A stretch of 64,000 nucleotides of DNA from Arctopsyche grandis. Lineage: Eukaryota > Arthropoda > Insecta > Trichoptera > Hydropsychidae. The notes under the pieces were generated by a model. It worked only from the letters and a program-made list of their open reading frames with translations. It made no database searches and was not told where the DNA came from. Location of the stretch: assembly GCF_051622035.1 (NCBI RefSeq), contig NC_135356.1, positions 20,449,685-20,513,684 on the forward strand, written 5' to 3'. Position numbers and translations under genes: made by a program. Of the stretch, positions 1 through 64,000 are shown one piece after another. Every line of letters starts with the position of its first letter. Position 1 is the stretch's first letter.

Positions 1-1014
1 GCTCAAATGCCATAGTTGTTTATTTGTTTACGTTTTAAGCTATTTATTATTTTATAGTTGTGGATTATTATTATACTATTTGTTAGTTTATTTATTACAA
101 TCAAAAAAATTTCGACTGCAGAAGAATAACAAAGAGTCTTGTTGGAGTTGCAAAGTTGTTGTTCGACTGTCAAGTATTTAATGAACTATTCGAGTCACAC
201 GTGAACAGTATTTATACCTTGTCATTATTGCATACGATGCGGACGTCCAGGGCTTCTCAACCCACAATATGTTCGTGGCGCAATATAATAACGAAAAAAG
301 TTGCGCAACCGCGATCCCATTTCGTACAATGATATTGTAATTGAGAGGAGATGCACGGAGCAAGGTCATAAGTGGCATACATTTACTGAGAATTCTAATA
401 GACCTAATTAAACAGAATATGTATTAAGATCATGAGTTTTACATTTTACAAGTCGAAATTCGGATGCTAAAAATAAACGGTCAGCTATCCATTTGAGATA
501 AACTTCATATAATTCGCAATGATGAAAGAAATGGATGTCAATCATATTGAAAATCATTCCAATGATTCGAAAATGGAAATGTAATGGTGAAGTTCCATCA
601 CTTCATTCTTCCCTAGCACTTTTTAGTATAACCTTTTCTCATATGTACCTACACATGTCTTGTATAAACTATGGAAGAGTAGCTTTTGCAATTCGTTTTA
701 TTTCCTTCTGAAGTGAAATACATAATAAGATTACAAAATGTTGTGCGAGTTGCTATTTAATTTTTTAATAAGATAATCGATTTTTTTAATTTAATTTTAG
801 CGAAAAAACTGGGGTATAAGATTTGTTTTCAAAATAAATAAAAAGCGTACAAAACGCAAACATATCTAATATAGTCTACGATGTGATTTATTATTATTGA
901 CTTTGAATTTCACAGAAAAAAATGTACTTTGGTATACATACACATGTATACGGAATGAAAATTAGTAAACTTTATGTACATATGTATGTATGTATGTATT
1001 GTATATATGTACAT
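1..1014. other. AT-rich intergenic DNA, no gene seen
   Basis: No open frame here resembles a known protein and none has plausible exon structure. A short stretch near 250 reads CAGGGCTTCTCAACCC, which resembles a hAT-type transposon end, but I found no partner terminus. The rest is AT-rich sequence with TATGTATG-type simple repeats near 980-1015. Confidence 0.6.
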
Positions 1015-1150
1015 ATGTAGTAGCAATTGATGAAGTTTTTTGATCATGCGAAAATTTGACTGATTTGAACTGAGAATCGATCACTGATCACGTATCCATG
1101 GTTATAAAAAATGTGTGTGTGTTTGTGTATTTTTTTATGTTCATTTGTCG
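1015..1150 (+). repeat. Interspersed repeat family R1, copy 1 (partial)
   Basis: The block runs from GTAGCAATTGATGAAG through GATCACTGATCACGT to a TGTG-rich tract. The same order of motifs recurs near 2525-2720 in the same orientation, and inverted near 37500-37670 and 51560-51720. Four copies in one window show a dispersed repeat family. No coding potential or terminal structure is visible, so the class is unknown. Confidence 0.6.
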
Positions 1151-1577
1151 CATATCCAATTTTTTGATATTAAAATAAAATATGCTTACTTATGTACATA
1201 CATATGTATGTAGAAAGGCTTTCTCGCAAATTCGTTGTATATTGAATTAGTTGATTGTATCAGTTTGTTCATAGATGGTGCTATTGTATTGTAGTTTAAT
1301 TTTATTATAATATTTAGTACTAAGGTACAAAAGTTTAACTATAGGTGTCGCCTTGGAGCAACCTGTAATTTTTTTCTATCCTCCTTCTGGTGCCATCTTA
1401 TCAATCTCTGATAAATCATCACCAATAATGTTTCTTTTCTTCAGGTCATGTACAGGCACTATTCCATCTCCAAGTGAATTGGTCTTCTGAATCAGACTGA
1501 TATTAAGACTACTAACTCGTGAGGCTTTTTCTTTGGTGAGTTGTATCTAACAACTGTATGGCTTCTAAATACATATG

Positions 1578-2140
1578 TGTTTGACGGACATTTGACCGAA
1601 TGGACACTTGACCGAACGAACACTAAGCCAACCCACATTTGGCCGAATGAAATTTTAATAAGGTCGAGGTGATTTCTGAATAATGTATCTGTTTTATGTA
1701 ATTTCGATGCTTCTTCTTGGTCTAGTGCCTAAATCAGTTAATGGAGGTTGACAATCATGTTTCCAATGATTGTTGGCTGCCTCAGGTTTTCCGGTCAGGA
1801 CGTCCTTCTTCTTTCGGGGCTTCTCCTTCCGCAGATCTTTCCTTAGATAATGAGATGCAGGAGTTGATACGTCTCGGGGTGTCCCATTACGTGACCAAAG
1901 TATTCAAGTTTTCGACTCTTGATGGTCTTGGCGATGTCTTTTGTTTTCTTCATTCGAGACAAAACAAAATTACATATTTGCAAAATCTCGATACCAAAAG
2001 TCCATCAGCCTAATGTCCATCGGCCTATTGTCCGTTCGGCCAAATGTCCGTTCGGTCTAATGTCCGTTCGGCCTAATGTCCGTTCGGCCAAACGTCGGTC
2101 AGCCTAACGTCCGTTGGCCAAGTGTCCTTTCGGGCAAAAG
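1578..2140. mobile_element. Foldback-like element with inverted minisatellite ends
   Basis: Both ends are short arrays of a roughly 18-20 bp unit related to TTTGGCCGAACGGACA. The left array (about 1580-1655) runs in one orientation and the right array (about 2005-2135) in the opposite one, so the ends can fold back on each other. Terminal arrays of direct repeats in inverted orientation are the hallmark of foldback-type elements, although spread by another route is possible. The interior (1740-1950) holds an antisense fragment of a LINE reverse transcriptase. No target-site duplication was identified. Confidence 0.55.
1741..1946 (-). pseudogene. Degenerate LINE reverse-transcriptase C-terminal fragment
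   Basis: Read on the minus strand this gives SRKLEYFGHVM, then a stop, GKICGRRS, a second stop and ENLRQ. This lines up with the LINE fragment at 48.0-48.6 kb, which reads RRKLEYFGHVM, GKIVGQRS and KNLRQW, so both derive from the same or a closely related non-LTR family. The two in-frame stops and the small size show it is dead. It lies entirely between the inverted arrays of the foldback-like element. The 90-residue plus-strand frame over the same bases is a shadow of it. Confidence 0.65.
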
Positions 2141-2514
2141 TTTGTTTACAACATACATATACATATATACATAATACGGGGTGTCAGCGCTCTATGGTAG
2201 AAATTAATGGATAGTATATGTATGTACATATATACAAGTATTAGAGTAATTCTATTCAAGTTGTATTACACCTTTTAAATTTTTTTATACATTTTATTTT
2301 TTGATAATAAGTTTTTTCTTGAATAACGGAATGTAAATTTTATTTTTAAGTTTCAGGGAGAATATATTTTGTTTTGATTATGCTTGTATGGCTCGTTTGT
2401 AGTTGTTTTAATGAGAAATATTTTTTCCGACAAAGCGTGTCATTTAATTTTGTGTGAAAAATTTTAATTTAGTATTCATTGTTTTACTTATTTCCCTGAA
2501 ATTTTTTACTTTAT

Positions 2515-3570
2515 ATATGTATGTTCGTAGTAACAATAGATGAAGTTTTGTGATCTTGCGAGAATTCTAACTCGTGATTTTTACTGATTCGAACTCAATC
2601 AATCACGTTTTCATGATCTAGAAAAATGTGTGTGTGTGTGTGCGCGTGTGTACGTGCGTGTGTGTGTGTGTGTGTGTGTGTGTCTGTCTGTCTGTCTGTG
2701 TATCTGCGTGTTTGTGTATTTTGGGGATTTAATTTTTTGAATTCAATTATCTCCTAAACCTAACTGAACAGGACCGAAGTTTTTTAACCTAATATTTTTT
2801 GAATATTTTTACCCGAGTCGGAAATGGTACTTTTACTCTAGAGAATCGAAGTTTTTTAAGGTTTTTCTCAGAAAATTTTTATTTTATTGAACTGAAATTT
2901 CAAATCCAAAAGTTTAAGCTTAATGCCAAGTTATGTATAAAATTTGGTGAAACCGAAAATGGCAGCTTACTCCTGTTCGATTTTTCTTCCACTATTTTTT
3001 TCGACCCCTTAAACACGTGTGCTCTTTACGAAAAAAATCAAGTGTTATTCTAGTATCAATATGATGAAAATAAAAAATCACTAAATTTAATAAACAGGAA
3101 GTGAGATTTTTTCCTCTTAGAAAGTTGAAAAATGTTGTGGCCACTATTCTGTCCACACCCCTGAACGTGTCAAGCTGAAAATTTATATTTGTATTCTTTA
3201 TGTACTAACTTAGAGCTGATAAGGTTTTGGTCAGAATTCGAAACCGGAAGTAGTAGTAGTTTTCTTTTAAACAATATATTTCATTATTTAATTTAAACCT
3301 TTTAAATTATTTTTATTTAATGTGTATAATACTGATAGTGATTTTAAGTAATGAAATTTTTTAACAAAATCCGCCAGCCGGAAGTAGAACGTTTGTCTTG
3401 TGCAAGTTTCCATACATTTGCCCTCAATTTGTATCGAAAATTCTATCAAAGCTATTAGTATAATAATAATACTGCCGGTATATGTGAATGTGTCTGTACG
3501 TTTCAATATTGAATATTGTTTTGTGACCTTCTTATATTCCTCAAATACATAGATAAAGTCATGGGTTGGT
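2515..3570 (+). repeat. Interspersed repeat family R1, longest copy
   Basis: This copy begins with the GTAACAATAGATGAAG block, passes through a (GT)n tract at about 2627-2700, and ends near ATAAAGTCATGGGTTGGTCAC at about 3545-3575. An inverted copy at 37020-37670 carries the same end motifs (GTGACCAACCCATGACTTTA). The family is therefore at least about 1 kb long and this copy is the fullest. No terminal inverted repeat, poly(A) tail or protein was recognised. The small open frames inside look fortuitous. Confidence 0.6.
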
Positions 3571-4302
3571 CACATCCGAATTTTTTTCTTTACTTGTTTT
3601 TCCCACGAAGGTCAGTGTTTAGGGCGCAAAACTGAATTTAATTTTCTTATGTCTTTTTGTCCTATAAATACACACACCAAATATAGAAAAAATCATGTAT
3701 ATAATATGTATGTACATGGGTACATATAACGCTTGTTGTTTTGGTAACGAAACCCACATATACCATACAAAAAATTTTATGAAAATCTATATAAATTCTT
3801 CCCACATTAATTGCATGTCGATTTTGATGTATGTATGTATGTACATAAATATGTATGCGCGAGTATATATTTTAAAATCTATTCCCTTCCACTGATATCT
3901 TCAAATGCATATATAAAGTATACATGTACATACATACATACACAAATCTATTTTATTTTCAATGCAATGATTGCGAAATCGAATATTACATATACATATG
4001 TGTATATAAAAACGGAAGGGATGTATGTATGCATGTTTGTATGTTTGTATGTATGAATGTATGTGCGAGTGCATCAACAAGTATGGAGATTTCAAAAAAC
4101 AAATTTTAGAATACCAGAAGTACACGTTATGCATACGGATGTGGCGTGTCGACCGATCGTGTCGAAGAGACGCGGGGAATTGGGGTAGCGGAGAAGTGAA
4201 GGGGGTGTGTGGAGCGTCTGACATGTGCTCCTGATATTGAGCACTTGCGTTGAAACGGGTGACATCAGCACCAGATGCGCTGCGTGGGAGCATACACACT
4301 AG
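3571..4302. other. Intergenic simple-repeat-rich DNA
   Basis: ATGTATGT, TACATA and related simple repeats dominate. The small frames here (for example the MYVCMYV-type peptides) are translations of tetranucleotide repeats. GC content rises at about 4130-4280 without a recognisable protein. No RNA gene was seen. Confidence 0.55.
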
Positions 4303-5425
4303 GGTTTCTGATTTCCCGGACTTTTTCAATTCCCTGGATACGGGACGGAGCCTGGAATCGTTTCCGGGATGCCCGGGATCCCGGGACGTGTAAAAAAACA
4401 TTTTTTTTTCAATTTAATATATATTTTATTACTAAAAACAATAATTATGTATTTAGAAAATATAAAAAAAAAGTAAATATTGCATGATACATCTATTAAC
4501 TGGAAAAAAACTATTAACTTGGTTTTATTATTAAAAGGGAATTTTTTTTTTTTTAATTATCGGTTTTTTCTCCTATCAGTATGTATATTTTAATTTCTTT
4601 TTTAAAGTCGAGGTTATTTTTATTTACGTTGTTTTGTATATTTGTCTTTGATAACTCCTTATTTAATTCTTCATTCATCGTCAAACACACAATTGTTTCA
4701 TCTTCATCCGAATCTTCTACCATTGTGGAATCGTCAATACAAGAAGGATATACTCGCTTCATAATAGTTTCACCCTAGGATACACATTTGCTTTTATTAC
4801 AACACTCAAGAATGTTTTGTTCGGCATAAAATTAGAATTATTTAAGTTTCAGGCTTCCTCTTTCTTCGATCTTAATTTTCAATTCTCGGAATAATTTATC
4901 GGTAAGCTCAACTCCTTCGGTATTGAGATTTTCCAAAAATAGAATAATAAGAATCGATTTTGGCCATTATGCTCATTAAACTTCCACGTTCGGGGAATGC
5001 GCTGTACTTAATGCTAAACAACAAACATTTTGAGAATAATTTGTTTCAGGCTTCCTCTTTCTTCGATTTTAATTTTCAATTCTCGGAATAATTTATCGGT
5101 AATGAGATTTTCAATTCTCGGAATAATTTATCGGTAATAAGTCCTTCGGTATTGAGATTTTCCAAAAATAGAATTATAAGAATCGATTTTGGCCATTACG
5201 CTCATAAAACTTATATGCACGTTCGGGGAATGCGCTGTACTTAGTGCTAATCAACAAACCTTTTGAGATTATATTACAATTCTTTGTGTATTTGATTTAT
5301 TATTTCAGACGTGAAAATGTTGTATATTTTCAAAAATTTTTTAAATCCAATTCCCGGGATTCGAGGTAAGAATTTCCGGGAAACGGGATAACAAAACAAT
5401 GAATTCCCGGGAATGTCTCGGGAAT
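4303..5425 (-). mobile_element. Decayed hAT-like element with CCCGGGA-rich ends
   Basis: Both flanks are rich in TTCCCGGGA-type motifs (about 4310-4385 and 5345-5430) facing each other, as in many insect hAT elements. The interior is AT-rich and on the minus strand resembles protein in pieces, such as a YSAFPER segment and a TDKLFRELKI segment. A stretch of about 50 bp (CAGGCTTCCTCTTTCTTCGA onward) occurs at 4850 and 5048 with a further partial copy at about 5103, so there is internal tandem duplication. I could not fix the exact ends or a target duplication. Confidence 0.45.
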
Positions 5426-7440
5426 TCATTTCATTTTTTCACCGATAACAGTCGGTCTGTCAAAGAGATGGCTGCATACGTAATGGCATAGTAAACAAGA
5501 TCATGGTGAACAGACGGAGTGAGAATGAGATGGCCGTATACGTAATGCCCGGAGCGCATCATCGGTTTACGGAAAATCTGTGAACGAGTTGTCAGGTAAC
5601 CTATCAATTCCTTTCCGAAGTTAACGGGCACAACACTAATACATTATATATCATGGAACAATATATCAACCCGTAAGAAAAAATAAGCAAAAAAAATCTT
5701 CATCAATAGCACTGAATGTTAAAAATTATTATTGGAGCAGGGCGAATTTGAACCATTGAATTCAAACATGATAATGATTTTTGTTAGTTTCCTCTCGTTT
5801 ATGACATGAGCGTTTAAAAAAATTGCGAATTTTTTACAGACCTCTGGTATTTGCAGTCGTAGAGTATAAAATATAGTAAAGAATAAAATGATTGTTGTAC
5901 TATGCACGTATGTATTTAGATTACGCAACATGCTTATTCGACATTAACAAATGGATGAATTTATAAATCCCAAACTGGGTTTTCTGTACCTGTGTAAAAT
6001 TTATCACACGAACTACATATCATACCTATATTGCATAATATTACTGTACAAATGCTTTTACATCATACATATTTTAAGCACGCACATCATATGTAGTTTA
6101 TGTTTAATTTTTGTATACATATGAATGTGTGTATATAATAATTATAGAGCTTAATTTTTGGTAAACTTTATCAACTTGACACGATTCGCCGATTCGTAAT
6201 CGGTCGTCGCTTTGACATCGTTGCTGCTCGCTTTACACGCGCCATTTTAAATTACGCAAAAATCAACCAGTTCACGTATTCTTTTTCCAATTATTTTCGA
6301 AATGAAAATATTGTACGTTAGCTTGCTGGTACCGCTACGAAGCTGTTGGGTTTTTCTGAATACAACTGATGATTTCTATCTGGACTGTGTTCGATTGCAA
6401 AAAAAGGAGACATGTTTGAGAAGTCACGTGAAAATTTGTATGCATCGTTTTGTTTTATTTTATTTTTTTTACGACTCTACATTATCACAGAAGCATTGCA
6501 CAATAACAAAATGATTTACTTCAGGAACCGACCACATATTAACAATGAGCCTAATATGACCTCGCATTTGTCTATTCGATACTGCGTCATCCTGTAAAAT
6601 AGTTTAAATTTGTAACTTAAAACGAACGCGAATTTGAAAATTCAAATTTGATGGACTTCCCAGCGACATCATCATTTGATAGAAAAAAAAAGAAATTGTA
6701 TACAAATGTTTTTAAAATAACTTCTTTTGTTTGGTTTTCCATTTTTAGTTTTAATCGAAGGAAAGCCGAAAATATCGACAAACTTAAACATACATAAAAC
6801 ATAAAAACAATTTATATTTCTTTCATGAAACATGTGTACTTTTAAAAACCCTATAAAAGTTCCATTCAACGCTATTAATAATGCAATGTAAACCTTTTTA
6901 GGAAAATTAATATTTGGTCATTGTTTAGCCATACAATCGAGCTATGTATGTATGTATTTTTGGACTATTGTAGTATTTTTATTAGTCTTACGAAAATAGC
7001 TTGATCTACATATTCTGGGGTTGTCTTTTGAATTTATACGAAGGCAATTTCTTGAATTAAGTCAAATTTATCGTACCGATTCAATTATATGTAGGTATAC
7101 ACATGTGTGAAAAACATCAACATAGTAATGAATCTTCATATTAAGTTGACAAAGTAGTCATTGAACATTTTTTGCATTTAGTGCGCAAAACACTCGTCAG
7201 TGATGATAAACTCAGGGTCGCGTTGCCACTAGGTCATATGTATGTACAATGAGATAATAGCTTTTTGACATTTGACAGACTTGAACCTTCCATTGAGCGA
7301 ATGAGTGTCACTGAAAACAACATACATATGTAATATTATATGTACGTGTATACATATGTATATGTGTAGAGGGGGGCGTTGAATAAGTTACTGGAAAATG
7401 CAGAAAACAACAATTTTGCGTTTCATTTAAGTTGAAACAT
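5426..7440. other. Intergenic, no supported gene
   Basis: Mostly AT-rich DNA. A 70-residue open frame at 6302-6514 starts after a modestly GC-richer stretch, but it matches nothing I recognise and lacks a convincing signal peptide or splice context. I see no element termini here. Confidence 0.5.
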
Positions 7441-7559
7441 TTTATCCATGATCAATGGTCTTTTTGGTGATTGAGTCAGTTGCAGGTCGTCGCAGATGTT
7501 TGTAGGAGGGCACGTGCCTCACTTCGAGACCATTTTCAGGATGAGAGTGGCCTCCCTAC

Positions 7560-7791
7560 GTCGTCGTGTATTTTATTTTGTCTGCTTTTAACATCAGAAT
7601 CCGCCTTCTATTCCGCAGTGCACCAGCGGCAAGCTGCACACGCCTGGAAATATTCTCCTTTGACATTTTAACTATGTTTATGTATGTATATGATCACAAT
7701 AAGTTATAGCGAAAAGTGGTATAAAGAGAGGTATAGACAGTTTGAACTGAATCAAAAACCGGAACGAAAAAAATAACGGTTTGGGTCCCTG
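7560..7791. mobile_element. hAT-like fragment, copy 1 of the CAGGGACCC family
   Basis: The right edge reads ACGGTTTGGGTCCCTG; in reverse this is CAGGGACCCAAACCGT, a hAT-like terminus. The adjacent block AAGTTATAGCGAAAAG ... AGAGGTATAGACAG recurs inverted at about 13349-13390. The stretch ATCAGAATCCGCCTTCTATT recurs at about 52753 as AGAATCCGCCTTTTCACACG. Three loci thus share one family. Left end and target duplication were not found. Confidence 0.45.
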
Positions 7792-7954
7792 GTATTTACA
7801 TTAAATACATCATCTATGGTTAAACATTGTACACTAGTATTGTAAATATTATACAAGGCACATAAAACATCGATATACAGAGAAATATGTATGTATATGG
7901 ACAAATTTGCAACATTTATACAAATCAGAAATTCGAGATGCTGAAGAATTAGAA

Positions 7955-8100
7955 ATTTTGCGAGAAAATGGGTAAAGTTGCCAATTCGTTGGAACCGTTT
8001 TAATGAAAATCAGATAAATTGGCAAATTCTCATAGGAAGCGATCGACCTGTAGTCACATAACCACGATCTGGCCAGCAGCAACCGGTGGGAATGAACCCG
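7955..8100 (-). mobile_element. SINE copy (tRNA-derived type), minus strand
   Basis: On the minus strand it starts near a box-B-like GGGTTCATTCCC (8082-8094), passes GCTGGCCAGATCGTG and TGACTACAGGTCGATCGC, and ends with AACGGTTCCAACGAATTGGC. The same order is seen in the copies at 62009-62165 and 63400-63493. A split pol III promoter (boxes A and B) is typical of tRNA-derived SINEs. Here box A is missing or decayed, so this copy is probably 5'-truncated. Confidence 0.55.
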
Positions 8101-8248
8101 TGACCACTTATTATTATATCATTTTATTATATTTATTTGTTTTATCATTCATTTGTATTATCTATACATACATATATTATTTATATGGACAGTGGGTATT
8201 GCACAATTTTTCCTATCGTCTGGAATAAAAAGTTATTATTATTATTTA

Positions 8249-9037
8249 GTATATTATATAAGAAGCTTATATTAAGAATCTTTCGTGATATTGAATAGTT
8301 TCTAATAGATTTGAAGTATTTAGGCTTGCCAGACGTCCCGATTTTGCGCTTCTGATTCCGGCGTCCCGAAAGGACCTTCGGGACAGCCAAATGTCCCGGT
8401 TTTAGGTAACTACTTATTGACCTCTCACTTAGGACACTACGAAACACAGTTAGGAAACTACAAAAAAATGCATGGATCTCAATCTCACGTGGATCCACAT
8501 CCATGGTTAAAAAAGCGAGATTGAAAAATCAGACGAAAAAATCGAAAGCGAAGTAAGAAGAGGCTAGTAATAATAAAAATAGCAAGGTTTTTCTCAATCT
8601 TCTTGGGCAATATATAATTAATTTCATCTAATATTAAAATAATACTAACTACATAAACTGGAAAAAAAAAGAATGGAAATACTAGTTTATAATAGGAAGG
8701 ATCTTAAATGTATTTTGTTAAGTTGACACTTTTTATAAGGTTTTTTTTTAATCATTCTTGCAATATCTGTGCCTATGTACCTTCTGTAATTCTTGTTTTA
8801 ATTTTTTATTTATTTCATAAGCTTAAAAGCCACAGCGCCCAAATCTTTTGTGGAATGTAATAATAATGTATACAAGCAAATGAACAAATACGATTTCGGA
8901 TGGTACATGGTGGGGGGGGGGGAGGCAATTAAAATGTTGCGGTTTGGATATCAACAAATCTGGCAGCTCTATATAAGAAGCTTATATTAAGAACCTTCCG
9001 TGATTTTGAATGGTTTCTAATAGATTTGAAGTATTTT
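8249..9037. repeat. Direct duplication of about 75 bp flanking 640 bp
   Basis: A block starting TATATAAGAAGCTTATATTA and ending AGATTTGAAGTATTT occurs at about 8252-8321 and again at about 8969-9035 with a few differences. The intervening DNA begins with GCCAGACGTCCCGATTTT and contains a run of G at about 8911. Such long flanking copies are too long for a transposase target duplication; they look like a local duplication or the ends of an unrecognised element. Confidence 0.5.
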
Positions 9038-11041
9038 GTGCGTATGTATGTATAGTCACCCTCCTACATATAATAAGCTGGATCGGTTTAGCGAATGGGC
9101 TTAAACAGAAAAGAAAAGAAAATTAAACTTAATAACTGGTTATATCCGGTGTAATATTTTCTTGCAATTTCAATGTTATTCTTTTACTTTCTCAATTTTT
9201 CCCGTTTTCTAGCAGAATACATCCACCGCGTTATAAGGGTGTTGATTGGAGTTGAATGACATCTACCTACTATACGTATATTGCATTCTGTCCCAGACTG
9301 CTTTACGTCATCGACTTTAGTGAGTCTTTAATTAATATTATGTATTATATGTATTATGAGCATTTATAAGGATTGTAAATAGGTTTTTGAGCTCTTTTTC
9401 CTATTATGCTGTAGATTAACATTAGAATAATATAATACTATGATTACTAACCAAATTAAATTAAATTGTAAAATAGAAAATAATCAGTAGATCAGTAGCT
9501 ATTAAAATAGATATAAGATGTATTGTGAACATAATTTCGTAATAATAAAAAGCATTTAAAAATCAAAATCAAATACTGTCCCAGACGCATTACACTATTG
9601 TCTCTGTATTTAGCTTTCATTTTGATTATTAATATTTACAATAAAATAACTTGACAGTTAAGTCAAGTCCTTTATATTTCTTGACGGGTACATTAAAAAG
9701 TTTTTGCAGGTCATACATATGTTGAATGCTATCATTTGCCGTTCAGGCTATCAATTGATATTCGATTATCACTTTCCACTATGCATTTGTATGTAGTTTG
9801 CACAGCATAGATAGTTTCCTTTGTAATTGAAAACATATCTATCTGTCCATCTGCGATGGCTTTAATTATGTCAGGTTTTTTGACCCAATTTAATTAAGAA
9901 TTTAATTGTAGTGCGCACTATAAATTTAGCTGTATTACGTAATGTTTGCAGGTCAAACTGACATAACACCACGTGCAAGTATAAATTGTACAACACTGTT
10001 GCGAATGTTGCAAGTATTCCATTGTTCAAAATATCCCTTTAAATGGCCTAGAACGGCCAGACATCATATATTTGAATTTTTAAGAACACAATTCGACTTA
10101 TGGTTTAACGTAATACATACATAAATAGCAATAAATGTCAGTGGCCAGTGCATATTTCCACGTTATTGGTAGCCGCGTATTTTCTTAAGCTCCTTCAAAT
10201 GCATCAGGTTTCATACAATTTCTAAGAATTCATTTCGTTAACAACAAATGCTTTTCATGCTGATGACCGCATATATTGAATACATCTCAATTTTTATGCT
10301 GGAATATCGAAGAATGTATAATAAACGGCAGCGGTGGGTACTTACTTATTAATTTCTCTATTTACAACAAGTGCAATCGTTTGATATCAGAAATTCGTCA
10401 CTGGGTTTGTTCGAATCGATTGACATTTTCTTCTCGGATTCTTCGAATAAAAATCGATATTGAATTGTGATTATTGAAGATCTCTCGAGATATTCTGCTC
10501 GAGATAGCAGTATCAAGGAAAAAATATTAAAAAATAACATATTAGATATCATTTTAAATAATACGAAGTGGTTCACAGGATGGTTATATAAATAAAACAG
10601 TACTTCATCAGTTTTTTGTATGAATATTGTTTATTGACATAGAAATAAAGGTAAAAGTATGCCATTTTGAAATGTTTATGTGCAGAAAATTATATCACAC
10701 AAATGATGACCGTTTTTACGAACTCGCGCTTGAAGGCGTTTTCTCGGTGTTTCTTCGTTGATTTGTTCGATTTTTTTTTATTCGTATTGCAGTCTTCAGT
10801 TCCTTTATTGACTTTTCGTACACGTGTGCCTCATAAATAAAAAAGTCACACACGGAAAGGTCATTTTACCAACACTTGTTTAACAGTTTACGAACAGTTG
10901 CTTTATTTATTTATTTAAAGTTTGGACTATTGTAGAATTACAGGAATTCCTAATGCGCCACAATGGTCAAAAATATAACAGAAAAGAAAAGAAACAAAAT
11001 AATAACTAAAGAAATTAGACATAACAAAAACAAAATATATA
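9038..11041. other. AT-rich intergenic DNA, no gene
   Basis: No protein family was recognised. The sequences CTGTCCCAGACTGC (about 9290) and CTGTCCCAGACGCAT (about 9577) bracket an AT-rich tract that ends in AATAAAAAGCATTT, which could be the 3' untranslated tail of a LINE, but there is no coding remnant to confirm it. No structural RNA was seen. Confidence 0.45.
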
Positions 11042-11449
11042 CAACCTTGACCAAAAGTCTGAAGCACCCCGTTTTTTTTGTTGATATTTTTGAAATGGGA
11101 CATTTTACAAACGCTTGGATCAGAATTATGTATCTGTAACACATATTTCGAGAATATGAAACGGTAAAAATCCTTTTTTTTGTTTATGTAGATGAAAGAG
11201 AGCATTTCTGTACTTTGGCTCATACTAGCGAAAGCTGTCGTGGTAGTTTGTCGAGTTGTAACTATTGACGATTTGTGTTTATTCACCAAATTTTTTTTTA
11301 ATTATTTCATTTATCATCAAATTTAATTAAAATGTCACAAAATCGCGAATTGGAAGAATGACAACGAGCAAATATTATCGTATGTAAAATGTCCTATTTC
11401 AAAAATATCAACAAAAAAATGGGGTGCTTCAGACTTTTGGCCAAGGCTG
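11042..11449 (+). mobile_element. Tc1/mariner-like deletion derivative
   Basis: The termini are CAACCTTGACCAAAAGTCTG on the left and, inverted on the right, CAGCCTTGGCCAAAAGTCTG. Both continue into AAGCACCCC, and TA flanks each side (TATATA before, TATATA after), as expected for Tc1/mariner insertion at TA. Near the right end an ATG opens a peptide MSQNRELEE, then a TGA, then QRANIIV. This looks like the first residues of a Tc1-type transposase with its helix-turn-helix start, one Trp codon turned to stop, and the rest deleted. It is therefore a 408-bp non-autonomous remnant. Confidence 0.75.
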
Positions 11450-13224
11450 TATATACACAAACAACTAATAATAATAATTACAAATTATAAAAAAAAAACA
11501 ACAAAGAAGGGAATGTTTTATAAAAGAAAAAAGGGCAAGAAAAATAAATATATATAAACATTTATGCGAACCTACATACATACATATGTATATGTACATG
11601 CATATATAGTTTTATCAAGATCGAACTTATTAAGACGCATCTTTGATCATTCATATCGAATAAACGTTTAAATTTTTCTTTAGTAATTTTTTTTCAATAG
11701 AAAATGATGCAGACCAAAAACTAGGCGCATCGGAGATTAAAAATACACTAATTAAAAGCCAGAAAAGAACATTTTGAATAGACACTTGTTATATCAATAA
11801 ATACAAGGTACTATATACAAATATAGAGCATCTATGTACTACTTACATACATATGTAAATCTTAAAAACTAAAATTATATCTCTGTGTAGATCATTTCTT
11901 TCAAATTCTTATTCAAATTCTTTCGATTTTTTGATCAAAATTATCACTATAAATTAACTGATAACATTTTGATAATAACCTTTATATCATAGATTTTATT
12001 GCATACATACATATGTACATATGCGTATAGAGGATGGTAACTATTTTATTTTTTTGGAATCGACATATGTACATATACACATTATCAAATTCACAATATT
12101 ACAATATTTCGATACTGATGTAAATATATGTACATACATATATTTGATAAATTGTTATGTACGTATTTGAAAAAACGTCATTTAATGATTTTATTTTCAA
12201 TAATATATGCATATATGTATGTATATATAATATAAATTTTGATGGCTATCATTTTATAAAAAAAAAAAACCATCTTCTTCATAACATTTAAAAACCTTAT
12301 GTAATATACTGCAATTTTTTTAAATATCTTAAAAGCTATGAATAGCCCTGAATAAGTATGTACTTTGCGGATAATTCTTATCGTTATTTTGATATATCGC
12401 AATACTTACTTTAATGTATTTTTAATGTCTGCCTAATATAACTATTTAATGCAACTAATTCGTTCTATTTACGGAAAATGTATTTTATTGTTTTTATTAT
12501 TGTTTACTATTTAAACTTTTGGCTAATCGTTTCCGTTTCCTTTCATTAAGTTTGATATCAATATTAAAATGTAGGATATTTTTTTATGTGCTGAAAGTAT
12601 ATTACACCGTTTTTATATCAATGTAATGAAATTTTGTTTTTTACAAATGCAACTACTGCTCGGTGAAAATTTTGATCACGCTTTAGTGGAAAGTTGTTTT
12701 ACGATAACTATGGCTATGCGGGTTTGAACTTTACTTTAAATAAATACAAATTTACAGAAATACTTTTATGGTATATTTTGTCACCTGCAGATAGATATTA
12801 ATTAATTATTTAATTTCATTTACTATTAGTGTATTATTAATTATTACTACTAGTGTATTATTAATTATTTTAAAATAAATCAAATGCATTACATGAACTT
12901 AATATCTACGCATCTGCATAATATTACAGACAACATAAATTACATGTATATTGCGCGTTAACGTGTCCCATTGGGAGTCGAATGCGGGTGTTAATTTTTT
13001 GCAATATTTCCATAAAAGTCACGTTACGCATATACAAATTCAAAGAAAATTCACGAAAATGAAATTATTTAAAAAAAATTGATTCTTTTTGTGATTATAT
13101 AAATACATATTACATGTAGGTAATGTATTTACCAAAATTTAAATATTATTTTATAACTGCCATCTTTTGATAATATTAAAAATATATTCATGCATATTTG
13201 AATTTAGTCTAAAAATCATTGACC
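11450..13224. other. AT-rich intergenic DNA
   Basis: TACATATGTA-type repeats and homopolymer runs. The block TATTAGTGTATTATTAATTA at about 12822-12865 is a short two-copy tandem repeat. No gene or RNA was identified. Confidence 0.5.
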
Positions 13225-13563
13225 AGAACCGTTATTTTTTTTAATTCGGTTCGGTAAAAAAAATAAATATCGGTTCAATTTCGGTTTTCGGTTCTCTTGT
13301 ATTAGCAATTTATATTAGCAAGTTAATGTAAATACATCCACACCGTCTATACCTCTCTTTATATGGCTTTTCGCTATAACTTATTATGATTAATATATTA
13401 ACATATTTTTAATATACATTCATATACATATGTTTGACCATTAATTCTATCATTCCCAATGTATATATATTAATTTTATCGAACCGTAAAAAAATATCGG
13501 TTCGACTTTGGTTTTCGTTCTGGCAAAAATAACGGTTAATCCGGTTTTCGGTTCGGGTCCCTG
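13225..13563. mobile_element. hAT-like element, copy 2 of the CAGGGACCC family
   Basis: The right end reads CCGGTTTTCGGTTCGGGTCC followed by CTG, a CAGGGACCC terminus in reverse. The left end starts near CCAGAACCGTTATT, and GGTTCGGT-type subterminal motifs are repeated at both ends. The middle shares the ACCTCTCTTTATATGGC / TTCGCTATAACTTA block, inverted, with the 7.6 kb copy. It is short and non-coding, so non-autonomous. Confidence 0.5.
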
Positions 13564-13749
13564 CTAAAAATCATCAATTCAAGGTTTGAAAAATTTGGTT
13601 TACATTATTTTACAAAAATTAATTTGTAAAACTATTTTTTTTTGAGAAATGTTTAATTTTTCGTTAAAATTTAAACTATTAAAAATAAAGAACTTATGTA
13701 TTTAGTAGTTGGTACGGTAATTATTTCGCAAAAAACGATTTCACTTAAG

Positions 13750-13910
13750 TTACTAAAATCTCGATCACGGAACATCTGACACCCAAAAACTCATCAATCA
13801 AAATGAACACACGTGAAATATTGTACTAACGAGAACTCGAGTGCCAGATATTCTGTGATCGAGATTTTAGTGACTTGTGCGAGATCGCTTTTTGCGGAAT
13901 AATCTGTTTC
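13750..13910. repeat. Dispersed repeat shared with 41.7 kb
   Basis: The stretch GTGCCAGATATTCTGTGATC followed by GAGATTTTAGTGACTTGTG (about 13841-13880) matches 41710-41760, which reads GTGCCAGATTTTCCGTGATC then GAGATTTTATTGACGTGTG. An inverted echo TCTCGATCACGGAACATCTG at about 13759 suggests a palindromic arrangement in this copy. Class unknown. Confidence 0.45.
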
Positions 13911-14660
13911 CATTAGTGCTATGTTGATTTTTTCGAGATTCGTTGATTCCATTATTATTAAATAAGTAAAAAAAGGTTTCCTTGTCGAATTTTTCACAAT
14001 GAATAGAAAAATTACATTTACTTTACACGTCTTTAAAATTTATTAATCTTATTTGCTACGAAAATATTTTATTAAAACACTTTTTAATTTCATATATTGT
14101 ATTTAAGTGAATTATGGTTAAAATATCGAAAGAAATATCTTATTATTTTTGTAATTAAGGGAAACTTCACATTAATTTTTTTTTTGATATTTAGCTTAAA
14201 AATTACTCAAATGTTGACAGCTATAAAAACTATTTCGTTATGCAAAATGACAGATAAAGATCTGTCAAATTGCTTATAATATTCAACAAAAATATAATTG
14301 AAAACATTTTGCGTGCATGCATCACAATTCGCACGTTACGACCACACACGTGTCATTTTTGACGTCCGGCCGGCTTTATTTTTCAGTGAATAAAACTGCG
14401 CTCTTTAAACTTTCTTGATAGAATAATCAGAGGTAAATTAACATTATTAACTTATTCTTAAGGATTTTAACAATTAATTGCACTTTTATAGCGTTTGCAG
14501 ATTTTGTACTTTTTTCGTTTACATAACCTAAAATCTTTTCACATTGTTTACAATTCTCATTACGCACCCAGAAATTCATTTTTGATTATTTTTACTGATA
14601 TTTATTTTTAAATCTAAGCATATTTTCGGTTTCGATCATGCTCTGAACTATATTAGTTAA

Positions 14661-14765
14661 ATATAGGTTTTTCATTTCAAATTGACATTGAAAAGAGGTC
14701 GATTTGATATGAAAAAGGTTTAATTTGAAATGAAAAAGGGTCAATTTGGAATGAAAAACCTATAT
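14661..14765. mobile_element. Short hairpin MITE
   Basis: ATATAGGTTTTTCATTTCAA at 14661 is answered by its reverse complement ending at 14765, with the repeat arms extending to about 26 bp (one or two mismatches). The loop holds further GAAAAAGG-type echoes of the arm. The whole is 105 bp with no coding content. It could be a tiny MITE or a simple palindrome. Confidence 0.5.
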
Positions 14766-14825
14766 CAATTTAATTTTGTAAACTTTAAATGAGTTTTAAA
14801 CTCAGACTTGCCACAGTGATAACAA

Positions 14826-14885
14826 ATACACAACTTTATAAGATTTCTTTCACGTTATACTTAAAAGATTTATAAAGTTGTGTAT
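14826..14885. repeat. Inverted repeat, about 16-bp arms
   Basis: ATACACAACTTTATAA and its near-perfect reverse complement TTTATAAAGTTGTGTAT enclose about 27 bases. It lies 600 bp upstream of the HSD17B10 start. No function can be assigned. Confidence 0.5.
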
Positions 14886-15478
14886 GTTGAATGTGAGATA
14901 TGGGGCTAGATGTCCTATAGATGTAGAATAGATCTAGGGTTACTAGATGTCCGAATTTTCTCAACGTTTAGAGGCATCTGGGGATGAAATTGTGTCTTTC
15001 TAGTTTATTTGCAAAACTTAATAACATAATAATACATACATAGAGCTACTACGTTCTGTCCATGTTGTCTAACATGTGTATATGTAACGATTATGTAACT
15101 CAATTCTTGGAAGATTTATTCAGTAATTTAAAAATAGTAGGATTTTTAATTGAATGTTATAATCAATATGGAAAACAAATCCCATGAAGCAACAATAACC
15201 GGGGAAATGTCTTTTCTTATATATTTTTTGCACTATTGATGATAAAGTTGTTTTTTATAGTAATAATTCAAAATTGAAATCGAGTACATATGCACATAAA
15301 AATTCATAAATAAAGTTTCTGTCAATGACATCAAAGGTTGCCAATCATTAATATGCTATCTGTATAGTTTATGTCCCCCTCCATAAAAAGTCGTTTTGAT
15401 AAACTTGCACGTAAAAATGTTTCAGTTTGCGCTGTCAGCTAGAATTGATAAGATACAAGAAAATTATTACGTCTGAAA
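14886..15478. other. Region upstream of HSD17B10
   Basis: This is where the HSD17B10 promoter and 5' untranslated region should lie, but I see no clear TATA box or initiator and cannot mark a transcription start. The AGATGTCCGAATTTTCTC stretch near 14948 resembles transposon-end debris. The last 60 bases before the ATG are unremarkable. Confidence 0.4.
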
Positions 15479-18400
15479 ATGTTCAACGTAAGTAGATACA
15501 ATGCTCTAAACAGATATATTCCGTTATATATATGTATATATGTACATGTTTTTGTATTACTATTAATTTTATTCTAAATTCAAAATTTTCATATTCAGGG
15601 TTTGGTTGGATTGGTTTCTGGAGGCGCGTCCGGTCTTGGACGAGCAACGGTCGCTAAACTCATCAAGGAAGGTGGGAAAGTTATAGCTTGCGATTTGCCG
15701 TCGTCTCCAGGAAGTGAATTGTCCAAAGAATTTGGCGATAAAGTTGTATTTGTACCGACAGATGTAAGTGAACTTTGACCAACCTTATATAATACGAACG
15801 GCATTGCATTAACCGAAAAGTGATTCCCCAGACTGTAACTTTGTACAAGGTCTATTTTTGAAATAATCCATATCCAGTAAGTTCTTCTGCTTTCCAGAGA
15901 ATTTTGGTCAAGTTTTGGGAAAACATTAGACTTATATTAGATCAGACCACACCGGGTGACTTGTGAGTAATTGAGTCGGTGACTTTGTTGCGCGACCAGA
16001 TGAATATATGCAGTTGTATGGAGCATGCTATACCAGGCAAATCGTTGGTTGCCCAAGCTATAAAATCACCCGACTAGTGAGATCGGTTGCCAGCGTTCGA
16101 TCAGAACCATTCCTCAAAATGTATAATGTTGTATTGAGGGGTGCCACACTCTAAAGAAACAACTATGAATATGTGTCACTATCGTCACATATTAAAAACT
16201 TTTACAGGTATTAATGAACGGATTCTTAGTCACTTCTGGTTGCCCAAGTTGGGTGACTAAGAGTGACCACGAGCAATTCCGATTGGGCAACAAAGTCACC
16301 GACCAAGTTGCTTGCAAGTCACCTGGTGTGGTTCGGCTCTTACAGTAATAGTATGGTGTTTTTTTCTCATGAAATTATGCTTTACTAATTTTATTCGACA
16401 TCCGTTAAAGGTATAGGAATCAAACATGTACATGAATGTATTGTTACGTAGGGGTGGGTGGAGGATCCAAGTAAAAGGCCAAAGTCGTTTCACAGCATTT
16501 ATTGATGACTAGCTGTATTACCCGGCTTCGCTCAGTGTTTATAATATAAACCGCTTAAACATGACTAAGCTAATTTAATTAAAAAAAAAAAAAAATTAAA
16601 AAAAAATTTAAAAATTAAAAAAAAAAATAAAAAAAAAATAAAAAAAAAATCAAAAAAAAAATTAAAAAAAAAATTAAAAAAAAAATAAAAAAAAAATAAA
16701 AAAAAAATAAAAAAAAAATTAAAAATTTTTTTTTTAAAAAATCAAAAAAAAAATCAAAATTTTTTTTGCCTTCTAGGGCTTCGCCCTCGGCGCCCCCCTG
16801 AGCCTTTGCCTTCTAGGGCTTCGCCCCTCCACGCCCCATGAGCAATTGCCGTTTAGGGCGTCGCCCCCCTTAGTTAATGCCTTTTAGGGCTTCGCCCCTC
16901 CGCACCCCCATGATTAAATGCCGTCTAGGGCTTCGCCCCCCTTAGTTAATGCCTTTTAGGGCTTCGCCCCCCGCGCCCCCAAGATTAATTGCCGTTTAGG
17001 GCTTCGCCCCCCTTAGTTAATGCCTTTTAGGGCTTCGCCCCTCCGCGCCCCCATGATTAAATGCCGTCTAAGGCTTCGCTCCCAAGACCATGAGGCTGGG
17101 CCCCCCGGGCCCCCTTCGGGGCCCCACGGGGCTGCGCCCCTTGTGGCGCCCCCTTTTGAGCCTCATGGGGCTGCGCCCCATGAGGCTGGGCCCCCCGGGC
17201 CCCCTTCGGGGCCCCACGGGGCTGCGCCCCTTGTGGCGCCCCCTTTTGAGCCCCATGGGGCTGCGCCCCATGAGGCTGGGCCCCCCGCGCCCCCTTCGGG
17301 GCTTCACGGGGCTGCGCCCCTTGTGGCACCCCCTTTTGAGCCCCATGGGGCTGCGCCCCATGAGGCTGGGCCCCCCGGGCCCCCTTCGGGGCCCCACGGG
17401 GCTGCGCCCCTTGTGGCGCCCCCTTTTGAGCCCCACGGGGCTGCGCCCCTTGTGGCGCCCCTGGCGGGGCCCCATGAAACTACTCGCTTTGCGCCCCCGC
17501 GGGGGTGAATCCATTGAATCGAAAAAAACAAATCGGCGCCCATGGATCGAAAAAAAAAAAAATCGAATCACGTGTTCGATGACGTCACCGATCTACGGAC
17601 GACGACGACGACGACGACGAAGACGACGAAGACGACGACGACGACGACCAAGGATATTTACATACAAAGTCTCTTTCCAAATTATAGATTAGATTAAGGA
17701 GATACACACACTGGCAGTGCTCAGTCCAGAATGTCTTGATATCGCCTAAGTACCGCCTTATAAGGGGCAGGTCTCTCAGGACATCTTCGACGTCTGATTT
17801 GTTTACCTATTGTTATGGTCACGTACTCGGATATGTATTCCCACGACATTCGGTCCCACGGTACCAAGGTATCGGTCAATTCTGAGAAGAGACCAATAAT
17901 GGCCAACTCGGTCGCCATTATTTAGCCTACATGCACTTAGTTTGCCGATAATCCTCGAAACCAATTATAACAGTCACACAGTCACTGGGATGCTACCCGA
18001 CCTAATCCGATTGCAACTAACCGGCGGCTCTTTTTAGTATACGTAACAGTATAATAAAACTCTATTAGTGACTAACAACTAAAAATCTCATAAATAATAC
18101 ATATGTATTGGGTTGATCAACACTTTTTATTGAGGAGATAATTACAGTTCTATTACCTGTGCGGTAAAATACACTGAAAGAAGATAAATAAAAACGTTGT
18201 AACATATTAGATAATGAGATTCATATGTGTAATCACTTTGCTTGTCTTTAGGTAACATCCGAGACCGACGTTGAAAATGCAATTAAAATCGCCAAAGAAA
18301 AGTTTGGACGTTTGGATGTCGCCGTTAATTGTGCAGGAGTCGGCTCTGCTTGTAGGATATACAATTTCAAACGCAATCAAGCTCATAACTTGGAGGAGTT

Positions 18401-21400
18401 TAGCACTGTTATAAAGGTACAGGCGGACCTCAACTTTCGCACATTCGACTTTCGCACAATTCGCTATTTCGCACATTTTTAAAAAATCGTTTTTTTTTTT
18501 TTTTTGGTGATAATGCAAAAATGTTTGTTTGCGTGCAATTCTTTCCCTCTCCTCCATTCCCTGTTGCACTATGAAATGCGTATGAACGAGCCCGTACTGT
18601 GAAAAGTGTTACATCCTGCACGGCATAATGATGGATGAAATCTTTGTATTATTGGATAAGTGACCAAAATCAAAAAAAATCCCTCTGAGTACTTCAATAA
18701 TTCAAGCTAGAGCTCTTAGTTTGCATAAGGATTGGAAGGCTAGACTAAAAGAAGATTCTAACACGGTGTTTCATGCAAGTCACGGCTGGTTTTCAAATTT
18801 TAAAACAAGATATTCTTTACACAATATTAAATTCACTGGAGAATCAGCTGATGCGGATGAAGATGCTGCAAAAGACTTTATTTCCTCATTGTCCAAAATT
18901 ATTGAAGATGGTGAATATTCCTCTAGTCAAATATTCAATGTAGATGAGACTGGTTTATTTTGGAAGAAGATGCCTAATCGTACATTCTTACCAAAGGAAG
19001 AATCAGTTGCCCCTGGTCATAAACCTTCTAAAAACCGATTGCTTCTTGGTGGAAATTTAGCTGGTGATTTAAAATTGATGCCAATGTTAATTTATCAAGC
19101 AGAAAATCCTAGAGCATTGAAAGGGAAAGATAAAAATTGCTTCCAGTCATTTGGAAATCAAATAAAAAAGCCTGGGTTACTGCTTTAATATTTAAAGATT
19201 GGTTCACTTCACATTTCGTACCAGCAGTAAAGCAATATTGTGAAGTTAATAATTTACCATTTTAAATATTATTAATCTTAGATAATGCTACAGGACTCTC
19301 ATACAACCCATGGACCAAACAGTGATAGCTACGTTTAAACGATATTATATGAGGTCGATAATGAATCAGGCCATCAAGACAACTGACATGGAAGGTGGGC
19401 CCACATTAAAAGATTTCTGGAGGAATTATAACATATGGAACGCAATAAACAATATTGGAGACGCGTGGGCTGAAATAAAAGAGTCAACAATGAAAGGTTC
19501 ATGGAGAAAACTATGCCCACAAATGATGGGTGATATAAATTTTGATGAAACTCCAGAAACTATCACACTTGAAATAGTTCACTTAATGAACGAACTTAAC
19601 CTAGATGTTAACATTGAAGATATTAATGAGATGATTGAATCTCATTCTGAACCCATGACCAATGAATTTCTAATGGACCGACAAGAGAACGAGAATTATA
19701 TACATATTGAAAGTGAGGAAGAAGAACCAGAAGAAATCATTAATACCTTAACTATAAAAAATATGAACGAAGCTTTTACGCATCTCGAAAAGTTTTTGAA
19801 CATTATGGAAGACTGTGATCCCAATGGAGAACGAATATCTCAAGTACGTAGGGCTATTCATAAGAGTACTGTATGTTACAGAACACTATGAAGAAAAAAA
19901 AATTGTCATATTCAACTAACTCTTGACAAGTTCATTACGAGATTATAATTTGCCGTGCCTGAATACGATATTTTCCACCTAAGTGAGTGTAGATTATCGG
20001 ATGTTATTTTAACATATGTATCTGGCAGCCTTCTCTTAATTTGAATGTGATGTGTGTGTGGAATCTTAATCTACTCTCTTCCATTTGGGCCTCGCTGTGA
20101 TTTTTTTTTTACTATTTTTCTTTTGCAGAATGTAAAACTAAGAATAGGATTTAAGTATTTTATTTACGTGTTATTTTTCTTTTGTTTTTATTTTTTATTT
20201 TATCGTGTTTTTCTGCTTTTGCTTTTTTGCTTTTTATTTTATGTATTTACTTTACTTTTTAATGTATATAAATAATTTTTATTTAATACATACATTTTTT
20301 GCTTTTTTTTTTTACATCCCTCTACTTTCGAACATTTAACTTTCGCACACATTTTCAGGAACCAATTATGTGCGAAAGTTGAGGTCCGCCTGTATATTAT
20401 ATTAATTTAACAGTGTCAATTTTTTATTTAATTGCAATGTGATGTATTTTTATGGAATTCGTTGCAGGTGAATATTCTAGGTACGTTCAATGTTGCTCGA
20501 TTGGCCGCTGGACTTATCGGACAGAATGCAGCCAACACTGACGGTCAGCGAGGAGTTATCATCAATACGGCCAGCATTGCAGCTTATGATGGACAGATTG
20601 GACAGACGGCTTACTCGGCATCGAAGGCCGGTGTCGTAGGAATGACTTTACCCATGGCTAGGGATTTAGCTGTTCGCGGAATCAGAGTGGTCACCATTGC
20701 TCCCGGTATGACATTTTTTTTCATATATGAAACAAAGACTTTACTTTTATGTTGGATCTTATCTGAATTTTTGTTACGGTTCATGCCAATTTGCAATATA
20801 TTATTAATTCTTTATAACCGCTTATATAATATAAACTATTATCAAATTACTAAGTTGAAGATTAAAAAAAAAAATAGCAATATAATGAAATTGCCTGTAT
20901 AACGAATAAATACTGTAATAAATGTCTCATAGTCCTATTTTCCGGTACAAAAACATTTGAAATTATATTTTATCATTATTATGTTAATATTATATTTCTA
21001 AAAACTAGACTTAAATTATAACTATTAAAATTTCAAAAAAATAAAATTTTTTGTGCATAGTTTATTATTGATTACTCAAGTGTGGATTTTTAAATGTTTC
21101 TATAATAATTTCGAAAGAGACTAAATGCAGAGAAATGTTATATAACATAACATTAAATTAAATGTTATGTAATATTATTATAACATTTCTCTGTTTATAT
21201 GTGTGTTTGTTTGTTTGGTAAAATCCATAACGTTCAATTCATTAAAGCGAGGCTTGTCATTGTTTGAAATCAGTTTTAAATCAATGTATGAACTCTCGGG
21301 AATAAGTGTGATATTTTTAGCATAGTTTTTCTTTGGTTTCAAATTTATTTAAAAGGATGTTGATTATTGACTGATTCTTCGACTAATCCGTACAAATTAA

Positions 21401-22357
21401 CTTGTACAGTGTTTTCTCCTGAATTCAAAACGATTCAACTAACATATGTAAAATCGAAAATAGTATATTTCTTTACTACCGATAGTCTGTTTTATAAAAC
21501 TGATAGTACTAAAGGTCGAATTTTGTCCTTATAGAAACGGTATTGAAATCCCTAATGCATACATATGTATACAAACATATGTATTTATTATAGATTTTTC
21601 GTTAAATATTAGGGCCAGTGTAAATTTCTGAACGTTGGAAGGGATTCAAAGATATAAAATAAAAGCATAACATTTTTATCAATTTTATTTTATAATATTT
21701 ATAATATACATATTTAAAATTTATAATATAAAACTGTTAGTAGAGATGTGGAGCAAAAATATTTTTTGGTTGAATTTATTTGAACAAAATTGTACGCTTG
21801 TACATACATTTATTATATCATTTAATCATGTTTTTACTATGAAGCACATGCAATTTATTTCGGTTACATAACTTTTGCTCCAATCACTTCACATGCCGGA
21901 TTCAAAGTCTAGAATATCGGCCGTCACGCTCGACATTCTTAACTTTTTATACCCAGTATATGGACACGTGTACATATGTACATATATCTAATAAATTTAA
22001 ATGTTGAATTTTACATAGATTTTGCAAATAGATTGATTACAATTTATTTATTGGTGTTTAAATTGTAGTATGCATGTACTCGTATTATATAAGCCATATT
22101 TATGCACGTTCATATTGAAAATAATTATTGTTTAATTAATATATATACTATTGATACATTTTTCAGGTCTGTTCAACACGCCGATGCTGCAGCAATTGCC
22201 GGATAAAACCAGAGAAGCGCTGGCCGCGACCGTTCCATTTCCTTCGAGGCTCGGAGAGCCCGATGAGTTTGCTTTACTCGTGACGAGCATCATACAAAAC
22301 CCACTGTTGAATGGAGAGACGATACGACTCGACGCAGCGTTGAGAATGCAGCCTTAG
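15479..22357 (+). CDS. HSD17B10: 3-hydroxyacyl-CoA dehydrogenase type 2 (17-beta-HSD10)
   Basis: Five coding exons: 15479-15487, 15599-15763, 18252-18416, 20468-20705 and 22167-22357, giving 255 residues (human protein 261). All introns are GT..AG and all junction phases agree. Exon 1 codes only three residues (MFN). The product is a classical short-chain dehydrogenase: NAD-binding SGGASGLG at residues 10-17, acidic D35 after the second strand, NCAG from N84, catalytic Ser149, and YSASK with Tyr162 and Lys166. The family oxidises branched-chain and short-chain 3-hydroxyacyl-CoA in mitochondria; it also forms part of animal mitochondrial RNase P with a tRNA methyltransferase. In Drosophila the orthologue is scully. 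The C-terminus ends RMQP, as in the human protein. Candidate poly(A) signals AATAAA lie at 22615 and 22744. Introns 2 and 3 are swollen by transposons, but every exon reads intact, so the gene is probably functional. Confidence 0.96.
15940..16339. mobile_element. Harbinger-like MITE in HSD17B10 intron 2
   Basis: The left end reads GATCAGACCACACCGGGTGA and the inverted right end GAGCCGAACCACACCAGGTG, both followed by CTTG and extending with mismatches for about 55 bp. TTA lies immediately outside each end (15937-15939 and 16340-16342), the target duplication expected of PIF/Harbinger transposons. The 400-bp element is non-coding. It sits within intron 2, about 180 bases downstream of the exon 2 donor. 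Confidence 0.75.
16767..17475. repeat. GC-rich minisatellites inside the Helitron-like element
   Basis: From 16767 to about 17078 a roughly 71-bp unit containing TTTAGGGCTTCGCCCC repeats several times. From 17090 a 90-bp unit starting ATGAGGCTGGGCCCCCCGGG repeats at 17180, 17270 and 17360, then breaks down by about 17475. Because 90 is a multiple of three, several frames on both strands stay open for 80-200 codons; these are by-products of the repeat and not genes. The GC content contrasts sharply with the AT-rich surroundings. The inverted copy at 44330-44480 retains a short version of the 71-bp type. Confidence 0.85.
17597..17649. repeat. (GAC)n microsatellite
   Basis: About 17 GAC triplets with two GAA interruptions, inside the Helitron-like element. 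Confidence 0.9.
18420..20392 (+). mobile_element. Tigger/pogo transposon forming most of HSD17B10 intron 3
   Basis: Terminal inverted repeats of 24 bp begin CAGGCGGACCTCAACTTTCG on both sides with no mismatch. TA lies outside each end (18418-18419 and 20393-20394), the target duplication of Tc1/mariner/pogo elements. The 1973-bp element contains a broken Tigger-type transposase. It inserted at the TA that overlaps the T of the intron 3 splice donor, so the donor now reads GTA then element sequence (GTACAGG). Without it the intron would be 76 bases. Confidence 0.92.
18690..19891 (+). pseudogene. Broken Tigger (pogo-type) transposase
   Basis: Reading in the plus frame gives the end of a CENP-B/Tc5-type DNA-binding domain ([16 protein letters not shown], then GWFSNFKTR) and the start of a DDE_1 catalytic domain with [12 protein letters not shown], carrying the first catalytic Asp. 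A frameshift near 19145 moves the protein to another frame ([16 protein letters not shown]), which meets a stop at about 19263 just before LLILDNA, the second Asp. About 25 codons are missing there. The frame opened at 19310 resumes at [15 protein letters not shown] with the third Asp and continues to a natural C-terminus at 19891. The N-terminal half of the DNA-binding domain is absent. The copy cannot make active transposase. Confidence 0.9.
20706..22166. other. HSD17B10 intron 4
   Basis: AT-rich intron of 1461 bases between donor GTATGA and acceptor TTTTTCAG. At about 21103-21125 it holds TCTATAATAATTTCGAAAGA, resembling the 5' end of the Helitron-like family. That is followed by a hairpin at 21128-21193 whose arms (CAGAGAAATGTTATA and its complement) enclose AT-rich sequence. 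No other structure is supported. Confidence 0.6.
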
Positions 22358-23090
22358 TATCTTTATACATTTGTACAAAACAATTTCACCGCTCTTTGCG
22401 TACACGTATAAACTTTATACATTCTTATATATAATAGGTACATACATACATATTAAATTTTGAAAATACATATATTATAGATGGCTTCTTGCGTTTTATT
22501 TATTATATGTACTTGCAATTTCTCTTAATTTCAACAGTCGATGACTTGTTTCATTCCGAATGATAATTCAAAACATGCCAAATCCATCTTGCCCCACTTC
22601 ACAATTTCTTCTAAAATAAATTAATAATAAATCTACATAATGGAAATTTCTGTTTTGACCAGATAATTCTACCCAAGACAATTTCACACGAGAAAAGCAC
22701 ATTGTGGAAATTATGTAATATTTATATTTGTATATGGACGTAAAATAAAAGTACACTTCGTATCAAAATTGTGTTTATTACTAAACACGAATCAAAAGTT
22801 TATATTTAAACATTACATTGGTCTTGTTTGAAATTGTATTGTGTCTATTTGTCATGGCACGAGTATAAATACATATGTACAATCTAAACTTTGGCGTATT
22901 TTTTTACACGATTTGCACTAATAAAAGGCAATATTTTCTACCTTCAAAGATAATCTCCATCGATGTGTCTGTTGTAGAAAAGTTTTACAATTTTTGGCCA
23001 TTAATACAGTTTCAATATGCACAACGGCAGTTTGAATAATGCTCAACAGATTTATAAAATACGCCTTCAGTAGATAAAACATGTACATCT

Positions 23091-23155
<65 letters not shown>

Positions 23156-23564
23156 TAAATATATATGCATACATACATACATATATGTTTGTACATAATT
23201 CAGAGGCAAGATGGTTAATATTGCGATAGTTTTTGTACTTAAAATTATTTCATGCATCGACCGTTGCAGTTAAATATCACTTGTTCGCTTTGTAACATTT
23301 GTAGATATATTAATTTTAACAGTACAATGAATATATTATATAAACAATTCTACATAATTAGTGTAAGCGTTTATTGATAATTTGCTTAATGGCATTATAT
23401 AGGATTGCCATTTGATTGATATTTTAAAAACTATCAGCTGGAATCTAACATTCAGAATAATATGAAAAGGTAAGAAGAGAACATACATCTGTACTTTTGA
23501 CTTGGAATATATTATACTTTCCAGTCATTGTGTACATCGTGAATTAGCATACTGCCCGTAGACT

Positions 23565-23633
<69 letters not shown>

Positions 23634-25773
23634 TGCATTATGATTAATATAATCGGCGTTTTGTTTTTGGGCAGAGATGCACAGACTTTTTATTATTATT
23701 GTATTAAAATATGTTTGCAAGGCGATAAAATTTTACGTAGCCTTGCGTTATTTAATGAAATTTTTTTATTCATTTTTTGATTGTCTAGGAATACAATGTT
23801 GGTGTCTGTGCACCCAAGTTACCATAAATGTACAAGTGTTCGATTGCTTTTAGAATAAAGTTCACATTAGAATTTTGGTCTCGTCTTGGTGAAACTGTAT
23901 TTATTGTACAAACACTGTCTTTATCTCATGTTGGCGTATTTTTAGTTTCCATCAATTTAATATTTTTTATAACTATGAGATATTAATATACATAGTTTTA
24001 ATACACGTTTTTAATGCAACACTTGTAAAATATGCCTCATTGAAATAAAAACATTATATTGTATACAGATGTAATACTATTTTAAATATGGTTGCAATTG
24101 CTAAATTTTAAATGTATGTACAATATTTTAATTGATTTATATACTTTTTATGTATGGAGATGAATGTATTTGATATATATGGAGATGAATGTATTTGTTA
24201 TTAAATAATTACATTTGTATATCAGGGATGGGATAATGTTACCGATCGTTCTGTTAAATTACGTTATAAATACTATTGTCTTAAAAAAATCTAAATATAC
24301 ATCTTTGGTTCATGTTTTTTAAAAGTTAAATGTTAAAAAATTTCTAACCTGAATTGTAACATTCAAACATGAAACATTTATAAATCATAAAATTATTCTT
24401 ATATACAGTTTTCATATTAATACGTAATATTTTTCATTCCTGATATATAAATGTTTTATTTACATATAATATAATCATTTAAATATGATTTCTGACTTGC
24501 ATGCATAGTTATTTAGTTCCCCATCGATTATAAATATTTTTTCCAACATACAACTAACGTCTAGTCACTAACCATTGTTTCGCACATAATTTTATGTAAA
24601 TATGTATTTTTTTTTGGTATTTTTTATTTTATTATTTAATAAATACATAGTTCTTGTACTTACGCAGCAAATAATACATATGCTATAAAACAAATTTTAA
24701 TTACTTTTAAAATTTTAATGCGTATGATTTTTTAATGGTGTTTTTACTATCACATATGGATTTTTTTTAGTAAAATATGTTAGTGTGCCATTAAAAACGG
24801 TTGCCGTATTGCTCAGTGTTGATTTGATTGTTGAATAAATTTATATTGATATTCAAGTGCTGGTAAAGCAGCGAACCAATTTTATTGCATTAGAGTTCAA
24901 ACAAGAAAAAGTCTTATTGTTCTTTGTTTTTATTGTGTAAAATTGAAAAATAATACATTATGAAATAATCAACAAGTATGATATAAGTGTGATTTTTATT
25001 TTTTTAATATTATTGTAATTTAAATTTGTTTCATATACGTATAATGACCGAATATTGTATATACCTATGTAGATGCAAACATCTAATATTTAGAATTGGA
25101 TATGATATATACATATGTACATATGTATATACCAATGTATATTAAAAAACTTGATTGATCTATCACAGCACCTCTATTGATTTGTATGATGATAATCTAT
25201 CGAGATATTTTCACGTGAAAATAATTGTTGTGTTTTATTACACTAAACAATTATTTTATTATATTTGAATAACTATTATTATAATTATTGACGCTTATAC
25301 AATTTTATAACTGCTTTGAACTATTAGCTTTGGAGAATTTTTTTTCAATTAGAATATTTAGTGCAAAGTACATATTACTTTTTTTTCAACGCCTTTAACC
25401 ATCTCAGAATAGTGACTTAATTTTGTGCGTTAAGTCTCAGTCTGCTTCTTTTCTAATTCCTGTGGTTTTTCATTTCTTCAGTACGTTCGTTGCTATTTAA
25501 TTATTTACTTTTTTTTTGTAGACCATTCTTATGATTATACATAACTCGATGTTTTATCTTTTACACTGAAGATGATTTATCTCATGGACTTAATATGGAT
25601 TCATTTAGATGACCAGTTGTCGAACTTCGACATTTACTTTAGTTACGTTTTACTTGAGAATACCACAATTGGTTTGCTTACTCGCTTTTCAATGAATACA
25701 TTTCAGAACCGAATCATTAAATTCTCTTTCCATACAAATACAATATTTAACTGCGTTATACCATATTATAAGT
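22358..25773. other. Gene-free AT-rich DNA downstream of HSD17B10
   Basis: Holds the HSD17B10 3' untranslated region at its left edge, with AATAAA at 22615 and 22744. It also contains (TA)n microsatellites at about 23095-23150 and 23569-23616, the second followed by a run of T. A short local duplication with ATGGAGATGAATGTATTTG occurs at about 24155 and 24179. No protein or structured RNA was found. Confidence 0.55.
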
Positions 25774-25953
25774 GTTTAAGGTCTATTCATATTAGCACGG
25801 CACAGCCCTGCAACTGCACGTAACCAGCAAGTATGGAAAATATTCGCATTCATATGCATTATATATCTAGAATGTACCAAAGAATACTTTCTGTACTTGC
25901 TGGTTACGTGCTGTTGCCGGGGTGTGTTGTGCTAATATGAATAGATCTTGAAC
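25774..25953. mobile_element. MITE with about 55-bp inverted ends
   Basis: GTTTAAGGTCTATTCATATT at the left is matched, inverted, by GTTCAAGATCTATTCATATT at the right. The match continues through AGCAC, a variable patch and CACGTAACCAGCAAGTA. The 180-bp unit has a short AT-rich centre and no coding. The superfamily is unclear because the target duplication cannot be fixed. Confidence 0.65.
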
Positions 25954-27183
25954 AGTTTTCCTTCCGTTTTTACTAGCATATTTGTAATACTGACGATAAT
26001 ATATATTTTTTAATATAAACGCGTGATAAATCTAAAAAATATTAGTATAAAAGCTTAAGCGTATAACACAAACACTATCATGTTAACATAGACCGAATCC
26101 TCATCAAAAGCCAGTACATTTTTGCCGCACTCTAAATATTGCTTTGTGGGTTCTGTCAATTTTTTTTTTAAATATACGGCAGTTATCTATTAATAAGTAA
26201 ACTCATTTTTAAAAATGTTTAATTTACGTTAGTTATATGATTTAAAAGGCAAATTTTTAATTGATTCTATTTAAAAATAAATAATCAATAGGAGGCAAAA
26301 ACATCATTTATGCATATTAACCAATTTTTTCTTTAAAATTGACTGATTGTTTGCCATGATAAAAGATAATCTTATCAACTATGTATAGAGTATGCTATTT
26401 TTTATTTATAAATTTTAAAAGTTTGATAGTTGAATAAAAAATTAATTTTTCATTGTACATTCTAGTATTCCAAAGCAATGACGAAAACGAGAGACTGCAT
26501 TATCATATCAACCATACGCTCTCAAGTTTTCTGCGTTCTAGAGTTTAGTACATAAATACATATGTGTATATGCTATAATTTGTGACATCAATTTATGTAC
26601 TATAAAATTACAAGAATTAGATCATCGAAAGTGTATGTATGTGCAAAAATAAGTAGACCGAAGTTTTGCCAAAATTACATACCTATACATATATACAAAT
26701 TTGTCTCAAAAAAGAAATTATATTACAATACCAAAACTTCACACTCGACAAAGTCAGCCAATCATAACAATAAGTATGTAGATGCAAATAGTTTTTCCAA
26801 ATATAAACGAATTCATCTTTTCTACATCTATAAATGCACTAGTTAATTCGTATTACATAAAAATATAAATATCAGTAGTGTATATAGTAAAATATAATCG
26901 ACTAGGCGAAGTAAAATAAACTACGTATGTACATTGATAAAGTAAAAAAATGTATTATAGGTTATAAATACGTTTGAGTGTGGACATGTCAAAATATATT
27001 AAATAATTAAATTATTTGTATATGGAGTTTTAATAGCAATGGTTTGACAGGATGTTGAGGTCCTTGTTCCGTATAGTGGTCTTCAAGTTCCAGATTGTCG
27101 CGACTGGAAGATTTTATAACGAGAAAGTGTACATACAGTTCACTCAGTAAAATAAATTTACCATGACAGATATTGAATCATTT
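25954..27183. other. AT-rich intergenic DNA
   Basis: No gene, RNA or element boundary was identified. The small open frame at 26595-26846 is AT-biased and lacks any recognisable motif. Confidence 0.5.
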
Positions 27184-27191
27184 GAAATATG

Positions 27192-27678
27192 CAGTAACGT
27201 CGCTAGGCCCGTACGGGGAATACAGTGCACCGGGTGACGCCATTTTTGAGATGACGGTCGTCGTTGTATGACGATCCTCGAGCGGCTACACGTCTCATTG
27301 AAACTTCTGTATATATACAGCTTTCTGTATATATATACAGCTTTTTGTATGTATAAATTTTTCTGTAAATATACAGCTTTCTGTATGTATACAGCTTTCC
27401 GTATTTATACAGCTACCCCGAAATCCGTCTGGTGTAGCTATATATAGCATCAAATATGAGCCATAATTAGCTCTTGTTGGAATTCCTGAGAAATCAGTGT
27501 ATGTACCTAAAGGTAAGAAGGTTAACTGATTCAGTCATACGAAGATGCAATCCAGAAGCAACGTTGGAACTTGCTTCTTTTTTGGCGCTTCTTTCTCGTA
27601 AGTCATAACAATTAACAAATATTAATAATTAATAAAAAAAACATTTTTTAGGTGACACCACACCTAGCGACGCCACTG
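27192..27678. mobile_element. hAT-type non-autonomous element
   Basis: The left end reads CAGTAACGTCGCTAGGCCCG and the inverted right end CAGTGGCGTCGCTAGGTGTG, typical of hAT termini starting CAGTG. The 8-bp flanks GAAATATG (27184-27191) and AAAATATG (27679-27686) agree at 7 of 8 positions, matching the 8-bp target duplication of hAT elements. The interior holds a small palindromic minisatellite at 27300-27415 built on TACAGCTTTCTGTAT. No transposase coding remains. Confidence 0.75.
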
Positions 27679-27686
27679 AAAATATG

Positions 27687-29398
27687 TACGTTTGAAGTCC
27701 ATATAAACGCAATTGATTTATACATATTCAATATCAATATTATATATGGATGTAGTCTTGCTTACCAAAATTAATTACCCAAATAACTTTCGTACATAAA
27801 TATACATGTGTATGAATGTACACATAAGCAAGATTTGACTAAATTTAAATGAGAGCGGGTATCCACACTGTCATTTAAATTTTTTATTGAAGTTGTGGAT
27901 TCGAAAGTTTACTCAAGAGCTGATTCCATTAGATAACAATTACATCCATATATTATAAATATGTACATATATTGGTAAATTTAAAGGCAACAATTTTTCA
28001 TTTATTATTTGTGAACAATATATATATACCTACTGTATTTTATTTTGTATATTTATATGTAGTATGTTTGTATGTATGTATGTATATGTAGATAAATTGC
28101 TTTTACATTTTGTTTTGAAAATTAATACAACTGCTTGCGACCTTTACAGCTTACATTTTAGAGTAAATTTCAGCAGAGCTTTAGCATTGCAATGTATTAC
28201 AAACTACTGTAAAAATGTGGTGTATATAAATACATTGTATGACGTATATATTGTCTGCTTTTTTTAAAAATAATTTGGTGAATGATCTTGTTGTAATGCA
28301 AAAGCTCTACTCACATTCACTGAACAACGTATCCATCATCGTAGCTTTCTCGCGACATCACCAAAATCTGAATCGTTCTACATAATACTGACTATAGTTA
28401 ATCTGCGCGTGTGTATATTTATGTAGTGTAGGCCTTGTTTGGAAACGTGGTGTGCGAGTCCGGGCCTGGATGCGTGCAAAAAGCGCGCATTGTCGTCTTC
28501 GCGAAAATTCACTGTAAAAACAAAATTATTTCGGACTTTCAATCCTCAAACGGTGCAGTTTAAATGTGTACAAGAGTCTCCAACAGTCCAGAGTTGGGAT
28601 GCGTCTAATGGGATGCGTCGAAAATCACGATTTTCAGAATCACACAAGTTGAAATACTATGTTGAATATCTATGTCAAAATCAATAGATTCTTTCGATTT
28701 TATGTACGATTTTAAGTCAACACTAACGTCATCTTTTTGATTGTCTTAAATTATGTTAAAATTATGTTCTCAATTTTTGCCCTCTGATAATTATTTTATT
28801 ACACTAAAAGAGTGTTGTAATAATATTATACATTTAAAAATATGTAAAAAGAAAAATATATTTACGTAAAAACTATCCGTTGAATGTCGACGGGTAAAAC
28901 ATTAACATATTACATTGAACACAAAAGAAAAGGCGAACATATCTTTAATCGGAAAACTCTAATTATCGAAAGATGTTTTTTTACTTATACTTATCTATAT
29001 ATAGTATATACATACATATGTGTAAGGCAACAAATAGTACCATTTTCATCCTACTCAATCTTCGGCAGTTTCCTTTAACAGAATACGAATTTTTATTTTA
29101 TTTTTCATATTGGCTGATAGTTACATATCAGGTATTTTAGTTTTCAGATCTTTCAATATCGAAGCTTTAATTCCGGGACTTCATTTCTAAACTGCACTGC
29201 ATCGTGTAGCGTGTAGTTGAAGTGATCTGTAACTGAAGTTATAAAAGGTGATAAATTCATCATAAATGATTTTCTATAATCAGTACGGTTCACGGAAGAA
29301 TACACCCAAATGCACACAATAGTGACGCAGTCTCGAGAAATCCCAATTTCCAAAGGCGCCCAAGAAGAACACACGCAATTGAATTCTACAAAAAAAGG
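27687..29398. other. Intergenic, no supported gene
   Basis: An 82-codon open frame at 28439-28687 lies in a locally GC-richer patch but shows no recognisable domain. The stretch TTATTACACTAAAAGAGTGT at about 28795 forms a small hairpin. Otherwise AT-rich DNA with TATGTATG runs. Confidence 0.5.
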
Positions 29399-29406
29399 GT
29401 CAGCAC

Positions 29407-29935
29407 TAGTGGAGGCTCGTCTACGTATGTATATGGGCTGCGGGCTGCAGTACTTCCAGTATAGTAAATGACATGATACTTTTGTCGTTCATATGGTCTG
29501 CGGGGCTGCAGCCTACTCAAAGCCCGCTTTAAAGGTCAAGGAATTTGATCTTTAAGCCCTCAACATGAGGCCACCACCCCCCCAACGAATACAGTCTAAG
29601 AGACCCTTTCGTCGGAGAACGAGACGGTTGTTCATGAATATCGCACAATAACAACCGCACATCACTGCTATAATAAAAAAAACTACACTGTACATAACCA
29701 ATTACAAAATAAACAACAACGCATGAACTCATAAAGCGTATATGCATTAGGAATTAATACCTGAAATGTGCCGTGCGAACGCACGCACACCTCAAGTAAA
29801 CATACATGTCGTCCTACTAGTTTAGTACATATATGTACATGCTATTTTTGTTTGCTCATCGGTATGATCAAAGAGCTACTACAGCCCGATTCATATCTGC
29901 AGCCCCCCAATGGTAATTCTCCTTAGCCGCCACTG
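29407..29935. mobile_element. Non-autonomous hAT, relative of the 60.1-62.0 kb element
   Basis: The right end, inverted, reads CAGTGGCGGCTAAGGAG and the left TAGTGGAGGCTCGTC; both inner flanks carry GGGCTGCAG motifs. The 8-bp sequence GTCAGCAC occurs directly outside both ends (29399-29406 and 29936-29943), a perfect hAT target duplication. The ends and the GGCTGCAG subterminal motifs match the larger element at 60131-62008, so this 529-bp unit is probably a deletion derivative mobilised by that family's transposase. It has no coding capacity. Confidence 0.85.
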
Positions 29936-29989
29936 GTCAGCACCCTTGGATAGCATATGAATACCCATTGACGCTTTTTTGTGGAATTC

Positions 29990-30330
29990 TATTGCGTTAG
30001 TTCTCCTTGATGCTTAGAATCTCCTGGACAGCGAGAAGAACCAATGTCTCCATCCTGCAGGAGCAGAGGGTTGGTGATAGCTATCTACCATATCCCTTAG
30101 GCGTATCCTCCAGTTGTTTAGACACATCGAGAGGTGAGACCAGGACAGCCTGGAAAAAATTGTTCCTGGAAGCGTTGAGGCAAACGGAAGAAGAGGACGA
30201 TCCCCAATAAGATGAAATTACCAGGTCAGAGTTGCTACTGGGAAAACGGTTGTGTTTCGGGGGTGTCGAGAGGGCTGGAGGACCATGAAATTAGAATTCG
30301 CGACCTTCAGACATGAATAAAGCGACTGGA
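29990..30330 (+). pseudogene. LINE reverse-transcriptase C-terminal scrap
   Basis: The reading MLRISWTARRTNVSILQEQRV resembles the thumb/C-terminal region of insect non-LTR endonuclease-reverse transcriptases. A frame change then leads to a segment reading VEANGRRGRSPIRW and QVRVATG, also characteristic of that region. Frames are disrupted at least twice. The sequence differs from the 48.0-48.6 kb fragment beyond the shared MLRISW..RRTN motif, so it likely belongs to another LINE family. No poly(A) or tail is apparent. Confidence 0.65.
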
Positions 30331-31012
30331 AAGCAGTTCTTCTTGAGCACCTTTGAAGGTTTGGATGTCTTGAGAGTGCGGCATTCTTTGGTGCATTTAT
30401 TCGATCACCAATCTGCATTTTTATGAAAAATTACCGATGATTGAGTTTTGAACGGAAAATGGAATTACTATATTATGCAGGAATCTCATTGCATGATTTG
30501 TCGGACCGATTCGAAAATTTAGAATAATAAATTCTTTAATTTTAATATTGCATTTCGCGCTCAGTCTAGGAAATCGGATGGTGTGACTCCTGCATTACTT
30601 AAATTATTCCACAGTTGGAAAGTGTGAATGATACATTAAAAGCGCTTTCGTACATCAGAGGACTAGAATATATTTGAGAACGTTTAAACTGAATTTCATG
30701 CTCGACTCACGTTGTTGACTTTGGCTACCATACAATCATACGAGATTTTTAAAAAAGCATCTTTTCATTTTGACTTTGACACGTACTATTGATATATACA
30801 TACATATATCTAGCAACTCGTCAGCTATACATATTTGTAAATTTGAAGGTTCGCCATTTTTGTCACACCCCGGTGTATATACGTGGATTGATTGTGATGA
30901 AGAAGCAAGCGTTCAAAATCGAATGGCACTCTTCGCAAAGGACGACAATGTTGGTGGGCGGTTGTCCGCGCGGAGCTCAGAAGCGGCGGGCGGGCTCGGC
31001 CAGCAGCCGACT
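30331..31012. other. Region downstream of DopEcR
   Basis: Should contain the DopEcR 3' untranslated sequence (minus strand). I do not see a clearly placed poly(A) signal close to the stop codon. GC content rises toward 31000. No other gene is supported. Confidence 0.45.
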
Positions 31013-34000
31013 TCAGTCATCCTCGAGACCAGCTAGATCAGCATGTGCTCTGGCACGAGCTTTACTCCTGCAGCAGACCGTCAGACAGAGGAGCCTGAGT
31101 GCCAGTCTGAACTGGGGGCTGAGAGTTATCAGGATCACCACTTTCCAGAACGAGTTGAGGATCCCGGCCCAGACCGCGGCGAAGTGGAGCATAGGATTTT
31201 TGATCTCGGCGCCAGCCCAGAATTCGTAAAGTCTCACGCAAGCGTATGGTGCCCAGCTGATCCAAAAGGTGGCGACCAGCGCAAAACTCGCGATGTGACT
31301 AGGATTCGACAGGTTCTCGGCCAATGCGGTGGCGTACTCCTTGTCATGGACTGGTGCTCCACTGCGCACGCGTCTCATCATCGAAAATATGTACAGGTAG
31401 TTGTGTACGATGGAGATGACGCTGGGACCGAGCACCAATATGGCGAGCGTCACCGAGTACGCTGCCATGTTGCCCCAGTCGAGCATACATATGTGTGATT
31501 CGGGGTTGAACACTGCTTTGTTGAAGCCCAGGAGTGGTGGGCAGCAGAGCATCGCTGCAGATACCCACGTGAACACCATCCAGCATTGGCAGCGGGTCCT
31601 TGTTTGCACCTGTAGAAAAACAGCATCATTAGCTAAAAACAGTGCGGTCGTCTAGCGGTTTCCGGAAGTTCTTAGTCCAAAGTTTAAAATTCCCAGAAAG
31701 CCACAGCGTGGCTTTCTGGGCACTGGTTAAGCGATTGTTGAGTAGTGAGTTCACGAGTTCATAATCGATTACGAGTACGTCTATCGCTGCTGGTAGAACC
31801 TGGATGTTTATTAACCCTTTGAATGCTGACCAACGCCGATCGCCGTTTTGCCAACAAATTCATAGGCCTGATAAACGCCGACAGGCGTTGAATTTTGAGC
31901 ATGTACAAAGTAAACAAGAAAACTACCCGTTAAGCCTTTCCAGGTAGCATTGAAAAAAAAAATGCATTAAACATGGGTCGAGTAATCCAGGTCTACCTCA
32001 CGGGACCGAAAATGAAAAGCCCGAAAAAGCAAATATCGGAAGGCAAAGATCGAAAATCGAAAGATCTTAAGTCGAAAGATAAAAAAAGGGTACATGGTAA
32101 ACAGTAGTATGTACATATATATAATATATATGAGTGGCATGCGGTGAAATTATCTCTCTTTTTGTCACACAGCCTTGTTTAATGTGCGCGCGCAGGATAT
32201 GGGAGGAAAAGCCTGTTCCTCTTGTTCCTGTTGTATCCTGCTCGCGCAAATTAAGGGAGGATGTACAACGGGAGAGAGAGTTTTACCGCACGCCACTGAT
32301 ATACATATGTATATACTAACCGTTTTTCATATGTATGCATGGTAAACGAACATTTTCGACTTTTTAATATTCGGTGCGGTGACGGTCACCCGTGTCATTC
32401 ATTTGTTTACGTTTATTAAGACCTTTATTTACACCGGAATTTCTGAATTTATAACCATATCAGAATTTCCCGATGGAAATCCCTAACTGCTGAGTATTTT
32501 AGATTGTGGCTTTGCATTTAGATTGTGAGCATTAAATTTTAACAACAATAAAGAAGATGAAACTAGTTTTGGATAAAATACATTTATTAGACTTATTTTG
32601 TTTATTTTATATTGTTGCAAGATATATTAGAGAGTTTAAACACATCCTTACAAAACTCGAAATCTAACTTGATTGTTGGGACGATTCATATATGTACATA
32701 TGTATGTAAATCGGCATTTCCTCCCTCTCGCAAATTTGGCTAGTCTGAATTTGCAGATTGTTGTAAGCATTATATACTTGCGTTTTATTTTAAAAATATT
32801 GTTGTTTCTACATTGGGTTTGTGGGATCTGGGTCACTGCCTCGAAAGAGACTTGAACAAAAGTCGAAAGTTATAAAAATCGCGAAAAAATTTCGATCTTT
32901 CGACTTTCGATGCAGTGACGGCTACCGAATAATAACAACAAACAACAACAATCGCCGTAATCGTAACTGAAGTCGGAACCGGAATAGGAATCGGTTATAT
33001 ATGTATATTATATTATCAATTTGTATGTACGCGGTTACCCAGTGTCGGCTTATAGCATAAATGAAGAAAAAATAACTTTACATTAAGTCCTCTACTTACG
33101 CGGTTAATTCGTTCCGAAATTTTCAGTGTAAGTCGAAAACCGCGTAAGTCGAGAAATTCTTTAATTCGATATATTTGATGTGTGAACTGTATGTATGTAT
33201 GTATTAATATTTTTGTATCAAGGGACAATAAGAGTAAGTGTATTAATCTTCATGAAAGTAACATTTATTTGGTAATCGACATTGCTGAAATCTTACTGAT
33301 CATGGCGAACTTGAAGATCGAGTACATAAAAGTGGAAGTGGTCGCGTTGCCATGGTTATTTAGTGCTAAATATATTTTTTTCCCTATATGTCAACTGCAC
33401 GTGCCAATAACGGTGGAAATCGGCGGATTTTTTTTATAAATTCTCATCCATTCGCGTAAGTCGAGGACTTACTGTATTAATAAAGTTTTGCTTGCCAGAA
33501 ATGTGTTTTGATGGTAATGTAATATTTTTGAGAGAATATCTCTTGAGATCTTGAGAAAATTGTAAAATTCTCAAATGGCGTTTGTGGAGAATTATTACAA
33601 AGAGAAGTGATCGTGCAAAGCTATTATTCTCGCGTGGAATTCGCAATATATGAATACCTTTAATGAAAAATATGAAATAAAATAAATTCCACATTATCTG
33701 AATAAAATTTTTACGGATTTCTTTTCTTATATTAAATTCTTTTGACGTTTGATGGAGGGGTGAGAGACTCTCACTCACACCCCTCTCCTCTGTCATAGTA
33801 ATTTCCAAGAAAAATTAAAATAAATATTATGCTAAAAACTTTTCTCTTCTGGTACGATTTTGTATGGTTTCTACGACAAGTTTGTTTGACATACATATAA
33901 TGTTTGACTTTTAGATAGATTAAACTTTAGGTCGATGCTAAAATGTGTTCTCTGGGCTAGAAGCGTTGATACATACAATACATCTCAAGATTTTGTGGAA

Positions 34001-34553
34001 TTAAGGCAAAATTTAATACTAACCGTTTCATAGCGAAGAGGTTTCCTCACTGCCAGATATCTGTCAACGGATATCCACATGAATGTGTATACGGAAACTG
34101 CCCATAGGGTCACCTCTAGATATCCAGTGAGTCTACATGTTAGGTCACCGTAAGGCCAATGGCCAACTATTGCTGGGTACGCAGATAGAGGCACCACAAG
34201 AAGTCCACATAGCAGATCAGCCGCAGCCAATGATAGCAAATAGTAGTCGATTACTTCGTTTCCCAAACCTGAACAGACATAATGTTACCACACTGATACA
34301 ACAAAACTAAGATCGCCAGTTAATTATTATTCGAATCGCGCTGCGCTATTAGCCATAACATACATAACACCTCGCACATAGTCAACTATGGTAAAAATCG
34401 CATATGCAATAATATATTACCTCTAAAATTGAGGTACGATGCGATGATGAGGAGATTGGCGATGACTATACCAGCTCCTGTAACGCAGATGAAAGCCGTC
34501 TGTGACAATATTTCGGGAGAGTAAAGTGCCTCACCCGTCTCTGCAGTAGCCAT
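31013..34553 (-). CDS. DopEcR: Dopamine/ecdysteroid receptor, class A GPCR
   Basis: Three coding exons on the minus strand: 34553-34421, 34268-34024 and 31609-31013, with GT..AG introns and consistent phases, giving 324 residues. Seven hydrophobic helices are present. Landmarks are D62 in helix 2, C89 and C167 for the extracellular disulfide, DRY at 113-115, FWISWAP in helix 6, and helix 7 with NSFWK in place of the usual NPxxY. The segment DKEYATALAENLSNPSH before helix 6 and the LCLTVCCRSK tail fit insect DopEcR, a receptor for dopamine and ecdysone acting through cAMP and MAP-kinase in neurons. The vertebrate GPR52/GPR21 group is the nearest relative. An acceptor-like CTTCAG directly precedes the ATG, so a 5' untranslated exon probably lies further right. 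The 2.4-kb second intron carries MITEs. All exons are intact. Confidence 0.88.
31987..32393. mobile_element. Element with CACCGAAA-type imperfect inverted ends
   Basis: The left end (GGTCTACCTCACGGGACCGA) and the inverted right end (GGGTGACCGTCACCGCACCG) are similar over about 40 bp. The body has CGAAAATCGAAAGATCTTAA. A related left half occurs at 38062-38205 and a related right half at about 41385-41425. Another end-like copy at 32880-32926 (inverted: CGGTAGCCGTCACTGCATCG) could be the true right edge, making the element longer. A small MITE (32132-32298) is nested in it. It lies in DopEcR intron 2. Confidence 0.5.
32132..32298. mobile_element. Small CAGTGGCRTGCGG MITE, copy 1
   Basis: The left end reads GAGTGGCATGCGGTGAAATT and the inverted right end CAGTGGCGTGCGGTAAAACT, followed on both sides by CTCTC runs. 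The middle contains AGGATATGGGAGGAAAAGCC. The copy at 39588-39748 is closely similar and flanked by the same kind of TA repeats. It is 167 bp and non-coding; the CAGTG termini suggest hAT. Confidence 0.7.
33081..33474. mobile_element. Pogo/Tigger-like MITE in DopEcR intron 2
   Basis: The left end reads CATTAAGTCCTCTACTTACG and the inverted right end CAGTAAGTCCTCGACTTACG. TA lies directly outside both (33079-33080 and 33475-33476). A subterminal TAAGTCGA motif is repeated inside the left end. The termini and the TA target fit the pogo branch of Tc1/mariner. The 85-codon frame inside shows no transposase motif, so the unit is treated as non-autonomous. Confidence 0.75.
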
Positions 34554-36480
34554 CTGAAGTCAAGAATGACGAATTTAAATGATCAGTCAATGAATCCGGT
34601 GAAGTTTGTTTACGTCCCGACATCATAGTTTCAATTATAAACGGTTAAAGTATGTGTTTGTCACAAATTTTAATGTTGTTTTATTAATAAGCGTCGAGGG
34701 GGCCAAAATATCTTTAGCTACATATATATTATACATGTATATATAACTACATTTTTTGAAAAACAGAAAAACTATTAAGATAGCTCATGTTCCTAGTTTT
34801 ATTATATAGGACTTTGAACTGCCTATTAATATAATATTAAGTAAGTACTTATTGCACGAAAATACTTCGTTAAGCTGTTTCCTCATCATATTTGGTTCAC
34901 TTAGAAACTTGGGCGCATACTTCATTGGATATGACTAGTGACGTCACAACTTTATTAAATCAACTGTTTGGCTCATTAAGAACATTTTGACCAGTGGGTA
35001 CTATATAACTTAATTATGGATTAAAACTTAAGTCAACTGCCCAAATATGTACATGTATCGCAATGGCACTGGGTATAATGTAGAAGTTATGAAAAGTAAG
35101 AAGAGGTTAGTAAAAATGGGGTAATCTATGTATGTACATACATCCAAATTGGTAAAAATGAAAATGGAGACTCAAACCAATCTTCTTCTAAAAACGGGTT
35201 CAACAAATTTATATGAATTAAATTGGTCTTCAAAGTTTTCAGAATTTGTAGAATTGAAGAATAAATAAAATAAATTCAAATTGCGGAGGAATATCATTGT
35301 ATATTTTAGGGTAGAATCTAAAAAAGTTTCGAGACGCCTTGCATAATGTTTAAAAGCTTAATAAAAAAAAAGTTTTTAATATGTCGCAACCCAATTGAGA
35401 TCCCGTTTCGTACGTAATATTACGAAATGTCAACAGGTTTTCTTCAATATTACGTACGAAACATTGCAAAATGTTTCTCCATAGAAAAAAAAATACAAAT
35501 CTTTCAAATTGTCAGTCAAATTGACAAAATACTAAATTTTGTCGGACATTCTATATCAAACATATACATGTATGTACATATAATTTCAATAGATACTTCG
35601 TTACCTTACTTTGAAAAGGTTCCAAATTAAAAGTTAGAACCCTTTCAAAATAAGGTAACGACTTATTTTGAAGTGTAGAATATAAAATTATATCGTTACC
35701 ATTTTTTTAAAACCACATACATATGTAAATACCACAAAAATCGCAATTATCGCATTATATGCATGCGAAGACAGATAAAATTACAAATTACCTTTATTGC
35801 TTAATCTTTTCTGATTTGTGCATTTAAGCTAAGGTGTCACGGTGACTGTCCAACGTTCCAAAACTGCTGTTTTTGCGAAGCTTTTTTTCGTTTGATGCAT
35901 CTTTGCAACCTGAAACGTCAAATTTGTCGAATAACCTCGATAGTTTATTATATTAACCTGCCAACAAAATGATGGGAATGCGTCCATCGATCCGTTTACT
36001 CAACAAATACGAAAGCATTCGGTGTGTAAAAATCGATAATGAATGAATGTATGTATTAGCGATTCGACAAAAAGCTTCCGGGTTGAATTATTACGGGTAT
36101 TTCAGGTGCATCTTTGTGTCCCTTAGTTGTTTGTATGTATTTACATAGCGAATTAATAATTTATTTGATCTTTCAATTATTTCAAACTTAATTTAAGAGG
36201 ATTAATTTTAAATAATTTTTTTAAACGGATTAATTTTAACGGAATATATGTATGTATATTACTTATTTTGTTTTGATTTTTGAAATTGAGAATAGGTTTT
36301 GTTTTAGAATGATCAAACAAGTTATAATGGTGAAATTTTAATGTCTAAATCTCAAAACAAAAATTTGACCTATAAATCTCAAAAATACACTTTCATCATA
36401 ATTACGTTCTGTTGAAAGTCGTCGGTGGAATATGAGAAATTACGTATGCATTGTTTTCTTAAGAACTTGCATTATATTAC
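34554..36480. other. Upstream region of DopEcR, no coding exon seen
   Basis: Likely an intron between a 5' untranslated exon and the first coding exon of DopEcR. TTTCGTACGTAATATT at about 35406 has a perfect inverted partner at about 35447. A second hairpin sits at 35599-35660. No further gene content is recognisable. Confidence 0.45.
35599..35660. repeat. 24-bp-arm hairpin
   Basis: CGTTACCTTACTTTGAAAAG and four further bases pair with the end of the block (GAACCCTTTCAAAATAAGG, TAACG) with two mismatches, enclosing about 14 bases. It could be a tiny MITE or a structured transcript element. No coding. Confidence 0.6.
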
Positions 36481-36559
36481 TTTGATCGATTTACGGTTTT
36501 TGTTTATTTATTGAAGTGCAAAAAATTTCTCTAAGGGGAACATTTCGTCAGTATCGATC

Positions 36560-36840
36560 GACCCTATCAGTTGCCGGAGGAATCTTTTTGGGGTTGCGGA
36601 AAATCGAACTGACGCACGCCGCGCAGAGCTTTCGAATTTTTTCGAGATGTTATTTCTGTACCTGTGGAAACTGGACGAGATGGTGTCTCGAAGATAGCTT
36701 GGGGTCGAGTGACCGGGGCCGAGGCCGGGGTCGATCCGCCCGCGCAGGCGCTCCGCCCTCTGGTCGCCAACTTGAGGGGGTGGGCGAAGGGAGGGAGTCG
36801 TTTCAATGGACCCCCCAAATTTGTACGCGCGCGACCTTCT
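36560..36840 (-). promoter_or_regulatory. GC- and CpG-rich block, possible 5' exon or promoter of DopEcR
   Basis: This 280-bp patch is strongly GC-rich and CpG-dense in an AT-rich neighbourhood. On the minus strand it contains CTGCGCGGGCGGATCG and ends at TTTCCACAG followed by GTACAGAAAT, which could be a splice donor. The DopEcR start codon, 2 kb further along the same strand, has a splice acceptor directly before it. That makes this patch a candidate non-coding first exon. Open frames on both strands show no known domain. Confidence 0.35.
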
Positions 36841-37019
36841 ATCCAACGACTTTTTTAATCTATTTACTTGAAATGATCTCATTTGAATGTGATTATAAAG
36901 GTTCGGTTGACGGGCGAACTGTGATGGCGCACAATATGCCTATAGGTTTTCTTACATACATATAATTTTTTTGGTTATATTTACAAATTGATAAGGAGTG
37001 TTACATTTTATTGTAAAAA

Positions 37020-37670
37020 ATTCGGGTGTGACCAACCCATGACTTTATCTATGCATTTGAGGAATATAAGAAGGTTACAAAACAAAATTCGATATTGAAC
37101 CGTACGGACAAATTATGAAATACTAATAACTATGACAGCATTTTCGATACAAATTAAGCGCAAATGTATGGAAACTTGCACAAGACAAAAGTTCTACTTC
37201 CGGTTGTCAGATTTTATTCAAATTTTTTTCTCGATTCTCTAGATTAAAAGTACTACTTCCGGTTCAAATAAAAATATTTAAAAAATATAAAATTATATAA
37301 ATTATTATTTCTAGTACATGTAAAAAAAATTCAGTCCGATTCAGTCAGTAGTTTGGGAGATAATTGAATTCAAAAAACTTAAAAAAAAAGAGGACACCTA
37401 TGTATAAGGGGAGGTACCATTTCCAGTCAACTTAAAAATTTGAAAAAAATTTTCGTCGTGTCGATAAGAATTTCAGTAACCGATACTAAGTTTCAGTTCG
37501 ACTAACGGTATTCAAAAAATCCTCAAAATACACAGACACACACACATTTTTTCTAGATCGTAAAAACGTGATCAGTAATCGATTTTGAGTTCGAATCGGT
37601 CAAAATCTCGAGTTCAAATTTTCGCATGATCACAAAACTTCATCTATTGTTACTACGTACATAGATAAAG
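37020..37670 (-). repeat. Interspersed repeat family R1, inverted copy
   Basis: Opens with GTGTGACCAACCCATGACTT, continues with AGGAATATAAGAAGGTTAC and ends with CATGATCACAAAACTTCATC then ATTGTTACTACG. These are the reverse complements of the motifs in 2515-3570, in the same order. It is shorter than that copy. No coding or terminal repeats. Confidence 0.6.
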
Positions 37671-38205
37671 TAAAAATTGTAATAATCAACCAACGAATAA
37701 ACACGTGTGTTTCATGGAACATCGGTTACAAAAAAGTTTTTTAAAAACATACCTCTTCTATAATTTGTATATAAAATTATTATTTTGAATAAAAATACAA
37801 ATAATTTTATTTTACTACCGCCATCTATGTTTAAAACTAAAAATTGGATAGACGTCATTCACTTTTCAGAAATTCAAATTTCAAACGCGTCTTACACGAT
37901 ATTTTTGCACCATCGTAATGGGGGAGGATCCATTTACTTATATTGATGACCAAAATGAGCAATATGGCAAAGTATGAAAACGATCGGATAAGAGGCAAAC
38001 TTTTTCTTGAATTTTAATCGTAAGTGAAACGTAAAGGAGGTATGTAAAAATAAAATGCAGACGGGTCTACATCACGGCACCGAAAGGTTGAAAGATCGAA
38101 AAAGTAAATATCGAAAAGCAAAGATCGAAAATCGAAAGATCTTAAGTCGAAAGATCAAAAAGAATGTATGCATGGTAAACGGTACTATGTACATATACAT
38201 ACATA
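37671..38205. other. Intergenic, with half of the CACCGAAA element
   Basis: From about 38062 (GGGTCTACATCACGGCACCG) to 38205 the sequence matches the left half of the 31987-32393 element, including ATCGAAAGATCTTAAGTCGA and CATGGTAAACGGTACTATG. The remainder is AT-rich. A GCCATCTATG motif at about 37820 recalls the 54-60 kb satellite core but is a single occurrence. Confidence 0.5.
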
Positions 38206-39559
38206 CAGTGGCGGATTGGCCATACAAGCGTACATGCCCGATGGCATGTGGGCCCCACTATCCGTTAGAAAATATGGGCCCTCAGTAAAATTAAATAACT
38301 TTTTAATTTAACTATTTCACGTGTGTAATAGTTTGGGTATTTCAACAAAACAAATTTCTTACGATATACACAAACAACTAATGCCTGCTTTAACAGCCCA
38401 AGGATCGGTTAACTTTTTTTATTAGGCTCGAAATGTAAGTTTCAACATTTGCGTGGGCCCTTTTACCGGGCCCATTTCCAACCTCAATATTATGCATATA
38501 CCAATACTTATGTAACAACTACCTACTGAAATAAAAATGGGAATAAACAAATTTCCCTGAATAATATAAACTGAATTGCTTAAAACAATTTTGATAGGAC
38601 GATTCATCATCAACCAGCGATTTAAATTTACTTCATACATACTTTCAAAATAACATTAACTCGCCCCCCTAAATTAAGGAATAGTGTGAATTTAGAAAAT
38701 ATTATGGATTTAATAATTAATGAGATACTATGGATCTATGAATGCTGCGTTTATTTCTTATGTACATATGTTACTTTTGGGTAACTAATAAAATAATCGC
38801 TGCTATGTGCTTTGAAAAAAAAAGATTTTATTATTTTGAAGCAAGTATATTTTGGTTTTTAAGTGGTATGCCATTAGTAACATTCTTAGAAATTGTTCAT
38901 CCCATGGAGCGAATCGTTAGAAAGGTCCCCTTTACTTTATTTTGTCTCAAAAACAGTATCGTTTATTTTTCCGAATGTTCGTATATTTTTTGATATAGTG
39001 ATACATTTTGATGGTCGATTTTTGTTAACCATGTGAAGATTTTTGGAAAAAAATTTTCGCGCTTTTTTGGCTTTTTACATAATATTTTTTTATAATTATT
39101 TTTTCAAAAATAAGCTTAATTTTTTCATATTTTATATTTTCCATTTTTATTCCGATATAAAAAAGATTTTTTGAAAAAAAATTCAATTTGACCAATCTTT
39201 GCCTGCCCCCCCCAAGAAATAGCTGAAATGACGTCCCTGATTGTTTTCTACCGAATTTAGTACCGAAAGTAAAAGCCGCTTTTATGCCGCATTATTTTAT
39301 GATGCATTATATGACAAGGATTAAAACGAAATATACAATGTAATTTATGGATCTATTTTGCTTTTGCCATTTTTCTTGTACCTAAATTTGTTTATTCCCA
39401 TTTTTGAAAATTTTATTTATTTTTTGCCCTTGATTTTTAGCGTGATGGAAAGAAGAAAATTTTGTTATATGGGGGGGGGGGGGACAAATTTTTTTAACCC
39501 TGGGTGGGGGCCCCCTTTGACTCCTGGCATGCACTGATTTCAGTCCCAGTCCGCCACTG
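38206..39559 (+). mobile_element. hAT element A of an inverted pair
   Basis: The left end is CAGTGGCGGATTGGCCATAC and the inverted right end CAGTGGCGGACTGGGACTGA. The 8-bp flanks CATACATA and TATACATA agree at 7 of 8. The same two ends, reversed, bound element B at 39808-41331, and long interior stretches match between them (for example CATTTGCGTGGGCCCTTTTA and its reverse complement). No intact transposase is visible; short frames are scraps. It also contains the decayed inner element that is complete in B, with one of its ends missing here. Confidence 0.8.
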
Positions 39560-39587
39560 TATACATACATATGTATATAATATATAT

Positions 39588-39745
39588 CAGTGGCATGCGG
39601 TAAAATTATCTCTCTTTTTGTCTAACAGTCTTGCTAAATGTGCGCGGGCAGGATACGGGAGGAAAAGCCTGTTCCTCTTGTATCCTGCTCGCGCAAATTA
39701 AGTGAGGCTGTATGACGGGGGGAGAGAGAGTTTTACCGCACGCCA

Positions 39746-39748
<3 letters not shown>
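39588..39748. mobile_element. Small CAGTGGCRTGCGG MITE, copy 2
   Basis: 161 bp between CAGTGGCATGCGGTAAAATT and the inverted right end CAGTGGCGTGCGGTAAAACT. It sits in the 248-bp spacer between hAT elements A and B. The copy at 32132-32298 is flanked by the same outer sequences. Confidence 0.75.

Positions 39749-39807
<59 letters not shown>
39749..39807. repeat. (TA)n microsatellite
   Basis: About 28 TA dinucleotides directly between the MITE and hAT element B; YIYIYI peptides read here are meaningless. Confidence 0.95.
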
Positions 39808-39810
<3 letters not shown>

Positions 39811-41328
39811 TGGCGGACTGGGACTGAAATCAGTGCATGCCAGGAGTCAAAGGGGGCCCCACCCAGGGTTAAAAAAATTTGTCCCCCCCCCCCATATAAC
39901 AAAATTTTCTTCTTTCCATCCCGCTAAAAATCAAGGGCAAAAAATAAATAAAATTTTCAAAAATGGGAATAAACAAATTTAGGTACAAGAAAAATGGCAA
40001 AAGCAAAATAGATCCATAAATTACATTGTATATTTCGTTTTAATCCTTGTCCTAGGTAAATAGAATGCATCATAAAAGAATGCGCCATAAAAGCGGCTTT
40101 TACTTTCGGTAGAAAACAATCAGGGACGTCATTTCAGCTTTTTCTTGGGGGGGGGGGGCAGGCAAAGATTGGTCAAATTGAATTTTTTTTCAAAAAATCT
40201 TTTTTATATCGGAATAAAAATGGAAAATATACAATATGAAAAAAATAAGCTTATTTTTGAAAAAATATCTTATGTAAAAAGCCAAAAAAGCGCCGCAGGC
40301 GAAAATTTTTTTCCAAAAATTTTCACATGGTCGCAAAATGGTTAACAAAAGTCGACCATCAAAATGTATCACAATAAAGTAAAGGCGAACTTTCTAACGA
40401 TTCGCTCAATGGGACGAACAATTTCCAAGAATGTTACCCAAGGCATACCACTTAAAAACCAAAATATATTTGCTTCAAAATAATAAAATCTTTTTTTTTT
40501 CAAAGCACATAGCAGCGATTATTTTATTAGTTACACAAAAGTAACATAATATAAGAAATAAACGCAGCATTCATAGATCCATAGTATCTCATTAATCATT
40601 AAATTCATAATATTTTCTAAATTCGCCTATTCCTTAATTTAGGGGGGCGAGTGCCCCCCCCAAATTACGTCCCTGAAAACAAAAAATGCATAATATTTTC
40701 AATTTATGTTAATCGAAAATCGAAATTTTGGGGAGGGGCCCCTATCCTATGTTTCTATATACATGGATGTGTCTAGATTAGGAATAGATTTTATATTCGG
40801 AAACTGTTTAAAATTGTGTATTTAAATCTTACTATATCGTCGAAGTATAATCAAATATTATTTTGAAAGTATGTATGAAGTAAATTTAAATCGCTGGTTG
40901 ATGATGAATCGTCCTATCAAAATTGTTTTAAGCAGTTCAGTTTATATTATTCACGGAAATTTGTTTATTCCCATTTTTATTTCATTAGGTAGTTGTTACA
41001 TAGGTTGGAAATATTACATAACCTTGAGGTTGGAAATGGGCCCGGTAAAAGGGCCCACGCAAATGTTGAAACTTACATTTCGAGCCTAATAAAAAAAGTT
41101 AACCGATCCTTGGGCTGTTAAAGCAGGTATTAGTTGTTTGTGTATATCGTAAGAAATTTGTTTTGTTGAAATACCCAAACTCTAGGTCCCAAAGTGCAAT
41201 ATCCTATAAATTTTTACACACGTGAAATAGTTAAAAAGTTATTTAATTTTACTGAGGGCCCATATTTTCTAACGGATAGTGGGGCCCACATGCCATCGGG
41301 CATGTACGCTTGTATGGCCAGTCCGCCA

Positions 41329-41331
<3 letters not shown>
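39808..41331 (-). mobile_element. hAT element B, inverted relative to A
   Basis: Starts CAGTGGCGGACTGGGACTGA and ends, inverted, CAGTGGCGGACTGGCCATAC. It inserted inside TA repeats, so the target duplication is TATATATA on both sides and is not diagnostic. At 1524 bp it is longer than A because the inner element at 40121-40675 is complete. It is otherwise the reverse complement of A with moderate divergence. Confidence 0.8.
40121..40675. mobile_element. Element nested in hAT B
   Basis: The left end is CAGGGACGTCATTTCAGC and the inverted right end CAGGGACGTAATTTGGGG. The 8-bp flanks AAAACAAT and AAAACAAA agree at 7 of 8. Element A carries the same insert with its distal end lost (about 38665-39240). 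The insertion therefore preceded the duplication that gave A and B. Non-coding, hAT-like by termini. Confidence 0.7.

Positions 41332-41384
<53 letters not shown>
41332..41384. repeat. (TA)n microsatellite
   Basis: About 26 TA dinucleotides directly after hAT element B; a similar run lies at 41634-41675. Confidence 0.95.
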
Positions 41385-41386
<2 letters not shown>

Positions 41387-41631
41387 CTCGCTTTTCATAT
41401 GTATTCATAGTAAACGAATATATGTATATGGTAAACAGACATATGTAAAATTTGATAATTGTGAATAAAGAAAATAGAAAAATGTAATAGTGGGGGAGCC
41501 TAGTACCAAAAGTAAACCGATTATTTTCCACATTGCAATCGCGCCCACGACAATCGTTGCCACGAAAATCGCAAATATGGAATATCTGGTTGTTAAAGTT
41601 CTCGTTAGTATGGCTATAGCACAAATCGTTA

Positions 41632-41679
<48 letters not shown>

Positions 41680-43060
41680 GTATGTATACAGTGCGCTTGG
41701 ATGGAATTTCGGGTGCCAGATTTTCCGTGATCGAGATTTTATTGACGTGTGTGGGATCGCTTTCCGCGGGATCGACATCGCGGGATTGGGAATCACCAAA
41801 CCGTTTGAAAATTACGCTAACTACCCTAACTACCCTAACTACGTAAACTACTCTAGCTACGCAAACTACCCTAACTACGCAAACTACTCTAGCTACGCAA
41901 ACTACCCGGAACCCGGTCAATTCGGCGACAAGGACAAATCGTCGATAGGTTTTACACGACACTGCGACTACTGGGCACCGTGACGGGTGGGCACTGCGTT
42001 ATTTCGGCCCTGCGTCAGCTCGGCGACAGTCGACTCGGTGACAGACAACTCGGCGACAGCCCGCTGGTGAAGTGGACGCCAAGCTTACGTAAACTCTGCG
42101 TTTTACAAGGAACGGCCGCGACCGTCCCCGTTATTGGAATTCCCGATGCACTGACAAATATTCTACCTACATACATATGCTTTATACCGCTTTATTTTTC
42201 GTTTCAGTTTTACCAATTTTTCGTAACAACACGAATCATACTATTCATTTTTTTCGCTATATTATATTAGATTTGCTGGAATTTTATATTAAACGTACTT
42301 TTATAAATACATGTGTAGCACCTTTTCACAAAAAATAATTGTAAGATGACAAATCATATGTACCTACATATTCTCCAAAATAATATAAAAGAAAAATGAT
42401 CGATTGAATCTTTCGCGCAGTGATTTTAGTTTGTTTTCAAATGGACACACTTTTTTTCTATTTTAAATGTTATGTTTCAGTTTTATCAATTGAATAAATT
42501 CACACCCTATTCTCAATTTTCTCAACACTGTAATAGTTATACATAATTAAATTACAAAACATTTTCTAGCAGCGATTCTCAAAGTTTTCATGATTATATA
42601 TTTTTTCAACGATGAAATACGTTTACGAAGAAAAAGCGAATACTTAGTAAATTATAGAGTAGATAACATAGTATGTACATACATGCATACATATATATTT
42701 TTGCGTTTTAGAAAAGAGTTTTCAAAACGACTTTTGACAACTGTTTCTCGAACTACTTTTTTTCTTGAGTGTATACATGACATGTTATACATACATATGT
42801 AAGGTTTTTCAACGGGTTTTTGCGATATCATAAATTCATGGCCCTCAAATTTGGTTTAAAATAATGCAATGTCGTAAATGATTTTATACCCTTTTATCCT
42901 TTTATTAAATTCAAATTATTCTGAAATGGTTTTCATTGTTTTTTTAAAACCTTTTCGATAAAATAAACGTTTTTTATTCAAAAAAAATGGCAAAGTTTCA
43001 AAGCGATCGGAAGAGTTTTAGGAGGTTTGTCCGAAACTAAGATAAACCTTGTAATTTTCA
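41385..43060. other. Intergenic with a GC-richer repeat patch
   Basis: 41385-41425 matches the right half of the 31987-32393 element. 41710-41760 matches the 13.8 kb dispersed repeat. A 9-bp tandem repeat on CTAACTACC runs from about 41815 to 41905 and makes an NYxNY-type frame, and CTCGGCGACAG-type 15-bp repeats occur at about 42018-42060. These frames look like repeat artefacts. The rest, 42170-43060, is AT-rich with no gene. Confidence 0.5.
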
Positions 43061-43065
43061 AATGT

Positions 43066-43313
43066 AAATGTAATAGCATGTAAATGTAAATGTAAATGTA
43101 AATGTAAATGTAAATGTAAATGTAAATGTAAATGTAAATGTAAATGTAAATGTAAATGTAAATGTAAATGTAAATGTAAATGTAAATGTAAATGTAAATG
43201 TAAATGTAAATGTAAATGTAAATGTAAATGTAAATGTAAATGTAAATGTAAATGTAAATGTAAATGTAAATGTAAATGTAAATGTAAATGTAATAGCAAA
43301 TGTAAATGTAAAT
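43066..43313. repeat. (TAAATG)n hexanucleotide array
   Basis: Roughly 40 copies of TAAATG, interrupted twice by TAATAGCA. All long frames on the minus strand here are translations of the hexamer. It may be a microsatellite expansion. Confidence 0.95.
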
Positions 43314-43704
43314 GTAATAGAATGGAAAGAATTTTTTCAATGTATGTATGTATTGTATGAATGCATGTATGTATGTTACATATTTTGAAAATTTTTAATT
43401 TAATATTTATTTTCATTATTCATCAATAAAAAGTAAATCAAAAAACTTTATTAATACTATGATTTGATGAATATACTAAACTAGTGTAGGGCCCGTTGAT
43501 TTCAACGGGTGGTTTTGAAAAGAAATTGAAACTCGAATAAAAATAAAGTTAAAGATATGGAATCGACTGGTTTCGGAAAGACAAAGGCACAAAAAAATGA
43601 AAATCGTCTTTATATATATGATATATGATAGTGGCGATTCTAGAATTGTTTTAATGTTGAGAGTTACAAATTTTAGACGTTTTGGATTTTCGTAAGATTT
43701 AAAA

Positions 43705-43780
43705 TAATCACACGGTTGATCCCATATTTTTTAAGATCATCGAAATCCGATGCAAAAATATGGGATCAACCGTGTGATTA
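43705..43780. repeat. Perfect 25-bp-arm hairpin
   Basis: TAATCACACGGTTGATCCCA followed by TATTT pairs perfectly with its reverse complement ending at 43780. The loop is about 26 bases. The arms are long enough for a precursor-like hairpin RNA or a MITE core. No flanking target duplication was found. Confidence 0.7.
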
Positions 43781-44211
43781 CCGTGGAAGTACTGCGTAAA
43801 AGACGATTTCAGTCCTATTAAATGTTCAATTCTTTTCATATATATCTCGAGACATAAAATCTTGTTTTCAGATAAGAAATTATGTAAGGTTGCAAATACT
43901 TCAGGTTGAGCATTTTCGATATACAGCAAAATAATAAAAATCTCGTAAAAAAAGCATTTGCTGAGCAATATTAGGGCAGTTTTCTGTATGGCCATCTTCC
44001 TGTACGACGAATTTTCGTGCGACAGGAGACCCACGCGCGCAATTTTCGTAGCGGTGGTTATCCTGGTAGCGATTCACATTTGGGATGTAATCATCGAACC
44101 CAATTTGGTTATTGTAAGATGTCCCGATATTCAGCCTGTGATTTTCGATTTCCAAAGAAAATTTATAAATCATTTCCAAAGAAAATTTATAAGAACCAAA
44201 GAGAGACATTA
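43781..44211. other. Intergenic DNA
   Basis: Several overlapping short open frames on both strands, none with a recognisable domain. AAGAAAATTTATAAATCATT is followed by a near copy (AAGAAAATTTATAAGAACCA) at about 44154-44197. No gene is supported. Confidence 0.45.
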
Positions 44212-44666
44212 TCTAATATATAATTTCGAAAGAGACTTTGTAAGTATGTAATGTTGATTGGTAACATCGAAAACAAATCAAAGTTTCTATCACGACGATT
44301 CGATATGGTTTCGATAGACGGCATTAAATCATGGGGGCGCGGAGGGGCGAAGCCCTAAAAGGCATCAGCTAAGGGGGGCGAAGCCCTAAACGGCAATTGC
44401 TCATGGGGGCGTGGATGGGCGAAGCCCTAGAAGGCAAAGGCTCAGGGGGGCGCCGAGGGCGAAGCCCTAGAAGGCAAAAAAAATTGATTTTTTTAAATTT
44501 TTTTTTGTTTTTTTTTATTTATTTTTTATTTTTATTTTTATTTTTTTTTTTAATTTTTTAAATTTTCTTTTAATTTTTTTTTTTAAATTAAATGTTTACT
44601 ATTAGCTTAGTCATGTTTAAGCGGTTTATATTATAAATACTGAGCGAAGCCGGGTAATACAGCTAG
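44212..44666 (+). mobile_element. Helitron-like non-autonomous element, copy 2
   Basis: Begins A|TCTAATATATAATTTCG and ends GAGCGAAGCCGGG, TAATACAG, CTAG|T. The last GC-rich stretch can fold as a short hairpin with a GAA loop. The 5' and 3' ends match copy 1 at 16509-17693 in the opposite orientation. The inside has three GGGCGAAGCCCTA-type minisatellite units and a long T-rich tract. It is 455 bp with no helicase coding. Confidence 0.7.
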
Positions 44667-44728
44667 TACATAATAATAATACATAGAACAATAAATAATA
44701 CATACAACAATAAAACAAAAAAAACACA

Positions 44729-44890
44729 TGTGGCGGCTCGCTATACGACATGGTCGATTTTGGTCACCTTCCTGCGAGTGGGGACCAACTCGACGTGTGT
44801 TCAGAGTAGCTACCTCACTCTGCCTTCAGCTGTCATAAATAAAGCACGTGCATCAACATGCCAGTCGTCTCATTCGTACATCCCCCATAC
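44729..44890. mobile_element. Possible LTR fragment
   Basis: Starts TGTGGCGGCTCGC, is GC-richer than its surroundings, and contains AAATAAAGCACGTG followed by a TCGTCTCATTCGTACA stretch, an arrangement like the R-U5 part of an LTR. I could not fix a TG..CA pair with a matching target duplication, so the call is tentative. Confidence 0.3.
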
Positions 44891-45606
44891 ACACAATATT
44901 AATATAAGAAGAGAAAAGAAAAGAAAAAATATGATTTTTAAAATTAATTGATTAAATAAATGAATTAATTAAAAATAAAATAAAATTCATTTAGCATTTG
45001 TATAAATTAGAAAAATGATGATGCAACAATTTTTTTAAACTATTTTTACTAATATTAAAAAAATCAAATTGGCTATAATAATAATAGAAGTGGCTTTAGG
45101 CATTATATTGTTGTCAAGTGACGATTGTCCACAGACATTCCTAAATAGTTTTAGCATCAGTCGTATTTGATGCTTGGTGGTCGACGTATGTCCGATAAAA
45201 ACTTCTCTGGGCAAGGGCAATGGGCAAGTGCATCGTTAAAAATTGCACGATGCATTAAAAAAGACACGATAAACAACATGGGATATATTTTTATACAAGA
45301 AAATTGATCATTTAAGTAACATATTATTCAATTAACATCATATTCATGAAAGCGTCATGGCAACAGCTAGCATTTGGCAATATCATACGCATACACGTAT
45401 AATATTGCGTAGTTACGGAAACGGTACGCTTGTACTGAAACAAGAAATATATTCGAAAGTTCGCTTCTATTATTATAAAATTTATCTGGTTACGACGCTC
45501 TAATAGGGTTTTATACAAAAAGTTTATGAATCATATTGCGAATTATCAAAATACTTCATACTTTTGTCCATTTATTAAAAAAATTCACACACGGCGTTGA
45601 ATTAAA
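44891..45606. other. AT-rich intergenic DNA
   Basis: No gene, RNA or element border recognised. Confidence 0.5.
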
Positions 45607-45610
45607 ATAA

Positions 45611-46074
45611 TGTAACGCGACGTTTTCCCACCGTCCCATAGGGCAACACTCGCCCTTTATTTCGAGTGGCCACCCAGGGAAAAGCCATATAGGCGCGCGC
45701 GCATGTGGAGCGCGCCCCTCTCACCAGCGATCTCCCGTCGAAGAAAGATCTCTTCTGTGCACGTCTCCAGGGGGAGACGGGGCCCAGAGATCCATCACCA
45801 TCCGTGCTGAAGAACCGCCGCGAGGTCGAGTGTAGCATCACTCCCTCCCCTGAGTTCCAGCCCAACTTCCCCTGCATTCCTCACGCCGTTTCCGGAGAAA
45901 CCTCAGCCGTGAGAGAACCGACCAGACGACTTGCAGTCAGGAACCTCCCCGACTATATACTTATATATATAACTATCCCAAGGTTAGTCCACGTTTCTAC
46001 ATAAATCGACTCTTGGAAGAATAACGACGTATAACACCCTCTGCATAAAGACGCGCGAAAATCCGTTCATTACA
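45611..46074. mobile_element. Solo LTR
   Basis: Begins TGTAACGCGACG and ends CCGTTCATTACA, so the tips TGTAA and TTACA are inverted. ATAA lies directly outside each end (45607-45610 and 46075-46078). The 464-bp unit is GC-rich relative to its surroundings and contains a TATATACTTATATATA stretch near 45953. No gag-pol or tRNA-primer site follows, so it is a solo LTR. The 4-bp duplication favours Ty3/Gypsy. The 99-codon and 91-codon frames inside are not genes. Confidence 0.7.
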
Positions 46075-46078
46075 ATAA

Positions 46079-47880
46079 TCATTTGTAATATTGATTTTGT
46101 ATTTTTTTCTAAATATTATTTATTTTTTAAATTTAAGGGGGGGGGAATGGTGCTCTCATAGCTCCCTCTGGCTGCGGCCGTGGACTGCAGTGTTTCCCTT
46201 ACCAAATTTTAGTAAAAATAAATGATCATATCTGGTTGTATTTGTATGCGTTACGACCTGGCCAATTGTCAGCGGGTATTGACAGCTGTTGTCATTGTCG
46301 GTCGGGTGTTCGCTGTGAGCTTTTGTCTGGAGCGGATTTTCATCCGTTTCCCATTGCGAAAATTTGCTTTCCCTTTGTTTCCTGCTAATTTGTGAGTTTT
46401 CAATTGAAATAAGATATTATTATAATCGAATCGCATTAAAACTACGCGTCGTTTTTTCGCATGCCATATATTTATTTCATTATTGATTTTATATATTACA
46501 TGAAATAAAATTGTGATAACGTTCTTATTATTAACACCTGTTTGTTGAGGGTGCATTTTCATTTTTGCTAAAACATCAAAATTATCCAAAGGATTAAAAT
46601 TTTGAGTACTTAATGGGGTCAAATTTTTTTTATCATATTCCTGTGCAAATAATGCATGGTCGATCTGATACAACAGTTATAAAACAGTAGACTTGTTATT
46701 TAAAACAAGCTCATATTCTTCGTCGGGGACGGGTCTTACATTGAAGGTTTCGAGCCGTCAGCGATTGTCTTTGTTTCCATATGGCGAATTTTTGCTTTGT
46801 TTCATTTTTTGTATCTACGCTAATTTTGTAAGTAAAATGCGAGTAGAACCTTCTAGAAACTCGTCCTTCTGTGAGACTGTATTTTGTTTATTTGTATAGA
46901 ATGTAATTGATGATGACGCTTCGCGATATTTTGCATCTTTCTGCTGTGAAGACGCAATATCTATTTATTAACATTTTTTATATGTGCTTACAATCTGCGT
47001 CATCGTTTGCGACCTTGCACGTGTCCTAACCTAATTCCCAATCTGCGCCTTTATCTGCACCCCTAAGTGATATTCTCTTCAAAATGCGATTTCTTAGAAT
47101 AGTCTCAATATTGCCTTCAAGATAAAAAAATTGGTTGTAATAACAACATATGATATTTTTGACTAGTCAAAGAAAATATCCATTTTTCATATCGATCGTA
47201 TTTGAAACGTATGTTCAAATGTTTTTAGCGTGTTAAAAGGGCGAGGCTGGGTTAGAGTCTATATTGTTTTTGCTAAACAGGAAGTAAAGATGCCATTTGA
47301 AGGAAAAATATCGTTATTGCATCCACCAAGGGCGTGGTCACATATGACTTGTATACATGCACCTATAGATGCATTAATGTTTGCATGTCTACTGACGTTT
47401 CCTTTATAAATATGTATGTACATATGTTATAAATGGACGTCTAGACTCCACGTCGTAGAAAGACTTAGCGCAAAGCTGCGCTTTTGAATATTCGTTTATA
47501 ATTTAATAATTCGGATTAAGCCATGAGAAAAGGGTGGAGGGGTGGTCTTGGGCGCCAAAATTGAATGCGAATTTTGATACTTATCAGTTATACAGGCACA
47601 TCCGAACATCGAGTGTACACACTTATACAAACTAATGCATACAAATACAAGGCATTTGCATGAATGACCTCTGGGTGTTGCAAACAGTCTAAGTAAAGTG
47701 ACTGTATAATTAATTATGATAAACATCGTGGTACGACTTGTCAACACATGGAAAGCTATTTTGCGGTGTATATATAGTAGCATATACCTAATTCGAAAAC
47801 CAAATTCGTCTGAAGAGATTCTCTTAGTAATAAAACAATACTGACCTCCTCCAGAATATATTTATATGAAATTCATATGA
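46079..47880. other. Intergenic DNA, no supported gene
   Basis: Two stretches (about 46310-46395 and 46740-46835) look like diverged copies of each other: both have TTTCC, GCGAA, TTTGCTTT and GCTAATTT in order. Otherwise mixed AT-rich sequence with several frames that show no domain. Confidence 0.4.
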
Positions 47881-47887
47881 ATTACAT

Positions 47888-47985
47888 ATATGGCTCGCCA
47901 GCAGTATACCTCGGTGGTTGCCTTTATGTTTGGCACCGAGATGTTACCGGGTTCGATCCCGTGTTAATCTTTAATGTTGCTTTGA
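47888..47985 (+). mobile_element. tRNA-like SINE head
   Basis: ATACCTCGGTGGTTGCC and, about 35 bases later, a perfect box-B-type GGGTTCGATCCCG (47950-47962) form a pol III-type split promoter. The sequence is not a complete tRNA, because no acceptor stem pairing is visible. It lies immediately upstream of a LINE 3' fragment. Confidence 0.6.
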
Positions 47986-47999
47986 TCGGACTTGTGCTA

Positions 48000-48577
48000 T
48001 CTATCTGGGTGGAAAGTGTAAAGGAAATTCGCGTTAGAGTGGAGCAAGTAAGAGCTACATTCTTGAAATTGAAAAAAGTCCTAACCACACGTGATCTCAG
48101 TATAGCACTTCGACTGAGACTTCTACGATGCTACGCTTTCAGTATCCTTCTGTATGGGACAGAAGCATGGACCCTGATGGATGCCACATGCAAGAAACTA
48201 GAGGCATTTGAGATGTGGACATACAGCAGGATGCTGAGAATCTCATGGATGGCGCGTCGTACCAATGCCGAGGTGCTTGCCCTGATGGGAAAACATGTCG
48301 AAGTGCTCAAAAGTGTGAAAAGGCGTAAATTGGAGTACTTCGGCCATGTGATGCGGAACGAAAAATACGATCTCCTGCTCCTAATAACCCAGGGGAAAAT
48401 CGTAGGCCAACGCAGTCGGGGCAGGCGGAAAACATCATGGCTAAAGAATCTTCGGCAGTGGTACGGCCTCACCACCCGAGCACTATTCCGAGCAGCAATG
48501 TACAAAATAAGAATGGGACATCTAGTTGCCGACGCTCTAGGAGGACATGGCACATGAAGAAGAAGAAGAAGATCAGA
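48000..48577 (+). pseudogene. 5'-truncated LINE with reverse-transcriptase C-terminus
   Basis: The open frame holds the end of a non-LTR reverse transcriptase: AFSILLYGTEAWTL, then MLRISWMARRTN, RRKLEYFGHVMRN and GRRKTSWLKNLRQW. It stops at GGHGT followed directly by AAG repeats (AGAAGAAGAAGAAG), probably the element's 3' tail. Only about 185 residues of a protein of about 1000 remain, with no catalytic YxDD box, so it is a dead 5'-truncated insertion. The frame itself is intact, suggesting a fairly recent insertion. The antisense fragment at 1741-1946 is from the same or a near family. Confidence 0.8.
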
Positions 48578-48892
48578 CCTTAATATTTGTGATTCCAAAT
48601 CCAATCTGTAGCCGTCTCAATTGATTAATTAATTGTTAATTTTGTGTTCTTCAGCCTCTTGAAATACAGCGATTTATGTAATAAAAATGCTGCAATGTTT
48701 GTAATTAATTGTCTAGGAAGGCGCGTTGGGATTTATCTGTTAGGCCTTCCTGGTATATATCTATGTAAAAAAAAAATATGAATATATAGTGAAATTATTG
48801 GGGATATGAGATTTTTATCGATATTGTTAAATTCAAGCTTTTTCAATGTTTTGTTTTCGATTAATTTAAAATAATTTTTCTCATTTTGTATT

Positions 48893-48950
48893 AATAGCCC
48901 GGCTTCGCTCGGTATTTGTAATGTAAATTGCTTAAACATGGGCAACCTTA
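48893..48950 (-). mobile_element. Helitron-like 3'-end relic
   Basis: AATAGCCCGGCTTCGCTCGG, then TATTTGTAATGTAAATTGCT and TAAACATGGGC, matches the 3' end of the two Helitron-like copies. Read on the minus strand it has the CCGAGCGAAGCCGG hairpin but lacks the CTAGT terminus. It is a truncated copy. Confidence 0.55.
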
Positions 48951-49122
48951 AATCTTAAACTTTATTTGTTTATTTTTTTTAATTAAATTTATTTGAATCT
49001 AAAACCATCAAATGAATTACACGCAAACAACGAATGGTCTTTACATAAGGATTTTTTTACATAAGATTGTGAAAACAAACCTAAAGCAGCGTCGCAAATG
49101 AATTCTTTTTTTAGCAAGCTAT

Positions 49123-49181
49123 GACCTTTTGAACGTATTTCAACGTTCAAAAGGTCTAGTCATTCAACTCTGAATGACTAG
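49123..49181. promoter_or_regulatory. Two adjacent perfect hairpins upstream of GTDC1
   Basis: GACCTTTTGAACG pairs perfectly with CGTTCAAAAGGTC over an 8-base loop. One base later TAGTCATTCA pairs with TGAATGACTA over a 4-base loop. They end about 205 bases before the GTDC1 start codon. A role in promoter architecture is only a possibility; they could equally be element debris. Confidence 0.5.
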
Positions 49182-49386
49182 AATAAAATTTAAATATTCA
49201 AAAAATGATGACAATATACCTCCTGTTTTATTGTTCAGCTGAAATAAATCAATACGAGTTGAGTACATTAATAAACTGCTCGCGGAATCTGAAATTTTAA
49301 ACAACTGGCCGACCCGGCTGTCGCTGCATTAAATTTTCAGTGAACTCATTGCTTTTTAAATGTAAGTGTTGCATTGTTCCAGAATC

Positions 49387-50807
49387 ATGAGTAAGATTTT
49401 GATCATCGAACCCTTCTATGGAGGGTCTCACAAGAAGTTGATCGACACTATAACATCGAGTGGGTACTTGTTGTTGTTTTTGACGTATTATATTTTAGAT
49501 GCTTTGAATTCGATCAATAATGTCTTTCAGATATGCATCCGAATGATTACACTCTGATTACTATGACGGCTAAGAAGTGGCACTGGCGTGCAAGATCCAG
49601 CAGTTTGTACATATCGCTACAAATTCCCGATGTGAAAGACTACAAAATATTATTTTGCAGCTCCGTTTTGAGCTTGGCCGAATTGATCGGGATGTGTCCA
49701 GGCTTGTCGAGGCTGAAGAAAATCGTGTACTTTCACGAAAATCAAATCGTATATCCAAAGCAATCGATTAAAGACCGAGACTACCAATACGGCTTCAATC
49801 AAATCACTACTTGGTATGTATTATTTTTATTTTAGAATATATTATATATATATATTTTTTGATAGTACGGTTTGATTTTGTTTCTTTTTTTTAGCTTGAC
49901 CGCCGATCTTGTAGTGTTCAACTCGACCTACAATATGAATTCTTTTCTAGACAACATTGACAAATTCATTAAAATAATGCCAGACTATAAGGTTAAGAAT
50001 GTAGCCGATTTGATTAAACCCAAGTCATCTGTATTGTATTTTCCGATCAACTTTTCGATCATCAACGGGGTCAAAATGAAGGGTCGAAAAGCTACCAACG
50101 TCAATGATGTGGTTCATATTGTTTGGCCGCATCGATGGGAATACGACAAGAATCCGGAATTGTTTTTTCACACTTTGTACCGTTTGAAGGATGAAAATGT
50201 CAATTTTAAGGTTTGTCAATCCGTCATTTCGAGCATATCATGTTGAATGTGTTTTACTAAAGTTGATTTTTTCAGGTGAGCGTTCTTGGTGAGGCTTTCA
50301 CCGAGATACCTGATATATTTTTGGAAGCCCACGAAGCGTTGAAAAATCATATACATCACTTTGGATTCGTTCAGAGCACTGAAAACTTTTATTCCATATT
50401 GATAGATTCCGATATTGTGGTGTCGACGGCAGATCATGAATTTTTCGGTGTATCAATGTGAGATTGTTTGTTTGTTTTTTATGAGTTGTGTGAGCTATGA
50501 GTATCATAATTTGAGTTTGTTCCGTCAGACGAGATTTAAATAACATATTGTTTTGATTTTTGATTATAATTTCAGGCTGGAAGCTGTAAAGTGTGGTTGC
50601 TTTCCGTTGGCTCCAAACAGTTTGGTCTATCCGGAAATCTACCCAAAGGAATGCCTCTTTAAATCTAACGACGAGCTCTTTGCCAAACTGAAATCGTGGT
50701 GTAGTAGTCCGAATAAATTGAAAGATTTAAGACAACGTTTTGATATTGGTATCGATCAGTTCGATACGAAGGTTCTTTTGCCAAAATATTTGTCGTTATT
50801 AAGTTAA
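49387..50807 (+). CDS. GTDC1: tRNA-queuosine mannosyltransferase (GTDC1/QTMAN)
   Basis: Five exons: 49387-49459, 49531-49813, 49895-50210, 50276-50457 and 50576-50807, giving 361 residues. Introns are 65-118 bases, all GT..AG. The intron 1 donor is GTGGGT, chosen because it alone keeps frame. The protein is a GT-B glycosyltransferase with the N-terminal GTDC1 domain: IEPFYGGSH at 7-15, AKKWHWRAR at 38-46, YFHENQ at 91-96, WPHRWEYDK near 196-204, and HEFFGV at 278-283 in the nucleotide-sugar-binding half. The vertebrate orthologue has been shown to add mannose to queuosine of cytosolic tRNA-Asp, and function here is inferred from orthology. It is about 100 residues shorter than human GTDC1, which carries a long low-complexity insertion in the middle. 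An AATAAA at 50974 is a plausible poly(A) signal. It is the only gene in the right half. Confidence 0.93.
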
Positions 50808-51540
50808 ATATGTAGGTTGTAAGTTTACGAGCTTATCATGATATAAGTTATTTTGATATTCTATATATGTGTAGTAGATATTAGTGGTAGTTGGCAAGCT
50901 TCAATGATTTTATAAAAAATTTTTTTTAAGAAGTTTTTAAAAACTTTTTTGATTTACAAACATATATATTTTAAATAAAAAGTTTACTTAATTAGTGTTA
51001 CTAGTGAGTTCTGTCATTATTTTGCTCCCTGCCACTGATTGTAACCCAATCTCATGACATTCGATCAACTTAAAATGTGTTAAAAATGCACAATAAAAGT
51101 ATATTATAGATGTTAGTGATAAAAACTGATATTATTTATTCATAATGATAATGTATGTAGATGTATGTACCTAGTACACTATTCTTATAATAATGTAAAT
51201 GTATGTTATGCTGTTATGAAGATACATAGATGCATCTAATATAGACGGCTATTTTTTTTTCGACTAGAAACATCCTCTTAGAGGGCTTACTTAAACTATC
51301 AGCTAATTTCAAAATATAAATCTCCGCGATTCATATTGAATCGTCTACATGAAATGTCAAATCAATGAAAAATATTTTTTACAATTTATTGTGTAACCAT
51401 GTATGATGTATGTTAGAAATATGAATAAAATGCAATTTTTGCACAATTAAAATATGATTGTTTGAATATAATCAATTTTTACCATTATTTGATACCTAAT
51501 GTCGGATTCATACATTTGCTTTTGGCAAAAATGGGGAAAA
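50808..51540. other. GTDC1 3' flank and AT-rich DNA
   Basis: Contains AATAAA at 50974 and AATAAAAG at about 51093. No other gene or structured RNA is seen. Confidence 0.5.
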
Positions 51541-51544
51541 CAAA

Positions 51545-51720
51545 TTGAACAAGAATCAGACACACAGGCAAACACACACATTTTGTCTAGATCACGAAAA
51601 CGTGATCAATGATCGATTCTGAGTTCGAATCAGTCAAATTTCAAATTTTCGCATGATTAAAAAAATTATTATTAATATTACTATTATTATAATTATTAAT
51701 ATTGTTACTACGTACATAGT
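51545..51720 (-). repeat. Interspersed repeat family R1, partial inverted copy
   Basis: TCTAGATCACGAAAACGTGA, then TCGATTCTGAGTTCGAATCA and TTTTCGCATGATTAAAAAAA, and at the end TTGTTACTACGTACATAG, match the inverted copy at 37540-37670. A small ATTATTA-rich insert expands the end. Confidence 0.55.
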
Positions 51721-52164
51721 TACAGTAATAATGTCAGCAATTTCCAAATAACAAAAAAGTCACGTCTTATAATCCATTTTTAATCTTTTATTATAATAAT
51801 ATGTATGTAAAAAAGTACAAAAAATAAATTTTCACCACAATCAATGCGTAAAAGACAATTATAATAAATAAGTCAGTCGATTTTTTACGACTCCGATTCA
51901 CTTTACTTAAAATACCACGACTCCGACTACCCGGCCCTGAATAAAACACAAAATGGCAGTGGATACAAAAGACAGATGGTAAGTAGAATATTTCTACTTT
52001 AGGATTCATTTTAAATAATGCTTAGCAACTTTTTGGTTAGTTAATAAATCAATTATTGTTAGTTTATAAAATAATTATCGAATACATATGTATGTATGTA
52101 TATATGTAGATATTGCACAAAATTATTGTGAGTATCAATTATTAGTTTATATTATAGTTTTTTC

Positions 52165-52333
52165 CAGTGGTGTCACCCTAATGGTTTCCGGAAACCCGTT
52201 GTTAAAAATCAAAAGTTTCGGGAAACCCGTTATTTAAACTAAAAGTTCATATAATTTTTGTCAAAAAGTATACAAATCTTGAAAATGTAATGAACTTTCA
52301 TGGAAAAGTGCCAAAATTGGGGTGACACCACTG
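52165..52333. mobile_element. Short hAT-like MITE (CAGTGGTGTCACCC)
   Basis: The left end CAGTGGTGTCACCCTAATGG pairs with the inverted right end CAGTGGTGTCACCCCAATTT. The 169-bp unit is non-coding. The 8-bp flanks GTTTTTTC and GCTTTTCC agree at only 6 of 8, so the target duplication is weak. Confidence 0.6.
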
Positions 52334-53040
52334 GCTTTTCCACAATATTGTTCAGTGAAAAAGAGAATGATAATATCAGTTTTGATATAAAATCATAGAC
52401 GACTCTAGTAAAATTTATATTTTACACCGGTGAAAAGTATTTTACGAGGAAGTTGATATCATATAATATTTTTGGATAGCTTTTCCACAATATTGTTTAA
52501 TGAAAAAGAGAATAATAATATTAGTTTTGATTTAAAATCATAGATGTCTTTAGTGAAATTTATTCTTTACACTGGTGAAAAGTATTTTACGTGCAAGTTA
52601 AGATCATACAAGAGTTTTCAAAAGGGACTCGAACCGGAACCGAAACGAAAACCGAAAAAAAGCTGTTATTTCTGCTGGAATGAACTCCGGAACCGAATCG
52701 ATATTTTTTCTATGAATAAATAAATGTGATTTTGTCTATATTTTGGTCACATTAGAATCCGCCTTTTCACACGCTCGGAAAGTACTCTTCTTTGACTTTT
52801 TTATTATGTGATCACCTAAAGTTATTGCGAACAGAAAATTGGAACTACACGGCTATGATTGTTTTTGGCGAATCGGAACGAAAATTGGAACCAAAAATAT
52901 AGCGGTCTTGGAAAGTTTTTCAAAATATTGTTCCGCGAAAAATAGGATAATATTAGTTTCAATTTAAATACATAGATGTATGTAGTAAAATTTATATTTC
53001 ACACTGGTGAAAAGTATTTTACGAGAAATTGAATATATGT
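52334..53040. repeat. Three-copy tandem repeat of about 145 bp, interrupted by an element
   Basis: Units begin near 52334, 52480 and 52910 with CTTTTCCACAATATTG (TTTTTCAAAATATTG in the third) and share TTTACAC(C/T)GGTGAAAAGT and ATTTTACG. Between units 2 and 3, at about 52623-52902, lies sequence of the CAGGGACCC-type hAT family: GGAACCGAAACGAAAACCG, and AGAATCCGCCTTTTCACACG as in the 7.6 kb copy. So an array was split by a transposon. Confidence 0.65.
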
Positions 53041-53221
53041 AATAAAATCGTTTTTTGACAACAGCTTCGTAATTAATATTATCAACGGCTACATAGGATG
53101 TCGAAAGTAAAGTTTTCCTGCAGCGAATGTGTACATAGATAGGTAGGTATGTTATATGCATAATGACATATTTAAGCTACAATAAAAAGAAAAAGAATTT
53201 TGTTATGAAATTCTGAAAATT

Positions 53222-53687
53222 TATTCCAACCATTGGCAATCGTGAAGCCAATATGGACATATGGCATACAACTGTGGGGATGCAATAAGCCATCCAATAT
53301 CGAAAAAATGCAAAGATGTCAAAACCAGTTTTTGAGGATTATCACCGATGCATATCGCTTCGTCACAAATGAAGAGATCCACAAGGACCTTAAAATCAAA
53401 AAAGTAAAAGAAGTCATCCGAGAATGCGCCGGGAGGCACGAGTTGCACCGTCACCCTAACATAGAAGCGATGCAGCTATTGGGTACAACTAACCAACAGA
53501 GGCGTTTAAAGCGAAAAAAGCCTCACGAATTGGTGTTCTGAATGTGAGAGATTCAGAAGCCCAATTCACAATTTTGGGGACGGAGTGATGATTCCGTAGT
53601 GCCCGTATATGATCTGAAGAGCAACGATATCGCTGGTGATGATTTATCCGGAATCGATAAGATGGCACCAAAAAAAAAAAAAAAAAA
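53222..53687 (+). pseudogene. 5'-truncated jockey-like LINE with poly(A)
   Basis: The frame at 53233-53541 reads the end of a jockey-type reverse transcriptase: KPIWTYGIQLWG, MQRCQNQFLRIITDAYRFVTNEEIHKDL (in parts), and a short basic tail ending HELVF. A 3' untranslated stretch follows, then a run of 18 A at 53670-53687. A 5'-truncated copy ending in poly(A) is the usual product of LINE target-primed reverse transcription. Only about 100 of roughly 900 residues remain, without catalytic motifs. The poly(A) abuts the first unit of the 6 kb satellite. Confidence 0.8.
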
Positions 53688-56600
53688 CTATTTATAGTGC
53701 CATCTATGGGCGATTAAAGAAACTATTTAATGCGCCATCAATGGGCGATTAGTGAAACTATTTAAAGCGCCATTTATGGGCGATTAGAGAAACTATTTAA
53801 AGCGCCATCTATGGACGATTAGTGAAACTATTAAAAGCGCCATCTTGCGACGGATAGTGAAACTATTTATAGCGCCATCTATGGGCGATTAAAGAAACTA
53901 TTTAAAGCGCCATCTAAGGGCGATAAGTGAACCTATTTAAAGCGCCATCTATGAACGATTAGAGAAACTATTAAAAGCGCCATCTAGCGACGGATAGTGA
54001 AACTATTTATAGCGCCATCTATGGGCGATTAAAGAAACTATTTAATGCGCCATCTATGGGCGATTAGTGAAACTATTAATAGCGCCATCTATGGGCGATT
54101 AAAGAAACTATTTAAAGCGCCATCTAAGGGCGATAAGTGAACCTATTTAAAGCGCCATCTATGAACGATTAGAGAAACTATTAAAAGCGCCATCTAGCGA
54201 CGGATAGTGAAACTATTTATAGTGCCATCTATGGGCGATTAGAGAAACTATTAAAAGCGCCATCTAGCGACGGATAGTGAAACTATTTATAGTGCCATCT
54301 ATGGGCGATTAAAGAAACTATTTAAAGCGCCATCTATGGGCGATTAGAGAAACTATTAAAAGCGCCATCTTGCGACGGATAGTGAAACTATTTATAGCGC
54401 CATCTATGGGCGATTAAAGAAACTATTTAATGCGCCATCTATGGGCGATTAGTGAAACTATTAAAAGCGCCATCTAAGGGCGATAAGTGAACCTATTTAT
54501 AGCGCCATATATGGGCGATAAATAAAACTATTTATAGCGCCATCTATGGGCGATTAGAGAAACTATTAAAAGCGCCATCTTGCGACGGATAGTGAAACTA
54601 TTTATAGCGCCATCTATGGGCGATTAAAGAAACTATTAATAGCGCCATCTATGGGCGATTAGAGAAACTATTAAAAGCGCCATCTTGCGACGGATAGTGA
54701 AACTATTTATAGCGCCATCTATGGGCGATTAAAGAAACTATTTAATGCGCCATCTATGGGCGATTAGTGAAACTATTAAAAGCGCCATCTAAGGGCGATA
54801 AGTGAACCTATATGTGCCATCTATGGGCGATTAGAGAAACTATTAAAAGCGCCATCTAGCGACGGATAGTGAAACTATTTATAGTGCCATCTATGGGCGA
54901 TTAAAGAAACTATTTATAGTGCCATCTATGGGCGATTAAAGAAACTATTTATAGCGCCATCTATGGGCGATTAGAGAAACTATTAAAAGCGCCATCTAGC
55001 GACGGATAGTGAAACTATTTATAGCGCCATCTATGGGCGATTAAAGAAACTATTTATAGTGCCATCTATGGGCGATTAAAGAAACTATTTAATGCGCCAT
55101 CAATGAGCGATTAGTGAAACTATTTAAAGCGCCATTTATGGGCGATTAGAGAAACTATTTAAAGCGCCATCTATGGACGATTAGTGAAACTATTAAAAGC
55201 GCCATCTTGCGACGGATAGTGAAACTATTTATAGCGCCATCTATGGGCGATTAAAGAAACTATTTAAAGCGCCATCTAAGGGCGAGAAGTGAACCTATTT
55301 AAAGCGCCATCTATGAACGATTAGAGAAACTATTAAAAGCGCCATCTAGCGACGGATAGTGAAACTATTTATAGCGCCATCTATGGGCGATTAAAGAAAC
55401 TATTAAAAGCGCCATCTTGCGACGGATAGTGAAACTATTTATAGCGCCATCTATGGGCGATTAAAGAAACAATTTATAGCGCCATCTATGGGCGATTAGA
55501 GAAACTATTAAAAGCGCCATCTAGCGACGGATAGTGAAACTATTTATAGCGCCATCTATGGGCGATTAAAGAAATTATTAATAGCGCCATCTATGGGCGA
55601 TTAAAGAAACTATTTAAAGCGCCATCTAAGAGCGATAAGTGAACCTATTTAAAGCGCCATCTATGAACGATTACAGAAACTATTAAAAGCGCCATCTAGC
55701 GACGGATAGTGAAACTATTTATAGCGCCATCTATGGGCGATTAAAGAAACAATTTATAGCGCCATCTATGGGCGATTAGAGAAACTATTAAAAGCGCCAT
55801 CTAGCGACGGATAGTGAAACTATTTATAGCGCCATCTATGGGCGATTAAAGAAACTATTTATAGTGCCATCTATGGGCGATTAAAGAAACTATTTAATGC
55901 GCCATCAATGAGCGATTAGTGAAACTATTTAAAGCGCCATTTATGGGCGATTAGAGAAACTATTTAAAGCGCCATCTATGGACGATTAGTGAAACTATTA
56001 AAAGCGCCATCTTGCGACGGATAGTGAAACTATTTATAGCGCCATCTATGGGCGATTAAAGAAACTATTTAAAGCGCCATCTAAGGGCGATAAGTGAACC
56101 TATTTAAAGCGCCATCTATGAACGATTAGAGATACTATTAAAAGCGCCATCTAGCGACGGATAGTGAAACTATTTATAGCGCCATCTATGGGCGATTAAA
56201 GAAACTATTTAATGCGCCATCTATGGGCGATTAGTGAAACTATTTAAAGCGCCATCTAAGGGCGATAAGTGAACCTATTTATAGCGCCATATATGGGCGA
56301 TAAATAAAACTATTAATAGCGCCATCTATGGGCGATTAGAGAAACTATTAAAAGCGCCATCTTGCGACGGATAGTGAAACTATTTAAAGCGCCATCTAGC
56401 GACGGATAGTGAAACTATTTATAGCGCCATCTTGCGACGGATAGTGAAACTATTTATAGCGCCATCTATGGGCGATTAAAGAAACTATTTATAGCGCCAT
56501 CTATGGGCGATTAAAGAAACTATTAAAAGCGCCATCTTGCGACGGATAGTGAAACTATTTATAGCGCCATCTATGGGCGATAAAAGAAACAATTTATAGC

Positions 56601-59600
56601 GCCATCTATGGGCGATTAGAGAAACTATTAAAAGCGCCATCTAGCGACGGATAGTGAAACTATTTATAGCGCCATCTATGGGCGATTAAAGAAACTATTA
56701 ATAGCGCCATCTATGGGCGATTAAAGAAACTATTTAAAGCGCCATCTAAGGGCGATAAGTGAACCTATTTAAAGCGCCATCTATGAACGATTAGAGAAAC
56801 TATTAAAAGCGCCATCTTGCGACGGATAGTGAAACTATTTATAGCGCCATCTATGGGCGATTAAAGAAACTATTAATAGCGCCATCTATGGGCGATTAGA
56901 GAAACTATTAAAAGCGCCATCTTGCGACGGATAGTGAAACTATTTATAGCGCCATCTATGGGCGATTAAAGAAACTATTTATAGCGCCATCTATGGGCGA
57001 TTAAAGAAACTATTTAAAGCGCCATCTAAGGGCGATAAGTGAACCTATTTATAGCAACATATATGGGCGATAAGTAAAACTATTTATAGCGCCATCTATG
57101 AACGATTAGAGAAACTATTAAAAGCGCCATCTTGCGACGGATAGTGAAACTATTTATAGCGCCATCTATGGGCGATTAGAGAAACTATTAAAAGCGCCAT
57201 CTAGCGACGGATAGTGAAACTATTTATAGTGCCATCTATGGGCAATTAGAAAAACTATTAAAAGCGCCATCTTGCGACGGATAGTGAAACTATTTAAAGC
57301 GCCATCTATGGGCGATTAAAGATACTATTTAATGCGCCATCTATGGGCGATTAGTGAAACTATTAATAGCGCCATCTATGGGCGATTAAAGAAACTATTT
57401 AAAGCGCCATCTAAGGGCGATAAGTGAACCTATTTATAGCGCCATATATGGGCGATAAGTAAAACTATTTATAGCGCCATCTATGAACGATTAGAGAAAC
57501 TATTAAAAGCGCCATCTTGCGACGGATAGTGAAACTATTTATAGCGCTATCTATGGGCGATTAGAGAAACTATTAAAAGCGCCATCTTGCGACGGATAGT
57601 GAAACTATTTAAAGCGCCATCTATGGGCGATTAGAGAAACTATTAAAAGCGCCATCTTGCGACGGATAGTGAAACTATTTATAGCGCCATCTATGGGCGA
57701 TTAAAGAAACTATTTATAGCGCCATCTATGGGCGATTAAAGAAACTATTAAAAGCGCCATCTTGCGACGGATAGTGAAACTATTTATAGCGCCATCTATG
57801 GGCGATTAAAGAAACAATTTATAGCGCCATCTATGGGCGATTAGAGAAACTATTAAAAGCGCCATCTAGCGACGGATAGTGAAACTATTTATAGCAACAT
57901 ATATGGGCGATAAGTAAAACTATTTATAGCGCCATCTATGAACGATTAGAGAAACTATTAAAAGCGCCATCTTGCGACGGATAGTGAAACTATTTATAGC
58001 GCCATCTATGGGCGATTAAAGAAACTATTAATAGCGCCATCTATGGGCGATTAGAGAAACTATTAAAAGCGCCATCTTGCGACGGATAGTGAAACTATTT
58101 ATAGCGCCATCTATGGGCGATTAAAGAAACTATTTATAGCGCCATCTATGGGCGATTAAAGAAACTATTTAAAGCGCCATCTAAGGGCGATAAGTGAACC
58201 TATTTATAGCAACATATATGGGCGATAAGTAAAACTATTTATAGCGCCATCTATGAACGATTAGAGAAACTATTAAAAGCGCCATCTTGCGACGGATAGT
58301 GAAACTATTTATAGCGCCATCTATGGGCGATTAAAGAAACAATTTATAGCGCCATCTATGGGCGATTAGAGAAACTATTAAAAGCGCCATCTAGCGACGG
58401 ATAGTGAAACTATTTATAGTGCCATCTATGGGCGATTAGAAAAACTATTAAAAGCGCCATCTTGCGACGGATAGTGAAACTATTTAAAGCGCCATCTATG
58501 GGCGATTAAAGATACTATTTAATGCGCCATCTATGGGCGATTAGTGAAACTATTAATAGCGCCATCTATGGGCGATTAAAGAAACTATTTAAAGCGCCAT
58601 CTAAGGGCGATAAGTGAACCTATTTATAGCGCCATATATGGGCGATAAGTAAAACTATTTATAGCGCCATCTATGAACGATTAGAGAAACTATTAAAAGC
58701 GCCATCTTGCGACGGATAGTGAAACTATTTATAGCGCTATCTATGGGCGATTAGAGAAACTATTAAAAGCGCCATCTTGCGACGGATAGTGAAACTATTT
58801 AAAGCGCCATCTATGGGCGATTAAAGAAACTATTTATAGCGCCATCTATGGGCGATTAGAGAAACTATTAAAAGCGCCATCTAGCGACGGATAGTGAAAC
58901 TATTTATAGCGCCATCTATGGGCGATTAGAGAAACTATTAAAAGCGCCATCTTGCGACGGATAGTGAAACTATTTATAGCGCCATCTATGGGCGATTAGA
59001 GAAACTATTAAAAGCGCCATCTTGCGACGGATAGTGAAACTATTTATAGCGCCATCTATGGGCGATTAGAGAAACTATTAAAAGCGCCATCTAGCGACGG
59101 ATAGTGAAACTATTTATAGCGCCATCTATGGGCGATTAAAGAAACTATTTATAGTGCCATCTATGGGCGATTAAAGAAACTATTTAAAGCGCCATCTATG
59201 GGCGATTAAAGAAACTATTTAAAGCGCCATCTAAGGGCGATAAGTGAACCTATTTATAGCGCCATATATGGGCGATAAATAAAACTATTTATAGCGCCAT
59301 CTATGGGCGATTAGAGAAACTATTAATGTGCCATCTTGCGACGGATAGTGAAACTATTTATAGCGCCATCTATGGGCGATTAAAGAAACTATTTATAGCG
59401 CCATCTATGGGCGATTAAAGAAACTATTTAAAGCGCCATCTAAGGGCGATAAGTGAACCTATTTCAAGCGCCATCTATGAACGATTAGAGAAACTATTAA
59501 AAGCGCCATCTAGCGACGGATAGTGAAACTATTTATAGCGCCATCTATGGGCGATTAAAGAAACTATTTTATGCGCCATCTATGGGCGATTAGTGAAACT

Positions 59601-59690
59601 ATTTAAAGCGCCATTTATGGGCGATTAGAGAAACTATTTAAAGCGCCATCTATGGGATATTAGTGAAACTATTTATAGCGACATCTATGA
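53688..59690. repeat. 6 kb satellite of about 35-bp units
   Basis: About 170 tandem copies of a unit of about 35 bp, for example AGCGCCATCTATGGGCGATT followed by AAAGAAACTATTTAT. At least five unit types recur: GGGCGATTAAAG, GGGCGATTAGAG, AGCGACGGATAGTG or TGCGACGGATAGTG, AAGGGCGATAAGTGAACC, and ATGAACGATTAGAG. They occur in preferred orders, so the array has higher-order structure. Larger duplications are visible: the GCGCTATCTATGGG variant at 57544 recurs at 58734, 1190 bp (34 units) later, and GCGCCATCAATGAG at about 55093 recurs 805 bp (23 units) later. The constant part GCGCCATCT is the most conserved segment. There is no coding frame of note and the array has no unique spacers, so it is not CRISPR. 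Confidence 0.97.
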
Positions 59691-60122
59691 TCAATTTTTT
59701 GTACATAAGAACTAAAAATTACAATGCAATTATTAATATACAACACAATGGCTACATCTATGGACAAAATAGTACAATCAACCAATTCGATATATGAGCT
59801 GTTATATTTAAAAGTGGCGGAAGTCCAATTTTCAGTTCCAAAAACACTATTTCTGTTTGACTTCACAAATTGTTACCATTTGTTTTAATTCGATGTGTCC
59901 AAAATTTCGAAAAAGCCGAATAAACGTATTATAGACCATCAGTACTTTTAAATATTGTAAAACGTAAAACATTATATTTAATTTTTTGCGAAATATTTCT
60001 CAAATTGAAGAAAAGTAGACTTTTGCCACTTTAAAATATAACAGCTCATATGTACTTATGTATGCATGTATGTACTACGAATTTGCGAGAAACAAATTTG
60101 AAATTATATTCGAATAATGTGG
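59691..60122. other. AT-rich intergenic DNA right of the satellite
   Basis: The unit pattern stops at about 59690 and AT-rich sequence follows. AACAGCTCATAT at about 60039 echoes, inverted, ATATGAGCTGTTATATTTAA at about 59793. No gene was identified. Confidence 0.5.
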
Positions 60123-60310
60123 ATAGGTTGCAGTGGCGGCTCGTGATAATTTTTAGTGGCGGGGCTGCACTGAAAAGATGTCTAAAAAATGTCACCATAA
60201 TTGTTCTATCATGTCATAACAGGACAAAATAAGCAAAATTTTTAGCGTACGACCACTTACATGTGGATTTAAGTACTATTGAAAAAAAAACTAGCACAAT
60301 TCACCACCCA

Positions 60311-61100
60311 TTAAAGGGGTGCGTCCAAACGCGATGAAGATTTCGAAAAATACGCTGCTACTCCAGTAAGATTTCTAAAAGAAATTCGCGCTTGCTGGTT
60401 TCGCGACCCGGCTTTCTCAACAACTAAATTAAGTTGATGAGCATAACAGTGAACGAAGTGTGCATTTTTATAAGTTTGTTTCAAAATTTTCTGTACACCT
60501 CCCCTCTCTCCGCTCATTACAGCGGCACCGTCTTAAGTTTGAGCAATAAGTTTTTAATTGTCATCGTTTAAAACTAGTTTTAATTGTTCAGTAATGCATG
60601 CGCTCTTATTTTCCGGATTAAAAAAAACCCCAAAAACTTTACCCCCTAATTCGTAACGAAAAACATTAACCTGTTGACAATGTACATATATACATCGGTT
60701 GTTTCATCTGCCATAACAGCTAGATAAGTTGCTTTTTTTATTTCAGCACTTATTTGTTCCCTACACACGTTCAAAATAAAATCTAAAAGTTCATTTTGAA
60801 TAGTTTTTGATGTCCCTTTAAAAACCGAAGAAGTTTGAAAATGTTTTTTTAAAGAATCGTCGAAATTTTGTGAATATTCTAGAAGCCCCCGAAAAACTCC
60901 TGGATTTTTTGAATTATCTGTTCCATCGTGTCCCCTCATTGGCATTTCAAATTTACCGCAAAATTTAATCAATAATTTTAAATAAAACATCCCGATTTTT
61001 TTGACGTTTTCGTTATGCTTATCTATTTCCCGCCGACAAGCTTCGCTTAAATGGGTTTTTATGTTAGCCGATCCCAAAATCGTGAGATTACACACATTTT
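60311..61100 (-). pseudogene. Broken hAT transposase (DUF4371/ZMYM-like)
   Basis: Minus strand. A frame from 61095 to 60646 reads ANIKTHLSEACRREIDKHNE, then LLEYSQNFDDSLKKHF and AVMADETTDV, the DUF4371 region with the first catalytic Asp in ADETTD. After a frame change the protein continues as ELGGKVFGVFFNPENK, then a stop codon directly before DGAAVMSGERGG, the second catalytic Asp, and HCYAHQLNLVVEKA. The C-terminal dimerisation domain and the third catalytic residue are missing, and the N-terminal zinc finger is not readable. It resembles the zinc-finger-MYM-type-1-like transposases domesticated in animals, but here it is a dead transposon. Confidence 0.85.
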
Positions 61101-61640
61101 TTAAGTGTTCGACACTTCCCTCGTGTTATTTAATTTTATCGTTTAAATGTTTTAAGTCAATAACTCCTGTTTTATAAATGTCTGGATTAAATTTTCGCGA
61201 GTAACTAAAAGATATACTAGTTGCAGGCTGTGAAATAATTAAATTGGGCGTGAGGCAGCCTAATTAATGCTTTTATAGCGACTTTTTCGGTAAGTTCTAG
61301 TCGCGAAAAGTGCAAATTTTGTAAATATTTTACTGAATTCTTTTTTTCTTCCATTTTTAAAAGAAAAAAAAACTTAATATATTTAAATAAAAATTACGAG
61401 AAAAAGTTAAGCAGATTTGAAAAAAGTTTGCTGTTATCAAAATGAAAACGACTCACCGAAGATTTGATGAGGGCTCGTACACAACCAATTAAGAGTAACG
61501 AAAACGAATAAAGCTGTGATCGTGCGATTCAACTAATCAAATGTAAGATCAAGCGCGCGAAATCTTAAACAAACTGACAGATGAATGTCGTTTAACAGGC
61601 GAAGGCTGCCGACTATCCAGCCCAAAACGCCAGAGTGAGT

Positions 61641-61687
61641 GAAAGAGAAAGAGCTATCTGCCAGTTGCAAATAGCTCTTTCTCTTTC
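61641..61687. repeat. Perfect 17-bp hairpin in the hAT subterminal region
   Basis: GAAAGAGAAAGAGCTAT pairs perfectly with ATAGCTCTTTCTCTTTC around a 13-base loop. Lies upstream of the transposase remnant on its coding strand. Confidence 0.7.
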
Positions 61688-61788
61688 TCGTTCCGCAACT
61701 CCGGGCTGCGTGGCGTTCAGGGCGGCGCTGTAAAACTTTACAGCCATTACAACAACATTTTAAATCATCTGTCACCATACAAGTTAGT

Positions 61789-61878
61789 GGGGTCTTCGAA
61801 ACGGTCAACATTACTTACAATATCACCCTTTTGGATATGGGTGATATTGTAAGTAATATTTACTCTGTCGAAGGCCCC
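61789..61878. repeat. Long hairpin in the hAT subterminal region
   Basis: ATTACTTACAATATCACCC is followed after 10 bases by its perfect reverse complement GGGTGATATTGTAAGTAAT. Outside, GGGGTCTTCGAAACGGTCAA pairs with the complementary stretch ending at 61878 (TCTGTCGAAGGCCCC) with few mismatches. The total is about 40 bp of stem in 90 bases, close to the right end of the hAT element. Confidence 0.75.
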
Positions 61879-62008
61879 AATAGTTCGTCCATCCAACTAA
61901 TAAAAAAAATATCATTAATAAATAAAATATTAAATGTATTATTAATATATTTTAGAATTTTATAGGAGGGGCTGCAGCCCGGCAGCCCATTAGGACGAGC
62001 CGCCACTG

Positions 62009-62165
62009 ATAGGTTGCCAGTTTGTTTGGAACCGTTTCAATACTGAAGTCAGACAAATTTTCGAAATTCGACGAGAAACGATCGAATTGGAGTCACGTAT
62101 ATTCAAGGTCTGGCCAACAGAACCGTGCTTGGGATTGAACCCATGACCTCCCCAGCTGAATATTG
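62009..62165 (-). mobile_element. SINE copy interrupted by the hAT element
   Basis: On the minus strand it has GGAGGTCATGGGTTCAATCC (box-B-like) and TTCTGTTGGCCAGACCTTG, then TGACTCCAATTCGATCG, and ends at GGTTCCAAACAAACTGGCAA then CCTAT. It matches the order of motifs in the copies at 7955-8100 and 63400-63493. The hAT element at 60131-62008 is inserted at its 3' end, shown by the shared ATAGGTTG. Confidence 0.6.
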
Positions 62166-63399
62166 CTGGTATGTAAAATATGTAATTGTGAAGGTTTGTT
62201 TTTTTTGTTTGTCCACTATGCAAATCTATGGTTTTAAATTTAGAAACTTCATGTTTGGTATAACATCTATGTACCTTTAAAAATTTTTTGAAAAAATATT
62301 TTTTTACAGGAAAATTTACTTAGAACACTAAAAACACAAAGAAAGCAATGTGATTTAATATTAATCTGCAATTAACGTCTGCTTGAAGTTTTGACATTTC
62401 AAATTTTCTTAGATATTTTCGGAAAATTTCTGAAAAGCAGAAATACACTTTCAAATTGGGGGTGGAATGAAATGGAAACGCAATAACCATAAAAGTAAAG
62501 GAAAAGAATGGGGGGGGGGGGGGGGGTCCGATTGCGGCCTAAAATTAAAACGAACGAGACGATCGTTCTGATTGTGCTCCGAGGATTATTAACGTATTTT
62601 TGCGCCTTTTTCTAATTAAAACAAAAACTAAATTGATACGACCGCATTTAAAGATTTAATTTGGAGTTGGTTGGAGTCAACGACTGTTGTTAAAATAGAA
62701 TTCGTCCATCTACTATTAATATTTGGGATAAGGTTAATAACAATCGAATTTATGATCCGAATGGTGCGATATCTATGATTTATCCATTATATTATATAAC
62801 TTTATATAACATTTCAAACGAAACCGTTCAATTTCAAAAGCGGGGGGGTATTCAACGTTTATGAGTAGTCACTATCTTCATTAAAGTTTCAAAAAGGATT
62901 ATACGATCAAAGTCGAGAATGAAGTTCGCCGTGGATATTAATATTCATTAGTGCGATAATGTTACGATAGATTAAATTTACAAAATTTATTATATTTATG
63001 CGTACGAGATGATTATAAAATTAATATATCCTATAATGGTGTTGAATGTGTTTAGGATTTTTATAAAACTACAGACACGAAAAAGTCATTTACATATAGT
63101 TAGTTCTCCACTTTTGGAAAACCCATTTAGGGATTAAACAACCAGATTGAACCCCCCCCCACAGTTTTCTAGGTCAACTAATGTGCGCGAACAAAAACAT
63201 AAACGAAGGAATAATAATACATCTGTACATTCGTTTAAATATGTTTTTGAAAGTCTTTATTATACATACATATGTATAGTATACATTTTATTTTATTATA
63301 TACCAGAAAGTCCTAACAGGTAAACCCCAATGCACCTTTCTGGCCAATTACAAACAATGCAATTTGTTGAACATTAATCATACTCAAATAGTGGTGACA
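62166..63399. other. Intergenic, no supported gene
   Basis: A run of 17 G at about 62510 and a run of C near 63153. Otherwise AT-rich; no recognisable frame or RNA. Confidence 0.5.
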
Positions 63400-63492
63400 A
63401 AGTAGGTAGGAAGGTTTTTAGCCAATTTAATCGAGGAACCGTTTCAACAATGAAATCAGAAAAATTGGCAAACTCTGATATCAAATCCGGCG

Positions 63493-63493
<1 letters not shown>
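63400..63493 (-). mobile_element. SINE 3' fragment
   Basis: On the minus strand: GATATCAGAGTTTGCCAATT, TTTCTGATTTCATTGTTGAA, ACGGTTCCTCG. It matches the 3' half of the 62.0 kb SINE and is cut at its 5' side by a (TA)n microsatellite. Confidence 0.55.

Positions 63494-63578
<85 letters not shown>
63494..63578. repeat. (TA)n microsatellite
   Basis: About 42 TA dinucleotides. YIYIYI frames read here are artefacts. Confidence 0.95.
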
Positions 63579-63584
<6 letters not shown>

Positions 63585-64000
63585 AAATAAAATTAAAATC
63601 AAATAAAAATCGCATGAAATCATTTAACTTATAAAGTGGAATTTTATAGAAACATTCACTTAAATCGTAATCGAAAGCAAGAATGCGGACCAAACAGAAT
63701 CTATTCACATCTCCCGCGACTTTTAGGCAAAATGTCCCTGGAAAATCCCCAACGGGATTTTTCCGCTTTTCCGCGCGTCTGAATGATCAGTCACGCGGTT
63801 TTCTACTTATCGTTCATTTTGCAGATTTCCCGCTCTATCCTGCGTTCTACCAATGTGCAGTTTTTCCCCCTTCACCAAGCAACCCACCCCCCCACCCACC
63901 CACCTATTTTCATTCCCATTCTTGTTGTATTCAAATCTCGACAAGGTTGTTATTATAAGTAAAATCCACCGTTTGAGTGGGACAACTTGTGACGCCTTTG
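63579..64000. other. Window end; GC-richer patch of unknown role
   Basis: From about 63710 GC content rises (CCCGCGACTTTTAGGC, CCGCTTTTCCGCGCGTCTG) and ends in a C-rich stretch at 63875-63905. A 91-codon frame at 63683-63958 has no recognisable domain. It could be a promoter or non-coding exon of a gene beyond the window, but nothing proves this. Confidence 0.35.

What the first reader, a model, noticed from the sequence alone, without database searches (positions are those of the whole stretch)
53688..59690. 6 kb satellite whose unit carries a CTCF-core-like motif
On the minus strand the commonest unit reads CCCATAGATGGCGCT. The widely used CTCF core, CCASYAGRKGGCRSY, fits at 13 of 15 positions, and AGATGGCGC is the most conserved part across all unit types in the array. 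About 170 tandem units in 6 kb would make an unusually dense cluster of potential insulator-protein sites. The sequence match is direct; binding, insulation or any chromatin role is inference. GCGCCATCT-type motifs also occur singly in insect genomes, so the motif may have been amplified for other reasons.
Basis: partly seen in the sequence, partly recalled or inferred. Interest (0 to 1): 0.78.

Follow-up and report, generated by a model that had tools for sequence, protein, structure and literature searches.

The report
Satellite repeat full of CTCF-like sites
A short DNA unit resembling the landing site of the genome-folding protein CTCF has been copied hundreds of times into a few arrays on one large contig of what looks like an insect genome; whether CTCF really lands there is untested, but the arrays would make a natural test of how CTCF works in insects.

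Summary
The array is real: 172 head-to-tail monomers of about 35 bp. The CTCF resemblance is stronger than claimed: with the fly CTCF matrix (recalled, not fetched) 149 of 172 monomers pass p=1e-5, all on one strand, against 0.17% of shuffled monomers. The host encodes a CTCF orthologue. All 177 exact hits of a diagnostic 15-mer in 475.7 Mb are accounted for by four arrays on one contig; the two nearest lie 347.5 kb apart with sites facing each other. Array 1 abuts, at a related motif, a dispersed repeat (at least 39 other copies) whose motifs are on the whole weaker CTCF matches. In honey-bee ChIP-seq peaks, taken with a vitellogenin antibody, the top motifs contain the same core (PMC8924143), so some protein probably reads it. 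Against a CTCF role: no occupancy data; variation does not follow CTCF's information profile; an AT-rich block has lower entropy in this array. Verdict: ordinary satellite growth carrying an unusually strong, oriented CTCF motif; binding plausible, insulation inference. Nearest known: DXZ4 and CTCF-bound human VNTRs.

The parts
53688..59689 (-). Array 1: 172 monomers of about 35 bp; most carry a CTCF-like 15-mer on the minus strand (commonest CCCATAGATGGCGCT)
53670..53687 (+). run of 18 A at the left edge of the array; aligns with a shorter internal A-run in sibling copy B, so probably not a fresh retrotransposon tail
53209..53541 (+). 110-aa open frame that looks like the C-terminal end of a Jockey-type retrotransposon ORF (recalled resemblance only; Pfam gave no family)
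53515..53673 (+). left flank, 72% identical over 164 aligned columns to sibling copy B (window 1530-1385, minus)
59678..59794 (+). right flank: block of a dispersed repeat, colinear with copy B (76%, 117 columns) and with 39 other scored matches in the genome; begins inside the last monomer core (GCGACATCTATG)
59792..60051 (.). inserted short element with inverted ends of about 42 bp, interrupting the dispersed repeat
60070..60092 (+). continuation of the dispersed repeat (ACGAATTTGCGAGAAA) after that insertion
1220..1530 (-). sibling copy B: same left flank and same dispersed repeat without the array (33-52 bp in its place, depending on where the alignment is cut); carries two CTCF-like motifs of 16.1 and 11.6 bits

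Best explanation
A small satellite family, confined to one contig as far as an exact 15-mer shows, built of a 35-bp unit whose core CCCATAGATGGCGCT is a strong fly-type CTCF site. Array 1 lies against a dispersed non-coding repeat exactly at a related motif; I infer that a repeat-borne motif was amplified there (or a ready array recombined into it) and then grew by unequal exchange and local duplication. The dispersed consensus reads TGACGC or TGTCGC where the arrays read TGGCGC, the form that fits CTCF best. Because the host has CTCF, I expect it to occupy at least some units in open chromatin, making the array a dense one-orientation CTCF platform or sink. Shown: array, motif strength, four arrays, orientation, flanking element, CTCF gene. 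Inferred: direction of origin, binding, any chromatin effect.
For: Fly matrix p<1e-5 in 149 of 172 monomers of array 1, 90 of 94 of array 2, 114 of 129 anchored in array 3, 12 of 17 anchored at array 4; shuffled tandem monomers 0.17% of 3,000. Best CTCF-finger hit on C9: 54% over fingers 1-8, E 3.4e-77, next 1.7e-50 at 37%; recognition positions of fingers 3 and 4 kept (positions assigned from recall). Right flank homologous from inside the last monomer core to 39 other scored genome matches. Exact internal repeats up to 406 bp at 1,155 bp lag. Top motifs of honey-bee ChIP peaks contain the core or part of it, about 300 of 790 peaks each, two of three with a C2H2 zinc-finger motif as best known match (PMC8924143, section 25 and passages); AGCGCCATCT is in 135 of 172, 76 of 94 and 96 of 129 monomers of arrays 1-3. 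A published CTCF site, ATGCAGCTAGATGGCGCTC, shares CTAGATGGCGCT with one unit type (PMC5739101, passage).
Against: No occupancy or Hi-C data. Changes in the core do not follow CTCF information (rho -0.16 for two arrays; -0.27, p 0.33, for three). Core changes cost less CTCF score than random ones (4.29 against 5.51 bits, P 0.018), but this is not specific: the true placement ranks 14 of 70. The honey-bee motifs TyAGCGCCATCT and the longer form, with their flanks, fit 0 monomers of arrays 1-3, and that paper assigns them to vitellogenin. Dispersed motifs are not all weak: the consensus second site scores 17.8 bits and 7 of 19 second-site matches pass 1e-5. Flanks of arrays 2 and 3 do not match the dispersed repeat, so origin from it rests on array 1 and modest monomer similarity (P 0.0035-0.0065). 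Matrices are recalled. CTCF loss has limited global effect in Drosophila (PMC7880997, title, start of abstract and passages).
Confidence: 0.6

Rival explanations
1. A purely passive satellite: the unit grew by slippage and unequal exchange, and the CTCF match is a coincidence of a GC-richer core in an AT-rich unit; no protein of note binds it.
For: The AT-rich block GAAACTATT has lower entropy than the core in array 1; variation does not follow the CTCF information profile; exact internal duplications up to 406 bp show ordinary growth; an unrelated GC-rich repeat in the window also gives CTCF-matrix hits.
Against: Median 20.4 bits of a maximum of 27.2; no shuffled monomer of 3,000 reached that median; the core is the least variable 10-column block over three arrays (26 of 162 changes, P about 0.004 under a uniform null that ignores relatedness); the same core is in top motifs of honey-bee ChIP peaks.
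Confidence: 0.3
2. A working insulator or loop anchor: arrays 2 and 1 on C2 recruit CTCF and, with sites facing each other over 347.5 kb, hold a loop or domain boundary.
For: Array 2 sites are on + (87 of 87 hits of 16 bits or more) and array 1 sites on -, with array 2 to the left, i.e. convergent; a modelling paper reports convergent CTCF motif preference in Drosophila and dCTCF contacts peaking at 500 kb (PMC5462476, passages).
Against: Orientation of two arrays can be chance (one in four); arrays 3 and 4 face away from each other about 6.4 kb apart; fly CTCF loss has limited architectural effect (PMC7880997); nothing here measures contacts.
Confidence: 0.12
3. The core is a site for another protein: YY1/Pho, another C2H2 factor, vitellogenin as claimed in the honey bee, or a transposase that recognises the repeated motif of the dispersed element.
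For: GCCAT, the recalled Pho/YY1 core, is in 166 of 172 monomers; honey-bee vitellogenin ChIP peaks are enriched for motifs with AGCGCCATCT; the motif family occurs several times within the dispersed element, as subterminal transposase sites do (recalled); the genome has very many C2H2 frames (307 matches).
Against: A recalled YY1 matrix passes p<1e-4 in only 27 of 172 monomers, nearly all of one type; the honey-bee motif with its flanks fits 0 monomers. I defined no autonomous partner and no terminal inverted repeats of the dispersed element. The bee peaks may reflect a co-bound factor (inference).
Confidence: 0.2

Closest known systems
DXZ4 macrosatellite (primate X)
   Same: Tandem array with CTCF binding; beyond New World monkeys sequence conservation is limited to promoter and CTCF site (PMC3218863, abstract read)
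   Different: 3-kb GC-rich unit, transcribed, CTCF-bound on the inactive X by experiment; here a 35-bp unit, chromosome type unknown, binding untested
CTCF/BORIS-bound human simple tandem repeats and the SVA VNTR
   Same: Short head-to-tail units, some inside a transposable element, whose tandem order creates staggered CTCF sites (PMC5007689, passages and section 6 read)
   Different: Human, GC-rich, occupancy measured; the SVA VNTR is bound mainly by BORIS in vivo; here an AT-rich unit in an unrelated lineage without occupancy data
Retrotransposon-borne CTCF sites of mammals
   Same: A repeat family carries and multiplies CTCF motifs (PMC3368268, passages read)
   Different: Dispersal by retrotransposition; here tandem amplification to 16-172 monomers per array, with dispersed relatives on the whole weaker matches
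Honey-bee AGCGCCATCT ChIP motif
   Same: The 10-mer AGCGCCATCT is shared with most monomers (PMC8924143 section 25)
   Different: Dispersed peaks, attributed by its authors to vitellogenin; flanking positions of the motif differ from the monomers

Membership tests
Satellite/minisatellite DNA family | head-to-tail units, several arrays, partial homogenisation within an array | tested here: met
   172, 94, 129 anchored and 16 consecutive monomers; arrays share at most 2 exact types pairwise
Satellite/minisatellite DNA family | restriction to one chromosome | tested here: met
   counts of the exact 15-mer on C2 add up to all 177 genome hits; diverged units without this 15-mer were not searched
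CTCF-binding tandem repeat (DXZ4/VNTR type) | units match the CTCF matrix far above shuffles | tested here: met
   matrices recalled, fly columns all sum to 1902; a paper's consensus AGGTGGCG differs from the unit's AGATGGCG at one position
CTCF-binding tandem repeat (DXZ4/VNTR type) | host has CTCF with core-reading fingers | tested here: met
   the match ends at a stop codon, probably an exon end; fingers 9-11 not located
CTCF-binding tandem repeat (DXZ4/VNTR type) | CTCF occupancy in cells | not testable with these tools
   no ChIP or CUT&RUN data for this genome
CTCF-binding tandem repeat (DXZ4/VNTR type) | CTCF site preserved more than the rest of the unit | tested here: inconclusive
   least variable 10 columns over three arrays (P about 0.004, uniform null) but no fit to CTCF information and not unique in array 1
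Insulator/loop anchor | boundary or convergent loop in Hi-C | not testable with these tools
   only motif orientation known
Satellite derived from a transposable element | array colinear with a dispersed element on its flanks, empty copies elsewhere | tested here: inconclusive
   met for array 1 (copy B and the 20 copies fetched of 39 others lack an array in the stretch seen); flanks of arrays 2 and 3 not similar; array 4 not tested
YY1/Pho site array | units match YY1/Pho matrix | tested here: not met
   27 of 172 at p<1e-4 with a recalled vertebrate YY1 matrix; a Pho matrix was not tested

The most novel reading that the evidence does not exclude
Two large arrays, 94 and 172 monomers with same-strand CTCF sites, facing each other over 347.5 kb, form a super-strong convergent CTCF anchor pair in an insect-type genome: a repeat-borne motif, strengthened at the TGGCGC core and amplified, has created a loop or boundary whose strength scales with copy number.
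Probability: 0.1. Interest if true: 0.8.

Novelty: new variant of a known kind. Interest (0 to 1): 0.48.

Why it matters
If CTCF binds these arrays, this is a natural overdose of oriented CTCF sites in a lineage where CTCF's role in genome folding is disputed, and copy number could vary between individuals. It would let one ask directly whether many insect CTCF sites in a row make a boundary. It also suggests how a repeat-borne motif can become a strong site and be amplified locally rather than by transposition, and it offers hundreds of copies of the AGCGCCATCT motif, reported in honey-bee ChIP peaks, as a test-bed for what binds it.

Tried and rejected
Retrotransposon poly-A tail followed by a chance satellite: dropped, since homology to copy B continues on both sides of the array. 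Hairpin/dyad function of the core: the CGCCAT-ATGGGCG dyad is lost in the two unit types reading TTGCGACGG and TAGCGACGG, and folding is not exceptional (z -1.5, +0.7, -1.9; 16, 154 and 4 of 200 shuffles fold as well). RNA families or tRNAs: none found. Relatives in viral contigs: none. Higher-order repeat: no dominant lag. YY1: see rivals. Arrays 2 and 3 inside the same dispersed element: no flank similarity; array 3's left flank is another repeat, also found about 1.1 kb from array 2.

Literature: no paper on CTCF-motif satellites in insects appeared in searches (listings read). The motif-string search (555 papers, 40 listed) I first passed over by title; on re-checking I opened the honey-bee paper in it and searched again (5 and 10 papers, all listed). 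Its ChIP motif made me lower the passive rival from 0.35 to 0.30 and raise the other-protein rival from 0.18 to 0.20.

Unanswered genome-search runs (not completed): 4, 5, 14, 22, 27, 33, 37, 47, 48, 51, 52, 54, 56, 58, 62, 63, 66, 68, 70, 72, 75, 79, 82, 84, 87, 89, 93, 95, 98, 100, 102, 107, 112, 114. I repeated them, waiting with sleep scripts (and part of 115). Answered: 45, 77, 91, 104, 116.
Full report
What is there. The window lies at C2:20,449,685-20,513,684 of a 475.7-Mb assembly without an organism name; that it is an insect is recalled from gene and repeat style, not shown. From 53,688 to 59,689 it holds 172 monomers, 169 of exactly 35 bp, 39 types. TRF reports the array with periods 70 and 105. 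Internal exact duplications reach 406 bp at a lag of 1,155 bp, the mark of local duplication.

The motif. GCGCCATCT is exact in 142 of 172 monomers and absent from the rest of the window. With fly CTCF matrix MA0531.1 (recalled; all columns sum to 1902; a passage of PMC7880997 names this matrix as the fly motif) the median monomer scores 20.4 of 27.2 bits; 149 of 172 pass p=1e-5 and 168 pass 1e-4, none on the plus strand. With the recalled human matrix 135 pass 1e-5. Of 3,000 shuffled tandem monomers 0.17% pass 1e-5 on the fly matrix. Outside the array the window has 20 hits of at least 11.5 bits against a mean of 3.7 (largest 8) in 30 Markov simulations; 12 of the 20 lie in a GC-rich repeat at 16.8-17.5 kb (11) and its relative at 44.4 kb (1). 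A paper gives AGGTGGCG as the dCTCF consensus (PMC5462476 passages). A recalled YY1 matrix passes 1e-4 in 27 of 172.

The family. A 15-mer of the commonest unit has 118 forward and 59 reverse exact matches in the genome. These add up to four arrays on C2: array 1 (this window, 61), array 2 at 20,152,560-20,155,849, minus, 94 monomers (54), array 3 at 29,495,267-29,499,923, plus, 129 anchored monomers (57), and a small degenerate array 4 near 29,506,317-29,506,876, minus, 16 consecutive monomers, all different (5). 90 of 94, 114 of 129 and 12 of 17 anchored monomers pass p=1e-5 in arrays 2, 3 and 4. Arrays share at most two exact types pairwise, so each has evolved on its own, yet all four have nearly the same consensus. 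Diverged units without that 15-mer were not sought, so four arrays is a lower bound.

Orientation. In array 2 the CTCF-like sites are on the plus strand, in array 1 on the minus strand, and array 2 is to the left: they face each other across 347.5 kb. Arrays 3 and 4 face away from each other across about 6.4 kb. With two pairs this can be chance.

Where the unit comes from. Both flanks of array 1 match one stretch elsewhere in the window (copy B, 1530-1220 minus), where 33-52 bp stand in place of the array. The right-hand block (59,676-59,800) has 40 scored matches in the genome, itself included, on C1, C2 and C4-C13 (74 candidates, 40 scored); the others are 71-86% identical, the highest values on short matches; copy B is not among the 40. 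I aligned 20 of the 39 others with B: the shared repeat has a left edge that looked sharp by eye and carries CCATAGGTGCC, CCATAGGTGTCGCC and CCATAGATGACGCTA-type motifs; none of the 20 stretches (about 420 bp each) shows an array. Further right the copies agree only in part. The block in array 1 begins inside its last monomer core. Matches to the second motif score a median of 10.9 bits (19 copies, 7 past 1e-5; in L047 and L058, which lack it, the pattern fell on the third motif, and L052 has none), to the third 8.3 bits (20 copies, 1 past 1e-5); the consensus sites score 17.8 and 9.2. In the 15-mer CCCATAGATGRCGCT the change A to G at R raises the score from 11.7 to 22.2. So the dispersed motifs are on the whole weaker, not absent. 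Direct similarity of monomer and repeat consensus is modest (P 0.0035-0.0065 in 2,000 mononucleotide shuffles), and flanks of arrays 2 and 3 do not match the repeat. Either the array grew from the repeat's motif or a ready array recombined into it; I favour the first for array 1, without proof. A 110-aa frame left of the array resembles the end of a Jockey-type ORF (recalled); Pfam has no match.

CTCF in the host. A human CTCF finger query, identical to PDB 7w1m_H, has its best match on C9 at 54% over fingers 1-8, far ahead of other C2H2 frames; the match ends at a stop, probably an exon end. The translation keeps TSGE..R of finger 3, E.SK..R of finger 4 and D..K..R of finger 5; finger 6 reads QSNSL, like Drosophila (recalled) rather than human QSGTM (which positions read DNA is recalled). 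Fingers 9-11 were not located. CTCF was found in almost all arthropod transcript assemblies screened in PMC5094011 (passages).

An insect motif. In honey-bee ChIP-seq with an antibody to vitellogenin, the three top de novo motifs (TyAGCGCCATCT, TCAAGAGATGGCGC and nAkyrCCATCTnTyGrwwAn, 300-314 of 790 peaks each) contain the core or part of it, and two of them best match a C2H2 zinc-finger motif (PMC8924143, section 25 and passages). AGCGCCATCT is in 135 of 172, 76 of 94 and 96 of 129 monomers of arrays 1-3, but the first and third bee motifs with their flanks fit none. This says that some chromatin protein probably reads the core in insects; that it is CTCF is my inference, the authors say vitellogenin. 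A published CTCF site, ATGCAGCTAGATGGCGCTC, contains CTAGATGGCGCT of one unit type (PMC5739101, passage).

Is the core under selection? Within array 1, GAAACTATT has lower entropy, the core fewer tree changes. Pooled over arrays 1-3 (3 odd-length monomers of array 1 and 4 shifted monomers of array 3 left out), columns 11-20 carry 26 of 162 changes (P about 0.004 under a uniform null that ignores relatedness). Core changes cost less CTCF score than random ones (P 0.018), but changes do not track CTCF information (rho -0.27, p 0.33) and the sparing ranks 14 of 70 placements. That is weak, non-specific evidence.

Reading. The structure is ordinary satellite biology; the content is unusual. By analogy with CTCF-bound human VNTRs (PMC5007689, section 6) and DXZ4 (PMC3218863, abstract), binding to some units is plausible; 35-bp spacing may be too tight for every unit to be filled at once (inference). 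Fly CTCF loss has limited architectural effect (PMC7880997, title, start of abstract and passages), so a strong boundary should not be assumed. My estimates: CTCF occupies the array in some tissue 0.45; it forms a boundary or loop 0.1-0.15.

Noticed in passing
window 16581-17474 and 44333-44589: GC-rich tandem repeats (GGGCGAAGCCC type) beside A- or T-rich runs, in opposite orientation about 27 kb apart by their consensus units; GC-rich CTCF-matrix hits of similar letters also lie near C2:20,191,732-20,191,868 and 20,213,089-20,213,257.
   Followed up: partly
window 59792-60051: Short element with inverted ends of about 42 bp inserted into the dispersed repeat right of the array.
   Followed up: partly
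L039:6185-8000 and L071:1-596: Another tandem repeat lies between arrays 3 and 4 on C2, in the same orientation on both sides.
   Followed up: no
L039:1-1250: Left flank of array 3 is a repeat with a cysteine-rich frame; a copy also lies about 1.1 kb from array 2, 87% identical over 1,347 columns.
   Followed up: partly
window 52334-52651 and 52908-53044: A 145-bp near-tandem repeat with a third, diverged copy about 300 bp further on.
   Followed up: no
window 49866-50750 (end not determined): Exons matching tRNA-queuosine mannosyltransferase (QTMAN; later exons by recalled motifs only) about 3 kb left of the array.
   Followed up: partly
window 18664-19891: Tc5/DDE_1-type transposase fragments in two frames.
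   Followed up: no
C2:20,243,705 (+) in L029: A single strong CTCF-like site TCAATAGATGGCGCT (18.9 bits) outside any array, the only other GCGCCATCT in the 200 kb read around array 2.
   Followed up: no
genome G000, notably C5, C6, C8, C11, C13: Very many C2H2 zinc-finger frames, often close together (307 matches to the CTCF query).
   Followed up: no
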